Source of the DNA: an uncultured Alphaproteobacteria bacterium
GTDB taxonomy: Bacteria; Pseudomonadota; Alphaproteobacteria; RF32; CAG-239
Direction: 5' to 3'
Length of the DNA: 47,950 bases
Assembly (NCBI GenBank): GCA_944391335.1
Contig: CALXTF010000009.1
Span: 1 to 47,950 of the forward strand
Within the stretch, counting starts at the first letter, position 1, and every line of letters begins with the position of its first letter. The notes beneath the pieces are model-generated. The model saw nothing but the letters and a program-made list of their open reading frames with translations. It was not told where the DNA came from and did not search any database. The translations under genes were made by a program, and so were the position numbers. This document shows positions 1 to 47,950 of the stretch, one piece after another.

Positions 1-270
1 CTGTTGGTGGTGCCGTAAGAATTATAAATTGCCCCGCCATAAGCAGAAGAAGTACTTGAAGCATAATTACCGATAAAATCGCCGGTAATGTCGCCGATGG
101 TGCCGTCATTATCAATCGCCCCGCCGCTACGAGAGGCATAATTACCGATAAAATCACCGATGATGCTGTTGATGGTGCCGTAAGAATTATAAATTGCCCC
201 GCCATAAGCAGAAGAAGTACTTGAAGCATAATTACCGATAAAGTCGCCGGTGATGTTGCCGATGGTGGCA
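1..270. repeat. Near-identical direct repeat inside the adhesin gene (offset 165 bp)
   Basis: Bases 1-105 and 166-270 match with only about four mismatches. The offset of 165 bp is 55 codons, so the repeats stay in frame. Each copy encodes the GGAIYNSYGT and IGDFIGNYASSTSSAY blocks. Further, more divergent units follow to about position 620. This is a coding tandem repeat, not a CRISPR. Confidence 0.8.
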
Positions 271-1385
271 TTTCTATCATTATAAATAGCCCCGCCAGAA
301 GAAGCATAATTGCCGATAAAATTGCCGGTAATATTGCCGATGGTGGTATTAGTGCCACTATTATAAATAGCCCCGCCAGCAGTAGAAGCATAATTACCGA
401 TAAAATCGCCGATGATGTTGCCGATAACCGCACTTGAATCAGCATCCGCATAATTGGCTATCGCCCCGCCATAAGCATAAGCATAAGCACGAGAACCGGA
501 AGCTGTTGCGGTAACGCTGTTGTTAATAAAATCCGCCGTGATATTGCCAAGAGTTGCTGTTGCTCCGCCGGTGGCAAAATTCGCTATCGCTCCGCCATAA
601 TAATAAAGATATTTGAGAGAGAGGCCAGTCACCGTCAAAGTCGCGGTTGCTTGGTTGCCGCTAAAAAGCTTGTTGCTGATATCTCCGTAATCTCCAGAAG
701 TATGACTAATCGCTGCCCCTCCGGCTTCATAAGTTTTGCTAGCACTTAGATTTGTTATAGAAAAATCTTTCGGTGAGGCGGTCACAATCTCATAGTCGGA
801 TGGTTTTGTATATTGATAATAAAAGGATTGAGTTTGATTATTAGGTAAATTAACTTCCACCGAACCGTTGGTTTGTCCGCCGGTTAAGGTGCTGTCGCTC
901 CATTCGATATTGCTTGAGGTTGAAAAGGTTTCCGGTTTTAAGATGACTTTATAATATTGAGGCGTTAAATTGCCCTCGGCGTCGGCTTGATTAATGATAA
1001 AGTTATAATCACTCTCCGTTCCTTGAGCGTATTCAAATACACTATCGGGAATGGCGGCAATATCAAAATTATATTTAACGCCGTTTAAGTCAAATATCCC
1101 ATTGGCGTCTGCAATCAGTTGTCCCGCGGATGTTCCGGCTAAAATGGTTAATAAGGAAGCGTCGCTGCCTTGCGGAATAAAATAATATTTAACATTATCA
1201 ATCGTGACTTCAACCGCTCCCGCGGGCAGATCCGTATCGACTTGAGTTAAGGCGTAATCGCCGCTTAAAACAGAACCTTGCGCTTTCAGCGCGTCTAACG
1301 TTGGTTCAAATACTGCCGCTGTTGCCGAGGTTGAAAGTATCGTCCCCGCCAATAAAAGATAACAGATACCGTGTGATTTTATCAT
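1..1385 (-). CDS. Repeat-rich surface protein, probable autotransporter adhesin (N-terminal part, runs off left edge)
   Basis: The frame stays open from an ATG at 1385 to the window edge, giving about 461 residues. The first 24 residues form a signal peptide: charged start (MIKSHG), hydrophobic core, and an Ala-rich end (STSATAA). Residues of roughly 25-200 are a non-repetitive region. After that come repeats built on GGAI-x-N and IGNITGDFIGNYAS, spaced about 22-30 residues, as in right-handed beta-helix passengers of autotransporters. The start is chosen because AAGGA lies 8 nt upstream; an in-frame ATG at 1394 abuts that site too closely. A strong promoter sits about 75 bp upstream. The beta-barrel is not in view, so autotransporter type is inferred. 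The cell-surface role is likely; the ligand is unknown. The protein encoded at the right edge carries a matching kind of barrel. Confidence 0.75.
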   Translation of the reverse strand, partial: MIKSHGICYLLLAGTILSTSATAAVFEPTLDALKAQGSVLSGDYALTQVDTDLPAGAVEVTIDNVKYYFIPQGSDASLLTILAGTSAGQLIADANGIFDLNGVKYNFDIAAIPDSVFEYAQGTESDYNFIINQADAEGNLTPQYYKVILKPETFSTSSNIEWSDSTLTGGQTNGSVEVNLPNNQTQSFYYQYTKPSDYEIVTASPKDFSITNLSASKTYEAGGAAISHTSGDYGDISNKLFSGNQATATLTVTGLSLKYLYYYGGAIANFATGGATATLGNITADFINNSVTATASGSRAYAYAYGGAIANYADADSSAVIGNIIGDFIGNYASTAGGAIYNSGTNTTIGNITGNFIGNYASSGGAIYNDRNATIGNITGDFIGNYASSTSSAYGGAIYNSYGTINSIIGDFIGNYASRSGGAIDNDGTIGDITGDFIGNYASSTSSAYGGAIYNSYGTTN

Positions 1386-1458
1386 TGCCGTCATCCTTCT
1401 TTTGTTAAAACAACAAAATTTTTTGAAAAAGCACCATCGTTTTTCAGTTGTAGGTATT

Positions 1459-1487
1459 ATTATATTCTATCTTATCAATTAATTCAA
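1459..1487 (-). promoter_or_regulatory. Sigma70-type promoter for the left-edge adhesin
   Basis: Read on the minus strand: -35 TTGAAT (1487-1482), a 17-bp spacer, then a consensus -10 TATAAT (1464-1459). Transcription would start near 1452, giving a leader of about 65 nt before the ATG at 1385. It is the cleanest promoter in the window. The adhesin is therefore probably transcribed separately from recG, which ends at 1551. Confidence 0.65.
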
Positions 1488-1550
1488 GAAATATCGTTAA
1501 TTCTATGTTAAACATTTTTAATTAAAAATTAAGCATAAAAAATCAGGTCA

Positions 1551-3635
1551 TTATCCCGATAAATACGTTTTAACGACTTGATCTCGTTCAAAAAGATAAA
1601 GTAAATTCCTTAAAGCCTGTCCCCTCGGTGAAGAAAGCGTCGGATCAACAGAAATAATCATTTTGGCATCTTTATAAGCCGTAAAAAGAAGATCTTCATG
1701 TTCCGGCATTTGCGCCAATAGAAATTGTTCTCCTCCGCTTTGCTTGGTGCCAAGTATCTCCCCGCCGCCGCGAAGTTTTAAATCTTCTTCGGCTATAATA
1801 AATCCATCTTCCGTCTTGCGCATGATGTTTAAACGCTTGTATGCCGTATCGCTTAACGGATATCCATAAAGCAATACACAAATAGCCGGTCTAAAACCAC
1901 GTTTAACACGACCTCGTAATTGATGTAATTGCGCTAAACCAAAACGCTCGGCATGCTCTACAATCATAACCGTCGCTTGTGGAACATTCACCCCGACTTC
2001 AATAACCGTCGTGGCAACAAGTAATTTAATCTCTCCGTTTTTAAAACGCTCCATTATCTCGTTTTTTTCTTTTTCTTTCATTTTTCCATGAACTAAACCA
2101 ACCGTCTTTCCAAAAATATCAGATAAAATCTCAAACCTGTTTTTAGCTGCCGCTAAATCTACCTTTTCCGATTCTTCAACTAAAGGACAAACCCAATATA
2201 TCTGTTCCCCTGATTCAATTTTGTGTCTAAGCGCAACAATAAGATCTTTTATTTTTGTAAGCGGCATAACTCTTGTGTCAACAGGTTTTCTGCCAATCGG
2301 CAACTCATCTATCTTAGAATATTCCATATCCCCATATGTCGTCAAAAATAAAGTCCGAGGAATGGGAGTGGCCGTCATCACCAATACATCCGCACAATTC
2401 CCTTTATCCGAAAAACCTAAACGTTGATGAACCCCAAAACGATGTTGTTCATCAATAATAACACAAGCTAAATCCGCAAAAACAACATCCTCAACAAAAA
2501 GCGCGTGCGTGCCTATCAATATATTTATCTTTCCCGCCTTTAAATCGTCTAAAATTTCCCTACGATGCTTCCCTTTTATCTTTCCGGTCAAAAGTTCCGT
2601 TTTTAATCCAATCTCCTCTATAAGCGGCGCAATCGTATCATAATGCTGCTTGGCTAAAATCTCAGTCGGTGCCATAATAGCCGCTTGAAAACCACACTCA
2701 ACAGCGTTAAGCATCGTTAATAACGCAACAATCGTCTTGCCACTCCCAACATCTCCTTGTAATAATCGCAACATCCTATATTCACTCGCCTGATCTTCAT
2801 ATATTTCACTAAGAACTTTTTGCTGCGCATGTGTTAATTTAAAAGATAACCGACTTAAAATTTGTCTTCGAAAACAACCGTCTCCTTTTATCTTTCGCCC
2901 CTTTTGTCTCTTTATATTCTCTCTGACCAGAGCAAGAGATAACTGGTTAGCTAAAAGCTCATCATACGCTAATCTCATTCTTGCTCGTGATAAAGGAGCC
3001 AAATCCTCTATCCCCTTCGGATGATGTAGCTTGTATAATGCTTCATTAAAAGAGGGTAACGCTAAAGACTTTTGATAATTTGGATCAAGCCATTCCATCA
3101 TCAACGGCATCTTCGTAAAAGCTATATGAACTAATCGATAAATAAACTTGTTGGTTATACCGGCCGTTAAACCGTAAATCGGTTCTATTTCCGGAATCTT
3201 CCATATCTCTTCAGGTAATACAATGTAATCAGGATGACTCATCTGCCAGTGATCCTTGAAATATTCAACACGTCCGCTGACAATCCTTAAATCATTTATG
3301 GGTAAGCTTTTGTTAATCGTTTCAGAATAAATCTTAAAAAATACTAAAACTAATCTATCTCCTGCCTCATCTTCACAATAAACTTGATAAGGCTGCTTGC
3401 TGCTCTTAGGAGGTATATGCCTTAAAACTCTTATCTTTAAGGTGTTTATTTCTCCACTCTTAACCTGCTTTATGGCTGCAACATATCTCCTGTCATTAAC
3501 ACTATATGGTATATGCCATAATAAATCTATAACTTTACAAATACCCAGATTTTCCAATAACCGCTCATATTTCTCTCCAACGCCGGAAAGAGAAGAAAGA
3601 CCAGAAAATAACGGATATAAAAAAGACGGACGCAT
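1551..3635 (-). CDS. recG: ATP-dependent DNA helicase RecG
   Basis: RecG remodels stalled replication forks and branch-migrates Holliday junctions in the cytoplasm. The 694-residue product has the usual family length. The N-terminus holds the wedge/OB region (SLSGVGEKYERLLENLGI, then the HIPYSVNDRR segment). The superfamily 2 helicase core follows with Walker A GDVGSGKT near residue 297, Walker B as DEQHRFG near residue 393, and motif III TATPIPRT. The C-terminal half carries HGKMKEKEK, VIEVGVNVPQA and the QLRGRVKRG motif. A GAGA element precedes the ATG at 3635. The gene is divergent from mfd with 84 bp between them. In many alphaproteobacteria sdhE lies between these two genes; it is absent here. 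Confidence 0.97.
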   Translation of the reverse strand: MRPSFLYPLFSGLSSLSGVGEKYERLLENLGICKVIDLLWHIPYSVNDRRYVAAIKQVKSGEINTLKIRVLRHIPPKSSKQPYQVYCEDEAGDRLVLVFFKIYSETINKSLPINDLRIVSGRVEYFKDHWQMSHPDYIVLPEEIWKIPEIEPIYGLTAGITNKFIYRLVHIAFTKMPLMMEWLDPNYQKSLALPSFNEALYKLHHPKGIEDLAPLSRARMRLAYDELLANQLSLALVRENIKRQKGRKIKGDGCFRRQILSRLSFKLTHAQQKVLSEIYEDQASEYRMLRLLQGDVGSGKTIVALLTMLNAVECGFQAAIMAPTEILAKQHYDTIAPLIEEIGLKTELLTGKIKGKHRREILDDLKAGKINILIGTHALFVEDVVFADLACVIIDEQHRFGVHQRLGFSDKGNCADVLVMTATPIPRTLFLTTYGDMEYSKIDELPIGRKPVDTRVMPLTKIKDLIVALRHKIESGEQIYWVCPLVEESEKVDLAAAKNRFEILSDIFGKTVGLVHGKMKEKEKNEIMERFKNGEIKLLVATTVIEVGVNVPQATVMIVEHAERFGLAQLHQLRGRVKRGFRPAICVLLYGYPLSDTAYKRLNIMRKTEDGFIIAEEDLKLRGGGEILGTKQSGGEQFLLAQMPEHEDLLFTAYKDAKMIISVDPTLSSPRGQALRNLLYLFERDQVVKTYLSG

Positions 3636-3658
3636 GGTTCATAATCTCTAAAAAAAGA

Positions 3659-3687
3659 TTGATAACAAAATTAATTGTATATATTTT
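3659..3687 (+). promoter_or_regulatory. Possible promoter for mfd
   Basis: TTGATA at 3659-3664 is followed, 17 bp later, by TATTTT (3682-3687); an alternative TATATT at 3680 gives 15 bp. The mfd ATG at 3720 is preceded by AAGGAAG with about 9 nt spacing. The region is so AT-rich that a chance match is plausible. Confidence 0.35.
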
Positions 3688-3719
3688 AAAAAAAGTTGTA
3701 AATAAGGAAGATTAATATT

Positions 3720-6700
3720 ATGGAAAAATCTCTTAAAAACCAAATTACTTCTCTTTCATCAGTCAGCGAAGGATATGAAGCTTTCGCTGTCGCTGATATA
3801 TGGAAAAATTCTCAAAACGATGTGCTTTATGTCGCAAGTAACGGCTTAACTTTAGAACAAAATGCCGATATTTTGCAAATTCTGCTCCCAGATACCGAAA
3901 TTCTACGTTTCCCCGCATGGGATACCGTCCCTTATGACCGCGTTTCTCCTAACCCTAATATTATATCTCAACGAATAAATACTCTTGCTAAACTTGCCTT
4001 TAATCCCGAAACAAAAAAAACAAGAATCATCGTTGCAAGCGTCGGTTCAGTCTTACAAAAAATTCCTCCTAAAAAAGTATTCCTTAACGCTATGAAAATA
4101 ATCTCCGTCGGAAATGTATTGAATTTTAATGATTTCCTTCATTATGCCTCAATCAATGGTTATGCTCGTGTCGAACAAGTCATGGAACCTGGAGAATACG
4201 CCGTCAGAGGCGATATTATCGATATTTTTCCAACCGGAGCCAGTCAACCTTTGCGTATAGATCTGTTCGGTGATGAAGTCGAAAAAATACGCCGCTTCGA
4301 CGTCTTAACCCAAAGAACAATCGGTGAAGAAAAAAATTATACCTTCCAAGCCGCCGGTGAAGTGACACTAGATGAAAACAGTATTAAAAATTTCCGCCGG
4401 CACTATCGCGAAACTTTCGGTGCCGCTTTTAAAAATGATGAAATTTACGAGGCTGTTTCTAATGGACGTAAATATATGGGTATGGAAAATTGGCTCCCCT
4501 TCTTCTATGACGAAAATTTACCCGACTTGTTCCAGTATATACCTCAGGCAAAAATTATCATCGGACGTAATGTCCAAGATTCCCTGCCGGCTAAATGCGA
4601 AAGTATCTCAGACCATTATTCCGAACGCTTGCAAACTTTGAATCCTAAAAATGAATCCGATGTTTATCGACCTGTCCCTCCTGAACAAATGTTCCTAACC
4701 CAAAATGAAATCGAACAAAAATTTAAACAAAAAAATGCCATTAAATTAACTCAATTAAATTTACCCAACAATAATACCAATATGGATACAGGTGTTATCC
4801 CTGGTCGAAATTTCTCCACCGCTAAAAATATCAGTACGACACAAGTCTATTCGGACCTCTTGGCTTATCTTAATGAATATTCTAAACTTAAAAGAATTAT
4901 TTGTTGCTATACCCAAGGTTCTCGCGAACGTTTGTTCTCTCTGATTAATGAAGCAAAAAAAAATTCCCCTTACAGTAATACTAAAATAGTTCTTGCCGAT
5001 ACTTGGAATGAGGCTCTCAATAAAAATGATGTGGCCTTATTAATCATGCCTCTCTCTCAAGGATTTAGAAATTCAAAAATATGCTTGATTTCTGAACAAG
5101 ATATCTTAGGTATACGTCAACATCGACGAATAAAAAAAGTTACTTCCAAAGATTTTATTTCCGATTTGTCTGCCTTAAGTATCGGAGAATTAGTCGTTCA
5201 TATCGAACATGGTATTGGGCGTTTCATGGGATTGGAAACCATTACAGCAGGAAATGCTCCCCATGATTGTTTGAAAATTCTTTACGCTAATGATGATAAA
5301 TTATTCGTTCCTGTCGAAAATATTGAGACTGTTTCTCGTTATGGCGCAGATGATGAAAATATTCGACTTGACACTCTCGGAGGTGGAGCTTGGGAAGCTA
5401 AAAAAACAAAAGTTAAAAAAAGAATTCATGAAATCGCCGAAAAATTAATCGCTATCGCCGCAGAAAGACAATTAAAAAAAGCCGATAAATTTATTCCCCA
5501 AGAAGGTTTATATGATGAATTTTGTTCTGGTTTCCCTTATACCGAAACAGATGATCAACTTAACGCTATTTCCGACGTCCTTTGTGATTTGGCCGCCGGA
5601 ACACCTATGGATAGATTAATTTGCGGCGATGTCGGCTTCGGTAAAACAGAAGTGGCTCTTCGCGCAGCATTTACCGTAGCTTTATCCGGAGCTCAAGTCG
5701 CCTTAATCGTCCCAACAACACTCCTTGCTCGACAACACTATTATAATTTCTGCCAAAGAATGAAGGGCTTTCCTCTCAATATAGCTATGCTGTCACGCTT
5801 ACAAACATCGACAGAAGCAAAAAAAATCAAAGAAAATCTTAAAAACGGTTCCATAGATATTGTAATCGGAACTCATGCCTTACTTGCCGATAATATTGAA
5901 TTTAACAATCTTGAATTATTGATTATTGATGAAGAACAGCATTTCGGCGTCTCACATAAAGAAAAACTTAAAAATCTTAAATCAAATGTTCATGTTCTCA
6001 CTCTAACCGCAACTCCAATTCCAAGAACTTTGCAAATGTCGTTAACAGGCGTTAAACAACTCTCAATTATCGCAACTCCACCTGTGGATAGATTAGCCGC
6101 TCGTACTTTCGTTATGCCTTTTGACAGGGTGATGATAAAAGAAGCTGTTTATCGTGAAAAATACCGCGGCGGACAAACTTTTGTCGTTTGCCCAAGAGTT
6201 TCCGATATTAATAACGTTTATGAAATTTTACAAGAATTGGCTCCTGATGCCAAAATTCTTATAGCCCACGGACAAATGCCGGTTAAACAATTGGAAGATG
6301 TCATGAATTCTTTCGCCGATCATAAAGCCGATATTCTACTGTCAACGACAATTATTGAATCAGGTATCGATATGCCGACAGTAAATACAATGATTGTGTA
6401 TCGCGCCGATATGTTTGGTTTAGCACAGCTTTATCAACTTCGTGGACGTATCGGACGTTCAAAAGTAAGAGGCTATTGCTATTTTACCATACCGGCACAG
6501 AAACACTTAAAGCCTATTGCCGAACGCCGCTTAAGTATATTACAAGCTCTGGATAGTTTGGGCGCAGGTTTTTCTTTAGCAAGTCACGATATGGATATTC
6601 GCGGTTCCGGTAATATTTTGGGAGAAGAACAATCCGGTCATATCAAAGAAGTTGGAATAGCTCTTTATCATCATATGTTGGAAGAAGAAATTGAACGCAT

Positions 6701-7181
6701 TAAAGCCGGAGAAACACTTGAAAATCAGAAATCAACAGATTGGAGCCCCCAGATTATTACCGGTGTGCCGATTATGATACCCGAAACTTATGTTCGTGAT
6801 TTAGGTATACGACTTGGTTTATATAAGCGTATAGGAAATCTTGATACTTCTGAAGCTCTGTTGGATATGCGTGAGGAACTCATTGACAGATTCGGTCCTA
6901 TTCCCCAAGAGGTCGAAAATCTTTTGAAAACAGTCGAAATTAGACAATTGTGCAAAAAAGCTAATATCGAAAAAATAGATGCAGGAGCTAAAGGATTTTT
7001 AATTGCTTTTCATAATAATGTTTTCCATGCTCCGGAAAAACTCATAAAAATGATTGAACGTTCATTCGGTACTATAAAAATTCGGCCGGACCAAAAAATC
7101 TTGATAAATGGAGATTTAGAAAGCTATCCTCAGAGATTATCCGTAATTCGTGAATATATTAATCGTATAAATCAACTTTAA
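3720..7181 (+). CDS. mfd: Transcription-repair coupling factor Mfd
   Basis: Mfd releases RNA polymerase stalled at DNA lesions and recruits UvrA. The 1153-residue product is full length. Domains in order: UvrB-like N-terminal module (residues ~1-330, with RFPAWDTVPYDRVSPNP), the RNA polymerase interaction domain (near 495, VVHIEHGIGRFMGLE), and the translocase with Walker A GDVGFGKTE (~636), Walker B DEEQHFG (~736), TATPIPRT and QLRGRIGRS. The C-terminal TRCF domain spans about residues 990-1100. A good ribosome binding site (AAGGAAG) fixes the start. It is transcribed away from recG and ends at a strong hairpin shared with the convergent DUF192 gene. Confidence 0.98.
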   Translation: MEKSLKNQITSLSSVSEGYEAFAVADIWKNSQNDVLYVASNGLTLEQNADILQILLPDTEILRFPAWDTVPYDRVSPNPNIISQRINTLAKLAFNPETKKTRIIVASVGSVLQKIPPKKVFLNAMKIISVGNVLNFNDFLHYASINGYARVEQVMEPGEYAVRGDIIDIFPTGASQPLRIDLFGDEVEKIRRFDVLTQRTIGEEKNYTFQAAGEVTLDENSIKNFRRHYRETFGAAFKNDEIYEAVSNGRKYMGMENWLPFFYDENLPDLFQYIPQAKIIIGRNVQDSLPAKCESISDHYSERLQTLNPKNESDVYRPVPPEQMFLTQNEIEQKFKQKNAIKLTQLNLPNNNTNMDTGVIPGRNFSTAKNISTTQVYSDLLAYLNEYSKLKRIICCYTQGSRERLFSLINEAKKNSPYSNTKIVLADTWNEALNKNDVALLIMPLSQGFRNSKICLISEQDILGIRQHRRIKKVTSKDFISDLSALSIGELVVHIEHGIGRFMGLETITAGNAPHDCLKILYANDDKLFVPVENIETVSRYGADDENIRLDTLGGGAWEAKKTKVKKRIHEIAEKLIAIAAERQLKKADKFIPQEGLYDEFCSGFPYTETDDQLNAISDVLCDLAAGTPMDRLICGDVGFGKTEVALRAAFTVALSGAQVALIVPTTLLARQHYYNFCQRMKGFPLNIAMLSRLQTSTEAKKIKENLKNGSIDIVIGTHALLADNIEFNNLELLIIDEEQHFGVSHKEKLKNLKSNVHVLTLTATPIPRTLQMSLTGVKQLSIIATPPVDRLAARTFVMPFDRVMIKEAVYREKYRGGQTFVVCPRVSDINNVYEILQELAPDAKILIAHGQMPVKQLEDVMNSFADHKADILLSTTIIESGIDMPTVNTMIVYRADMFGLAQLYQLRGRIGRSKVRGYCYFTIPAQKHLKPIAERRLSILQALDSLGAGFSLASHDMDIRGSGNILGEEQSGHIKEVGIALYHHMLEEEIERIKAGETLENQKSTDWSPQIITGVPIMIPETYVRDLGIRLGLYKRIGNLDTSEALLDMREELIDRFGPIPQEVENLLKTVEIRQLCKKANIEKIDAGAKGFLIAFHNNVFHAPEKLIKMIERSFGTIKIRPDQKILINGDLESYPQRLSVIREYINRINQL

Positions 7182-7185
7182 TAAA

Positions 7186-7219
7186 AATAAGCACTGTTTT
7201 TTTAAAAACAGTGCTTATT
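7186..7219. terminator. Bidirectional terminator between mfd and the DUF192 gene
   Basis: A perfect 16-bp stem: AATAAGCACTGTTTTT, loop TT, AAAAACAGTGCTTATT. Only 4 nt separate it from the mfd stop. The stem has A/T runs on both sides, so it can serve the convergent gene as well. Confidence 0.85.
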
Positions 7220-7236
7220 AATTATATTTCCCAATA

Positions 7237-7725
7237 TTATTGAGAAATTTTATCTTCATTATTATTTTCTTCTTCAAAAGAATTGAAAAGTTTATATTCA
7301 ACCATATCACCGATTTCAATACCATGAGCCTTAGTATCGCCGCCATTTACTTCAAGAACGGCGTATGCAGGGTAGGGAGCAACAATAATTTGTGTGGAAT
7401 TAGGTTCGGCATTTTCATAAATCCAATAAATCATACCATCTTTATCAATAAAAATCATATCAAGAGCTATTTTGGTATCTTTCATCCACATAGCTGTTGG
7501 TGTATCAGTTAATTTCGATAGATCAAAAATCATACCCTTATTTTTATCAAGGCTTTCGCGATTCATTAATCCGGTCGTAAGCTCATCACGAGATTGAGCT
7601 AATTCAACATTATAAATAACTTTATTTCCTTGGGCATCAGTAATAACCAATTCTTCTTGGCTTTCTTTTTTAGAACAAGCCGTAAGCATCATAAACATTA
7701 TAAAAAATGAAAATATTTTTGACAT
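7237..7725 (-). CDS. DUF192 family lipoprotein
   Basis: A 162-residue secreted lipoprotein of unknown function. The signal sequence ends in the lipobox LTAC, so the mature protein begins at that Cys and is tethered in the periplasm. The DUF192 signature is clear: TTGLMNRESLDKNKGMIFDL, MWMKDTKIALDMIFID and YAVLEVNGGD. I choose the ATG at 7725 (MSKIF) because GGAGGA lies about 7 nt upstream; the longer ATG at 7740 overlaps that ribosome binding site itself. It is convergent with mfd. DUF192 proteins are common beside envelope genes in alphaproteobacteria, but no enzymatic role is established that I would assert. Confidence 0.88.
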   Translation of the reverse strand: MSKIFSFFIMFMMLTACSKKESQEELVITDAQGNKVIYNVELAQSRDELTTGLMNRESLDKNKGMIFDLSKLTDTPTAMWMKDTKIALDMIFIDKDGMIYWIYENAEPNSTQIIVAPYPAYAVLEVNGGDTKAHGIEIGDMVEYKLFNSFEEENNNEDKISQ

Positions 7726-7893
7726 TATATATTCCTCCATATTTAAATATTGTTTTTGTCAGTATAACAAGTTTATTAATAAAAACAAATTTATTTTTAA
7801 AAAGTTATCAATTTATGTTTTTTAAATCTTGTGTAATTATGTTTCTTAGGATAAAACAATATAAAGTTTAATCATATATGTATAGGTATAAAA

Positions 7894-8643
7894 ATGTTGT
7901 CGGGGATAAAAAATATAAAAAAAGCTATTTTCTTAATTAGTTTAGCAACAATCGGCGGTTGTGCGTCAACCGTTGAAGAAAACAATTATCAAGAATCGGA
8001 AAAAAAAGCTGCTATTGAAACTTATCGTCCAATTCATAAACAATTAACCGAGACTAAAATATTAGGCTCTGATGAAATTAATGCCGCCTATGAAGATAAA
8101 AGAGAAGCAGCACCGGTAATACCTGTAATTCGTCAAAATCAAACCGATATGCAAAAATTAGATAAAGAAAAAGAATTTAATAAAATTCTAATGGGTGAAA
8201 AAGAAAAGAAAATAGAAAAACAAATTTCTCAAAAAAAAACAAACATTCCGAATGTAACCCCCCCAATAAATAAAACGGAACCAAGTATCGCATATCAAGC
8301 AGCAACAATTTTCTTTGCCGACGGCAGCACCGTTGTTGCTTCGAAATATTATCCCGAATTATCTAAAATAGCGCAAATGGCAAAAGAAAAAAATGCACAT
8401 ATTACTGTTTATGGTTTTTCTTCCAGTCGCACCAAAGATATGGATATAGCTAAACATAAAATGGTAAATTTCAAAATTTCATTAAAACGAGCCGAAAATG
8501 TGGTCGCAGCGTTAGTCAAAGCCGGTGTTGATAAAAACTCTATAAAACTGGAAGCACTATCTGACACAATGCCTCTTTATTCGGAAGCTATGCCGGCAGG
8601 TGAACGAATGAACAGACGTGCCGAAATTTATGTGAGCTATTAA
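7894..8643 (+). CDS. OmpA-family lipoprotein with atypical C-terminal domain
   Basis: The 249-residue product has a lipobox, IGGC, with the acylated Cys at residue 23. A charged, low-complexity linker follows (~25-130). Residues ~133-249 resemble the OmpA C-terminal peptidoglycan-binding fold: ATIFFADGSTVVAS, SLKRAENVVAALVKAGV and the terminal NRRAEIYV. The Arg of SLKRA (Arg199) is kept. The Asp that normally follows in the GHTD motif appears to be Ser177 (YGFSSSRT), so diaminopimelate binding may be weakened or lost. AGG lies 7 nt before the ATG. The recJ start follows the stop by 5 nt, suggesting co-transcription. The likely location is the outer-membrane inner leaflet. Confidence 0.75.
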   Translation: MLSGIKNIKKAIFLISLATIGGCASTVEENNYQESEKKAAIETYRPIHKQLTETKILGSDEINAAYEDKREAAPVIPVIRQNQTDMQKLDKEKEFNKILMGEKEKKIEKQISQKKTNIPNVTPPINKTEPSIAYQAATIFFADGSTVVASKYYPELSKIAQMAKEKNAHITVYGFSSSRTKDMDIAKHKMVNFKISLKRAENVVAALVKAGVDKNSIKLEALSDTMPLYSEAMPAGERMNRRAEIYVSY

Positions 8644-8648
8644 CTAAA

Positions 8649-10430
8649 ATGTCTGATAATACAGCCGTTTGTATTGATTTTGAAAATACTGTTTCCTTAA
8701 ACGGCAATTTATGGAAATTCGCGCCGTATAATGAAAATACCGCGGAATTAATCGCTTCCAAATATGGCTTGTCAATAACAATTGCGGGTATTCTCGCCGC
8801 TCGAGGCGTAAAAATAAATGAAATTGATTGTTTTTTACATCCTAAAATACAAAATTTAATGCCTGATCCGGTTGTTCTTAAAGATATGGAAAAAGCATCG
8901 CAAAAAATAGCTAAAGCAATCATAAATAAAGAAACAATAGCTCTTATCGGCGATTATGATGTTGACGGAGCGACTTCCTCATCTCTTATGAAATTATTTT
9001 TACATGATCTAGGTATTGAAGTTCCTATACATATTCCCGAACGAGAAGAAGGATATGGTCCCAGTCGTCAAGCCGTTGATGATTTTTTAAATTCCGGTGT
9101 TCAATTGTTAATCACAACCGATTGTGGAACGACAGCTTTTGAGGTATTGGAATATGCTCAAAAAAATATGGATGTTATTGTCTTGGACCATCATGAAGCG
9201 GAAGTAAAACTGCCGCAAGTGTATGCTGTCGTTAATCCTAAAAGATTAGATGAAAGTAATGATTATCCAACTTTAAAATATTTAGCTGCCGTCGGTGTTG
9301 TTTTTATGACCATAGTTGCCGTAAACAGGGAACTTCGTCAACAAGGTTTTTATAACACCCATACGGCACCGGATCTATTAAAATATCTTGATTTAGTCGC
9401 TTTAGGAACAGTTTGTGACGTTGTCCCTTTACAAGGACTAAACAGAGCTTTTGTCAGTCAAGGATTAAAAATTATGTCCTTGCACCAAAATATAGGTTTA
9501 CAAGCCTTAATCGAGAGATCGGGAATAACCGAAACATTAGGAAGTTATCATTTGGGCTATATATTAGGACCACGAATTAATGCGGGAGGCCGTGTCGGCG
9601 AATCTTCTGCCGGTAGTCGTTTGCTTTGTGCAAAAAATAAACAACAAGCTATGCTTTTAGCCGAAAAACTTAATCAATTTAACGAAACAAGAAAAGAAAT
9701 AGAAGCACATGTTTTATTAAAAGCAATAGAAATTCTTGAAGGAACACCTCAAAAATATCCTATGGTTTTTGTATATGGCGAAGATTGGCACCAAGGGGTC
9801 ATAGGTATTGTTGCCGGAAAATTAAAAGAGAGATATGGTCTTCCTTCATTTGTAATGTCGATTGAAACAGATGAAGTAAAAGGTTCGGCTCGATCTGTCG
9901 CCGGACTTAATGTCGGTTCATTAATTATTGCCGCAAAAGAAAAAGGGTTATTAACAAAAGGAGGCGGGCATAATATGGCGGCCGGCTTTTCGCTAAAAGA
10001 AGAAAATCTTGAGGCCTTTAGAGAATTCGCAGGAGAATATATTTCTAGTTTTCTCGGAAAAGAAAAAGTTATTCCGGTTGTGGAACTTGATGGAATTATA
10101 AGTGTCAATGCAGCAACAATAGATTTTGTTGAACAATTGGAAATGTTGTCTCCCTTCGGCGCAGCTAATCCGGAACCTAAATTAATGTTGACCAATGTGA
10201 AAATCATTAAATCCGATATTGTCGGCAGCGGTCATATACGTTGTATTCTTGGATCTACAATCGGCGGCAGATTAAAAGCAATAGCTTTTCGTGCCGCAGA
10301 TTCAGAAATGGGTAAAGCCTTGCTTAAATCCAATGGTGAAATTTTTAACTTGGCAGGAACATTGCGTAAAGATTGTTGGTTAGGGAAAAAACAAGTTCAA
10401 TTCATTATAGAAGACGTTATGAGAGGATAA
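8649..10430 (+). CDS. recJ: Single-stranded-DNA-specific exonuclease RecJ
   Basis: RecJ degrades single-stranded DNA 5' to 3' in RecF-pathway recombination and repair. The 593-residue length is typical. DHH-domain metal ligands are visible: GDYDVDG at 101-107, TTDCGTTA, and DHH at 180-182. A linker helix leads to the DHHA1 domain with GGGHNMAAGFS near residue 438, followed by the C-terminal OB fold (SPFGAANPEPK). No clear Shine-Dalgarno is seen; the start lies 5 nt after the previous stop, consistent with translational coupling. The DUF502 gene follows 1 nt after the stop. RecO, its pathway partner, is also encoded in this window. Confidence 0.96.
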   Translation: MSDNTAVCIDFENTVSLNGNLWKFAPYNENTAELIASKYGLSITIAGILAARGVKINEIDCFLHPKIQNLMPDPVVLKDMEKASQKIAKAIINKETIALIGDYDVDGATSSSLMKLFLHDLGIEVPIHIPEREEGYGPSRQAVDDFLNSGVQLLITTDCGTTAFEVLEYAQKNMDVIVLDHHEAEVKLPQVYAVVNPKRLDESNDYPTLKYLAAVGVVFMTIVAVNRELRQQGFYNTHTAPDLLKYLDLVALGTVCDVVPLQGLNRAFVSQGLKIMSLHQNIGLQALIERSGITETLGSYHLGYILGPRINAGGRVGESSAGSRLLCAKNKQQAMLLAEKLNQFNETRKEIEAHVLLKAIEILEGTPQKYPMVFVYGEDWHQGVIGIVAGKLKERYGLPSFVMSIETDEVKGSARSVAGLNVGSLIIAAKEKGLLTKGGGHNMAAGFSLKEENLEAFREFAGEYISSFLGKEKVIPVVELDGIISVNAATIDFVEQLEMLSPFGAANPEPKLMLTNVKIIKSDIVGSGHIRCILGSTIGGRLKAIAFRAADSEMGKALLKSNGEIFNLAGTLRKDCWLGKKQVQFIIEDVMRG

Positions 10431-10431
10431 A

Positions 10432-11136
10432 ATGTCCAATAAAACTCCTAAAGAAAAAAAACACCTTATAAGTAAAATAAAAAAAACTCGTAAACATCAT
10501 GTTTTTATGGCTCTTGGAGCTAAAATAAGAGCTTACTTTTTTACCGGTATTTTAGTTACGGCACCTGTTTCAATAACTTTTTATATGGCATACAAAATTA
10601 TTATTTGGATAGATAGCGTGGTTAATAAACTTTTACCGCCACAATTTAAAACTTACTATAACGAACTACCTTTTACCATTCCGGGGTTAGGAATAATCAT
10701 TCTTACAATAGCAATGATTGTTATCGGTATGTTTGCGGCAGGTTTTATCGGTGGTTTTTTTATTCGTCTCGGCGATTGGATGTTAAAAAAAATGCCTCTG
10801 GTTTCAAGTGTCTATTCTTTACTAAAACAGATTTTTGAAACATTTTTATCTAAACAAAATAAAGCTTTTAATCAAGTCGTATTAGTTGAATATCCGCGTA
10901 AAGGGACATGGGTTTTAGGATTTGTAAGTACTAATACCGAAGGTGAAATCAAAGATATATTAAAGAAAGAAATGTTAAATGTTTTTATTCCAACCACCCC
11001 CAATCCAACATCAGGTTTTTTACTATTCATTCCCAAAGAAGAAGTTGTCTTTTTGCAAATGACGGTTGAACAAGGATTAAAATTTGTTATTTCAGGAGGT
11101 ATTGTATCTCCACAAAAAAAATATGAAAAGCGTTAA
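10432..11136 (+). CDS. DUF502 family inner-membrane protein
   Basis: The 234-residue protein has a basic N-terminus (many Lys) and two strong membrane segments, about residues 35-60 (YFFTGILVTAPVSITFYMAY) and 81-112 (GLGIIILTIAMIVIGMFAAG). The family signature follows: PLVSSVYSLLKQIFETF, then FNQVVLVEYPRKGTWVLGFV and IPTTPNPTSGFLLFIPKEEV. These identify the DUF502 family, widespread in bacteria and conserved in alphaproteobacteria near recombination genes. Function is unknown. The ATG follows the recJ stop by a single base, so it is almost certainly in the same transcript. Confidence 0.9.
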   Translation: MSNKTPKEKKHLISKIKKTRKHHVFMALGAKIRAYFFTGILVTAPVSITFYMAYKIIIWIDSVVNKLLPPQFKTYYNELPFTIPGLGIIILTIAMIVIGMFAAGFIGGFFIRLGDWMLKKMPLVSSVYSLLKQIFETFLSKQNKAFNQVVLVEYPRKGTWVLGFVSTNTEGEIKDILKKEMLNVFIPTTPNPTSGFLLFIPKEEVVFLQMTVEQGLKFVISGGIVSPQKKYEKR

Positions 11137-11204
11137 TTATATATGGTTGCTAAACAGTAGATATGTTGATATACTTAAGGCTTAAGCTAAGTTAGGAGGT
11201 TTAC

Positions 11205-11243
11205 ATGAAAACAAGATTTTTACTAACAAAAGTAATATTTTAG
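11205..11243 (+). other. 12-codon ORF with an ideal ribosome binding site upstream of rpsD
   Basis: The ORF reads MKTRFLLTKVIF then TAG. A perfect AGGAGG (11194-11199) lies 5 nt before the ATG, stronger than most sites in the window. It sits 68 nt after the DUF502 stop and about 160 nt before rpsD. It could be a leader peptide, the remnant of a decayed small membrane protein, or chance. No stacked regulatory codons (such as a run of one amino acid) are seen. Confidence 0.3.
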
Positions 11244-11308
11244 CTTTACTATGATTTTATAAAGAAAATACTTGATTTTATAAAAAAAATATATTATGTT
11301 TTTTTCAC

Positions 11309-11366
11309 TTCCGGAAATGTGGGTTTGTTAAACCCCGCTCAAAATTAAATTTTGAACCTACCGGGA
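11309..11366 (+). promoter_or_regulatory. Structured 5' leader of rpsD (three-way junction), candidate S4 autoregulatory RNA
   Basis: Three helices nest cleanly. The closing helix pairs TTCCGG (11309-11314) with CCGGGA (11361-11366), with one G-U pair. Inside it are hairpin GGGTTT/AAACCC (11321-11335, loop GTT) and hairpin TCAAAAT/ATTTTGA (11339-11355, loop TAA). The block ends 34 nt before the rpsD ATG and has no trailing U-run, so it is not a plain terminator. Ribosomal protein S4 is known to repress its own mRNA in other bacteria through leader structure; assignment here is inference. The stretch 11137-11308 otherwise shows only the 12-codon ORF. Confidence 0.5.
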
Positions 11367-11400
11367 CAATAATTAAAATAAAATAATCAAGGAAAAACTA

Positions 11401-12012
11401 ATGAAAAGTATTGTAAAAGCTAAGAAAAAAACCAACCGCAGTTTACATGCCAATCTGTGGGGAGATCCCAAAAGTCCATATCTGAAACGTGAATACGGTC
11501 CAGGACAACACGGCGCACGCAAAAAGAAGTTATCTGACTATGGTCAACAACTGCAAGCCAAACAACGTTTGAAAACCTATTATGGTAACGTATCAGAAAA
11601 ACAATTTCATAAATATTATGTAGAAGCAACAAGAAGACGTGGTGACGCAGCCGAAAACTTAATCGGTATTCTTGAGTCCCGTTTGGATAATTTAGTCTTT
11701 AAATCTAAATTCGTTCCAAGTATCTTTGCCGCTCGTCAATTTGTTAATCACGGTCATATCCTTGTTAATGGCAAGAGAGTCAATATTCCTTCTTATATGG
11801 TTAAGGCAGGAGATATTATCTCAGTTAAAGAAAAATCTCAACAAATGCCTATGGTCGTGGCTTCTTTGGAATCTAACTTACACGAAATTCCATCTTATCT
11901 TGAAGCAGATTCAAAATATAGTGTTAAATATGCTTTTGTTCCAAAATTCGACGACGTCCCTTACGCCTCAGTTATGGAACCCAATCTGGTTATCGAATTC
12001 TATTCAAGATAA
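11401..12012 (+). CDS. rpsD: 30S ribosomal protein S4
   Basis: S4 nucleates 30S assembly by binding the 16S 5' domain. The 203-residue length is standard. The N-terminus carries the family motif [21 protein letters not shown], without zinc-binding cysteines. The S4 RNA-binding domain covers about residues 93-155 ([47 protein letters not shown]). The C-terminus ends [10 protein letters not shown], as in the family. The start has AAGGA about 8 nt upstream. It is a monocistronic unit with its own structured leader and terminator. Confidence 0.98.
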
Positions 12013-12031
12013 TATCTTTGTCAAAATGTGT

Positions 12032-12068
12032 AAAAACCTCGAAATTATACAATTTCGAGGTTTTTTTT
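12032..12068 (+). terminator. Rho-independent terminator of rpsD
   Basis: Stem CCTCGAAATT (12037-12046), loop ATAC, AATTTCGAGG (12051-12060), flanked by AAAAA and followed by eight T. It lies 24 nt after the rpsD stop. Confidence 0.93.
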
Positions 12069-12136
12069 GCTTTAAATCTAAATAAAATTGTGTTTATTAT
12101 ATATAAAGTTAATCAAAAAAATTAAGGAATAAATAT

Positions 12137-14152
12137 ATGGACGATATTGTCATGGAGAAAAATCCAGAGCAATTTCCGCAAACAAAACGCTCCTCTCATA
12201 AAAAAAAGAAAAAAATAAATTATCCTTTATTAAATTATTTGTTTGATCTCGTTATCTGCTGCTTGATATCTTTTTCATTGCTTGGAATAAATTTTATTCT
12301 TTTCGCCGCTTCGGGACCTATAAATATCTTTAATAACGGCGGTTTGCGGTCAGAAATCTTAATTATTCTAATAATCCTGTTTTTCTGTATTGTCCTTCTT
12401 TGCTTTATTTCCTCTTTTCTAAAAATTCTTATGTATCTTCTAACCGCTTTGATAAGCAGTTTATTTACTTTTTCCATGATACATCAATTCGCTAACTTTA
12501 CTATCGGAAGTTCAGGACAAACCGAAATCTTTTGGTCTGTCGCCGTTGGCATAATTATATTCACAATTTTAATACTAATCCCTAAAAAATTTAAAAGCTT
12601 ACTCGCACTAATCGCCGTTTTCTGTTTCGGAGCCGTCCTTGTTAATCAAAATATCAATGGTAATGAGTTTGTCGTTTATTCCGATAATTCTCTTCTCAAT
12701 ACTAAAACAGACGACGATACAAATGAAAAAATGATTGTAATTATGGCGGCTAACGCACCTTCATATGCCTATTTATCAAGTCTAAAAGAAAGTGACGCTT
12801 CTGCATTTTATAAAAATCGTTTAATGAAAATTATGCTTGGCTTTTATGTTAAAAATGGCTTTAGACTTTATCCTAACGCATATGTTACACATAATAATCA
12901 ATTTGTTAATGCCGCTAGAAATCTAAATTATACAGCAGATGAAAAAAACTCTTTTCTGCAAACTCAAGTCTTAAAAAAAGGCTATTGGCAATTTAAACAA
13001 AGAGAAGATTTCGAAGCTTATTTAAAAGATAACAGCGTTTATGAAAACTTAAAAAAAGATGGTTACAAAATAAACGCTTATCAGTCACATGGAATTAATT
13101 TATGTAATCAAAATAATAACTTGGTCGTTAATCGATGCGTCAGTAAAATAAATTTCCCCCTAAATATCGATGGTGTGGAAATGACTAAAAGTGATAAAAT
13201 TCAAATTCTGTTAATACAATGGTTGGAAAGTACAGGGCTTTTCGAAAATGAAAATATAATGAAAAAAATATATCAAGGGATGAAACCTATATTTAATCCC
13301 GCTAAAACACCTTTAACCGGTTTTAGCTATAAAAATCTATATGTTATAAATTCTTATAAAAGTCTTGAATTATTACAACAGGATATAGCCGCAGATAAAG
13401 GCCGTAACGCCTATTTCGTATATCTTGATTTACCATCGGATATGTATGTTTATGATGATATGTGCCGATTATTGCCCCCATCTCAATGGCTTCCCAAATA
13501 TCACCATCCTTGGGTGGATAAGCAAAGCTTATTAGAAAAAAGAAATGCCTATTTAAAACAAACAATGTGTTTGTTTGGTCAATTAGAAAAAATGATGCAA
13601 TTTATATCTCAAATACCCAACAATGATAAAATAACCATAATCATTGAAGGACTTGGAGGAATGGATGATCTGTTGGGCAGCGGAAATACCAGCTTGTCTG
13701 AACGGTTTAGAAATGGACAAATGGTTACTTTAGCTGTTCGACTCCCAACAAGTAAAGGTATAGTTATTAATCAATCAATCTGTCCTATGGAAGAAATATT
13801 AAATAATAGCTTGTCAAATGGAAAAAAATGTACTGAATTTAGTCGTACAACATTATCTAAAAGTACTAAAAAAGCTATAAGAGAATCTATAAACGCAGTT
13901 TCTTATACAAACACAATTGCGCAAAAATCTCTACAAGAGTTTAATCAATGGTATAAAGAATGGAATAAAATAAACTATAAAGCACCTAAAATAGAAAATA
14001 TAAAAACATCTCTTTTTCCAAGTGAAAATCCTCCAATTGAAAATGAAAAAATCTTGTCAAAAAGTATTAATCCTAAAGAAATAAAAGTTAATCCAGAAGA
14101 TAAATTCCAAACTTTGTCAACTTTTACAGAAGATCATCTCAATAATGAATAA
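12137..14152 (+). CDS. Unrecognised membrane protein with large periplasmic domain, distantly sulfatase-like
   Basis: I do not recognise this 671-residue protein with confidence. The first 30 residues are basic. About five membrane segments follow: ~31-58, 72-95, 96-116, 131-149 and 151-169. Residues ~171-671 form a large, probably periplasmic domain with a low-complexity tail. The layout of an N-terminal membrane bundle plus a soluble domain, and the strand-like segments KMIVIMAANAPSY (~198) and ITIIIEGLGGMDD (~498), recall lipid-linked sulfatase/phosphoethanolamine-transferase proteins. I cannot find the nucleophilic Thr or His/Asp metal ligands, so activity is doubtful. AAGGAA precedes the ATG. 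The stop overlaps the YejE-like start by 8 nt (ATGAATAA), so it is translationally coupled to the transporter genes. Confidence 0.7.
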   Translation: MDDIVMEKNPEQFPQTKRSSHKKKKKINYPLLNYLFDLVICCLISFSLLGINFILFAASGPINIFNNGGLRSEILIILIILFFCIVLLCFISSFLKILMYLLTALISSLFTFSMIHQFANFTIGSSGQTEIFWSVAVGIIIFTILILIPKKFKSLLALIAVFCFGAVLVNQNINGNEFVVYSDNSLLNTKTDDDTNEKMIVIMAANAPSYAYLSSLKESDASAFYKNRLMKIMLGFYVKNGFRLYPNAYVTHNNQFVNAARNLNYTADEKNSFLQTQVLKKGYWQFKQREDFEAYLKDNSVYENLKKDGYKINAYQSHGINLCNQNNNLVVNRCVSKINFPLNIDGVEMTKSDKIQILLIQWLESTGLFENENIMKKIYQGMKPIFNPAKTPLTGFSYKNLYVINSYKSLELLQQDIAADKGRNAYFVYLDLPSDMYVYDDMCRLLPPSQWLPKYHHPWVDKQSLLEKRNAYLKQTMCLFGQLEKMMQFISQIPNNDKITIIIEGLGGMDDLLGSGNTSLSERFRNGQMVTLAVRLPTSKGIVINQSICPMEEILNNSLSNGKKCTEFSRTTLSKSTKKAIRESINAVSYTNTIAQKSLQEFNQWYKEWNKINYKAPKIENIKTSLFPSENPPIENEKILSKSINPKEIKVNPEDKFQTLSTFTEDHLNNE

Positions 14153-15167
14153 ACAAAAGATTATGAATAAATGGAAAATATTTTGTAAAAATAAAAGGGC
14201 TTTGTGGTCTTTTCGATTGCTTTTAGTCACTTTATTTATTAGTCTCTTTGCGGAAATATTAGCAAATGATCGTCCCTTGTTATTAAAATACAATGATAAA
14301 TTTTATTTTCCCATGTTTAAAACCTATCTGGATAAAGATTTTGGAGGAGATTTTCCAACACCTGCCGATTATAGCGATCCTTATCTTCTAAAAAATATAA
14401 AAGATAAAGGGTGGCTGCTCATGCCGATAATACCGTTTTCTTTTAATACTGTTGATATGGAAATGAATGTTCCCACCCCGGCAGCTCCATCAAAAAGACA
14501 TTGGTTAGGAACAGATGATGAGGGTAGGGATATTGTCGCTCGCATTATCTATGGTCTGCGCTTATCTTTAATCTTTGCCTTTCTTCTAACCTTAATATCT
14601 TCATTTATTGGTATTTTAACCGGCGCAATACAAGGATATTTTGGTGGAAAACTTGATATTTTGATGCAACGTTTTATCGAAATATGGGAATCTTTACCAC
14701 AATTGTTTATTTTAATAATCGTTTCAAGTATTTTCATACCGACCTTTTGGACATTATTAGTTATTCTTCTTTTTTTCTCTTGGACCTCATTAACAGGTAT
14801 GGTAAGAGCCGAATTTATGCGCATTCGAAATTTTGAGTTTGTTAAAGCTGCTCAAATTTTAGGTGTTGGCAATTGGCGAATTATATGTCGTCATATTCTT
14901 CCTAACGCGTTGATTTCAAGTGTTACTTTTATTCCATTTATTCTCTCAGAATCCATAGTCGCTTTAACGGCCTTAGATTTTTTAGGTTTAGGTCTTTCTC
15001 ATGAATATCCGTCATTAGGCGATTTAGTACGTCAGGGAAAAGATAATTTACAAGCTCCATGGATTGGAATATCAATATTTATCGTATTATCCATTTTACT
15101 CACATCATTAATTTTTATTGGTGAAGGAGTTCGAGACATATTCGATACAAGGAAAAACAATCGATGA
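14145..15167 (+). CDS. yejE: YejE-like peptide ABC transporter permease
   Basis: The 340-residue length matches E. coli YejE (341). The N-terminus has one membrane helix (WSFRLLLVTLFISLFAEIL), then a periplasmic insert (PTPADYSDPYLLKNIKDKG) typical of YejE. The DppC-like core contains HWLGTDDEGRDIVARIIYG and about five helices. The EAA loop that docks the ATPase reads AAQILGVGNWRIICRHILPN. YejABEF imports microcin C in E. coli, and related systems take up murein peptides in alphaproteobacteria. The start overlaps the previous stop by 8 nt and the stop overlaps the YejF start by 4 nt (ATGA). An internal ATG at 14163 is an alternative start. YejA and YejB are not in the window. Confidence 0.88.
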   Translation: MNKQKIMNKWKIFCKNKRALWSFRLLLVTLFISLFAEILANDRPLLLKYNDKFYFPMFKTYLDKDFGGDFPTPADYSDPYLLKNIKDKGWLLMPIIPFSFNTVDMEMNVPTPAAPSKRHWLGTDDEGRDIVARIIYGLRLSLIFAFLLTLISSFIGILTGAIQGYFGGKLDILMQRFIEIWESLPQLFILIIVSSIFIPTFWTLLVILLFFSWTSLTGMVRAEFMRIRNFEFVKAAQILGVGNWRIICRHILPNALISSVTFIPFILSESIVALTALDFLGLGLSHEYPSLGDLVRQGKDNLQAPWIGISIFIVLSILLTSLIFIGEGVRDIFDTRKNNR

Positions 15168-16753
15168 ATCTACTTAATATCAACAATTTAAGTATTTCTT
15201 TTAAGAATGAAGACAATAGTTATAAAACAGCTGTCAATGATATTTCATTTAAATTAAAAAAAGGAGAAATATTAGGTATTGTAGGAGAATCCGGTTCTGG
15301 TAAATCAATTACGGCACTTTCAATATTAGGTCTGCTTCCTTTTCCTAAAGCACAATTAGGAAAAGATAGTTCAATATCTTTTGAAGGAAAAGAATTAAGG
15401 GATTTACCCGAAAAAGAATTTTGCAAAATTAGAGGAAATAAAATAGGATATATATTTCAAGAACCTATGTCTTCATTAAATCCGCTTCATACCATAGAGA
15501 ATCAAATATCAGAAAGTCTGATTTTGCATCAAGGATGTCATGAAAAGGATGCTCAAAAAGAAGTTGTAAGATTATTGGAATTAACAGGAATTCAAAATGC
15601 CCAAAAAAGAATGAAAGCATATCCATTTGAACTTTCAGGAGGGCAGCGTCAAAGAGTTATGATAGCAATGGCCATAGCGAATAATCCGGATATATTAATA
15701 GCCGATGAACCGACAACAGCTCTTGATGTAACAATTCAAAAGCAAATACTTAATTTATTGATTGAATTAAATAAAAAGTTGAAGATGGCAATTATTTTTA
15801 TCAGCCACGATTTATCTGTTATTCGCCAAATAGCTCATCGTGTTTTGGTTATGAAAAATGGAAAAATAGTGGAAGAGGGGGATGTCAGACAGGTTTTTGA
15901 ACAACCTAAGCACCCATATACACAAGAATTGGTAAATGCTCATATGCTATCCAAAAAAAACAATAATAAAACAAATAGTGAAATCCTTAGAGTAGAAAAC
16001 ATAAAAGTAAACTTCCCGCTTAAAAAAAATTTATGGGGAAAAATTATAGATGAATTAATTGCTGTTGATAATATTTCCTTTTGCCTTAAAAAAGGAGAAA
16101 CTTTAGGAATTGTGGGAGAATCAGGATCTGGAAAAACAACTCTTGGCTCAACAATAGTAGGTTTAGTTCCATATACGGGAAATATCTATTTTAATCAACA
16201 GGAATTGAAAATTATTGATAAAAAAATAAGAAAAAAAGTTAGTAAAGATATCCAAATTGTTTTTCAAGATCCCTATAATTCCTTAAATCCGAGAATGAAT
16301 GTTGAAGAAATAGTCAGTGAGGGATTGTTTGTTCATTATCCGCAAATGTCTGCCAGCCAACGACGCAAAAAAACTCTGGATGTTTTAATTGAAACCGGTT
16401 TAGATGAAAGCGATTTAAATAAATACCCACATGAATTTTCCGGAGGACAAAGACAAAGAATAGCAATTGCTCGAGCTTTGGTACTGCAACCACGACTACT
16501 GATTTTAGATGAACCGACATCAGCACTTGATGTTACCATTCAGGCTCAAATAATAAAATTATTGCAGGAAATTCAAGAGAGAAGGGGATTAAGTTATATC
16601 TTTATATCTCACGATATGAACGCTGTACGCGCCATGTCCGATCAAATTATGGTTATGAAAGACGGAAAAATAGTAGAATTCAATAATCGTGAAAATATTT
16701 TTTTACATCCACATGAAGAATATACTAAAAAATTAGTTGCTGCTTCTATATAA
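15164..16753 (+). CDS. yejF: YejF-like ABC transporter ATPase with two nucleotide-binding domains
   Basis: This 529-residue protein has the same length as E. coli YejF and powers peptide uptake at the inner membrane. Two complete ABC cassettes are fused. The first has Walker A GESGSGKS, Q-loop FQEPMSSLNPL, signature LSGGQRQRV, Walker B ILIADEPTTALD and H-loop ISHDLS. The second has GESGSGKT, FQDPYNSLNPR, FSGGQRQRI, LLILDEPTSALD and ISHDMN. The oligopeptide-type HPYTQEL and HEEYTKKL tails follow each cassette. All catalytic residues are present, so the pump should be functional. It ends the three-gene unit; the next gene is convergent. Confidence 0.92.
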   Translation: MNLLNINNLSISFKNEDNSYKTAVNDISFKLKKGEILGIVGESGSGKSITALSILGLLPFPKAQLGKDSSISFEGKELRDLPEKEFCKIRGNKIGYIFQEPMSSLNPLHTIENQISESLILHQGCHEKDAQKEVVRLLELTGIQNAQKRMKAYPFELSGGQRQRVMIAMAIANNPDILIADEPTTALDVTIQKQILNLLIELNKKLKMAIIFISHDLSVIRQIAHRVLVMKNGKIVEEGDVRQVFEQPKHPYTQELVNAHMLSKKNNNKTNSEILRVENIKVNFPLKKNLWGKIIDELIAVDNISFCLKKGETLGIVGESGSGKTTLGSTIVGLVPYTGNIYFNQQELKIIDKKIRKKVSKDIQIVFQDPYNSLNPRMNVEEIVSEGLFVHYPQMSASQRRKKTLDVLIETGLDESDLNKYPHEFSGGQRQRIAIARALVLQPRLLILDEPTSALDVTIQAQIIKLLQEIQERRGLSYIFISHDMNAVRAMSDQIMVMKDGKIVEFNNRENIFLHPHEEYTKKLVAASI

Positions 16754-16782
16754 ATCTTATTTTTTTCACTTAATATAAACTT

Positions 16783-16897
16783 CCACTAGCTAACGCAAGT
16801 GGTATTACCTGTTCCGAACTACGTTCGCCCTGCCCAAAAGCTTCGCAAGCCTAACGGCTGGGCAGGTATGTCTACATCTACCTTTTTTCGCAGGTAG
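16783..16897. repeat. Cluster of small palindromes, candidate mobile or structured intergenic element
   Basis: Against AT-rich surroundings this block is visibly richer in G+C and packed with inverted repeats. These are CCACT/AGTGG (16783-16802), CGAAC/GTTCG (16815-16827), CCTGCCCA/TGGGCAGG (16829-16866), which encloses GCTT-CGC-AAGC, and CTACCT/AGGTAG (16878-16897). TACCTG (16806) can also pair with CAGGTA (16863), giving alternative folds. Several loops end in CGC just before the right arm. The block lies between convergent yejF and parC, so it may also terminate yejF. It has no ORF. Candidates are a palindromic repeat element or a small RNA. Confidence 0.5.
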
Positions 16898-17432
16898 TGT
16901 TACGTTCGAATCATAAAAATGACGTAAATTGACGCTGTCTGTTTGAATTAAAAACATTTTTATCATTTATTAGCAATAGAATCAATAAATTAGCAATATA
17001 TTTTAATATTTAAAAAAACTGAATTTTGATTAAAGGGAAGTCTTTTTACAGGTTTTGTATTTTAAATATATTTGTCGCATAATCTATATTATGTATAGTT
17101 TAATATGATAAAATAATATACTGATATTCAATTAATAAATTTAAATCATTATTTGTGGTATATTACTTTTTTAAAAAAAACACATATAAATTAATTCTGT
17201 ATCAATAAAAACTCTATAAGCTCAAATAAATTTTAAAAAATCAACAAAGTTTGATGGTATATTTTCAAGTCTGACATAAAAACATTTTTAAAATAAATAT
17301 TCATAGCAAAACATTAAATACTTCATAAGCTTGCTGTTATTTAACCATATGAGAGTTTTTTTGAAAATCTTGATTATTTTTTAGAAAACAAACACTTCGT
17401 ATCGATTAAGCGTTAAATTTCACAGAAACCAC
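16898..17432. other. AT-rich gene-free spacer
   Basis: About 535 bp with no credible ORF on either strand, no tRNA and no clear terminator. It is dominated by A/T runs and ends at the parC stop. It may be decayed coding sequence, but I see no recognisable remnant. Confidence 0.6.
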
Positions 17433-19661
17433 TTATTCATTATTATTTGTAAAAAACTTATTATTTTTAGGAAAACCAAAAGGTACTTGTTTACCGACTT
17501 GAGCTCGATGCCCCAACCAGGTTAATAACTCTTTTTCTGTACTAATTCCGCCGCTGCGATTAAAACTAAAGCCATCTTCTTCATTAAAAAATTGAATATC
17601 AGCTAATTTGGCATCTCTGTATTTTTGCAAACAGACGCCCCTTCCCCTTACCAAAGTTGGTATTTCTTCTGTTTTGAAAATAAGTAATTTTCTATTATCA
17701 CCTACAATAGCAACCATATTTCCTGCAACTTTTAAGCAGAATAAAGCCTTATCTCCTGCAGCAATATTCATGATTTTACGTCCGTTTCTGGTTTGTGCAA
17801 TAATATGGTTCTCATCTATAATAAATCCATATCCCTTTTGCGAAGCCACTAAATATGAAGCCTTGGGTTCAAAAACGAACATGGTGCTAACATCATCATT
17901 ATTAGCTATATCAATCATTAGACGGAGAGGTTGACCAAATCCTTTTCCGCTTGGTATTTCATTGGCGGGAATATTGAATATTTTTCCGGAACTATCCATA
18001 ATTACAAGTTTGTCCGTTGTTTGAGCGTGTAGAGCTATTTGTAAAGCATCATCATCTTTAAATTTAAAATTATCATTTAAATCAAGATGTCCTTTTAAGC
18101 AGCGGATCCATCCTTTTTGGGATAAAATAACCGTAATCGGTTCTTTTTCGACTAGAACCTCAAGAGGAACTTCTGTTTCTTCAACTTCTGAAAATTCTGT
18201 TCGTCTACGGCCGAGAGCTGTTTTTTTGCCGAATTTCTCTTTTATTTGCTTAATTTCAACTGCAATTGTCTGCCAACGTTTTTTTTCATTATTAAGCAAT
18301 TCTTCAAGATTATTTTTTTCTTCGGACAGAGTTTCAAATTCTTCTTGAATCTGGTTTTCTTCAAGTTTACGCAAAGAACGTAATTTCATATTAAGAATAG
18401 CTTCGGCTTGATTATCGGTTAGATTAAATTCTTTTATCATAATTGATTTTGGTTCATTTTCTTCGCGAATAATTTCAATTATGCGATCAAGATTAAGGTA
18501 AGCTATTAGATATCCGTTTAATATTTCCAGTCGGTAGTTGATTTTTTCTAAACGATACTTTGTGCGTCTTATCAAGACATTATGTCTATGTCTTAAGAAT
18601 TCACTTAAAACTTCTTTAATAGACATAACTCGTGGAACACCATCAGAATCAAGCACATTCATATTGAGATTAAAACGACTTTCCAAATCTGTTTGTCGAA
18701 ATAAATGTTCCATCAATAAAGATGCATCTACTTGACGATTTTTAGGTTCTAAAACAATACGCACATCATGAGCCGATTCATCACGAATATCGTTTAGTAA
18801 AGGAATTTTTTTATCAATTAATAAAGAAGCGATTTTTTCAACTAATTTAGCTTTGGGAACCAAATAAGGAATTTCTTTTATAACAATTTGATATTGTCCA
18901 TGGCCTAAATCTTCTTTTTCCCATTTGGCACGGATACGAAAAACACCTTTTCCTTGAGTATATGTGTTTACAATGCTTTCGAAAGGATCAACGATATATC
19001 CTCCTGTTGGGAAATCAGGACCTTTAATTAATTTTACCAATGGCTTAATTTCGCATTCAGGATTATCAATTAAATATAAAAGCGCGTCACAAATTTCACT
19101 AAGATTATGAGGAGGTATATTTGTTGCCATACCGACGGCAATACCGGAAGAGCCGTTGCATAAGAGGTTTGGAACCATAGCCGGCATAACTACGGGTTCA
19201 CTTTCTTCCCCATCGTATGTATCCATAAAATCGACGGCATCATCGTTTAGACCGTCCATCAAAGCGATGGCAAACTCTGTTAATCGCGCTTCTGTATAGC
19301 GCATTGCCGCAGGACCGTCGCCATCGATGTTCCCAAAATTTCCTTGTCCGTCAACCAAAGGATAACGAACCGAAAAATCTTGAGCCAATCTTGCCATTGC
19401 TCCATATACGGCACTGTCACCATGAGGATGATATTTACCAATAACATCACCAACGACACGAGCGCATTTTTTAAATCCGGATTTGGGATCAAGATGAAGT
19501 TGCCTCATGGCATATAATAAACGTCTGTGGACCGGTTTTAGTCCGTCGCGAACGTCAGGCAACGATCGAGAAACAATAGTTGACATGGCGTAAGATAAAT
19601 AACGTTTACCAAGTTCTTCAGCTAATTGAACATTTTTAATTTTTTCTATATTTTCTTGCAT
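17433..19661 (-). CDS. parC: DNA topoisomerase IV subunit A
   Basis: ParC is the DNA-cleaving subunit that decatenates daughter chromosomes, partnered by ParE (not in view). The 742 residues match ParC rather than the longer GyrA. The N-terminus reads [24 protein letters not shown]. The catalytic tyrosine is Tyr122 in MRYTEARL. The quinolone-determining segment is [12 protein letters not shown]: the Ser equivalent to E. coli Ser80 is retained (Ser83), while the Glu84 position is Gly87. A coiled coil covers residues ~430-490 and a degenerate beta-pinwheel forms the C-terminus. The GyrA box (QRRGGKG type) is not seen, supporting ParC. It starts 8 nt after recO and ends the tpiA-parC operon. Confidence 0.93.
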
Positions 19662-19669
19662 ATTTTTTC

Positions 19670-20386
19670 CTACAAGCCCAGATTTTCGAGCAAGTTACCA
19701 CGATTTTTAGGAAATTTCAAGCCATGAACTTGAAAAAAATTCTTTTTGAGGAAAAAACCTGTCATTTCTAGCAAATTTTTTACTTCCATAGATGTAGGAT
19801 TATCTGATTTATTTATTATGAAATGGGGATATAGGTAGAGTTTGTCGGCGTATGGTTTTCCGGATTGGCTACAAACGGCGCGTCCGCTTTTAGGGGAGAC
19901 ATAAGCCAGATTTTGGGTAGTTCCTGTATCGGCACACGAATTTAAATCCAAGCCGACGCCCAAGTATTCGAGGAGATAAAATTCGAATAAACAATAATAT
20001 GTTAGCCAATTATCTTTGTTTGAAAATTTAAAAAACAAGTCTATCTTATTGTAAAAACTTCCTAAATTTTCGTTTTCCTGCAGACAGCAGATGCATAGAG
20101 AACAAAGTGAAGAGAGCGATGCTAGTTTTTGTGGAAAATTCATAAAATTAACCGAATTGGGGGTTAATAATTCAACCTTAAAATTCGGCATATTTTCTTC
20201 CAAACGCGCCCAAGCTGTTATATAAATTTTGTTTCCTTGTTGATATACGCCTAAATTCTTTTTATTGCCGCCTCCTCTTATAAAACCATTAATTAAACCA
20301 TGTTTTTGAGTAACAACATTAATAATTAATGAATTTTCACCATATCTGCGGCTTGAAACAATATAACCTTCGTCTTGAAACTCCAT
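19670..20386 (-). CDS. recO: DNA repair protein RecO
   Basis: RecO anneals SSB-coated single strands and loads RecA together with RecR. The 238-residue length is standard. The N-terminal OB fold carries [27 protein letters not shown] and the family's GFIRGG motif. A helical middle follows, then the alphaproteobacterial-type segment [21 protein letters not shown] without a full CxxC zinc finger. The C-terminus ends in a helical tail ([12 protein letters not shown]). It sits 33 nt after kdsA and 8 nt before parC, so all three are likely on one transcript. Confidence 0.93.
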
Positions 20387-20419
20387 TTTTAAGCCTTAAG
20401 CCTGCATCGCTTATTATAA

Positions 20420-21265
20420 TTAATAATCGTGAATTATACTTTTATTGACTTTATCAAAAGCCATTAGTTCGGAAATAACGCGCGGCATATCATGCAAAGC
20501 TATTGAATTTGGTCCGTCAGATAAGGCTTTATCTGGATTTTCATGTGTTTCTATAAATACGGCGGCTATACCGACAGCAACGGCTGCACGTGCCAATACG
20601 GGGGCTAATTCTCTTTGTCCGCCTGATTTACCGCCAAGACCTCCAGGTTGTTGTACGGAATGAGTGGCGTCAAAGATAATAGGACATCCTGTGTCTTTTG
20701 CCATTTGAGAAAGACCGCGCATATCTGTAATTAAAGTGTTGTAACCAAAACTTGTTCCACGTTCTGTAATACAAACATTTGAGTTGCCGCTGTCTATTGA
20801 TTTCATTACCAAATTTTTCATATCCCAAGGAGCTAAAAATTGTCCTTTCTTTATATTTACGACTCGGCCTGTTTGTGCTGCGGCAACGACCAAATCCGTT
20901 TGGCGACACAAAAAAGCCGGAATTTGCAATATATCCACATGATCGCCAATTATTTGACATTGTTCTCTTTCATGTATGTCTGTTATAATTGGACAACCAT
21001 ATTGTTTTTTTATTTCATCAAAAGTACGAATACCCTCATCTATGCCAACACCGCGAGGAGAACGAAGAGAGGTGCGGTTAGCTTTATCAAAAGAGGCCTT
21101 AAAAATATAATTGATGCCTAGTTTGTTGGTTATTTCAATCATGGCTCCTGCAATATCAATAGCGTGTTGTCGGCTTTCTATTTGACATGGTCCGGCAATA
21201 AGTGCTATTGGTAACGTGTTACCAATTTCAAAATTGCCGATTTTTATATTTTTTTGTATTTCCAT
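20420..21265 (-). CDS. kdsA: 3-deoxy-8-phosphooctulonate synthase (KDO8P synthase)
   Basis: KdsA condenses phosphoenolpyruvate with arabinose 5-phosphate to give Kdo 8-phosphate, the committed step towards the inner sugar of lipopolysaccharide. The 281 residues form a TIM barrel. Signature segments are LIAGPCQIES, FKASFDKANRTSLRSPRG, HEREQC, LCRQTDLVVAAA and TERGTSFGYN. GGKSGGQRELAPVLARAA and IETHENPDKALSDGPN follow. A strong AAGGAG precedes the ATG. It lies directly downstream of pagP (24 nt), linking two steps of lipid A/LPS biogenesis, and shows that this organism makes Kdo-containing LPS. Confidence 0.97.
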   Translation of the reverse strand: MEIQKNIKIGNFEIGNTLPIALIAGPCQIESRQHAIDIAGAMIEITNKLGINYIFKASFDKANRTSLRSPRGVGIDEGIRTFDEIKKQYGCPIITDIHEREQCQIIGDHVDILQIPAFLCRQTDLVVAAAQTGRVVNIKKGQFLAPWDMKNLVMKSIDSGNSNVCITERGTSFGYNTLITDMRGLSQMAKDTGCPIIFDATHSVQQPGGLGGKSGGQRELAPVLARAAVAVGIAAVFIETHENPDKALSDGPNSIALHDMPRVISELMAFDKVNKSIIHDY

Positions 21266-21289
21266 TTTTTTCTCCTTGTGTTTTTATAG

Positions 21290-21844
21290 TTAAAATGTCC
21301 ACTTCAACCAAGCGAATAAAACATTTCCATCGTTTTTGACACCGGGGACGTAGGCTGCTTGCAAAGCAAAACGTTTATATGAAATACCTGCTATAGGCAA
21401 TGGTAATGGAACAGGAATATAGAGATATTCTTCTCGTTGCGTAATTCCTATTGTATATCCGATACCGGCTTTTAAATCTCCCGTATCATCTAGTCCCCAA
21501 TTATAAAGATATGCATAACCAATCATTGTTTCCGGATGATAGTTTGAATCTTCAAATACCATGGCATATACGCCATGCCATTCATTTTCATCCCAAAAAC
21601 TTCGTCCATAACCAATTCCCCATGGTTCTTCATTATATCTATCAATATGTTCATCATCGTAAAACAAACGATTATGCCATGTTAGAACAGGAATATAAAG
21701 ATCGTTATTTCCACAATTAAGAGCGTATTTAGAATCGTCCCATATTTGAGAAAAAAAATCTTTAATAACACTGGCTTTAGCGGAAAAAGCAAAACAAGTG
21801 ATCAATGTTGTTAGATATATTATTGTTAATATTTTCTTTTTCAT
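21290..21844 (-). CDS. pagP: PagP-like lipid A palmitoyltransferase
   Basis: PagP is an eight-stranded outer-membrane barrel that transfers palmitate from phospholipid to lipid A, tightening the outer membrane against cationic peptides. The product is 184 residues, against 186 in E. coli. A signal peptide ends at SAKA (~residue 24). The match is unmistakable: DLYIPVLTWHNRLFYDDEH, RYNEEPWGIGYGRS, WHGVYAMVFEDSNY, YIPVPLPLPIAGISY and GNVLFAWLKWTF. The catalytic triad is kept: His57, Asp99 and Ser100, equivalent to E. coli His33, Asp76 and Ser77 of the mature protein. It ends in the C-terminal Phe needed for barrel assembly. PagP is best known from gammaproteobacteria and Bordetella; its presence between pyrG and kdsA suggests acquisition. 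Confidence 0.95.
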   Translation of the reverse strand: MKKKILTIIYLTTLITCFAFSAKASVIKDFFSQIWDDSKYALNCGNNDLYIPVLTWHNRLFYDDEHIDRYNEEPWGIGYGRSFWDENEWHGVYAMVFEDSNYHPETMIGYAYLYNWGLDDTGDLKAGIGYTIGITQREEYLYIPVPLPLPIAGISYKRFALQAAYVPGVKNDGNVLFAWLKWTF

Positions 21845-21885
21845 GTCTTCTTTTTATTCTTATTAATTGTTTTTTTGCTAGTTAA

Positions 21886-23529
21886 TTATAAAAGTCGACT
21901 ATTGTCAATAGCTGCTTTAATAAAAGAAACAAACAACGGATGTGGTTCAAAAGGTTTCGATTTTAATTCAGGATGAAATTGTACGCCTATAAACCAAGGA
22001 TGTTCGGGACGTTCTACAATTTCAGGAAGTTTTCCGTCGGGAGATTTACCTGTTATTGACATACCGGCTTTAAGCAGTAATGGTTCATATTTCATATTGA
22101 CTTCATAACGATGACGATGCCGTTCGCTGATTTGCTCTTTACCATAAATTAAAGCAACTTTTGAATGAGCAGCAAGAATACAAGGATAAGCTCCAAGACG
22201 CATCGTTCCTCCTAAATCACCATTTTTTGTTCTTAGTTCTTGAATACCGTCTTTATCCCATTCGGTCATTAAACCGACAACAGCTTCACAATTTGCATCA
22301 AATTCGCTGCTGCCGGCGTTTTTAATTCCGGCAACATGACGTATTGTTTCAATAACAGCCATTTGCATACCTAAGCAAATACCAAAATATGGGATATTAT
22401 TTTCTCGAGCATATTGTGCTGCGGCTATTTTCCCTTCAGTTCCACGATAGCCGAACCCCCCGGGAACAAGTATGCCGTTTACATCCGATAAATAAGAGGT
22501 TGCTCCGTTTTTTTCCACATCTTCGGCATCGATCCATTTTATTTTAACCTTAAAATGATTGGCCATACCTCCATGGGTTAAGGCTTCAATTAAGGATTTA
22601 TACGCTTCTTTTAATTGATATTTGCCAACAACGGCAATTTGGACATCGCCTTCCGGATTTTCCGTTACTTTTTCTATATGCCTCCATCGGCTCATATCTG
22701 CCAAGGGCGCGTGAAGACCAAAATATTTACATACTTCCGCATCTAAACCTTCTGCCGAATATGCCGTTGGAACATGATAAATGGATTTAGCATCTAAAGC
22801 TGTAATCACCCTCTCCTCTCGCACATTACAAAATTGAGCTATTTTTCGTTTTTCGTTTTGAGGTATTTCTATTGGTGAACGGCATAATAAAATATCCGGT
22901 TGAATACCATATTCCTGTAATTGTTTAACCGAATGTTGTGTCGGTTTTGTTTTAAGTTCACCGGCTGTTGGAATATAAGGAAGCAAGGTTAAATGGACAA
23001 ACATTGTTTTTTCACGTCCAATTTCATAAGCTAATTGTCTGATAGCTTCTAAATAAGGTTGTCCCTCAATATCTCCGACTGTTCCTCCTATTTCGCATAA
23101 AACAAAATCTTCATCATCAATATTGGATAAAATAAAATTTTTAATTTCATTAGTTACATGAGGAATAACTTGAATAGTTGCGCCTAAATAATCCCCGTGA
23201 CGTTCTTTATCCAGAACTCGTTGATATATTTTACCAGAGGTAACACTGTCGTTTTTTGTTGCGGGAATGCCCGTAAATCTTTCATAATGTCCCAAGTCCA
23301 AATCGGCTTCGGTTCCATCATCTGTTACATAGACTTCTCCGTGTTGACAAGGATTCATTGTTCCGGGATCAACGTTAAGATAAGGATCAAGTTTACGCAA
23401 ACGTATTTTAAATCCTCTTGCTTGCAACACCGCCGCTAAGGAGGCTGAGGCGAGTCCTTTGCCTAATGAAGAGACGACTCCTCCGGTTATAAAAATAAAT
23501 TTTGTATTCGGATTTTTATATTCAGTCAT
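21886..23529 (-). CDS. pyrG: CTP synthase
   Basis: PyrG aminates UTP to CTP using glutamine and ATP. The 547 residues are full length. The N-terminal synthetase domain has [38 protein letters not shown] and [12 protein letters not shown]. The C-terminal class I glutaminase domain has the nucleophile Cys near residue 385 in FGICLGMQ, and the His-x-Glu pair in [12 protein letters not shown]. It is downstream of tpiA and secG. The 87 bp before it contain a perfect hairpin (23564-23594). pagP follows 41 nt after the stop. Confidence 0.98.
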
Positions 23530-23563
23530 TATAAAACTTCCTTATATTTAGATTTTAAAGTGA

Positions 23564-23594
23564 CAAGGACACCTTACGAGATAAGGTGTCCTTG
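23564..23594 (-). terminator. Perfect 13-bp hairpin between secG and pyrG
   Basis: Arms CAAGGACACCTTA (23564-23576) and TAAGGTGTCCTTG (23582-23594) flank a 5-nt loop. On the minus (coding) strand the trailing sequence is TCACTTTAAAATC, with no proper U-run, so it is a weak intrinsic terminator at best. It may instead protect or process mRNA between secG and pyrG. It lies 34 nt before the pyrG start. Confidence 0.5.
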
Positions 23595-23616
23595 AATTTT
23601 TCATTAATTTGTTCAT

Positions 23617-23946
23617 TTATTTTTCCGCAGTTGGGACATCAGGAATTGTTGAAGTTTGAGATTCTACTGCATTAACATTTGATTGATCGAGTATTGATTG
23701 ATTATTGGTATTAATATGATCTCTATAATAGAGTGATAGAGATAAACTTGTTATAAAAAACAGCGTTGCCAAAATTGCGGTTAAACGTGTCAATAAATTC
23801 CCCGTACCGCGTGCTGTCAAAAAGTTTCCCGCTCCCGAACCGCCGCCGAGGCCGTCTAATGCGCCGCCACCGGAACGTTGCAACAAAATCAAGGCAACCA
23901 AAAAAATAGCTACCAACAGATGAATAACTAATAAAACCGTACTCAT
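23617..23946 (-). CDS. secG: Protein-export membrane protein SecG
   Basis: SecG is the small auxiliary subunit of the SecYEG translocon. The 109 residues carry two membrane helices, ~2-22 (VLLVIHLLVAIFLVALILLQ) and ~53-72 (LTAILATLFFITSLSLSLYY). Between them lies the family loop GGGALDGLGGGSGAGNFLTARG and the conserved NLLTRLTAILA. The C-terminal tail is polar. AAGGGT lies about 9 nt before the ATG. The tpiA-secG-pyrG order is a common alphaproteobacterial arrangement and supports the call. Confidence 0.95.
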   Translation of the reverse strand: MSTVLLVIHLLVAIFLVALILLQRSGGGALDGLGGGSGAGNFLTARGTGNLLTRLTAILATLFFITSLSLSLYYRDHINTNNQSILDQSNVNAVESQTSTIPDVPTAEK

Positions 23947-23971
23947 TATAATTTTACCCTTATTTATAAGT

Positions 23972-24745
23972 TTATAAAACAGATTTAATTATTGCTAGAA
24001 AGTCTTGTGCGTTAAGACTGGCTCCACCGACTAAAGCTCCATCAACATCGGCTAATGATAAAAATTCCTTAGCATTGGAAGGTTTAACTGATCCGCCATA
24101 GAGAAGGGATATTTTGTCAGCGTTTTCTTTTCCCATTTTTTGAATAAGCGCGTGACGAATAGCCGCGTGTACTTCTTCAACATCATCACAGGTGGGCGTT
24201 TTCCCCGTACCGATGGCCCAAATCGGCTCATAAGCGATAATGGTATTATCCGCATTGGCATTTTCGGGAACAGATTCCATAATTTGATTGACGCATACAT
24301 CAATTGTTTGACCGTTTTCGCGTTGTTGTTGTGTCTCACCTATACAAATGATGGCTGTAAGTCCGTTTTCGTAAGCTGCTTGTGCTTTTTGAGCCACAAC
24401 TTTATTTGTTTCAAAATGATCTGTGCGACGTTCTGAATGACCGAGAATAACATAAGAACATCCTGCGTCTTTTAACATTAAAGGACTAACATCACCGGTA
24501 TGCGCTCCTTTTTTTTCGCAATGCATATCTTGGGCGCCAAGGGCTACGCCACTATTTGAAAGATATTCCTTTACCTTATATAGCAATGTAAATGGCGGAC
24601 AAAGAATAACTTTACATATATCATTAAGTTTTTCTTTTGAGTTTAATTCTTCAACACCATTGACGACTTCTTGTGATAAAACAGTAGCTTCATTTAAAAG
24701 ACCGTTCATTTTCCAATTGCCTGCAACTATTTTTTTTCTATTCAT
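23972..24745 (-). CDS. tpiA: Triose-phosphate isomerase
   Basis: TpiA interconverts dihydroxyacetone phosphate and glyceraldehyde 3-phosphate in glycolysis. The 257 residues form a TIM barrel. Catalytic residues are visible: Asn/Lys in AGNWKMNG, His in ILGHSERR and Glu in AYEPIWAIGTGKTP (with loop 6 included). The phosphate-binding LYGGSVKPSN and VGGASLNAQDF close the barrel. It is the first gene of the minus-strand operon and is divergent from ppiD, with about 150 bp between them. AGGA lies 10 nt before the ATG. Confidence 0.97.
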   Translation of the reverse strand: MNRKKIVAGNWKMNGLLNEATVLSQEVVNGVEELNSKEKLNDICKVILCPPFTLLYKVKEYLSNSGVALGAQDMHCEKKGAHTGDVSPLMLKDAGCSYVILGHSERRTDHFETNKVVAQKAQAAYENGLTAIICIGETQQQRENGQTIDVCVNQIMESVPENANADNTIIAYEPIWAIGTGKTPTCDDVEEVHAAIRHALIQKMGKENADKISLLYGGSVKPSNAKEFLSLADVDGALVGGASLNAQDFLAIIKSVL

Positions 24746-24824
24746 GATTCATTATTCCTATTTAATTTTGCTGGTTGAGAAATTAGCATATTAAAAAAAA
24801 CTTTTCAACATTAATATTTTACAA

Positions 24825-24854
24825 TTGCATATAATAAGAAATTAGTTATATATT
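24825..24854 (+). promoter_or_regulatory. Possible promoter for ppiD
   Basis: TTGCAT at 24825-24830 and TATATT at 24849-24854 (18-bp spacer); TATATA at 24847 gives 16 bp. The predicted start would leave a leader of about 35 nt before the ATG at 24895, which has AGGA 8 nt upstream. Confidence 0.4.
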
Positions 24855-24894
24855 ACAAAATAGTTTTAAAGATAAATATAACAGGAAAAAATGA

Positions 24895-26769
24895 ATGATT
24901 ACGAAATTACGCAAAGCTCAAGACTCATGGTTAGCAAAAGGTGTTTTAATTCTGACAGCTTTGAGTTTTATGTCTTTATTCGGAATTTCAGGATATATTG
25001 ACAGTGCCACCGGCAATCGCGCGGTTATAAAAGTCAATAATCAAGAAATTAATCAAATGGATATAAGTAGACAACTTAATGAAGAAATTCAAATTGCTCA
25101 AAAAATATTTGGTGATCTTGAAATTACAGATGAAATTCGGACTGCCATGCTTAGCGGGTTGGTCGATAGAAATCTTAATAAAATGATCGTTCAAGAAACA
25201 GCGGATCAAAATAAAGTATCTGTCAGCGATCGACAAATTCAAGGTATTGTTTTTTCTCAACCTCAGTTTATTGATGAAAATGGAAAATTCAACCATCAAC
25301 AATTTAATTATTTCCTTTCTCAATCAGGGCTAAATGAACAGCAATATATTGATAATATACGTCATAATCTGGAAGAACAATATCTTGTTTATGCTCCCGT
25401 AAGCGGTTTTAATGTGCCTTCAATCATGAAAAAATATGTCGCTCAAGCCGAAGCTGAAAGAAAAATTTTCAAATATATTGAAATCAATGATAACGATATG
25501 ATTGTTGATAGAGAAATATCTGATGATGAAATTCAACAATATTATGAAGACTTTTCAACAGAATTTATTGTTCCGGAAACCAGAGATGTTGATTTTATTG
25601 TTCTTTCTATGGATGATATCGCTGCTCATGTTAATGTTTCCGATGAAGATATTAATGCTTACTACGAAAATAATATGGATCAATTCGTAAAGCCTGAAAC
25701 ACGCAACGTCTTACAAATGGTTTTTAATAGTAAGGAAGAAGCCGATAAAGCCTATAAAGCACTTGCGCAAGGAGAAGATTTTTATAATGTTGCCCAAAAA
25801 ATGGCTGGGCAAATCAATGAAGAAACCCAATTGGATTATGTCTCAGAAGATATGCTGCTTGGAAATCTTGGACGTTTGGTCTTTACTGCAGGGCAAAATG
25901 AAATCATTGGTCCCGAAGAAACTGAAATGGGATGGCATATTATGCAGGTTATAGATATTCGTCAGGGAACTAAAACAGATAAAAATCTTGTTAAAGAACA
26001 AATTCATCAAATTATAGCTAATGAAAAAGTCTATGAAACAGCTTATGATCTCATTGCCAATATTGAAGATCGTATCGGTGCCGGAAGCTCTTTAACAGAT
26101 GTGGCTAAAGAAATGAAAGTAAAAATATATCATATCAAAGGGTTGCAAGAAAACGGAAAAGTCAATTCGTTACCCGATTCTTATAAAGAATTAACTAACA
26201 ATTCTGATTTCACAGATATGGCTTTTTCATATAATCAAGGAGAAACTTCTCAAGCTCTCGAAACAGATAATGGTTTTGTTTTTTTACAAGTTTCTTCCAT
26301 AAAAGATAGTCATCAACAAGATTTAGCCGATGCCTTGCCTACTATAAAAAAATTATGGCGTAAAAATGAAAAATCAGCTATTGCTCAAGAAATTGTTAAT
26401 GATGTTATGCATGATTTGGAAAGCGGCGACAATATTACCGATATAGCCAATCGTTATCATCTGAAAATAACAACAACCTCCCCTCTTACTCGCAGTGAAA
26501 GTTTTGCAAACTTATCACAAGCTCAAGTATTAGATATATTCAATGAAGATTTTGGCAGTTCAAAACTCTTTGAACAAGAAGGAATTTATATTATAGCGGT
26601 TACGGATAGACAAGCATCACCCCGCAACCTTACAGAAGATGATATGGAATTAATTGACAAACGATTGCAGCTTGATTTACAACAAGAAGCTGCGGCAGCT
26701 ATAATAAACAGTTATGGTCAAGATTACGATATTCGCATTAAATACCGCCTGTTAGGATTAGCCGATTAA
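24895..26769 (+). CDS. ppiD: Inner-membrane-anchored periplasmic chaperone/peptidyl-prolyl isomerase, PpiD type
   Basis: PpiD-type proteins assist folding of newly exported proteins at the Sec translocon. The 624 residues match the family (E. coli 623). A single N-terminal anchor spans ~13-33 (WLAKGVLILTALSFMSLFGI). The SurA-like chaperone region follows (residues ~36-200). The parvulin domain is near 265-360 (ETRNVLQMVFNSKEEADKAYKALAQG, GNLGRLVF, EMGWHIMQVIDIR), followed by a second degenerate repeat. Many family members lack isomerase activity, so chaperoning is the safer role. The sequence context of SecG and outer-membrane proteins fits. In other alphaproteobacteria trpE often follows; here a terminator and tRNA do. 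Confidence 0.9.
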   Translation: MITKLRKAQDSWLAKGVLILTALSFMSLFGISGYIDSATGNRAVIKVNNQEINQMDISRQLNEEIQIAQKIFGDLEITDEIRTAMLSGLVDRNLNKMIVQETADQNKVSVSDRQIQGIVFSQPQFIDENGKFNHQQFNYFLSQSGLNEQQYIDNIRHNLEEQYLVYAPVSGFNVPSIMKKYVAQAEAERKIFKYIEINDNDMIVDREISDDEIQQYYEDFSTEFIVPETRDVDFIVLSMDDIAAHVNVSDEDINAYYENNMDQFVKPETRNVLQMVFNSKEEADKAYKALAQGEDFYNVAQKMAGQINEETQLDYVSEDMLLGNLGRLVFTAGQNEIIGPEETEMGWHIMQVIDIRQGTKTDKNLVKEQIHQIIANEKVYETAYDLIANIEDRIGAGSSLTDVAKEMKVKIYHIKGLQENGKVNSLPDSYKELTNNSDFTDMAFSYNQGETSQALETDNGFVFLQVSSIKDSHQQDLADALPTIKKLWRKNEKSAIAQEIVNDVMHDLESGDNITDIANRYHLKITTTSPLTRSESFANLSQAQVLDIFNEDFGSSKLFEQEGIYIIAVTDRQASPRNLTEDDMELIDKRLQLDLQQEAAAAIINSYGQDYDIRIKYRLLGLAD

Positions 26770-26770
26770 T

Positions 26771-26796
26771 AAAAGCCGCTTAGGCGGCTTTTATTA
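26771..26796 (+). terminator. Rho-independent terminator of ppiD
   Basis: Stem AAAAGCCGC (26771-26779), loop TTAG, GCGGCTTTT (26784-26792), then TATTAT. It begins 1 nt after the ppiD stop. Confidence 0.9.
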
Positions 26797-26876
26797 TACC
26801 TAACATATAAAATTAGAACATCAAAGAAAATTTTAATTGCTTTTTTATAAGATTAATTATAAATATATATCCATAT

Positions 26877-26950
26877 GCGGGTATAATTCAATGGTAGAAT
26901 GAGAGCTTCCCAAGCTTTTAATGCGGGTTCGATTCCCGTTACCCGCTCCA
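26877..26950 (+). tRNA. tRNA-Gly (anticodon CCC)
   Basis: Acceptor stem GCGGGTA (26877-26883) pairs with TACCCGC (26940-26946). The D arm has TTCAATGGTAGAA. The anticodon stem AGAGC/GCTTT frames the loop TTCCCAA, giving CCC. The T arm has the standard GGTTCGATTCC. CCA is encoded (26948-26950) after discriminator T. It decodes GGG. The phosphotransferase gene begins about 67 bp downstream. Confidence 0.95.
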
Positions 26951-27017
26951 AATATTTTGAGAAAACAATTTTTTGGGCTTCAAAGATAAAAATTATTCAA
27001 AATTATGGATGAACAGT

Positions 27018-27917
27018 ATGAAAAGAGATTTTATTACAGAAAAACAGTCTCATGATCTTGGTCTTATCACAGATATAATAAAACCGGTTATCGGTAATAT
27101 TTCTTCCATTCGTTCATGTATGTCCGAAGCCTGTAATTCCTATGCTTATCTAGTTAATGATCATTTTATTGTTAAATTTGCAAAAGATGAAGAAAAATTA
27201 AAAAAAATTTTTTTAGAAAGAGATGTCCTTTCCTTTTTAAGGGGTAAAACAACTTTAAAAATTCCGCAATTTAATGTTTTTTTAAATGGTTTTAATTTTT
27301 CTTTACATGAAATAATTAAGGGAGAGACTTTTCTTAACGAACATTATCAAAATTTGTCTAATAAAGATAAAAACCACTTCTGTTATGATATTGCGCTTTT
27401 TATATATGAACTACATTCACAGACCAAAGAAATAGAAAAGTTGAATATTCCAATATTAAAGGGAATTACCAAAATATATCATATTGAAAAGATTAAACTT
27501 TTCTTTAATTCATATTCAAAAATTTCACCAAATGAAAGAGAAATTATTTCAAACTTTTGTGATGAATATATAAATACCGAGAAAACTTGCAATAATGTTT
27601 TTGGACATTTTGATATTCAACCTAAAAATATAGCTTTTAATTTTATGCAAAATAAAATTAACGGGATTTTTGATTTCGGGGATTGTGGATTTTGTAGTCC
27701 ATCTTACGATTTTATTCAATTCGGAATTAAATATAAGCCAGAAATTTTAAATAATGTACTTAAACATTATAAAAATTTATCAAATATTGATTTTAATTTA
27801 GAACAAATTTTAAAAGGTTCGATGTATCGTATTCTTTATTGTCTAATGCGAGATATTGAAGAAAACAGGCCGATAGAAAAAGGATTAGAAACGTTTCGCG
27901 CTAAAATATACCAATAA
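27018..27917 (+). CDS. Aminoglycoside/choline phosphotransferase-fold protein
   Basis: The 299-residue product has the APH/choline kinase fold. The N-lobe Lys is in FIVKFAKDEEK. The catalytic loop reads GHFDIQPKNIAFN (HxDxxxxN) and the metal-binding motif is IFDFGDCG, so the kinase residues are intact. The substrate (aminoglycoside, choline, sugar or other) cannot be told from sequence. A longer frame opens from TTG at 26973; ATG at 27018 is preferred because GGA lies 8 nt upstream, with 27009 as an alternative. The gene is even more AT-rich than its neighbours and rich in Asn, Phe, Ile and Lys. It sits just after tRNA-Gly, which suggests horizontal acquisition. Confidence 0.8.
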   Translation: MKRDFITEKQSHDLGLITDIIKPVIGNISSIRSCMSEACNSYAYLVNDHFIVKFAKDEEKLKKIFLERDVLSFLRGKTTLKIPQFNVFLNGFNFSLHEIIKGETFLNEHYQNLSNKDKNHFCYDIALFIYELHSQTKEIEKLNIPILKGITKIYHIEKIKLFFNSYSKISPNEREIISNFCDEYINTEKTCNNVFGHFDIQPKNIAFNFMQNKINGIFDFGDCGFCSPSYDFIQFGIKYKPEILNNVLKHYKNLSNIDFNLEQILKGSMYRILYCLMRDIEENRPIEKGLETFRAKIYQ

Positions 27918-27969
27918 TTTTTATTTATTAGCTTAAATTTTTGTTTGATAATTGTAATATAACAAGATT

Positions 27970-27998
27970 TTCATTGTAAATAAAACTTGATATATAAT
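27970..27998 (+). promoter_or_regulatory. Possible promoter for the 50-residue ORF
   Basis: A weak -35 TTCATT (27970-27975), a 17-bp spacer and a consensus -10 TATAAT (27993-27998). It lies about 60 bp before the small ORF. Confidence 0.4.
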
Positions 27999-28055
27999 AT
28001 TTTTTATGCTAAACAAAATAAGGAAAAAATATAATTATTACTAAATCTTTGTGAT

Positions 28056-28208
28056 ATGAAACTTGCAGAACAACTTGATGCGTTGGAAAAACATGACTAC
28101 GATCGATTAATTGATTATGCAAGGGAACATCCCCTGCAACCGCGTATTGTAGTAGAAATGTTATACCAATTACGCGCACAACAACAGGAAGCACATATTT
28201 CACAATAA
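28056..28208 (+). CDS. Small 50-residue protein of unknown function
   Basis: This ORF begins MKLAEQLDALEKHDYDRLID and ends AQQQEAHISQ. It is too short for most length cut-offs. Evidence that it is real: local G+C is well above the flanks, codon use is balanced, the predicted product is an amphipathic, charged helical protein, a candidate promoter lies upstream, and a strong terminator starts 15 nt after its stop. No membrane segment or signal peptide is present. No Shine-Dalgarno is seen directly before the ATG, and an in-frame stop at 28032 excludes a longer form. An opposite-strand ORF over the same bases looks like a shadow. I do not recognise the family; a regulatory or adaptor role is only a guess. 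Confidence 0.6.
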   Translation: MKLAEQLDALEKHDYDRLIDYAREHPLQPRIVVEMLYQLRAQQQEAHISQ

Positions 28209-28223
28209 TATTTGCTTCATCTT

Positions 28224-28262
28224 AAAGCCGTTTTTTGAGCAAAGCTCAAAACGGCTTTTTTT
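28224..28262 (+). terminator. Rho-independent terminator after the 50-residue ORF
   Basis: AAAGCCGTTTT...TTGAGC pairs with GCTCAAAACGGCTTT around loop AAA, with a two-T bulge in the left arm, then a run of T. Confidence 0.88.
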
Positions 28263-28335
28263 ATTGTGTCGTCATATAGGAAAAAAACAAGTTTATTTGA
28301 AAGCATCTATTGCAATAAAAAACAAATGAATTTTA

Positions 28336-28364
28336 TATAAAAAAACTCCTCAACTTGAGGAGTT
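28336..28364 (-). terminator. Rho-independent terminator of tRNA-His
   Basis: Palindrome AACTCCTC/GAGGAGTT (28344-28364). On the minus strand it is followed by a run of T. It lies 10 nt beyond the tRNA-His CCA end. Confidence 0.85.
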
Positions 28365-28374
28365 AAATTTTATC

Positions 28375-28452
28375 TGGGGCGGATTATGAGACTCGAACTC
28401 ACGACATCTGGTACCACAAACCAGCGCTCTAACCAACTGAGCTAAATCCGCC
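28375..28452 (-). tRNA. tRNA-His (anticodon GTG)
   Basis: Minus strand: the acceptor GCGGATT pairs with AATCCGC. An extra encoded G at position -1 (28452) faces C73, the histidine identity element. The anticodon stem CTGGT/ACCAG frames loop TTGTGGT, giving GTG. The T arm has AGTTCGAGTCT. CCA is encoded (28377-28375). It follows mutL in the same direction. Confidence 0.95.
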
Positions 28453-28503
28453 AACTGACGAAATGTTTTTACCTAATTTAATCTTGAAAGTCAAGTAAAA
28501 AAA

Positions 28504-30315
28504 CTAACGATGAAATAATTTATCAATATCTTTTAATTTCATTTCGATATATGTCGGACGTCCATGATTACATTGTCCGGAATTTGGAGTTTGTTCCATT
28601 TCTCGTAAAAGATGATTCATCTCGGCTAAATTCAAACAACGACCTGCTCTTACCGAACCATGACAAGCCATGGTTGCCACAATATGATTAATTTTATCTT
28701 CCAATGCAAAATATCCTTCCCATTCGGAAATCTGTTCCGCTAAATCATGAACAAGTTTTGATACATCACAATCTTTTATTAAAGCTGGAATTTCTTGTAC
28801 CATAACTGCTGTTGTACCAAACTCTTTTATAACTAGACCTAATTGTTCAAAATTTTTTATATTGTCCATCAATTGCTGCTTTTCAACTGGTGATAACTCG
28901 ACAATTTCAGGAATTAAGAGTATTTGCGTTGCCAAATGACGACCTTCTTGAAAAGCTTTTTTCATTTTTTCCATAACAATTCGTTCATGTGCTGCATGTT
29001 GATCAATAATTATTATGCTATCTTCTGTTTGAGAAATAATATAAGTATTATGAAATTGTGCTTTTGCCTGTCCTAACACTCCACAATATTCATCACATAA
29101 TATATGGGTATCTTCTTCTGTTCGAACCGAAAATTTTCTTTCCAATTCCGGTAAATTTGATGTTTTTGAATAAGTTATAGGTTTAGAGGCAAAAATATGT
29201 GATGATGATTTCATATGTTGATCATTTAAAATGAACATATCCTGATTTAAGTCATTTGTTTTTTCCACTCTATCTTGTAAAAAATGTTCTAAATTAGAGG
29301 GAACCGCTGTTTGTTGGCTGCCTATGCTTAATGCATTACGAATACTGCCGACCAAAAGACCGCGTATGGAAGCCGCATCAAAAAAACGAACTTCGGCTTT
29401 TGTTGGATGAACATTCACATCAACAAAATTTGGATCTACATCTATAAATAAAGCGCAAAGAGGATATCTTCCATTTTCCAAAACCCCTTGATAAGCTCCT
29501 TTAATAGCCCCAAGTAAAAGTTTATCTCTAACAGGACGATTATTAACAAATAAATATTGTGATAACGTATTAGCTTTATTTAATGTGGGAAGGCTTACAT
29601 AACCACTAATTTTTATATGTTCACGCGTTGTATCAATTAAAATGGAATTTTCACCAAATCCACGTCCGATTACATCGATTAATCGTTTTAATCTGGCATC
29701 AAATAAATCTCCCTGACAGGCGTTAAGTGTTATTTTTTTCTTTTCACCATCAAATAGATAAAAAGATATTTGTGGATTAGCCAGAGCTATACGATTTATG
29801 ATATCAATACATTGCGCGGTTTCACTAGCCGCTGTTTTTAAAAATTTAAGTCTTGCCGGTGTGGCATAAAATAAATCTCGTACAGTTACTTTTGTTCCAT
29901 AAGATGAGGCAATTGGTAAAATTTCTTTTTTATCTCCATTGCTTATATTAAGCTGCCATCCGTTTTCTTCTTGTTCATTGCGGGTTGTTATTGATAAACG
30001 TGAAACAGAAGCAATAGAAGGTAAAGCTTCACCGCGAAAGCCAAGATAACTTATATGAAAAAGATCATTATCCGGAAGTTTAGATGTGGCATGGCGTTCA
30101 ACAGCCAAACTTAAATCTTCGCGATTCATTCCTTTGCCATTATCTTTTACATCAATAAGCGATTTACCGCCGTCAACAAGAGTTATTTCAATAGAAGTTG
30201 CACCGGCATCGATTGCATTTTCGACAAGTTCTTTTACTGCAGAGGCCGGACGTTCAATAACCTCTCCCGCTGCTATTTGATTAACTAAATTATCAGGAAG
30301 AATACGAATTGACAT
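28504..30315 (-). CDS. mutL: DNA mismatch repair protein MutL
   Basis: MutL links mismatch recognition by MutS to strand incision. The 603 residues have the N-terminal GHKL ATPase (IAAGEVIERPASAVKELVEN, catalytic Glu29; DNGKGM; YLGFRGEALPSI; GTKVTVRDLF). A linker covers ~335-410. The C-terminal dimerisation domain has DQHAAHERIVMEK near 437, ACHGSVRAGR and GQCNHGRPTYIEM. The DQHAxHERxxxE and C-x-H-G-R-P motifs mark a nicking-competent MutL, as expected in organisms without MutH. The start lies 9 nt after the pgi stop. The next downstream feature is tRNA-His. Confidence 0.97.
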   Translation of the reverse strand: MSIRILPDNLVNQIAAGEVIERPASAVKELVENAIDAGATSIEITLVDGGKSLIDVKDNGKGMNREDLSLAVERHATSKLPDNDLFHISYLGFRGEALPSIASVSRLSITTRNEQEENGWQLNISNGDKKEILPIASSYGTKVTVRDLFYATPARLKFLKTAASETAQCIDIINRIALANPQISFYLFDGEKKKITLNACQGDLFDARLKRLIDVIGRGFGENSILIDTTREHIKISGYVSLPTLNKANTLSQYLFVNNRPVRDKLLLGAIKGAYQGVLENGRYPLCALFIDVDPNFVDVNVHPTKAEVRFFDAASIRGLLVGSIRNALSIGSQQTAVPSNLEHFLQDRVEKTNDLNQDMFILNDQHMKSSSHIFASKPITYSKTSNLPELERKFSVRTEEDTHILCDEYCGVLGQAKAQFHNTYIISQTEDSIIIIDQHAAHERIVMEKMKKAFQEGRHLATQILLIPEIVELSPVEKQQLMDNIKNFEQLGLVIKEFGTTAVMVQEIPALIKDCDVSKLVHDLAEQISEWEGYFALEDKINHIVATMACHGSVRAGRCLNLAEMNHLLREMEQTPNSGQCNHGRPTYIEMKLKDIDKLFHR

Positions 30316-30324
30316 TTTATAACC

Positions 30325-31965
30325 TTATTTACGCAAATCTTTAATTAAATTAATGAGTTTACGCGTAGAGCTATCATGTAACCCTGAAGCTTGACCTTGT
30401 AATTCGGGTAAAATACTCAAGGCCATTTGTTTTCCAAGTTCCACTCCCATTTGATCAAAAGAATCTATATTCCAAATTATTCCTTCAACAAAAACTTTAT
30501 GTTCATACATGGCGATTAACATACCTAATGTATATGCATCTAATTTTTTTATAACAATTGTATTGGTCGGGCGATTTCCTGCAAATGACTTATAACGTTT
30601 TAGGCTTTTAATTTCAGCTGTGGTTTTGCCTGTTTTTGAAAGTTCTATAGCCGCCTCTCCTACTGTTTTACCTCGCATTAGAGCTTCACCTTGAGCTAAA
30701 GCGTTGGCGACCAAAATTTCATGATGATCTCCTATTTCATTATGAGAAATAGCCGGTACAATTAAATCCAAAGGTACAATTTGTGTGCCTTGGTGTAAAA
30801 GTTGAAAAAATGAATGTTGTACATCTGTTCCGGCACCGCCGAATAAGACTTGTCCGGTTGCATATTTAACAAATTTATTAGTTAAGGTTACTGATTTGCC
30901 GTTACTTTCCATATCTAATTGTTGTAAATAAGCCGGAAGAAACCGTAAATCTTGATCATATGGAATAATTCCTTGTGTATGAAACTTAAAAAAGTTATTA
31001 TACCAAATTCCCAAAAGAGCTAATATAACCGGTATATTCTGAGCAAAAGGCGCACTACGGAAATGACAATCCATAGCATAAGCACCATCAAGCATTTTCT
31101 CAAAATTATCCATACCAACGGCAAGAGCTATTGATAAACCGACTGCCGACCACATGGAATAACGTCCGCCTACAAAATCCCAAAATTCAAACATATTATC
31201 TGTATTAATACCAAATTTTGCCACTTCTTTTGTATTTGTAGATACTGCGACAAAATGTTTGGCCACGGCATATTCTCCTAAAGCATCTATTAACCATTTA
31301 CGACATGTTCGTGCATTAGTTAATGTTTCAATTGTCGTAAATGTTTTAGAAACAATAATAAATAATGTCGTTTCCGGATCAATTTGGCTTAAGACATCAT
31401 CACAAGCGGAACCATCAATATTAGAGATAAAATAACATTTGATGTCTTTAGCCCAATATTCTTTTAGTGCAGTTGTGGCCATTACCGGTCCAAGATCCGA
31501 TCCCCCTATGCCGATATTGACAATAGTTGTAAGTTTTTTCCCCGTAGCTCCTTTAAATTCACCATAACGAACGGCATTTGTAAATTTTTTTATTTTTGCC
31601 AACACCTGATTAATTTCCGGCATAACATCTTTACCATCGACATATATGGGGGTATTGCTGCGATTGCGTAAAGCCGTATGTAATACGGCTCGATTTTCAG
31701 TTTTATTAATTTTTTCCCCTTTAAACATCGCTTCTATTTTATCTTTCAAGTGAACTTCATTGGCTAAATCCAATAAATATTGCATTGTTTTTTCATTAAA
31801 GCGGTTTTTAGAATAATCCAAATAAAGTGGACCAAGAGAAATGTTATATTTCAAACCACGTTTAGCATCAAAAGCAAACAAATTTTTCATTTCGGTATTT
31901 TTAAAAAAACGATAATGAAAGGATAATTTTTTCCATGCTTTTGTTTGTGTAACGTTTTTTTCCAT
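30325..31965 (-). CDS. pgi: Glucose-6-phosphate isomerase
   Basis: Pgi interconverts glucose 6-phosphate and fructose 6-phosphate. The 546 residues match the long E. coli-type enzyme (549). Signatures are NIGIGGSDLGPVMA, VSKTFTTIETLTNA, WDFVGGRYSMWSAVGLS, QLDMESNGKS (catalytic Glu), GGAGTDVQHSFFQLLHQG (catalytic His) and SFDQMGVELGKQ (catalytic Lys). AAGGAG precedes the ATG. It sits between the M16 peptidase pair and mutL on one strand with short gaps (19 and 9 nt), so it is probably co-transcribed. Confidence 0.97.
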   Translation of the reverse strand: MEKNVTQTKAWKKLSFHYRFFKNTEMKNLFAFDAKRGLKYNISLGPLYLDYSKNRFNEKTMQYLLDLANEVHLKDKIEAMFKGEKINKTENRAVLHTALRNRSNTPIYVDGKDVMPEINQVLAKIKKFTNAVRYGEFKGATGKKLTTIVNIGIGGSDLGPVMATTALKEYWAKDIKCYFISNIDGSACDDVLSQIDPETTLFIIVSKTFTTIETLTNARTCRKWLIDALGEYAVAKHFVAVSTNTKEVAKFGINTDNMFEFWDFVGGRYSMWSAVGLSIALAVGMDNFEKMLDGAYAMDCHFRSAPFAQNIPVILALLGIWYNNFFKFHTQGIIPYDQDLRFLPAYLQQLDMESNGKSVTLTNKFVKYATGQVLFGGAGTDVQHSFFQLLHQGTQIVPLDLIVPAISHNEIGDHHEILVANALAQGEALMRGKTVGEAAIELSKTGKTTAEIKSLKRYKSFAGNRPTNTIVIKKLDAYTLGMLIAMYEHKVFVEGIIWNIDSFDQMGVELGKQMALSILPELQGQASGLHDSSTRKLINLIKDLRK

Positions 31966-31984
31966 TGTTATTTCTCCTTAAAGT

Positions 31985-33358
31985 CTAATTAAATTTTCCA
32001 ATACTGATTAAGCGTAGGTTTTGGGAATTAAAATATTTTGCTGCCGCTTGGTTAACTTGTTCCAAAGTAACATCTGAAATATAAGTGTTTCTTTTTTGTA
32101 AAAAATCTATACCAAGATTTTCTTTTTGCATATAAACAAGCATTTCTGAAATATTTGTAATATCGGCAAAACGTAAATTATAAGAATTGAGCAGATAATT
32201 TTTGGCTATATTAAGTTCTTCTGATGAAACACCTTCTTTTCCTAATTTGCACCATTGGTCAATCAATATCTCCTCGACACGATTAAAATTTTCTGCAGTT
32301 GTAGAGAAACCGCCAATTATCATAGAGGTCTTAGTCGGAATATAAAGACCTGTATATATTCCATATGTTAGACCTTCTTTTTCACGAGCTGCTTGATTGA
32401 GACGAGAATTTAATCCTGAACCGCCTAAAATATGATTAGCTATATATAGAGGATAAAAATCTTTTGACAATCTTTTTGCCGCATTTGCACCAATAAAAGC
32501 TATGTTTTGAGGCAGGTTTTGATTATTGTGAACAAAACCGCTGGCAAGATATGGCGATACAGGTTGTATTTCATTATTTGTATCAACGATTGGTAAAGAG
32601 CCAAAAATTTCATCTAACATTTTTTGAGCTTCATCAACAGTAATATCACCGGCTATACCGACAATTAGATTATTTTGACCTAGTTTTGAAGTAATAAATT
32701 TTTTTATATCGCCTGAAGATATCTTTTTTATATCTTGTTTTTTACCAAGTGGATTTTTCCCATAAGGATGGTTAGGAAAAAGTTCTTTATTTGCTAATAA
32801 AGAAAGTTGTTGATTAGGATTTTCTGTTTGTGCTTTCAAAAGAGCGTATATTTGTTTTTTTATACGTTTTAAATCTTTATAATCGATGCGAGTTTTAAGA
32901 AGTGTTTGTTTTAACAAATCAAAAGCTAAGGAAGAAAATTGTTTTGTTGTTAATAATGAACCGGAAAAATCATCAACATCGACTTTATAATTAATTGAAA
33001 TAGCGTGATCTTCCAATATTTCCTTAAATTCCTGAGAATCAAACTCACCTGCCGCTTCAGCTATTATTGCCGCTGTTAATTTGGATATTCCTTCTTGTCC
33101 GTTGTCATCTAAAGCGTAGCCTGCCTGAGTAAATAAAAAATTCATGCTAATAATCGGATTAGTGTTATCTTCTAACAAATATGCTTTAATACCATGTTTA
33201 GGAGAAATAATTTCCACAACCGGCATAGAAAATCCCTGATGTTTGAGTTCGGAATTTTCAATAATATCTTCCACTTTAATTTTGTTTTTAGAAACATAAA
33301 ACAAACTGATTCCACAAACGGTGATAAGTAGAATAATGGAAAAAAATTTTTTATTCAT
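31985..33358 (-). CDS. M16 family peptidase-like protein lacking the zinc-binding motif
   Basis: The 457-residue product has an N-terminal membrane anchor or signal (residues ~4-22, FFSIILLITVCGISLFYV) and two M16 domains. The HxxEH zinc motif is absent; the aligned stretch reads GISKLTAAIIAEA. It is therefore probably the non-catalytic partner of the gene just upstream, as in mitochondrial processing peptidase-alpha. The glycine-rich LGGSGLNSRLNQAAREKEGLTYGIY loop region, which binds substrate, is retained. The start at 33358 is preferred: GGAG lies about 7 nt upstream. A longer frame from 33451 would run 100 bp into the preceding gene. The 8-nt ATGAATAA overlap couples the two. Confidence 0.88.
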   Translation of the reverse strand: MNKKFFSIILLITVCGISLFYVSKNKIKVEDIIENSELKHQGFSMPVVEIISPKHGIKAYLLEDNTNPIISMNFLFTQAGYALDDNGQEGISKLTAAIIAEAAGEFDSQEFKEILEDHAISINYKVDVDDFSGSLLTTKQFSSLAFDLLKQTLLKTRIDYKDLKRIKKQIYALLKAQTENPNQQLSLLANKELFPNHPYGKNPLGKKQDIKKISSGDIKKFITSKLGQNNLIVGIAGDITVDEAQKMLDEIFGSLPIVDTNNEIQPVSPYLASGFVHNNQNLPQNIAFIGANAAKRLSKDFYPLYIANHILGGSGLNSRLNQAAREKEGLTYGIYTGLYIPTKTSMIIGGFSTTAENFNRVEEILIDQWCKLGKEGVSSEELNIAKNYLLNSYNLRFADITNISEMLVYMQKENLGIDFLQKRNTYISDVTLEQVNQAAAKYFNSQNLRLISIGKFN

Positions 33359-34685
33359 TTGGTTCTCCATTATTTTGAGGGATAACGACGCCTTCAACCA
33401 TGGGGACGGTTGTAAATATTTCTTGTGCGGCTTGTCGAACAGACTGAGCATCTACTTGATTAATATAATCGGCATAATTTTGAATATCTTCTTTTGACAT
33501 TCCGATAGTATAAAGGGATCCTACAATATAAGCGGCATCGAAAGGATTGTCTTTTAGGTAAATCAAACCGGCAAGCATTTTATTTTTTACTTTAGTAATT
33601 TTTTCATGATTAATATTATCTATGGCATTAGCGATTGCTTCATCAAGAGCAATTGTTAATTCTTCTGTTGAAACACCTTGAGCCGGTATGAGAGAAAAAT
33701 TAAAAGTTCCCTGCCCTCGAGCCGCATAATCATAAGAAGATGAAACTCCGATTGCTTTTTTTCGTTTAACGACCAGTTCTTTATAAATTTGAGAAGTATC
33801 ACCTTCGCCCAAATAAGCCGATAATACGGATAAAGCATAAATTTTCTCGGGATGAGTATTGTAGGAATCGACGATATAACGGCGAACGATTCGCGGCAAT
33901 TGGGCTCGGGGAAGTTTCATGAAAAGTTTAGTTTGAGTATAATTATTGATTTGAGGAAAATGGGCTTTTTTAGCTGTTGGACGAACCGGAATTTTTCCGT
34001 AATATTTTTCCGCCAGTTTAAAAGCTGTTTGAGCTTGAATATCACCGGAGATGACAATAACAACATTTTCCGGCGTATAGTAATTTTTATAAAAATCCAT
34101 AACATCTTTTTTAGACAAAGATAAGATTTCATTTTCTTGGCCTGTAACCGGCTTGGCATAAGGAGAAAATTGCCATAAATCTTTTTGTAAAGTTTCATAG
34201 AATATGGACAAGGGATTATTTTCCACCATTTGTTTACGTTCTTGAAAAACAATATCACGTTCAATCAAAAAAGCCTCATCAGAAAAATCAAGATTTTGCA
34301 TTCTATCTGCTTCAAGAGCCATAGCCAATTCAAGTTTACTGATATCGAGATTTTGATGATATGCTGTATAATCATGAGAAGTAAACGCATTACTTTCGGC
34401 ACCGTTAATTTGCATAATTCGGTTAAAATCACCGTCGGGTATTTTTTTAGAACCACGGAACATAAGATGTTCGAGAAGATGAGCGGTTCCTCCTTTTCCC
34501 AATTTTTCATCGACGGCACCGACTTTATACCATACCATTTGTTTAACAATAGGTGCTTTATGATTTTCAACGACCAAAACGGTTATACCATTTGTTAGTT
34601 TATGTTCATAAATATCAAACAAATGAGAGCGAGCAGGAAAAGTCCATAAAAAAGCGATGAAGAAAAAGGTTAAAGATTTTATCAT
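33351..34685 (-). CDS. M16 family zinc metallopeptidase (processing-peptidase-like)
   Basis: The 444-residue product has a signal peptide (TFFFIAFLWTFPARS) and so works in the periplasm. The zinc motif HLLEH is at 69-73, with the downstream Glu in the ALEADRMQNLDFSDEAFLIERDIVFQER segment (about 70 residues further on). The second domain contains the usual YGKIPVRP and GEGDTSQIYKELV. Bacterial M16 pairs of an active and an inactive subunit are typical of alphaproteobacteria and are related to mitochondrial processing peptidase. Its probable job is degrading peptides or damaged envelope proteins; the true substrate is unknown. Confidence 0.92.
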   Translation of the reverse strand: MIKSLTFFFIAFLWTFPARSHLFDIYEHKLTNGITVLVVENHKAPIVKQMVWYKVGAVDEKLGKGGTAHLLEHLMFRGSKKIPDGDFNRIMQINGAESNAFTSHDYTAYHQNLDISKLELAMALEADRMQNLDFSDEAFLIERDIVFQERKQMVENNPLSIFYETLQKDLWQFSPYAKPVTGQENEILSLSKKDVMDFYKNYYTPENVVIVISGDIQAQTAFKLAEKYYGKIPVRPTAKKAHFPQINNYTQTKLFMKLPRAQLPRIVRRYIVDSYNTHPEKIYALSVLSAYLGEGDTSQIYKELVVKRKKAIGVSSSYDYAARGQGTFNFSLIPAQGVSTEELTIALDEAIANAIDNINHEKITKVKNKMLAGLIYLKDNPFDAAYIVGSLYTIGMSKEDIQNYADYINQVDAQSVRQAAQEIFTTVPMVEGVVIPQNNGEPNE

Positions 34686-34706
34686 TTAAGAAATTTTTCC
34701 ACACAA

Positions 34707-34907
34707 TTACAAGTTATTTATTTTCATCGGCTTTTTTTTCATGGGGACGGTTGGTCTCAAGTTATAATTTGGCGGCAGCAACAATTGTTTTTGTTCCGAT
34801 ACTTTTGAGGCGTCTGGGATTTTACGTTCAAGTCCTAAATCTTCTTTCGTGGCGTTACATGCGCCAAGAAGTGAAACAAGTAATAATAGGGATAATATTT
34901 TTTTCAT
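34707..34907 (-). CDS. Small DUF3035-like lipoprotein
   Basis: This 66-residue product has a clear lipoprotein signal, LLVSLLGAC, with the acylated Cys at residue 17. The rest contains LGLERKIPDASKV and LLLPPNYNLRPTVP, resembling the core of DUF3035 (BamF-like) proteins that occur at this position, between lspA and M16 peptidases, in alphaproteobacteria. BamF was linked to the outer-membrane beta-barrel assembly machine in one lineage; a role here is inference. It is shorter than most family members. The start overlaps the lspA stop by one base (TAATG), with AGGAGC upstream. Confidence 0.75.
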   Translation of the reverse strand: MKKILSLLLLVSLLGACNATKEDLGLERKIPDASKVSEQKQLLLPPNYNLRPTVPMKKKPMKINNL

Positions 34908-35422
34908 TATTTTTGCTCCTTTATTTGTTTTTTTGTTGGATATATCATACTATGTAAAATAATCATAACGGCACCGATACAAATACAACTATCTGCTAGA
35001 TTAAAAGCGGGCCAATGATATGCGTCTATATAAAAATCTAAAAAGTCAAAAACGGCACCGAAACGTATTCGATCAATTAAATTACCAACCGCACCGCCAA
35101 TAATCATTCCTAAAGCGATTTGAATTAACTTTGTTTTTTCTTTATACAACCACCGCAGAAGTATTGCAACAATGACGATTACGATTAAACATAAGAGCAA
35201 TGTTCCGATAACCCCGCCGTTATTAAATAAAGAAAAACTGACACCTGTATTCCACGCATGAACCAAATTAAAAAATGGCATAATAATTATAACGGATTGT
35301 TCATTAAGCACAAAAGTCAACATTAAAAATTTTGACAATTGATCTAAAACAATAACCATAACAGCGATAACAATACCTAAAAGCAAAATTTTCTCCTTAG
35401 AAGACATATAACAATGATACAT
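34907..35422 (-). CDS. lspA: Lipoprotein signal peptidase (signal peptidase II)
   Basis: LspA cleaves diacylated prolipoproteins at the lipobox Cys in the inner membrane. The 171 residues have four membrane helices. The two catalytic aspartates are in GNLIDRIRFG and AFNLADSCI, and the family motif NTGVSFSLF is present. The start is uncertain: ATGs at 35422 and 35407 lack a ribosome binding site, whereas AAGGAG lies 6 nt before a TTG at 35386, which would give a shorter N-terminus. Its substrates in this window include the DUF192, OmpA-like and DUF3035-like lipoproteins. Confidence 0.94.
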   Translation of the reverse strand: MYHCYMSSKEKILLLGIVIAVMVIVLDQLSKFLMLTFVLNEQSVIIIMPFFNLVHAWNTGVSFSLFNNGGVIGTLLLCLIVIVIVAILLRWLYKEKTKLIQIALGMIIGGAVGNLIDRIRFGAVFDFLDFYIDAYHWPAFNLADSCICIGAVMIILHSMIYPTKKQIKEQK

Positions 35423-35478
35423 ATTATAACAATATTTTTATGATAAAAAAGGACTAATTTTATTTTATGGACAATTTG

Positions 35479-36912
35479 TCAGAACAAAAGCAATTTAGCA
35501 AGTCCTAAAAAAATAAAGTAGCCGCCGGAATCTGTACAAGCAATTAAGAATACACCTGATGCAATTGCCGGATCAATTTTAAGACGATTAAGGGTAAGAG
35601 GAATTAAAATTCCAATAAGACCGGCTATGGTTAAATTACAAAGCATAGCCAAGGCAATAATATAACTCATTGTTTTTTGTTGAGGAAACCATAAATATAC
35701 GGCAATACCAATCATAACCGCGAATAAAAGACCGTTGCATAAACCAACTAAAAATTCTTTACCTATCATTCTCCAAGTGTTGCGAGAATTAATTTCTTTT
35801 GTAGCTAAAGAACGAACGACAACAGCTAATGTTTGTTGTCCCGTTGTTCCACCCATTGAGGCTACTATCGGCATTAAAACGGCTAAAATTGACAATTGAG
35901 CAATAATATCGCGAAAACCGTCGACAACTGACGCGGCAATAAGTGTTGCAAATAAATTTGTAATTAACCATATTGAACGTGATTTAAAAATACTAAAGAC
36001 GGAGCGATAAACATCATTACCTTCATTACCGGTTAAACGCATAATGTCTTCATTAGTTTCTTCATGAACAATTTCAACGACGTCATCAATATTGATAACC
36101 CCGATAAGATGTCCTTTATTATCTACGACCATAGCCGACATCCAACCATATTTACGAAACATATGAGCAATTTCTTCTCGATCGGTGTAAACATCAATAG
36201 GTACAATTTCACCATCCATAACCGTATTTAATTTTTCATCGGCTTTTGCGCGTAAAAGCTTATCCAAAGCTATTTCTCCGGTTGGTTTGAGTGTTTTTTT
36301 ATCGACGAGAAAAATGGTGTAGAAATCATCTGGTAATTCATTATTGGTTAAAAGATATTGTTTTGCTTCTTTCACCGTCCAATCATCCGGTATACTTACG
36401 AAATCTCGTGACATGATACGACCGGCTGAATCTTCCGGATAATTAAGAGATGATTTAACTTGATATTTAAGTTGGGGATCCAGTTGGTTAATAATTTGTT
36501 CTTGTTCTTTATAATCCATATTTTCGAGAATTTCGACAGCTTCATCAGAATCGAGTTCATTAACGATTTTAACAATTTGATTTTCATTTAAGCTATCGAG
36601 AACCTGTTCCTGAACGACTTCGTTTAGTTCCGGAAATACGGCGGGATCGATTTTATCACCAAGTATTTTAACCAACTTCATTCGGTGATGAATATCTAAA
36701 ACTTCAATAAGTCTGGCTAAATCATATTCATCTAAACCTTCAACAATCTTTTTGACATGAATGTCGTCATTTTCATTTAATCCGATAATTATTGAATTAA
36801 CGAATTTAGGACCTAATCCGAGATTGAGTGTTCTTTTTTTAGATATTTGATGATTGAAACGTGAAACTTTTCTTTTAGATAAAGGTTGTTTTTTTCTCAA
36901 TTTTTTTTTCAT
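35479..36912 (-). CDS. mgtE: Magnesium transporter MgtE
   Basis: MgtE is a dimeric Mg2+ channel whose cytoplasmic domains sense magnesium. The 477 residues show a basic N-terminal extension, the MgtE_N superhelix (~50-165, with the repeated LDEYDLARLIEVLD and DSDEAVEILENMD units) and two CBS domains (~170-290). A five-helix membrane domain follows from ~315, with the conserved pore segment MPIVASMGGTTGQQTLAVVVRSLA. AGGAGG lies 5 nt before the ATG, a strong site. It is the first gene of the mgtE-lspA-M16-pgi-mutL run and follows tRNA-Leu by about 40 bp. Confidence 0.96.
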   Translation of the reverse strand: MKKKLRKKQPLSKRKVSRFNHQISKKRTLNLGLGPKFVNSIIIGLNENDDIHVKKIVEGLDEYDLARLIEVLDIHHRMKLVKILGDKIDPAVFPELNEVVQEQVLDSLNENQIVKIVNELDSDEAVEILENMDYKEQEQIINQLDPQLKYQVKSSLNYPEDSAGRIMSRDFVSIPDDWTVKEAKQYLLTNNELPDDFYTIFLVDKKTLKPTGEIALDKLLRAKADEKLNTVMDGEIVPIDVYTDREEIAHMFRKYGWMSAMVVDNKGHLIGVINIDDVVEIVHEETNEDIMRLTGNEGNDVYRSVFSIFKSRSIWLITNLFATLIAASVVDGFRDIIAQLSILAVLMPIVASMGGTTGQQTLAVVVRSLATKEINSRNTWRMIGKEFLVGLCNGLLFAVMIGIAVYLWFPQQKTMSYIIALAMLCNLTIAGLIGILIPLTLNRLKIDPAIASGVFLIACTDSGGYFIFLGLAKLLLF

Positions 36913-36955
36913 GACAACCTCCTCTTTATGAAAGACATTTTGATAAATTTATGAC

Positions 36956-37041
36956 TGGTGCGCCCGAGAAGACTTGAACTTCCAAGAGCTTAGCTCATAA
37001 CGACCTCAACGTTACGCGTTTACCAATTTCGCCACGGGCGC
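36956..37041 (-). tRNA. tRNA-Leu (anticodon GAG)
   Basis: Minus strand: acceptor GCGCCCG pairs with CGGGCGC. The anticodon stem TAACG/CGTTA frames loop TTGAGGT, giving GAG. A long class II variable arm (GAGCTAAGCTC region) fits leucine. The T arm has AGTTCAAGTCT. CCA is encoded (36958-36956). It decodes CUC/CUU. Confidence 0.94.
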
Positions 37042-37121
37042 GCAATCATCATAAAGATAGTGCAGAAATAACCTGCTTTCAGAAAATAATCAAGTATTTT
37101 TTTATATAAAAGAGCATTTTT

Positions 37122-38333
37122 TTAGTTTTTTTCCATAACCGCTGTAAAAAATCCATCTGTTTCACTCATGAATGGATTGAGTTTTAGATAATATGGATTG
37201 TTGAATATAAAAGGAGAATCTATTTTATTTTTCCAAATAGAAGAAAGGTTCATCAGTTTCATATCTAAATGTCGAGAAAGAAATAAATTAACATTATTTT
37301 CATTTTCTTCTTTAAGAATTGAACAAGTCATATAAATAATTCTTCCTTTAACGACCGTATGTTCATAGGCTTTTTCCAATATATCTTGTTGAGTGCGGAC
37401 AAGTTCATTTAATTGTTGAGGCGTCAACCGAAATTTAGCGTCCGGAGATCTACGCCAAGTTCCTGTTCCCGAACAAGGAGCGTCAATTATAAACCGTGTA
37501 TACATATCTGTATTTTGTAAAGATGTTTTAACTTTAATATTATGAATACCAAGTCTATTCATTCGCGGATATAAAGCTTCCAATCGTTTTAAATTAATGT
37601 CGTGAACATCAATTTGCCCTTTATTTTCGAGTTCTGCGGCAAGAGCCAAAGCTTTTCCTCCGGCTCCGGAACAATAATCAATGATTTTATCACAACAATT
37701 CACATCACACATTAAAGCTGCTATTTGAGAGGCTTCATCTTGAGGTTCAATATATCCTTCTTGCCAGATGACGCAATTATTGAGATTAATTCTTTGAGAT
37801 GAGCGAATTCCTTTAGGAGCATAAGGCGTTGGTCGAACATCAAAACCTTCTGCGTGCATTTTCTTTAAAACGTCATCTCTACTTCCTTTGGCAACTCTAA
37901 AATCAGCAGGAGCAGGATGTTTCATGGCTTCTAACAAGGCGGAATCATTAATTTTTTCAAACAACCAATCAGGACATTCACATTCAACAGCGGCGGGATA
38001 GACATATTGCGGAAGATTAACCAGCCATTGCTTTTCTGCTTGGGTTAATCTGGGAAGATTATATTCTCCACCGAGATAAATATCTTCAAGATTTTCATGA
38101 CGCAAGTAATAAAGAAGCATTTTTTTAGGGTCTGTGCTTTGGGTATCAAATTCCAACCGCCGCCGATGACGAATAATTTCCCATATTTTATTACTGATAA
38201 ATCTTCTATCTCCACTTCCGATATAGCGGCGATTGCGAAAATAGTCATTAATTAATTGATCGGCAGGTTCTTGATCCTTAAAAACAATTGTCATCAAATC
38301 CAATACCGCCATATAACGTGCAGATATTTTCAT
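37122..38333 (-). CDS. RsmB/NOP-family rRNA (cytosine-C5) methyltransferase
   Basis: The 403-residue product methylates C5 of a cytosine, most likely in 16S rRNA, using S-adenosylmethionine. The AdoMet site is IDYCSGAGGKALALAAEL. The two catalytic cysteines are in motif IV DAPCSGTGTWRRSPDAK and motif VI YMTCSILKEENENNV. The N-terminal domain is the helical NusB-like type seen in RsmB-like proteins, so RsmB is the likeliest member, but the exact target is not provable. It follows rlmE by 3 nt, forming an RNA-modification pair with it. Confidence 0.9.
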   Translation of the reverse strand: MKISARYMAVLDLMTIVFKDQEPADQLINDYFRNRRYIGSGDRRFISNKIWEIIRHRRRLEFDTQSTDPKKMLLYYLRHENLEDIYLGGEYNLPRLTQAEKQWLVNLPQYVYPAAVECECPDWLFEKINDSALLEAMKHPAPADFRVAKGSRDDVLKKMHAEGFDVRPTPYAPKGIRSSQRINLNNCVIWQEGYIEPQDEASQIAALMCDVNCCDKIIDYCSGAGGKALALAAELENKGQIDVHDINLKRLEALYPRMNRLGIHNIKVKTSLQNTDMYTRFIIDAPCSGTGTWRRSPDAKFRLTPQQLNELVRTQQDILEKAYEHTVVKGRIIYMTCSILKEENENNVNLFLSRHLDMKLMNLSSIWKNKIDSPFIFNNPYYLKLNPFMSETDGFFTAVMEKN

Positions 38334-38336
38334 GAT

Positions 38337-39035
38337 TTATTTTTCCTTTATTTGTCGAAAACCAATAGCTACTAAATATTCTTCCGGAGATGTCTGGCGA
38401 CTGGCATGAGGTTTAAAATGCGAAACTTTAACAAAGCTCTTTTTAATTTCATTTAAAAAAGAACTTTCTGTTCCGCCTTTAAATACTTTAGCGATGAAAA
38501 TTCCTCCTTCTTTCAAAACATCTTTAGCAAAATCATATGCCGTTTCAACCAATACCATTGTGCGCAGATGATCTGTTTGTTGATGACCGATTGTATTTGC
38601 CGCCATATCACTCATAACCACATCGGCTTTTCCATGTAATAATTGTTTTAGTTTATCCGCAGCATCCGGTGCGGTAAAATCCTGTTCAATTAAAGTCGCG
38701 CCAAGAATAGGCTCTGTTGGTAAAATATCTATTCCAACCACCTGCCCTTCGCCTTTATTGCGTTTTACGGCTATTTGCGTCCATCCTCCTGGGGAACAAC
38801 CAAGATCGACAATTGTTTTACCACGCCCTAAAAATTTAAATTTTTCATCAAGTTGAATTAATTTAAAAGCGGCTCGCGAGCGAAATCCTAACCTTTTAGC
38901 TTCCGACACATAGGGATCATTAAGTTGACGTTCCAACCATTTTGTAGAAGATGGCTTTCTATATTTAGCGGTTTTGACATGAACGGTGAGATTTCTTTTA
39001 TTTCCTATAATTTTTGCCGATCTGCTTTGAGGCAT
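38337..39035 (-). CDS. rlmE: 23S rRNA (uridine-2'-O)-methyltransferase RlmE (FtsJ/RrmJ)
   Basis: RlmE methylates the ribose of U2552 in the A-loop of the 50S subunit, a late assembly step. The 232 residues include a basic N-terminal extension typical of alphaproteobacteria. The K-D-K-E tetrad is visible: AAFKLIQLDEKF (Lys), MSDMAANTIG (Asp), IFIAKVFKGG (Lys) and SPEEYLVAIGF (Glu). AdoMet binds at IVDLGCSPGGWTQIA. It begins 2 nt after the ppx-like gene stop. Confidence 0.96.
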   Translation of the reverse strand: MPQSRSAKIIGNKRNLTVHVKTAKYRKPSSTKWLERQLNDPYVSEAKRLGFRSRAAFKLIQLDEKFKFLGRGKTIVDLGCSPGGWTQIAVKRNKGEGQVVGIDILPTEPILGATLIEQDFTAPDAADKLKQLLHGKADVVMSDMAANTIGHQQTDHLRTMVLVETAYDFAKDVLKEGGIFIAKVFKGGTESSFLNEIKKSFVKVSHFKPHASRQTSPEEYLVAIGFRQIKEK

Positions 39036-39037
39036 AT

Positions 39038-39976
39038 CTACTCTCCATTTGCTAAATCATAAATTATACTGTCAACGGCACTTTTAAGCGAAACAACAAT
39101 TTTATCAGCTTTAATGTCTTGAAAAATTCTTGAAAAAATAACACATGATGGTTGAAATATTTTTGCTCTTACAGGTCCGATGCAAACATTTTTAGACATT
39201 TCTTCACAACTCATGTGTTGTACTTTTTTAATCGCCTGATTAAACTCATAAACATCTATTCTTACACCATCTGCACGACTTCTGTCATATGTTTCCCAAT
39301 TACGGGCAATATGGGTTAAACGCAAAGGAACGCTTGATGTTGCCAAGTAACTTATATTTCCAAGATATTTTTCCAAATGACTTTCTTGAACAAACTGTTG
39401 AGTATATAATGATATTTCTTTATCAAGTAACACCGCCTTTTTAGGATCGTATTCATGAAACGAATATTTTTCTGCAGCCAAGCGACTTCCAAGAGGAATA
39501 GAAATTGTTTTAAGAATTTCCGGATTTTGTTTTCTGGTAGCCAAAGTAATTTCTGTTGAACCACCTCCAATATCATAAACAACAACATAATCTGTTTTAT
39601 CTTCCGTAACATTAAGTAAAGCACCTTTTAGGTTGAGAACGGCTTCTTGATAACTATCAATAACTTCTATATTAATACCGGATTGTTGTTTTACTTTTTT
39701 AATAAAGATGTCTCCATTTTCGGCTACTCGACATGCTGCGGTAGCTATGGCTCTATATTTATCAACATGGTATTCATTCATGATTTTTTTATAATAACAA
39801 AAACAATCTATTCCTCGAGCAATTGCCTCATCGGTAAATTTATGATTTTCATGCAATCCTTCACCCATTTTTATAGATGTTGATGTTTTATAAAGAGTTT
39901 TTCCCTTTTGATCGGCTATTTGTAAACGACACGAATTTGTTCCAAGATCAATGGCGGCCAGCGTTATCTGTTTCAT
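39038..39976 (-). CDS. Ppx/GppA family exopolyphosphatase (second of two tandem copies)
   Basis: A 312-residue single ASKHA-fold phosphatase. Phosphate loops are AAIDLGTNSCRLQIA (near the start) and VVYDIGGGSTEITLA (mid-protein). The catalytic Glu is in the SYQEAVLNLKGAL stretch, where the usual E-x-E-A-x-x form is altered to YQEA. It hydrolyses polyphosphate and/or the guanosine pentaphosphate alarmone; which one cannot be told. It is shorter than full Ppx because the HD C-terminal domain is missing, as usual in alphaproteobacteria. It overlaps the upstream paralogue by 29 bp and precedes rlmE. Confidence 0.88.
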   Translation of the reverse strand: MKQITLAAIDLGTNSCRLQIADQKGKTLYKTSTSIKMGEGLHENHKFTDEAIARGIDCFCYYKKIMNEYHVDKYRAIATAACRVAENGDIFIKKVKQQSGINIEVIDSYQEAVLNLKGALLNVTEDKTDYVVVYDIGGGSTEITLATRKQNPEILKTISIPLGSRLAAEKYSFHEYDPKKAVLLDKEISLYTQQFVQESHLEKYLGNISYLATSSVPLRLTHIARNWETYDRSRADGVRIDVYEFNQAIKKVQHMSCEEMSKNVCIGPVRAKIFQPSCVIFSRIFQDIKADKIVVSLKSAVDSIIYDLANGE

Positions 39977-41027
39977 TATTTTTTCTCTTATTTTTAAATT
40001 TATATGATCGATAGTATTTTTTGTGTTGATTATGCATCATGTCAAGTAATATACCTTCTCTGATTCCTCGATCTGCAACAGTAATTTCGCGTACAGGCCA
40101 AAAAGAACATATTGCTTCAATGATGGCGCATCCTGCAATCGTTAAATCAGCTTTAAGTGGTCCGATACAAGGATGTTTTCTACGTCCTTCATCCCCCATA
40201 CAACGAATTTTATTAATAGCATGATTGATACCTTTGGCGCTAATGACCAGTCCATCAACAACCGAGCGATTGTAATGTTTTAAGTTAAGTTGAACTGCTC
40301 CGAGAACTGTTACGGTACCGGATGTTCCTATAATTTGAATTTCACCATTTTTGATTGCTTCGCTGATTTTACAACGTTGTTCAAAATCCGATAATATTTT
40401 ATATGTTCTTTCAATAATGGTATTATAAGCCAAATCGGTCATATCCTTATTTGGAAAGGCTTCTGCAACAGTTACGACGCCATAAGGTAAAGAAACGTAT
40501 TCTTCAATAAAAGGTTTTCCATGACGATTAAGTTTAGCTAAAGATATTTCTGTTGATCCGCCCCCTATATCAAATACCAAAGTTCTTTTAATATTTTTTT
40601 TTAAAAGTGGCAAACAACCTATAACCGCCAAACGAGATTCTTCTTGTGAAGAAATAATTTCCAAATTAAGTCCTGTCTGGCGTTTAACTTCATTTAAAAA
40701 ATCTTTACAATTTTTAGCTCTTCTGCAAGCTGCGGTTGCGACAAAACGAGTACGATAAACAGGTGCATACTCATGGATAATTTCCGCACAAATTTTTAAG
40801 GCTCGAATTGTACGCCTAATTGCTTCACGACTAAGCATGTTATCTTTTATAATACCCTCGCCCAAACGTGTGATACGGGAAAAAGTTTCAGTGATATGAA
40901 AAGAAGATTTTGTTGGTGAAGCAATAACCAAGCGGCAAGAATTTGTACCGAGATCAATAGCTGCATAATTATGGGGTGTAAGATTATCTTTACTAATGAT
41001 GCGGCTGTTTTTTTTATATTTTTGCAT
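39948..41027 (-). CDS. ppx: Ppx/GppA family exopolyphosphatase (first of two tandem copies)
   Basis: The 359-residue product has the same two-lobe ASKHA fold as the adjacent gene: YAAIDLGTNSCRLVIASP, the catalytic segment IISSQEESRLAVIGCLP (E-E-x-R type, closest to the canonical Ppx motif) and LVFDIGGGSTEISLA. The C-terminal half includes GTSGTVTVLGAVQLNL and IREGILLDMM, the family ending. The basic N- and C-terminal tails are extra. It retains a more standard catalytic loop than its neighbour and so is the better candidate for the ancestral Ppx. The following gene starts inside its 3' end. Confidence 0.92.
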   Translation of the reverse strand: MQKYKKNSRIISKDNLTPHNYAAIDLGTNSCRLVIASPTKSSFHITETFSRITRLGEGIIKDNMLSREAIRRTIRALKICAEIIHEYAPVYRTRFVATAACRRAKNCKDFLNEVKRQTGLNLEIISSQEESRLAVIGCLPLLKKNIKRTLVFDIGGGSTEISLAKLNRHGKPFIEEYVSLPYGVVTVAEAFPNKDMTDLAYNTIIERTYKILSDFEQRCKISEAIKNGEIQIIGTSGTVTVLGAVQLNLKHYNRSVVDGLVISAKGINHAINKIRCMGDEGRRKHPCIGPLKADLTIAGCAIIEAICSFWPVREITVADRGIREGILLDMMHNQHKKYYRSYKFKNKRKNNETDNAGRH

Positions 41028-41184
41028 TTTTCATATCAATCAATTCTACAAATTTTAAATTTTTATTATTGTGAACGATTTTTCTCTTTTGGACAAGTAT
41101 TTTTTATAAAAAAAACACCAATATATATAATTGAATTGAGAAATTGAAATTTGATAAAATTTATCAGGAACATAAGAGCGATTA

Positions 41185-42291
<1,107 letters not shown>

Positions 42292-42431
42292 TTATTTAAC
42301 AACAGAAGCAGTATTGCAAAAAGAAGTTATAAAATTATTAACAAAAACTGATAAAAAAACTTTTTTTGGCTAAATAATCAATTATCAAATATTTTTAATT
42401 TAAAACATTGCGACAGGTTAAATAAAATGAA

Positions 42432-43049
42432 TTATAAGAATTTTTTTATAGGTTTATAACTATGTCGATGTTCAGGAGTTACACCATATTTTTTTAGACC
42501 TTGCAGATGTAAAGAAGTTCCGTAACCAGAATTTTTTTCAAAACCATACCCCTGATATTTTTTAGCCAATTCTTTCATGAGGTGATCGCGATAGACTTTG
42601 GCGACAATTGAAGCAGCTGCTATTGATAAAGACCGACCGTCCCCTTTAACAATTGATCGACAAGGACAAGGGAAAACGGTTGGTGTTTGATTACCATCCA
42701 ATAAAGCGAGTTTAGGTTGATTTGGAATTTTTTCTAATGCTCTTTTCATAGCGAGAAAAGTTGCTTGTAAGATATTGAATTCATCAATTTCTTGACATGA
42801 AGCTTGTCCTATCCCGATTTGAATATGTCCGGCTTTTTGTTCTTGCAACAAGCGTGCAAATAATTTTTCTCTTTTAAGGGGAGATATTTTTTTTGAATCA
42901 TCAAGATTAAGTGTCAAATCGGCGGCCAATTGATGATTTTTAATAATGACGGCAGCGGCAACGACTGGTCCAGCCCACGGTCCCCGCCCTGCTTCATCGA
43001 TACCGGCGACATCGAAATCGTATTCATTTTCAATAGAAAAATCAGGCAT
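42432..43049 (-). CDS. rnhB: Ribonuclease HII
   Basis: RNase HII removes single ribonucleotides and RNA-DNA hybrids from DNA. The 205 residues contain the metal ligands Asp18-Glu19 in AGIDEAGRGPWAGPVVAAAV, the Asp in LALLDGNQTP and the Asp in SIVAKVYRDHLM. GYGFEKNSGYGTSLHLQGLKKYGVTPEHR is the standard C-terminal signature. It is transcribed towards ccrM with about 150 bp between them. Confidence 0.96.
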   Translation of the reverse strand: MPDFSIENEYDFDVAGIDEAGRGPWAGPVVAAAVIIKNHQLAADLTLNLDDSKKISPLKREKLFARLLQEQKAGHIQIGIGQASCQEIDEFNILQATFLAMKRALEKIPNQPKLALLDGNQTPTVFPCPCRSIVKGDGRSLSIAAASIVAKVYRDHLMKELAKKYQGYGFEKNSGYGTSLHLQGLKKYGVTPEHRHSYKPIKKFL

Positions 43050-43110
43050 TTAAATTTTCTTCTTTATTTTTTATATAAATATAACGCATATATTTATATG
43101 ATTTTACTTA

Positions 43111-43344
43111 TTAATGCTCGATAGGCTGCGTCATATCTTGATCGTTATAATTATTTTTAATAACATCCACAAAGCGATTTCCCGTATTTTTTAAATCTTC
43201 AGAATGTTTTGCAACACCATGAGTTACGGATGTAAAATGACCTAATGTCTTATAATAGACAGTTTTAGGATGCATTCCAAATCCAAACCATGCGATAGTT
43301 AAGGCTATAATGATTAAAACAATGAGATAAAACAAAGCTTTCAT
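43111..43344 (-). CDS. Small single-pass membrane protein, hypothetical
   Basis: A 77-residue protein with one N-terminal hydrophobic helix (residues ~3-22, ALFYLIVLIIIALTIAWFGF) and a polar tail with no recognised domain. It could be an anchored periplasmic or cytoplasmic adaptor. AAGGA lies about 8 nt before the ATG at 43344. It lies 32 nt after the 493-residue gene and 61 nt before rnhB on the same strand, so it may share a transcript with either. No family is recognised. Confidence 0.6.
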   Translation of the reverse strand: MKALFYLIVLIIIALTIAWFGFGMHPKTVYYKTLGHFTSVTHGVAKHSEDLKNTGNRFVDVIKNNYNDQDMTQPIEH

Positions 43345-43376
43345 ATTTTTTCCTTGATAAAATTATATTAACAAAT

Positions 43377-44858
43377 TTATTTTCGTCTTCTTGTTCCCAA
43401 TCGACGCGGGGCATCAAAAATAATAGCGGCTTTACGAACCAAAGCATCGGTCAAACCATCTTTAGTCAGAAGGAATTTTTTGGCCGTTTTTTTTCGTTCG
43501 AGATAATATTTTGCCTTATTAATAATGTTCGTTTGTACGAAAGGATTAACAGGGATATTGATTTTTATATATTTATTCAGATTAAGCAGATCATATTTTT
43601 TTGTATCGGGATTATAGACGTAAAAGCTGTAAAATAATGAGCGTTGGAGTAAAAATTCCTGATGGTTTATATCTTCACCTTTAGCGATAGAGTTTTTAGC
43701 TTCCTGTTCCGGCAGCATTTGTGCGAATTTAGGATATCTTCGTGAGATTTCATTTTCGGTCCAATATTTTAGTTTTGTGTTAAGCACAAAATCCATATTT
43801 TTCAATAGATTGTTTCTTTCTGTTATATTTTTATCATCGAGGAGAGCGAAACAAGGTTCTAAATTTCTTAACATATTCCAATCACCTGTTTTCCAATATT
43901 CTCCTAAACGGTAGATGGTTGAGGCGAAATGGGAACTTCTTTCATCTTCGACCATGAGATAGTAAATATCTTCAGGGGATAGAGCCACGGATTTTGGATG
44001 CAAGCAACGGTTATCCAACAAGATTTTATTACGAAACTGATGAAATTTTTGAATAAAAAGACCTATATAATCATTACGAATATTTCGAATTTGGCGATAA
44101 GCTTTATGTAAAGCTGTATACCTGATAAGATCTTTATCTTTAAATAATTTTTGAAGGAGTTCATTTAATAAAACATCATCTGGTTTTTCTTTTAAGAACC
44201 AAGAATGTTTACGTTTTAATTTTTCTTTTTTGAAAGTTTGTTCTATTTTTTGAATTAGTTTCCAATCCTCTGGTTGGAAGAGGTATCTATTTTCGACAAT
44301 AACGATTGATTTATTTGTTATTTTTCCACGATAAAAGAGTCTTTGTTCGGGAATGACATCGACTTTATAAGTTACATTATTCCAACGAACGTGATGGGTA
44401 AGACTTTCTCTTTCAATGGAGATACCAATACTTTTTAGCATTTTTGGCATAATATCTTCTGATATTTGAAATGAATCGGTAATCAAACCGGATACTTCTC
44501 TAGGAGCTGCGTGTAAGAAGCCGTTATTATAATTAGCTGGATTAACAACGATGTTATTATCGAAACTATCGGTACGTTCGCGGCTATCTTCTGATTCGAT
44601 AAAAAACATTAAATCTTGTGTTGCGTGGGTGTCGATTACTTCTTCAAGTTTGGAAAAATTTTCGAGGATATCTTCATGCAATCCGTTCTGAGCCGCATAT
44701 TCGGCACAGCTTAGACGAGATATTTTTTTCATTGTTGAATAGGCGTTATATTTACCAAAATCATCTGCTGAAATTTTCAAGAGCATATTACGAATAGTAT
44801 TATTGACTTGCCTATTAACAACGAAGAAATTTCCTCCTTTTCCTGCGACAACGTCCAT
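43377..44858 (-). CDS. Unrecognised 493-residue soluble protein
   Basis: I do not recognise this protein. It has no signal peptide or membrane segment and is rich in Lys, Asn, Ile and aromatic residues. Visible pieces are an N-terminal part with ISADDFGKYNAYSTMKK, an Asn-rich stretch near 95-115, a charged helical region (~205-245, KIEQTFKKEKLKRKHSW), and a basic C-terminus (DAPRRLGTRRRK) that could bind nucleic acid. Ordinary codon use over 493 codons and a good GAGG site 6 nt upstream argue that it is a real gene. A promoter candidate lies upstream. It may be specific to this lineage. Nothing supports a function. Confidence 0.85.
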   Translation of the reverse strand: MDVVAGKGGNFFVVNRQVNNTIRNMLLKISADDFGKYNAYSTMKKISRLSCAEYAAQNGLHEDILENFSKLEEVIDTHATQDLMFFIESEDSRERTDSFDNNIVVNPANYNNGFLHAAPREVSGLITDSFQISEDIMPKMLKSIGISIERESLTHHVRWNNVTYKVDVIPEQRLFYRGKITNKSIVIVENRYLFQPEDWKLIQKIEQTFKKEKLKRKHSWFLKEKPDDVLLNELLQKLFKDKDLIRYTALHKAYRQIRNIRNDYIGLFIQKFHQFRNKILLDNRCLHPKSVALSPEDIYYLMVEDERSSHFASTIYRLGEYWKTGDWNMLRNLEPCFALLDDKNITERNNLLKNMDFVLNTKLKYWTENEISRRYPKFAQMLPEQEAKNSIAKGEDINHQEFLLQRSLFYSFYVYNPDTKKYDLLNLNKYIKINIPVNPFVQTNIINKAKYYLERKKTAKKFLLTKDGLTDALVRKAAIIFDAPRRLGTRRRK

Positions 44859-44892
44859 TTTGACACCTCAGTCATTCTTATCATAATATGTT

Positions 44893-44922
44893 ATTATAAT
44901 ATAAAAAAGGTATAATTAGCAA
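44893..44922 (-). promoter_or_regulatory. Promoter candidate for the 493-residue gene
   Basis: Minus strand: -35 TTGCTA (44922-44917), 18-bp spacer, -10 TATAAT (44898-44893). It would leave a leader of about 28 nt before the ATG at 44858. Confidence 0.5.
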
Positions 44923-45059
44923 CAATTTTTTATTTTGATAATAAATATTCTATATTAATTTTTTGGGGATTATATTATTACTTGTTTGTACGGAATTTAA
45001 ACAATTTACATTTATATATAAACATATTTATTTTAGGTTATGCAAGATTTTAAGCTTAA

Positions 45060-45089
45060 TTGGATTCGCATAAAGATGATGTATATAAA
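45060..45089 (+). promoter_or_regulatory. Promoter candidate for the SPFH/NfeD pair
   Basis: TTGGAT at 45060-45065 with TATATA at 45082-45087 (16 bp) or TATAAA at 45084-45089 (18 bp). It lies about 80 bp before the ATG, which has AGAGGAG upstream. Confidence 0.4.
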
Positions 45090-45166
45090 CTTTATATAGA
45101 TGTTGTTTAATTTAATATATGACATTAAGCTAATCTTGATTAAACAATTTTCAGAGGAGAAAAAAA

Positions 45167-46141
45167 ATGGAATTTGCAATTTTTTTAGTTATTGTTGTTT
45201 TTTTATTGTTATTAACATCTGTTGTTATAGTCCGTCAAGGTTATGAATATACTATTGAAAGTTTTGGTCGTTTTACCCGAACCCTCACTCCTGGATTACA
45301 TTTAATTATTCCAATAATTGAACGAGTTGGGGCTAAAATCAATCGGATGGAACAAGTGCTTGATGTACCCTCTCAAGATGTTATTACCAAAGACAATGCT
45401 ACGGTTCGTGTTGACGGAGTTCTTTTTTTCCAGATTCAACAAGCTGCAAATGCTGCATATCAAGTCAAAGATCTTCATATAGCCATTCTTAATTTGATTA
45501 TGACCAACATTCGTACAGTCATTGGCAGCATGGAAATAGATGAGCTTCTTTCGCAACGCGATGCTATTAATCATAAACTTTTATCGGTTGTTGACGAGGC
45601 AACCATTCCTTGGGGTGTTAAAGTAACACGTGTAGAGATTAAAGATATCACGCCGCCGGCAGATCTTATCAACGCCATGGCAAGGCAAATGAAAGCCGAG
45701 CGCGAAAAACGGGCTAATATTCTTGATGCGGAAGGGATACGACAATCAGAAATACTAAAAGCCGAAGGTGAAAAGCAAGCTGTTATTTTAGCGGCTGAGG
45801 CCAACAAACAATCTGCCATTTTAGCAGCGGAAGCCAATAAAGAAGCCGCTTTCCGAGAAGCCGAAGCGAGAGAACGTTTAGCTTTAGCTGAAGCCAACGC
45901 AGCTAAAATGGTTTCGGAAGCCGTTGCCGGCGGCAGCACTCAATCTCTTAATTATTTTCTTGGTCAAAAATATATTGATGCTCTACAAGGTATTATTACC
46001 TCTCCTAATCAAAAACTTCTCATGCTGCCTATGGATACGGCTAATGTCATGGGATCAATTGCCGGTATTGCTGAAATTGCTAAAGAAGTTCTGCATGATC
46101 AAAAAGAAACATCTCTTAAAGAGACAAAAGGAGAAAATTAA
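45167..46141 (+). CDS. qmcA: SPFH/band 7 (stomatin-like, QmcA-type) membrane protein
   Basis: The 324 residues start with one membrane anchor (~2-22, FAIFLVIVVFLLLLTSVVIV), followed by the SPFH domain (~23-200) with RQGYEYTIESFGRFTRTLTPGLH and GSMEIDELLSQRDAIN. A long Ala/Glu-rich coiled coil (~185-245, repeated AEANK and AEGEKQ units) drives oligomerisation. QmcA-like proteins form large membrane cages or microdomain scaffolds and can act with proteases such as FtsH. The NfeD gene overlaps its stop by one base, the usual pairing of these families. Confidence 0.93.
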   Translation: MEFAIFLVIVVFLLLLTSVVIVRQGYEYTIESFGRFTRTLTPGLHLIIPIIERVGAKINRMEQVLDVPSQDVITKDNATVRVDGVLFFQIQQAANAAYQVKDLHIAILNLIMTNIRTVIGSMEIDELLSQRDAINHKLLSVVDEATIPWGVKVTRVEIKDITPPADLINAMARQMKAEREKRANILDAEGIRQSEILKAEGEKQAVILAAEANKQSAILAAEANKEAAFREAEARERLALAEANAAKMVSEAVAGGSTQSLNYFLGQKYIDALQGIITSPNQKLLMLPMDTANVMGSIAGIAEIAKEVLHDQKETSLKETKGEN

Positions 46142-46578
46142 TGACTTATATGGAATGGTTTACTTGCGGTCTTTTGTTTATATTCTTAGAATTATTTATT
46201 CCGGGAGTTTTTATAATCTGGTTTGGATTTGCGGCTTTTGCATCGGGGATAATTATTATTTTTTATAATCTTTCTTTAATTGAACAAGCTCTTGTTTTTA
46301 GTGGTTTTTCTACTTTTTTCCTCATTTTGGGATGGTTTATTTATGGCAAATTTAAAAACAAAGAAGTTGAAAGCCAATACCGCTATTTAAATGATCCGGC
46401 CGGAGCTCTTATCAATAAAACATTTTTGCTATCTGAAGACACCATTGATGGTCGTTCTAAGGCTATTGTTGGCGATACTTTATGGATTGTTGAATGTCAA
46501 GAAGAACTAAAGAAAGGTGATAAAATTAAAGTTATCGGTATTATTGATGGTGTTATTTTGAAAGCAGAAAAAGCGTAG
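46141..46578 (+). CDS. NfeD-like membrane protein
   Basis: The 145-residue product has three hydrophobic segments in the first 65 residues (WFTCGLLFIFLELFIPGVFI, FAAFASGIIIIFYNLSL, ALVFSGFSTFFLILGWFIY) and a C-terminal OB-fold (LINKTFLLSEDTIDGRSKAIVGD through KVIGIIDGVILKAEK). NfeD proteins work with SPFH proteins, and the one-base overlap with the SPFH stop (TAATG) signals tight coupling. Its probable role is in organising the membrane scaffold. It has no protease domain, unlike the long NfeD form. Confidence 0.92.
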   Translation: MTYMEWFTCGLLFIFLELFIPGVFIIWFGFAAFASGIIIIFYNLSLIEQALVFSGFSTFFLILGWFIYGKFKNKEVESQYRYLNDPAGALINKTFLLSEDTIDGRSKAIVGDTLWIVECQEELKKGDKIKVIGIIDGVILKAEKA

Positions 46579-46649
46579 GAATAAGATTTCATCAAATTAT
46601 CAAAGAATTTATCCGATCTAAAAAGTTTACAAAGAAAAACAAATAAGGG

Positions 46650-46676
46650 AAAGGAGCGGTTAGCCGCTCCTTTTCT
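46650..46676 (+). terminator. Rho-independent terminator of the SPFH/NfeD unit
   Basis: Stem AAAGGAGCGG (46650-46659), loop TTAG, CCGCTCCTTT (46664-46673), then TCTTT. It lies about 70 nt after the NfeD stop. Its partly symmetric flanks may also help stop the convergent autotransporter transcript. Confidence 0.85.
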
Positions 46677-46697
46677 TTGAGAGAGTTTGTGGTCTCG

Positions 46698-46735
46698 ACA
46701 ATTGCGAGAAGTTGTAAGCCTTAACAATTGCGAGA
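46698..46735. repeat. Short direct repeat downstream of the right-edge autotransporter
   Basis: ACAATTGCGAGA occurs twice, at 46698-46709 and 46724-46735, 26 bp apart. The first copy also sits inside an inverted repeat TCTCG/CGAGA (46693-46709). Function is unknown; it lies in the 3' untranslated region of the autotransporter. Confidence 0.6.
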
Positions 46736-46750
46736 GGACAGCCAAGCAGT

Positions 46751-47950
46751 TTAGAAAGCGTAATTGAGACCGAGACCAAAAGTTGCCGCTTCATAATCGC
46801 TGCCAAAGGTATAATTTGCCCATCCAAATCCGGATAAGCCGCCGCTAATTCCAAAACGAGTACCTAATTCTATTCTTCCTAAAAGTTGATCATGATATGA
46901 AGGTATTTCTCCAATACCTGTAATCTTTACATGATCACCGTTGGTAATCGTTTGAATAATACTCGGTTTAATATAAACACTTGATGTTTGTGAATTCTGG
47001 CAGAAATTATATTCTAATCTGAGCCCTGCTTCAAACTTCCATTGTTCTGTTGCGTCATAACTAGCTGTTTTACCTACTTCGTCTTCAATATCATCAAAAT
47101 CTGATCGAGTATAAAAGACACCTAATGAAGGTTCTAAAGCTAAATTATTATTAAGCCAATAACGACGACCGCCTTCAATTCCTCCACTAAACTGTGTTCC
47201 GTCGGTATCTGTCTTCATACCGTCATCTGTTTTGATATCCGCTTTTTGAACGCCGCCGTATAAAGTCGCAAAAATCCACCAATCATTTTTATCATAACGA
47301 TAGTATAAACCGGCTAAATAACTATCTAATTCTATTTCCGAACCAATCGTTGAATAAAAATGCTTGCCATCTCCGCTTAAATCATAATCTCCATGGCGAT
47401 AGGAAACAAATATACCTATACGATTGTTGATATCATGTTGAAGATCCCCTCCGGCTTCAAAACCCCAAATATCCGAATCTATTTCAAAAGGATTATCTAA
47501 AGACGAGGTGTTATATGATGGTGTAATCCATAAGTTATAATCACCTCGAACATCACAACAACCAAGATATTTGTTCGCTATTACTTTAGAAGATATGGTG
47601 CGATGCAAATTACTGGTTTGTTCTAAACTAACCGCGGGAAGAGAAGCATATGCAATAACTTCCGGTGCAACACTAATTGATGTTTGTGGAACTTCAGAAT
47701 CATCATTTCCCGGTACATCAGGTACATCAGGTTCAGGAACATCAGGTACATCAGGATCCGGAACATCAGGTTCAGGTACATCAGGATCCGGAATGACAGG
47801 ATCCGGAACATCAGGATCCGGTTGATCTACAGGTTCAACATTGACGTATTCGTTTGTTTCGTCATTCATGGTCAAATACCATGTGTGATCAGTCGTTCCC
47901 TCTCCCGTCATACCAACATCAAACATATAGGGACTGCGGTAGACACGATA
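46751..47950 (-). CDS. Autotransporter, C-terminal end of passenger plus beta-barrel (5' end beyond right edge)
   Basis: The frame is open to the window edge, so the Met at 47926 is not a start. From the edge inwards: the end of the passenger (MTGEGTTDHTWYLTMNDETN), a Pro-Asp-Val linker (47705-47824), a helix (EVIAYASLPAVSLEQTSNLH) that threads the pore, and a barrel of about 270 residues with alternating aromatic strands (YRHGDYDLSG, GGIEGGRRYWLNNNLALEPS, LRLEYNF). It ends in FGLGLNYAF with the C-terminal Phe used by the BAM machinery. This is a type V secretion unit placing its passenger on the cell surface. The passenger identity is out of view. Confidence 0.9.
   Translation of the reverse strand, partial: YRVYRSPYMFDVGMTGEGTTDHTWYLTMNDETNEYVNVEPVDQPDPDVPDPVIPDPDVPEPDVPDPDVPDVPEPDVPDVPGNDDSEVPQTSISVAPEVIAYASLPAVSLEQTSNLHRTISSKVIANKYLGCCDVRGDYNLWITPSYNTSSLDNPFEIDSDIWGFEAGGDLQHDINNRIGIFVSYRHGDYDLSGDGKHFYSTIGSEIELDSYLAGLYYRYDKNDWWIFATLYGGVQKADIKTDDGMKTDTDGTQFSGGIEGGRRYWLNNNLALEPSLGVFYTRSDFDDIEDEVGKTASYDATEQWKFEAGLRLEYNFCQNSQTSSVYIKPSIIQTITNGDHVKITGIGEIPSYHDQLLGRIELGTRFGISGGLSGFGWANYTFGSDYEAATFGLGLNYAF
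47705..47824 (-). repeat. Pro-Asp-Val linker repeat in the autotransporter
   Basis: About 40 codons encode repeated PDVP, PEPDVP and PDPDVP units. At DNA level they are 12- to 15-bp near-repeats with a recurring ATCAGG/ATCCGG core. Repeat-number change would keep the frame and alter spacer length between passenger and barrel. Confidence 0.8.

Follow-up and report, generated by a model that had tools for sequence, protein, structure and literature searches.

A three-way-junction leader RNA upstream of rpsD in Alphaproteobacteria, a candidate S4 leader

Ribosomal protein S4 is one of the primary assembly proteins that bind 16S rRNA, and the leaders that serve it are a textbook case of how RNA regulators for one protein have been invented repeatedly. 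The gammaproteobacterial S4 leader is a pseudoknot and lies in the alpha operon, at rpsM. In Gammaproteobacteria and Firmicutes the ligand of such leaders is confirmed to be S4, and in Fusobacteriales it is likely to be S4; the Firmicutes (Bacillus subtilis) leader and the Fusobacteriales leader that resembles it both carry a conserved GUAA, which is said to mimic rRNA (PMC7247131). Eckert and Weinberg (2020) described S4 leaders in Bacteroidia, Clostridia, Flavobacteria, and Fusobacteriales, those of the Bacteroidia and Flavobacteria being described as hairpins, and the Alphaproteobacteria are absent from their list (PMC7247131).

The element described here lies in a window of 47,950 nucleotides, the whole stretch of DNA that was analyzed, from a gut alphaproteobacterium. 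It constitutes the leader RNA of rpsD and is folded as a three-way junction formed by helices P1, P2, and P3. Like the alpha-operon leader of the Gammaproteobacteria, it would be an autoregulatory RNA on an S4-encoding transcript, with S4 as the proposed ligand and a translational mechanism likely, but its fold is a three-way junction and its location a separate rpsD unit. In the source genome, rpsD is found on contig 9 with a terminator of its own and rpoA on contig 47, an arrangement other than the alpha-operon location with rpoA. Both this element and the Firmicutes and Fusobacteriales leaders reside on rpsD-containing transcripts, whereas the consensus here, drawn from 99 sequences, consists of GAA, CUA, and CA(A) with no conserved GUAA. 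The S4 leaders of Bacteroidia, Flavobacteria, and Clostridia were likewise predicted by covariation (PMC7247131) but belong to other lineages, the distinction being drawn from their published descriptions. Finally, the rpsB motif (S2 leader) is also a ribosomal protein leader with a three-stem junction and is widespread in Alphaproteobacteria, but it serves another gene and contains a pseudoknot and a long P1 (PMC2704228).

A scan of the whole window with Rfam 15 at gathering thresholds yielded only tRNAs and left the leader unmatched. A permissive scan of the leader, extended to E 10, gave only chance matches to CRISPR repeats, and the leaders of 20 relatives, scanned to E 1, showed no match to this element. 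The covariance model of the gammaproteobacterial alpha-operon S4 leader was among the families that gave no match in any of these scans. A search of the openly available literature revealed no alphaproteobacterial S4 leader; within that scope, an S4 leader of the Alphaproteobacteria appears to be undescribed so far.

The initial annotation of this DNA had placed three helices at positions 11309-11366 of the plus strand. All are present and can form together in one nested fold, with 34 nt between its 3' end and the rpsD ATG. Positions and supporting evidence are provided in Table 1. When folded alone, this segment has a minimum free energy of -16 kcal/mol with a z-score of -1.90, and 6 of 200 shuffled sequences folded equally well, such that the evidence originally offered was, by itself, suggestive. 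The conserved extent is wider than first noted and includes a retained 3' tail, CAAUAA. Additionally, P2 gains two conserved pairs, U11318-G11337 and G11319-C11336, positioned beneath a single-nucleotide bulge at U11320, and its GGGUUU/AAACCC helix sits upon this bulged lower step.

Table 1 Features of the rpsD leader and its transcription unit (positions within the window)
Feature	Position	Strand	Evidence or remark
-35-like hexamer TTGATT	11272..11277	+	best promoter match in upstream 50 nt; 17-nt spacer
-10-like hexamer TATGTT	11295..11300	+	predicted transcription start near A11307
Whole conserved leader element (models R1-R3)	11305..11372	+	R1 69 bits, E 1.1e-13 (locus in training set); R3 57.5 bits
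P1 5' strand UUCCGG	11309..11314	+	99.7% of cells paired, 98 distinct sequences; top pair AU 48 / GC 48
J12 AAA (consensus GAA)	11315..11317	+	G 0.93, A 1.00, A 0.99, 99 sequences
P2 lower step 5' strand UG	11318..11319	+	partner 11336-11337; G-C/A-U in 97/98 distinct rows, U-G/C-G in 68/98
Single-nucleotide bulge (U, C or A; essentially never G)	11320	+	U 0.48, C 0.41, A 0.10
P2 upper 5' strand GGGUUU	11321..11326	+	covariation in alignments A1, A3, A4
P2 3' strand AAACCC and lower-step CG	11330..11337	+	covariation
P3 5' strand UCAAAAU	11339..11345	+	compensatory changes in all six modelled P3 pairs
P3 3' strand AUUUUGA	11349..11355	+	covariation (99-sequence alignment)
J31 CCUA (consensus (A/C)CUA)	11357..11360	+	C 0.96, U 0.98, A 1.00, 99 sequences
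P1 3' strand CCGGGA	11361..11366	+	covariation and tree-mapped compensatory changes
Conserved single-stranded tail CAAUAA	11367..11372	+	C 0.99, A 1.00, A 0.86, N, A 0.91, A 0.80
Unstructured linker	11373..11400	+	Shine-Dalgarno AAGGA at 11389-11393
rpsD, ribosomal protein S4, 203 aa	11401..12012	+	Pfam Ribosomal_S4 2.6e-20, S4 domain 5.6e-19
Intrinsic-terminator-like hairpin closing the rpsD unit	12032..12065	+	15-pair stem, then T tract

For the comparative analysis, 80 rpsD loci were collected from species genomes, mostly of gut and rumen Alphaproteobacteria, Rhodospirillales-like lineages, and Rhizobiales. Common to the close relatives is the arrangement CACUUCCGGGAAUGAGG-hairpin-CCCGUUUGGC-hairpin-AAAACUACCGGGACAAUAA upstream of rpsD, the core of which is also found in Rhodospirillales-type genomes. 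Unconstrained RNAalifold prediction on 26 aligned leaders recovered the identical three-way junction, with compensatory change in 11 of the 16 pairs. When the named structure was imposed on this alignment (A1), 92.7% of the cells paired, versus 36-54% when the partners were slid by one to three columns. In a model-fitted alignment of 57 sequences (A3) the paired fraction was 93.4%, with 192 compensatory cells versus 58 in shuffles. In an alignment of 99 sequences from many families (A4), 90.6% of the pair cells held standard pairs, 17 of the 19 pairs showed double-sided changes, and there were 395 compensatory cells versus 133 in shuffles. Fitting to a model biases A3 and A4 toward the structure, whereas A1 was aligned with MAFFT alone and is free of this bias.

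Relatedness was allowed for by parsimony mapping of the pair classes onto a tree of 98 S4 proteins, which gave at least 239 independent compensatory changes. Twenty-one of these occur at the top pair of P1, where A-U and G-C each account for half of the sequences. Covariation, for which a test had been proposed at the outset, is observed in all three helices, in the nested alignments A1, A3, and A4 as well as on the S4 tree, and the helices are conserved in relatives. On this comparative evidence, the junction is placed far beyond chance.

The consensus, about 65 nt in its compact core, runs in the order YCCGR (P1), GAA, YG, a one-nucleotide bulge that is essentially never G, a variable P2, CG, P3 without a spacer, (A/C)CUA, the 3' strand of P1, and the tail CA(A)NAA. 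Two joining strands are conserved, namely the GAA 5' of P2 and the (A/C)CUA between P3 and P1. Model matches range in GC content from 0.27 to 0.78, and P2 and P3 are highly variable in both length and sequence around constant junction nucleotides. Such a combination is typical of junctions that bind a protein or a ligand.

Genome searches addressed the specificity of the element. Model R1, which was built on the leaders of 26 relatives with the source locus itself among these training sequences, found a sole significant site in the 1.33-Mb source genome (69 bits, E 1.1e-13); the next-best site scored 15.6 bits. With model R2, 84 of 385 alphaproteobacterial genomes gave a match, one site each save for a single genome (G178), in which the second match has an equal score, lies at a contig end, and was set aside as an assembly duplicate. 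The broader model R3 matched 101 of the 385 genomes, again at about one site in each. All 56 R2 matches that could be joined to rpsD coordinates lie on the same strand, 25-75 nt upstream of the rpsD match, and all 79 testable collected loci encode S4. Seven R3 matches came from outside the training set and had rpsD coordinates available; inspection by eye places every one of them 5' of rpsD, on its contig and strand, at distances of up to 70 nt in six cases and of 246 nt in the seventh. When 40 rpsD upstream regions from R2-negative genomes were searched with filters off, eight matched with E values below 0.003, and others contained no recognizable copy. The 26% of genomes found to carry the element is, in light of these eight, a lower bound. 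On the basis of these searches, the element is carried by about a quarter of the sampled alphaproteobacterial genomes and is specific to rpsD where tested.

A phylum-wide scan gave no match outside the Alphaproteobacteria except for one weak one in genome G546 (44 nt, 28.3 bits, E 0.002 in 398 genomes), which was taken as chance. The initial suggestion of an alphaproteobacterial rpsD leader with a distinct architecture, and hence a candidate S4 leader, is supported by the covariation, the confinement to rpsD and essentially to this class, and the lack of an Rfam match. By eye, diverged versions are seen upstream of rpsD at L164 and L178, where P1 is GUCUGA/UCGGAC, and at L169, L171, and L182, where it is CCUGC/GCAGG; their R2 and R3 scores are weak or nil. 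Given these versions, the class-wide range is probably underestimated.

A sigma-70-like promoter, TTGATT-17 nt-TATGTT, spans 11272-11300, and a comparable promoter-like pair (at least 8 of 12 positions) is present upstream in 126 of 135 leaders versus 19% of shuffled controls, nearly all of them ending 8-14 nt before P1. From this spacing, the junction would form the mRNA 5' terminus. The motif end and the start codon are separated by a median of 27 nt (interquartile range 23-30), and by no more than 36 nt in 125 of the 135 leaders. The ten longer linkers constitute a small set; in several of them a hairpin brings the motif closer to the start codon (L043, L045, L044, L060, and L071 have long linkers of this type), and these hairpins hint at a distance constraint. 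A similar, simple terminator scan detected a hairpin after rpsD in 35 of 56 testable loci. With a terminator after rpsD and rpoA on another contig, S4 is apparently the sole ribosomal protein of the transcript. Two neighboring features were observed on the plus strand: a 12-codon open reading frame at 11205-11243 (MKTRFLLTKVIF) with a perfect AGGAGG Shine-Dalgarno sequence, positioned between a DUF502 gene and the rpsD promoter, and, 3' of rpsD at 12137-14152, a gene for a 671-residue membrane-type protein with no Pfam match at 0.001.

As in other ribosomal protein leaders, a conserved, covarying 5' UTR structure is located here upstream of one ribosomal protein gene, on its strand and at a near-constant, short distance from its start codon. 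Sequence comparison establishes the structure and its association with rpsD. Most probably, the element acts in cis as an S4 leader at the start of a monocistronic rpsD mRNA, through which S4 represses itself; by analogy with other systems, S4 would bind the leader and repress, probably at the level of translation. S4 is the ligand suggested by its standing as apparently the only ribosomal protein of the transcript, by the S4 leaders known elsewhere, and by the fact that known ribosomal protein leader ligands are encoded in the transcript that they regulate (PMC7247131). Translational control is suggested by the lack of a terminator before rpsD together with the constrained distance to the start codon.

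In the proposed mechanism, S4 present in excess over free 16S rRNA would bind the junction and lock it, with the bulged P2 and the two near-invariant joining strands, GAA and CUA, as the probable contacts. The resulting complex, lying beside the ribosome-binding site, would then lower the initiation of rpsD translation. The repression step itself is not evident from the sequence, the Shine-Dalgarno region being essentially unpaired in the predicted centroid fold of the full leader. Since neither a terminator ahead of rpsD nor sequestration of the Shine-Dalgarno sequence is visible in the full leader, hindrance or 30S trapping is favored over attenuation; with that sequence open in the predicted fold, S4 would stabilize the junction near the 30S docking site rather than mask the Shine-Dalgarno sequence. 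Mimicry of the S4 site on 16S rRNA (a five-way junction) was sought in the leader by eye only, and no convincing match was found. Two candidate pairings were considered and set aside. In the minimum free energy fold, the CAAUAA tail pairs with an AUUGU located in codons 3-6; this pairing was dropped because AUUGU is absent from the Rhodospirillales-type starts inspected by eye. The complementarity of the UUCC of P1 to the Shine-Dalgarno sequence is no evidence of sequestration, given that P1 already explains UUCC and that any GGA Shine-Dalgarno sequence would complement it.

The junction could instead be a constitutive 5' structure that, free of ligand, guards the 5' end of the message against decay or provides a ribosome standby site. 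Its location at the predicted 5' terminus and its set distance from the ribosome-binding site agree with such a role, but a need for stability alone would explain neither the near-invariance of GAA, CUA, and the CA(A) tail nor a three-way topology that stays fixed across GC contents of 27% to 78%, and restriction to one gene per genome is not expected, which makes this explanation improbable. Riboswitches are commonly built as three-way junctions whose joining strands are conserved, and from that standpoint another ligand, be it another protein of the ribosome or of its assembly, or a small molecule, might bind the junction and tune the supply of S4. The occurrence of the element at rpsD only, and the precedent that known ligands of such leaders come from the regulated transcript (PMC7247131), here apparently S4 alone, render this quite improbable. 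Chance inverted repeats or a DNA-level repressor or operator site in AT-rich sequence, to which the single-sequence z-score of just -1.9 lends itself, can be dismissed, being refuted by the covariation, in that, over some 100 diverse genomes, the pairs change in a compensatory way, the hairpins differ in length, and the element shows strand polarity.

The S4 leader reading adds an apparently undescribed leader, spread over about a quarter of the sampled Alphaproteobacteria, and opens the questions of one protein recognizing several unrelated RNAs and of leader repression that does not cover the Shine-Dalgarno sequence. In a broader and tentative proposal, with somewhat less than an even chance of being correct, the element would represent an S4 riboregulator that is old, extends across the class Alphaproteobacteria, and differs from every known S4 leader. 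It would be a minimal 5'-terminal junction at a fixed distance from the ribosome-binding site that leaves the Shine-Dalgarno sequence uncovered, and it would have been replaced or remodelled in the Rhizobiales into another junction-type leader.

In the rpsD genes of Rhizobiales, the three-way junction of the source locus is absent. The rpsD genes of Rhizobiales and relatives are preceded by a different conserved, structured leader, CCCGUGG-P2-CCUGUC-P3-AGAGGAGGGCGCG. Of its 16 predicted pairs, 9 show compensatory change, and six such loci scanned against Rfam gave no match. It may represent a second alphaproteobacterial S4 leader class. Leaders of this type were observed at L041, L042, L046, L048, L050, L056, L059, L062, L070, L073, and L075-L081, and they are positioned about 40-150 nt upstream of rpsD.
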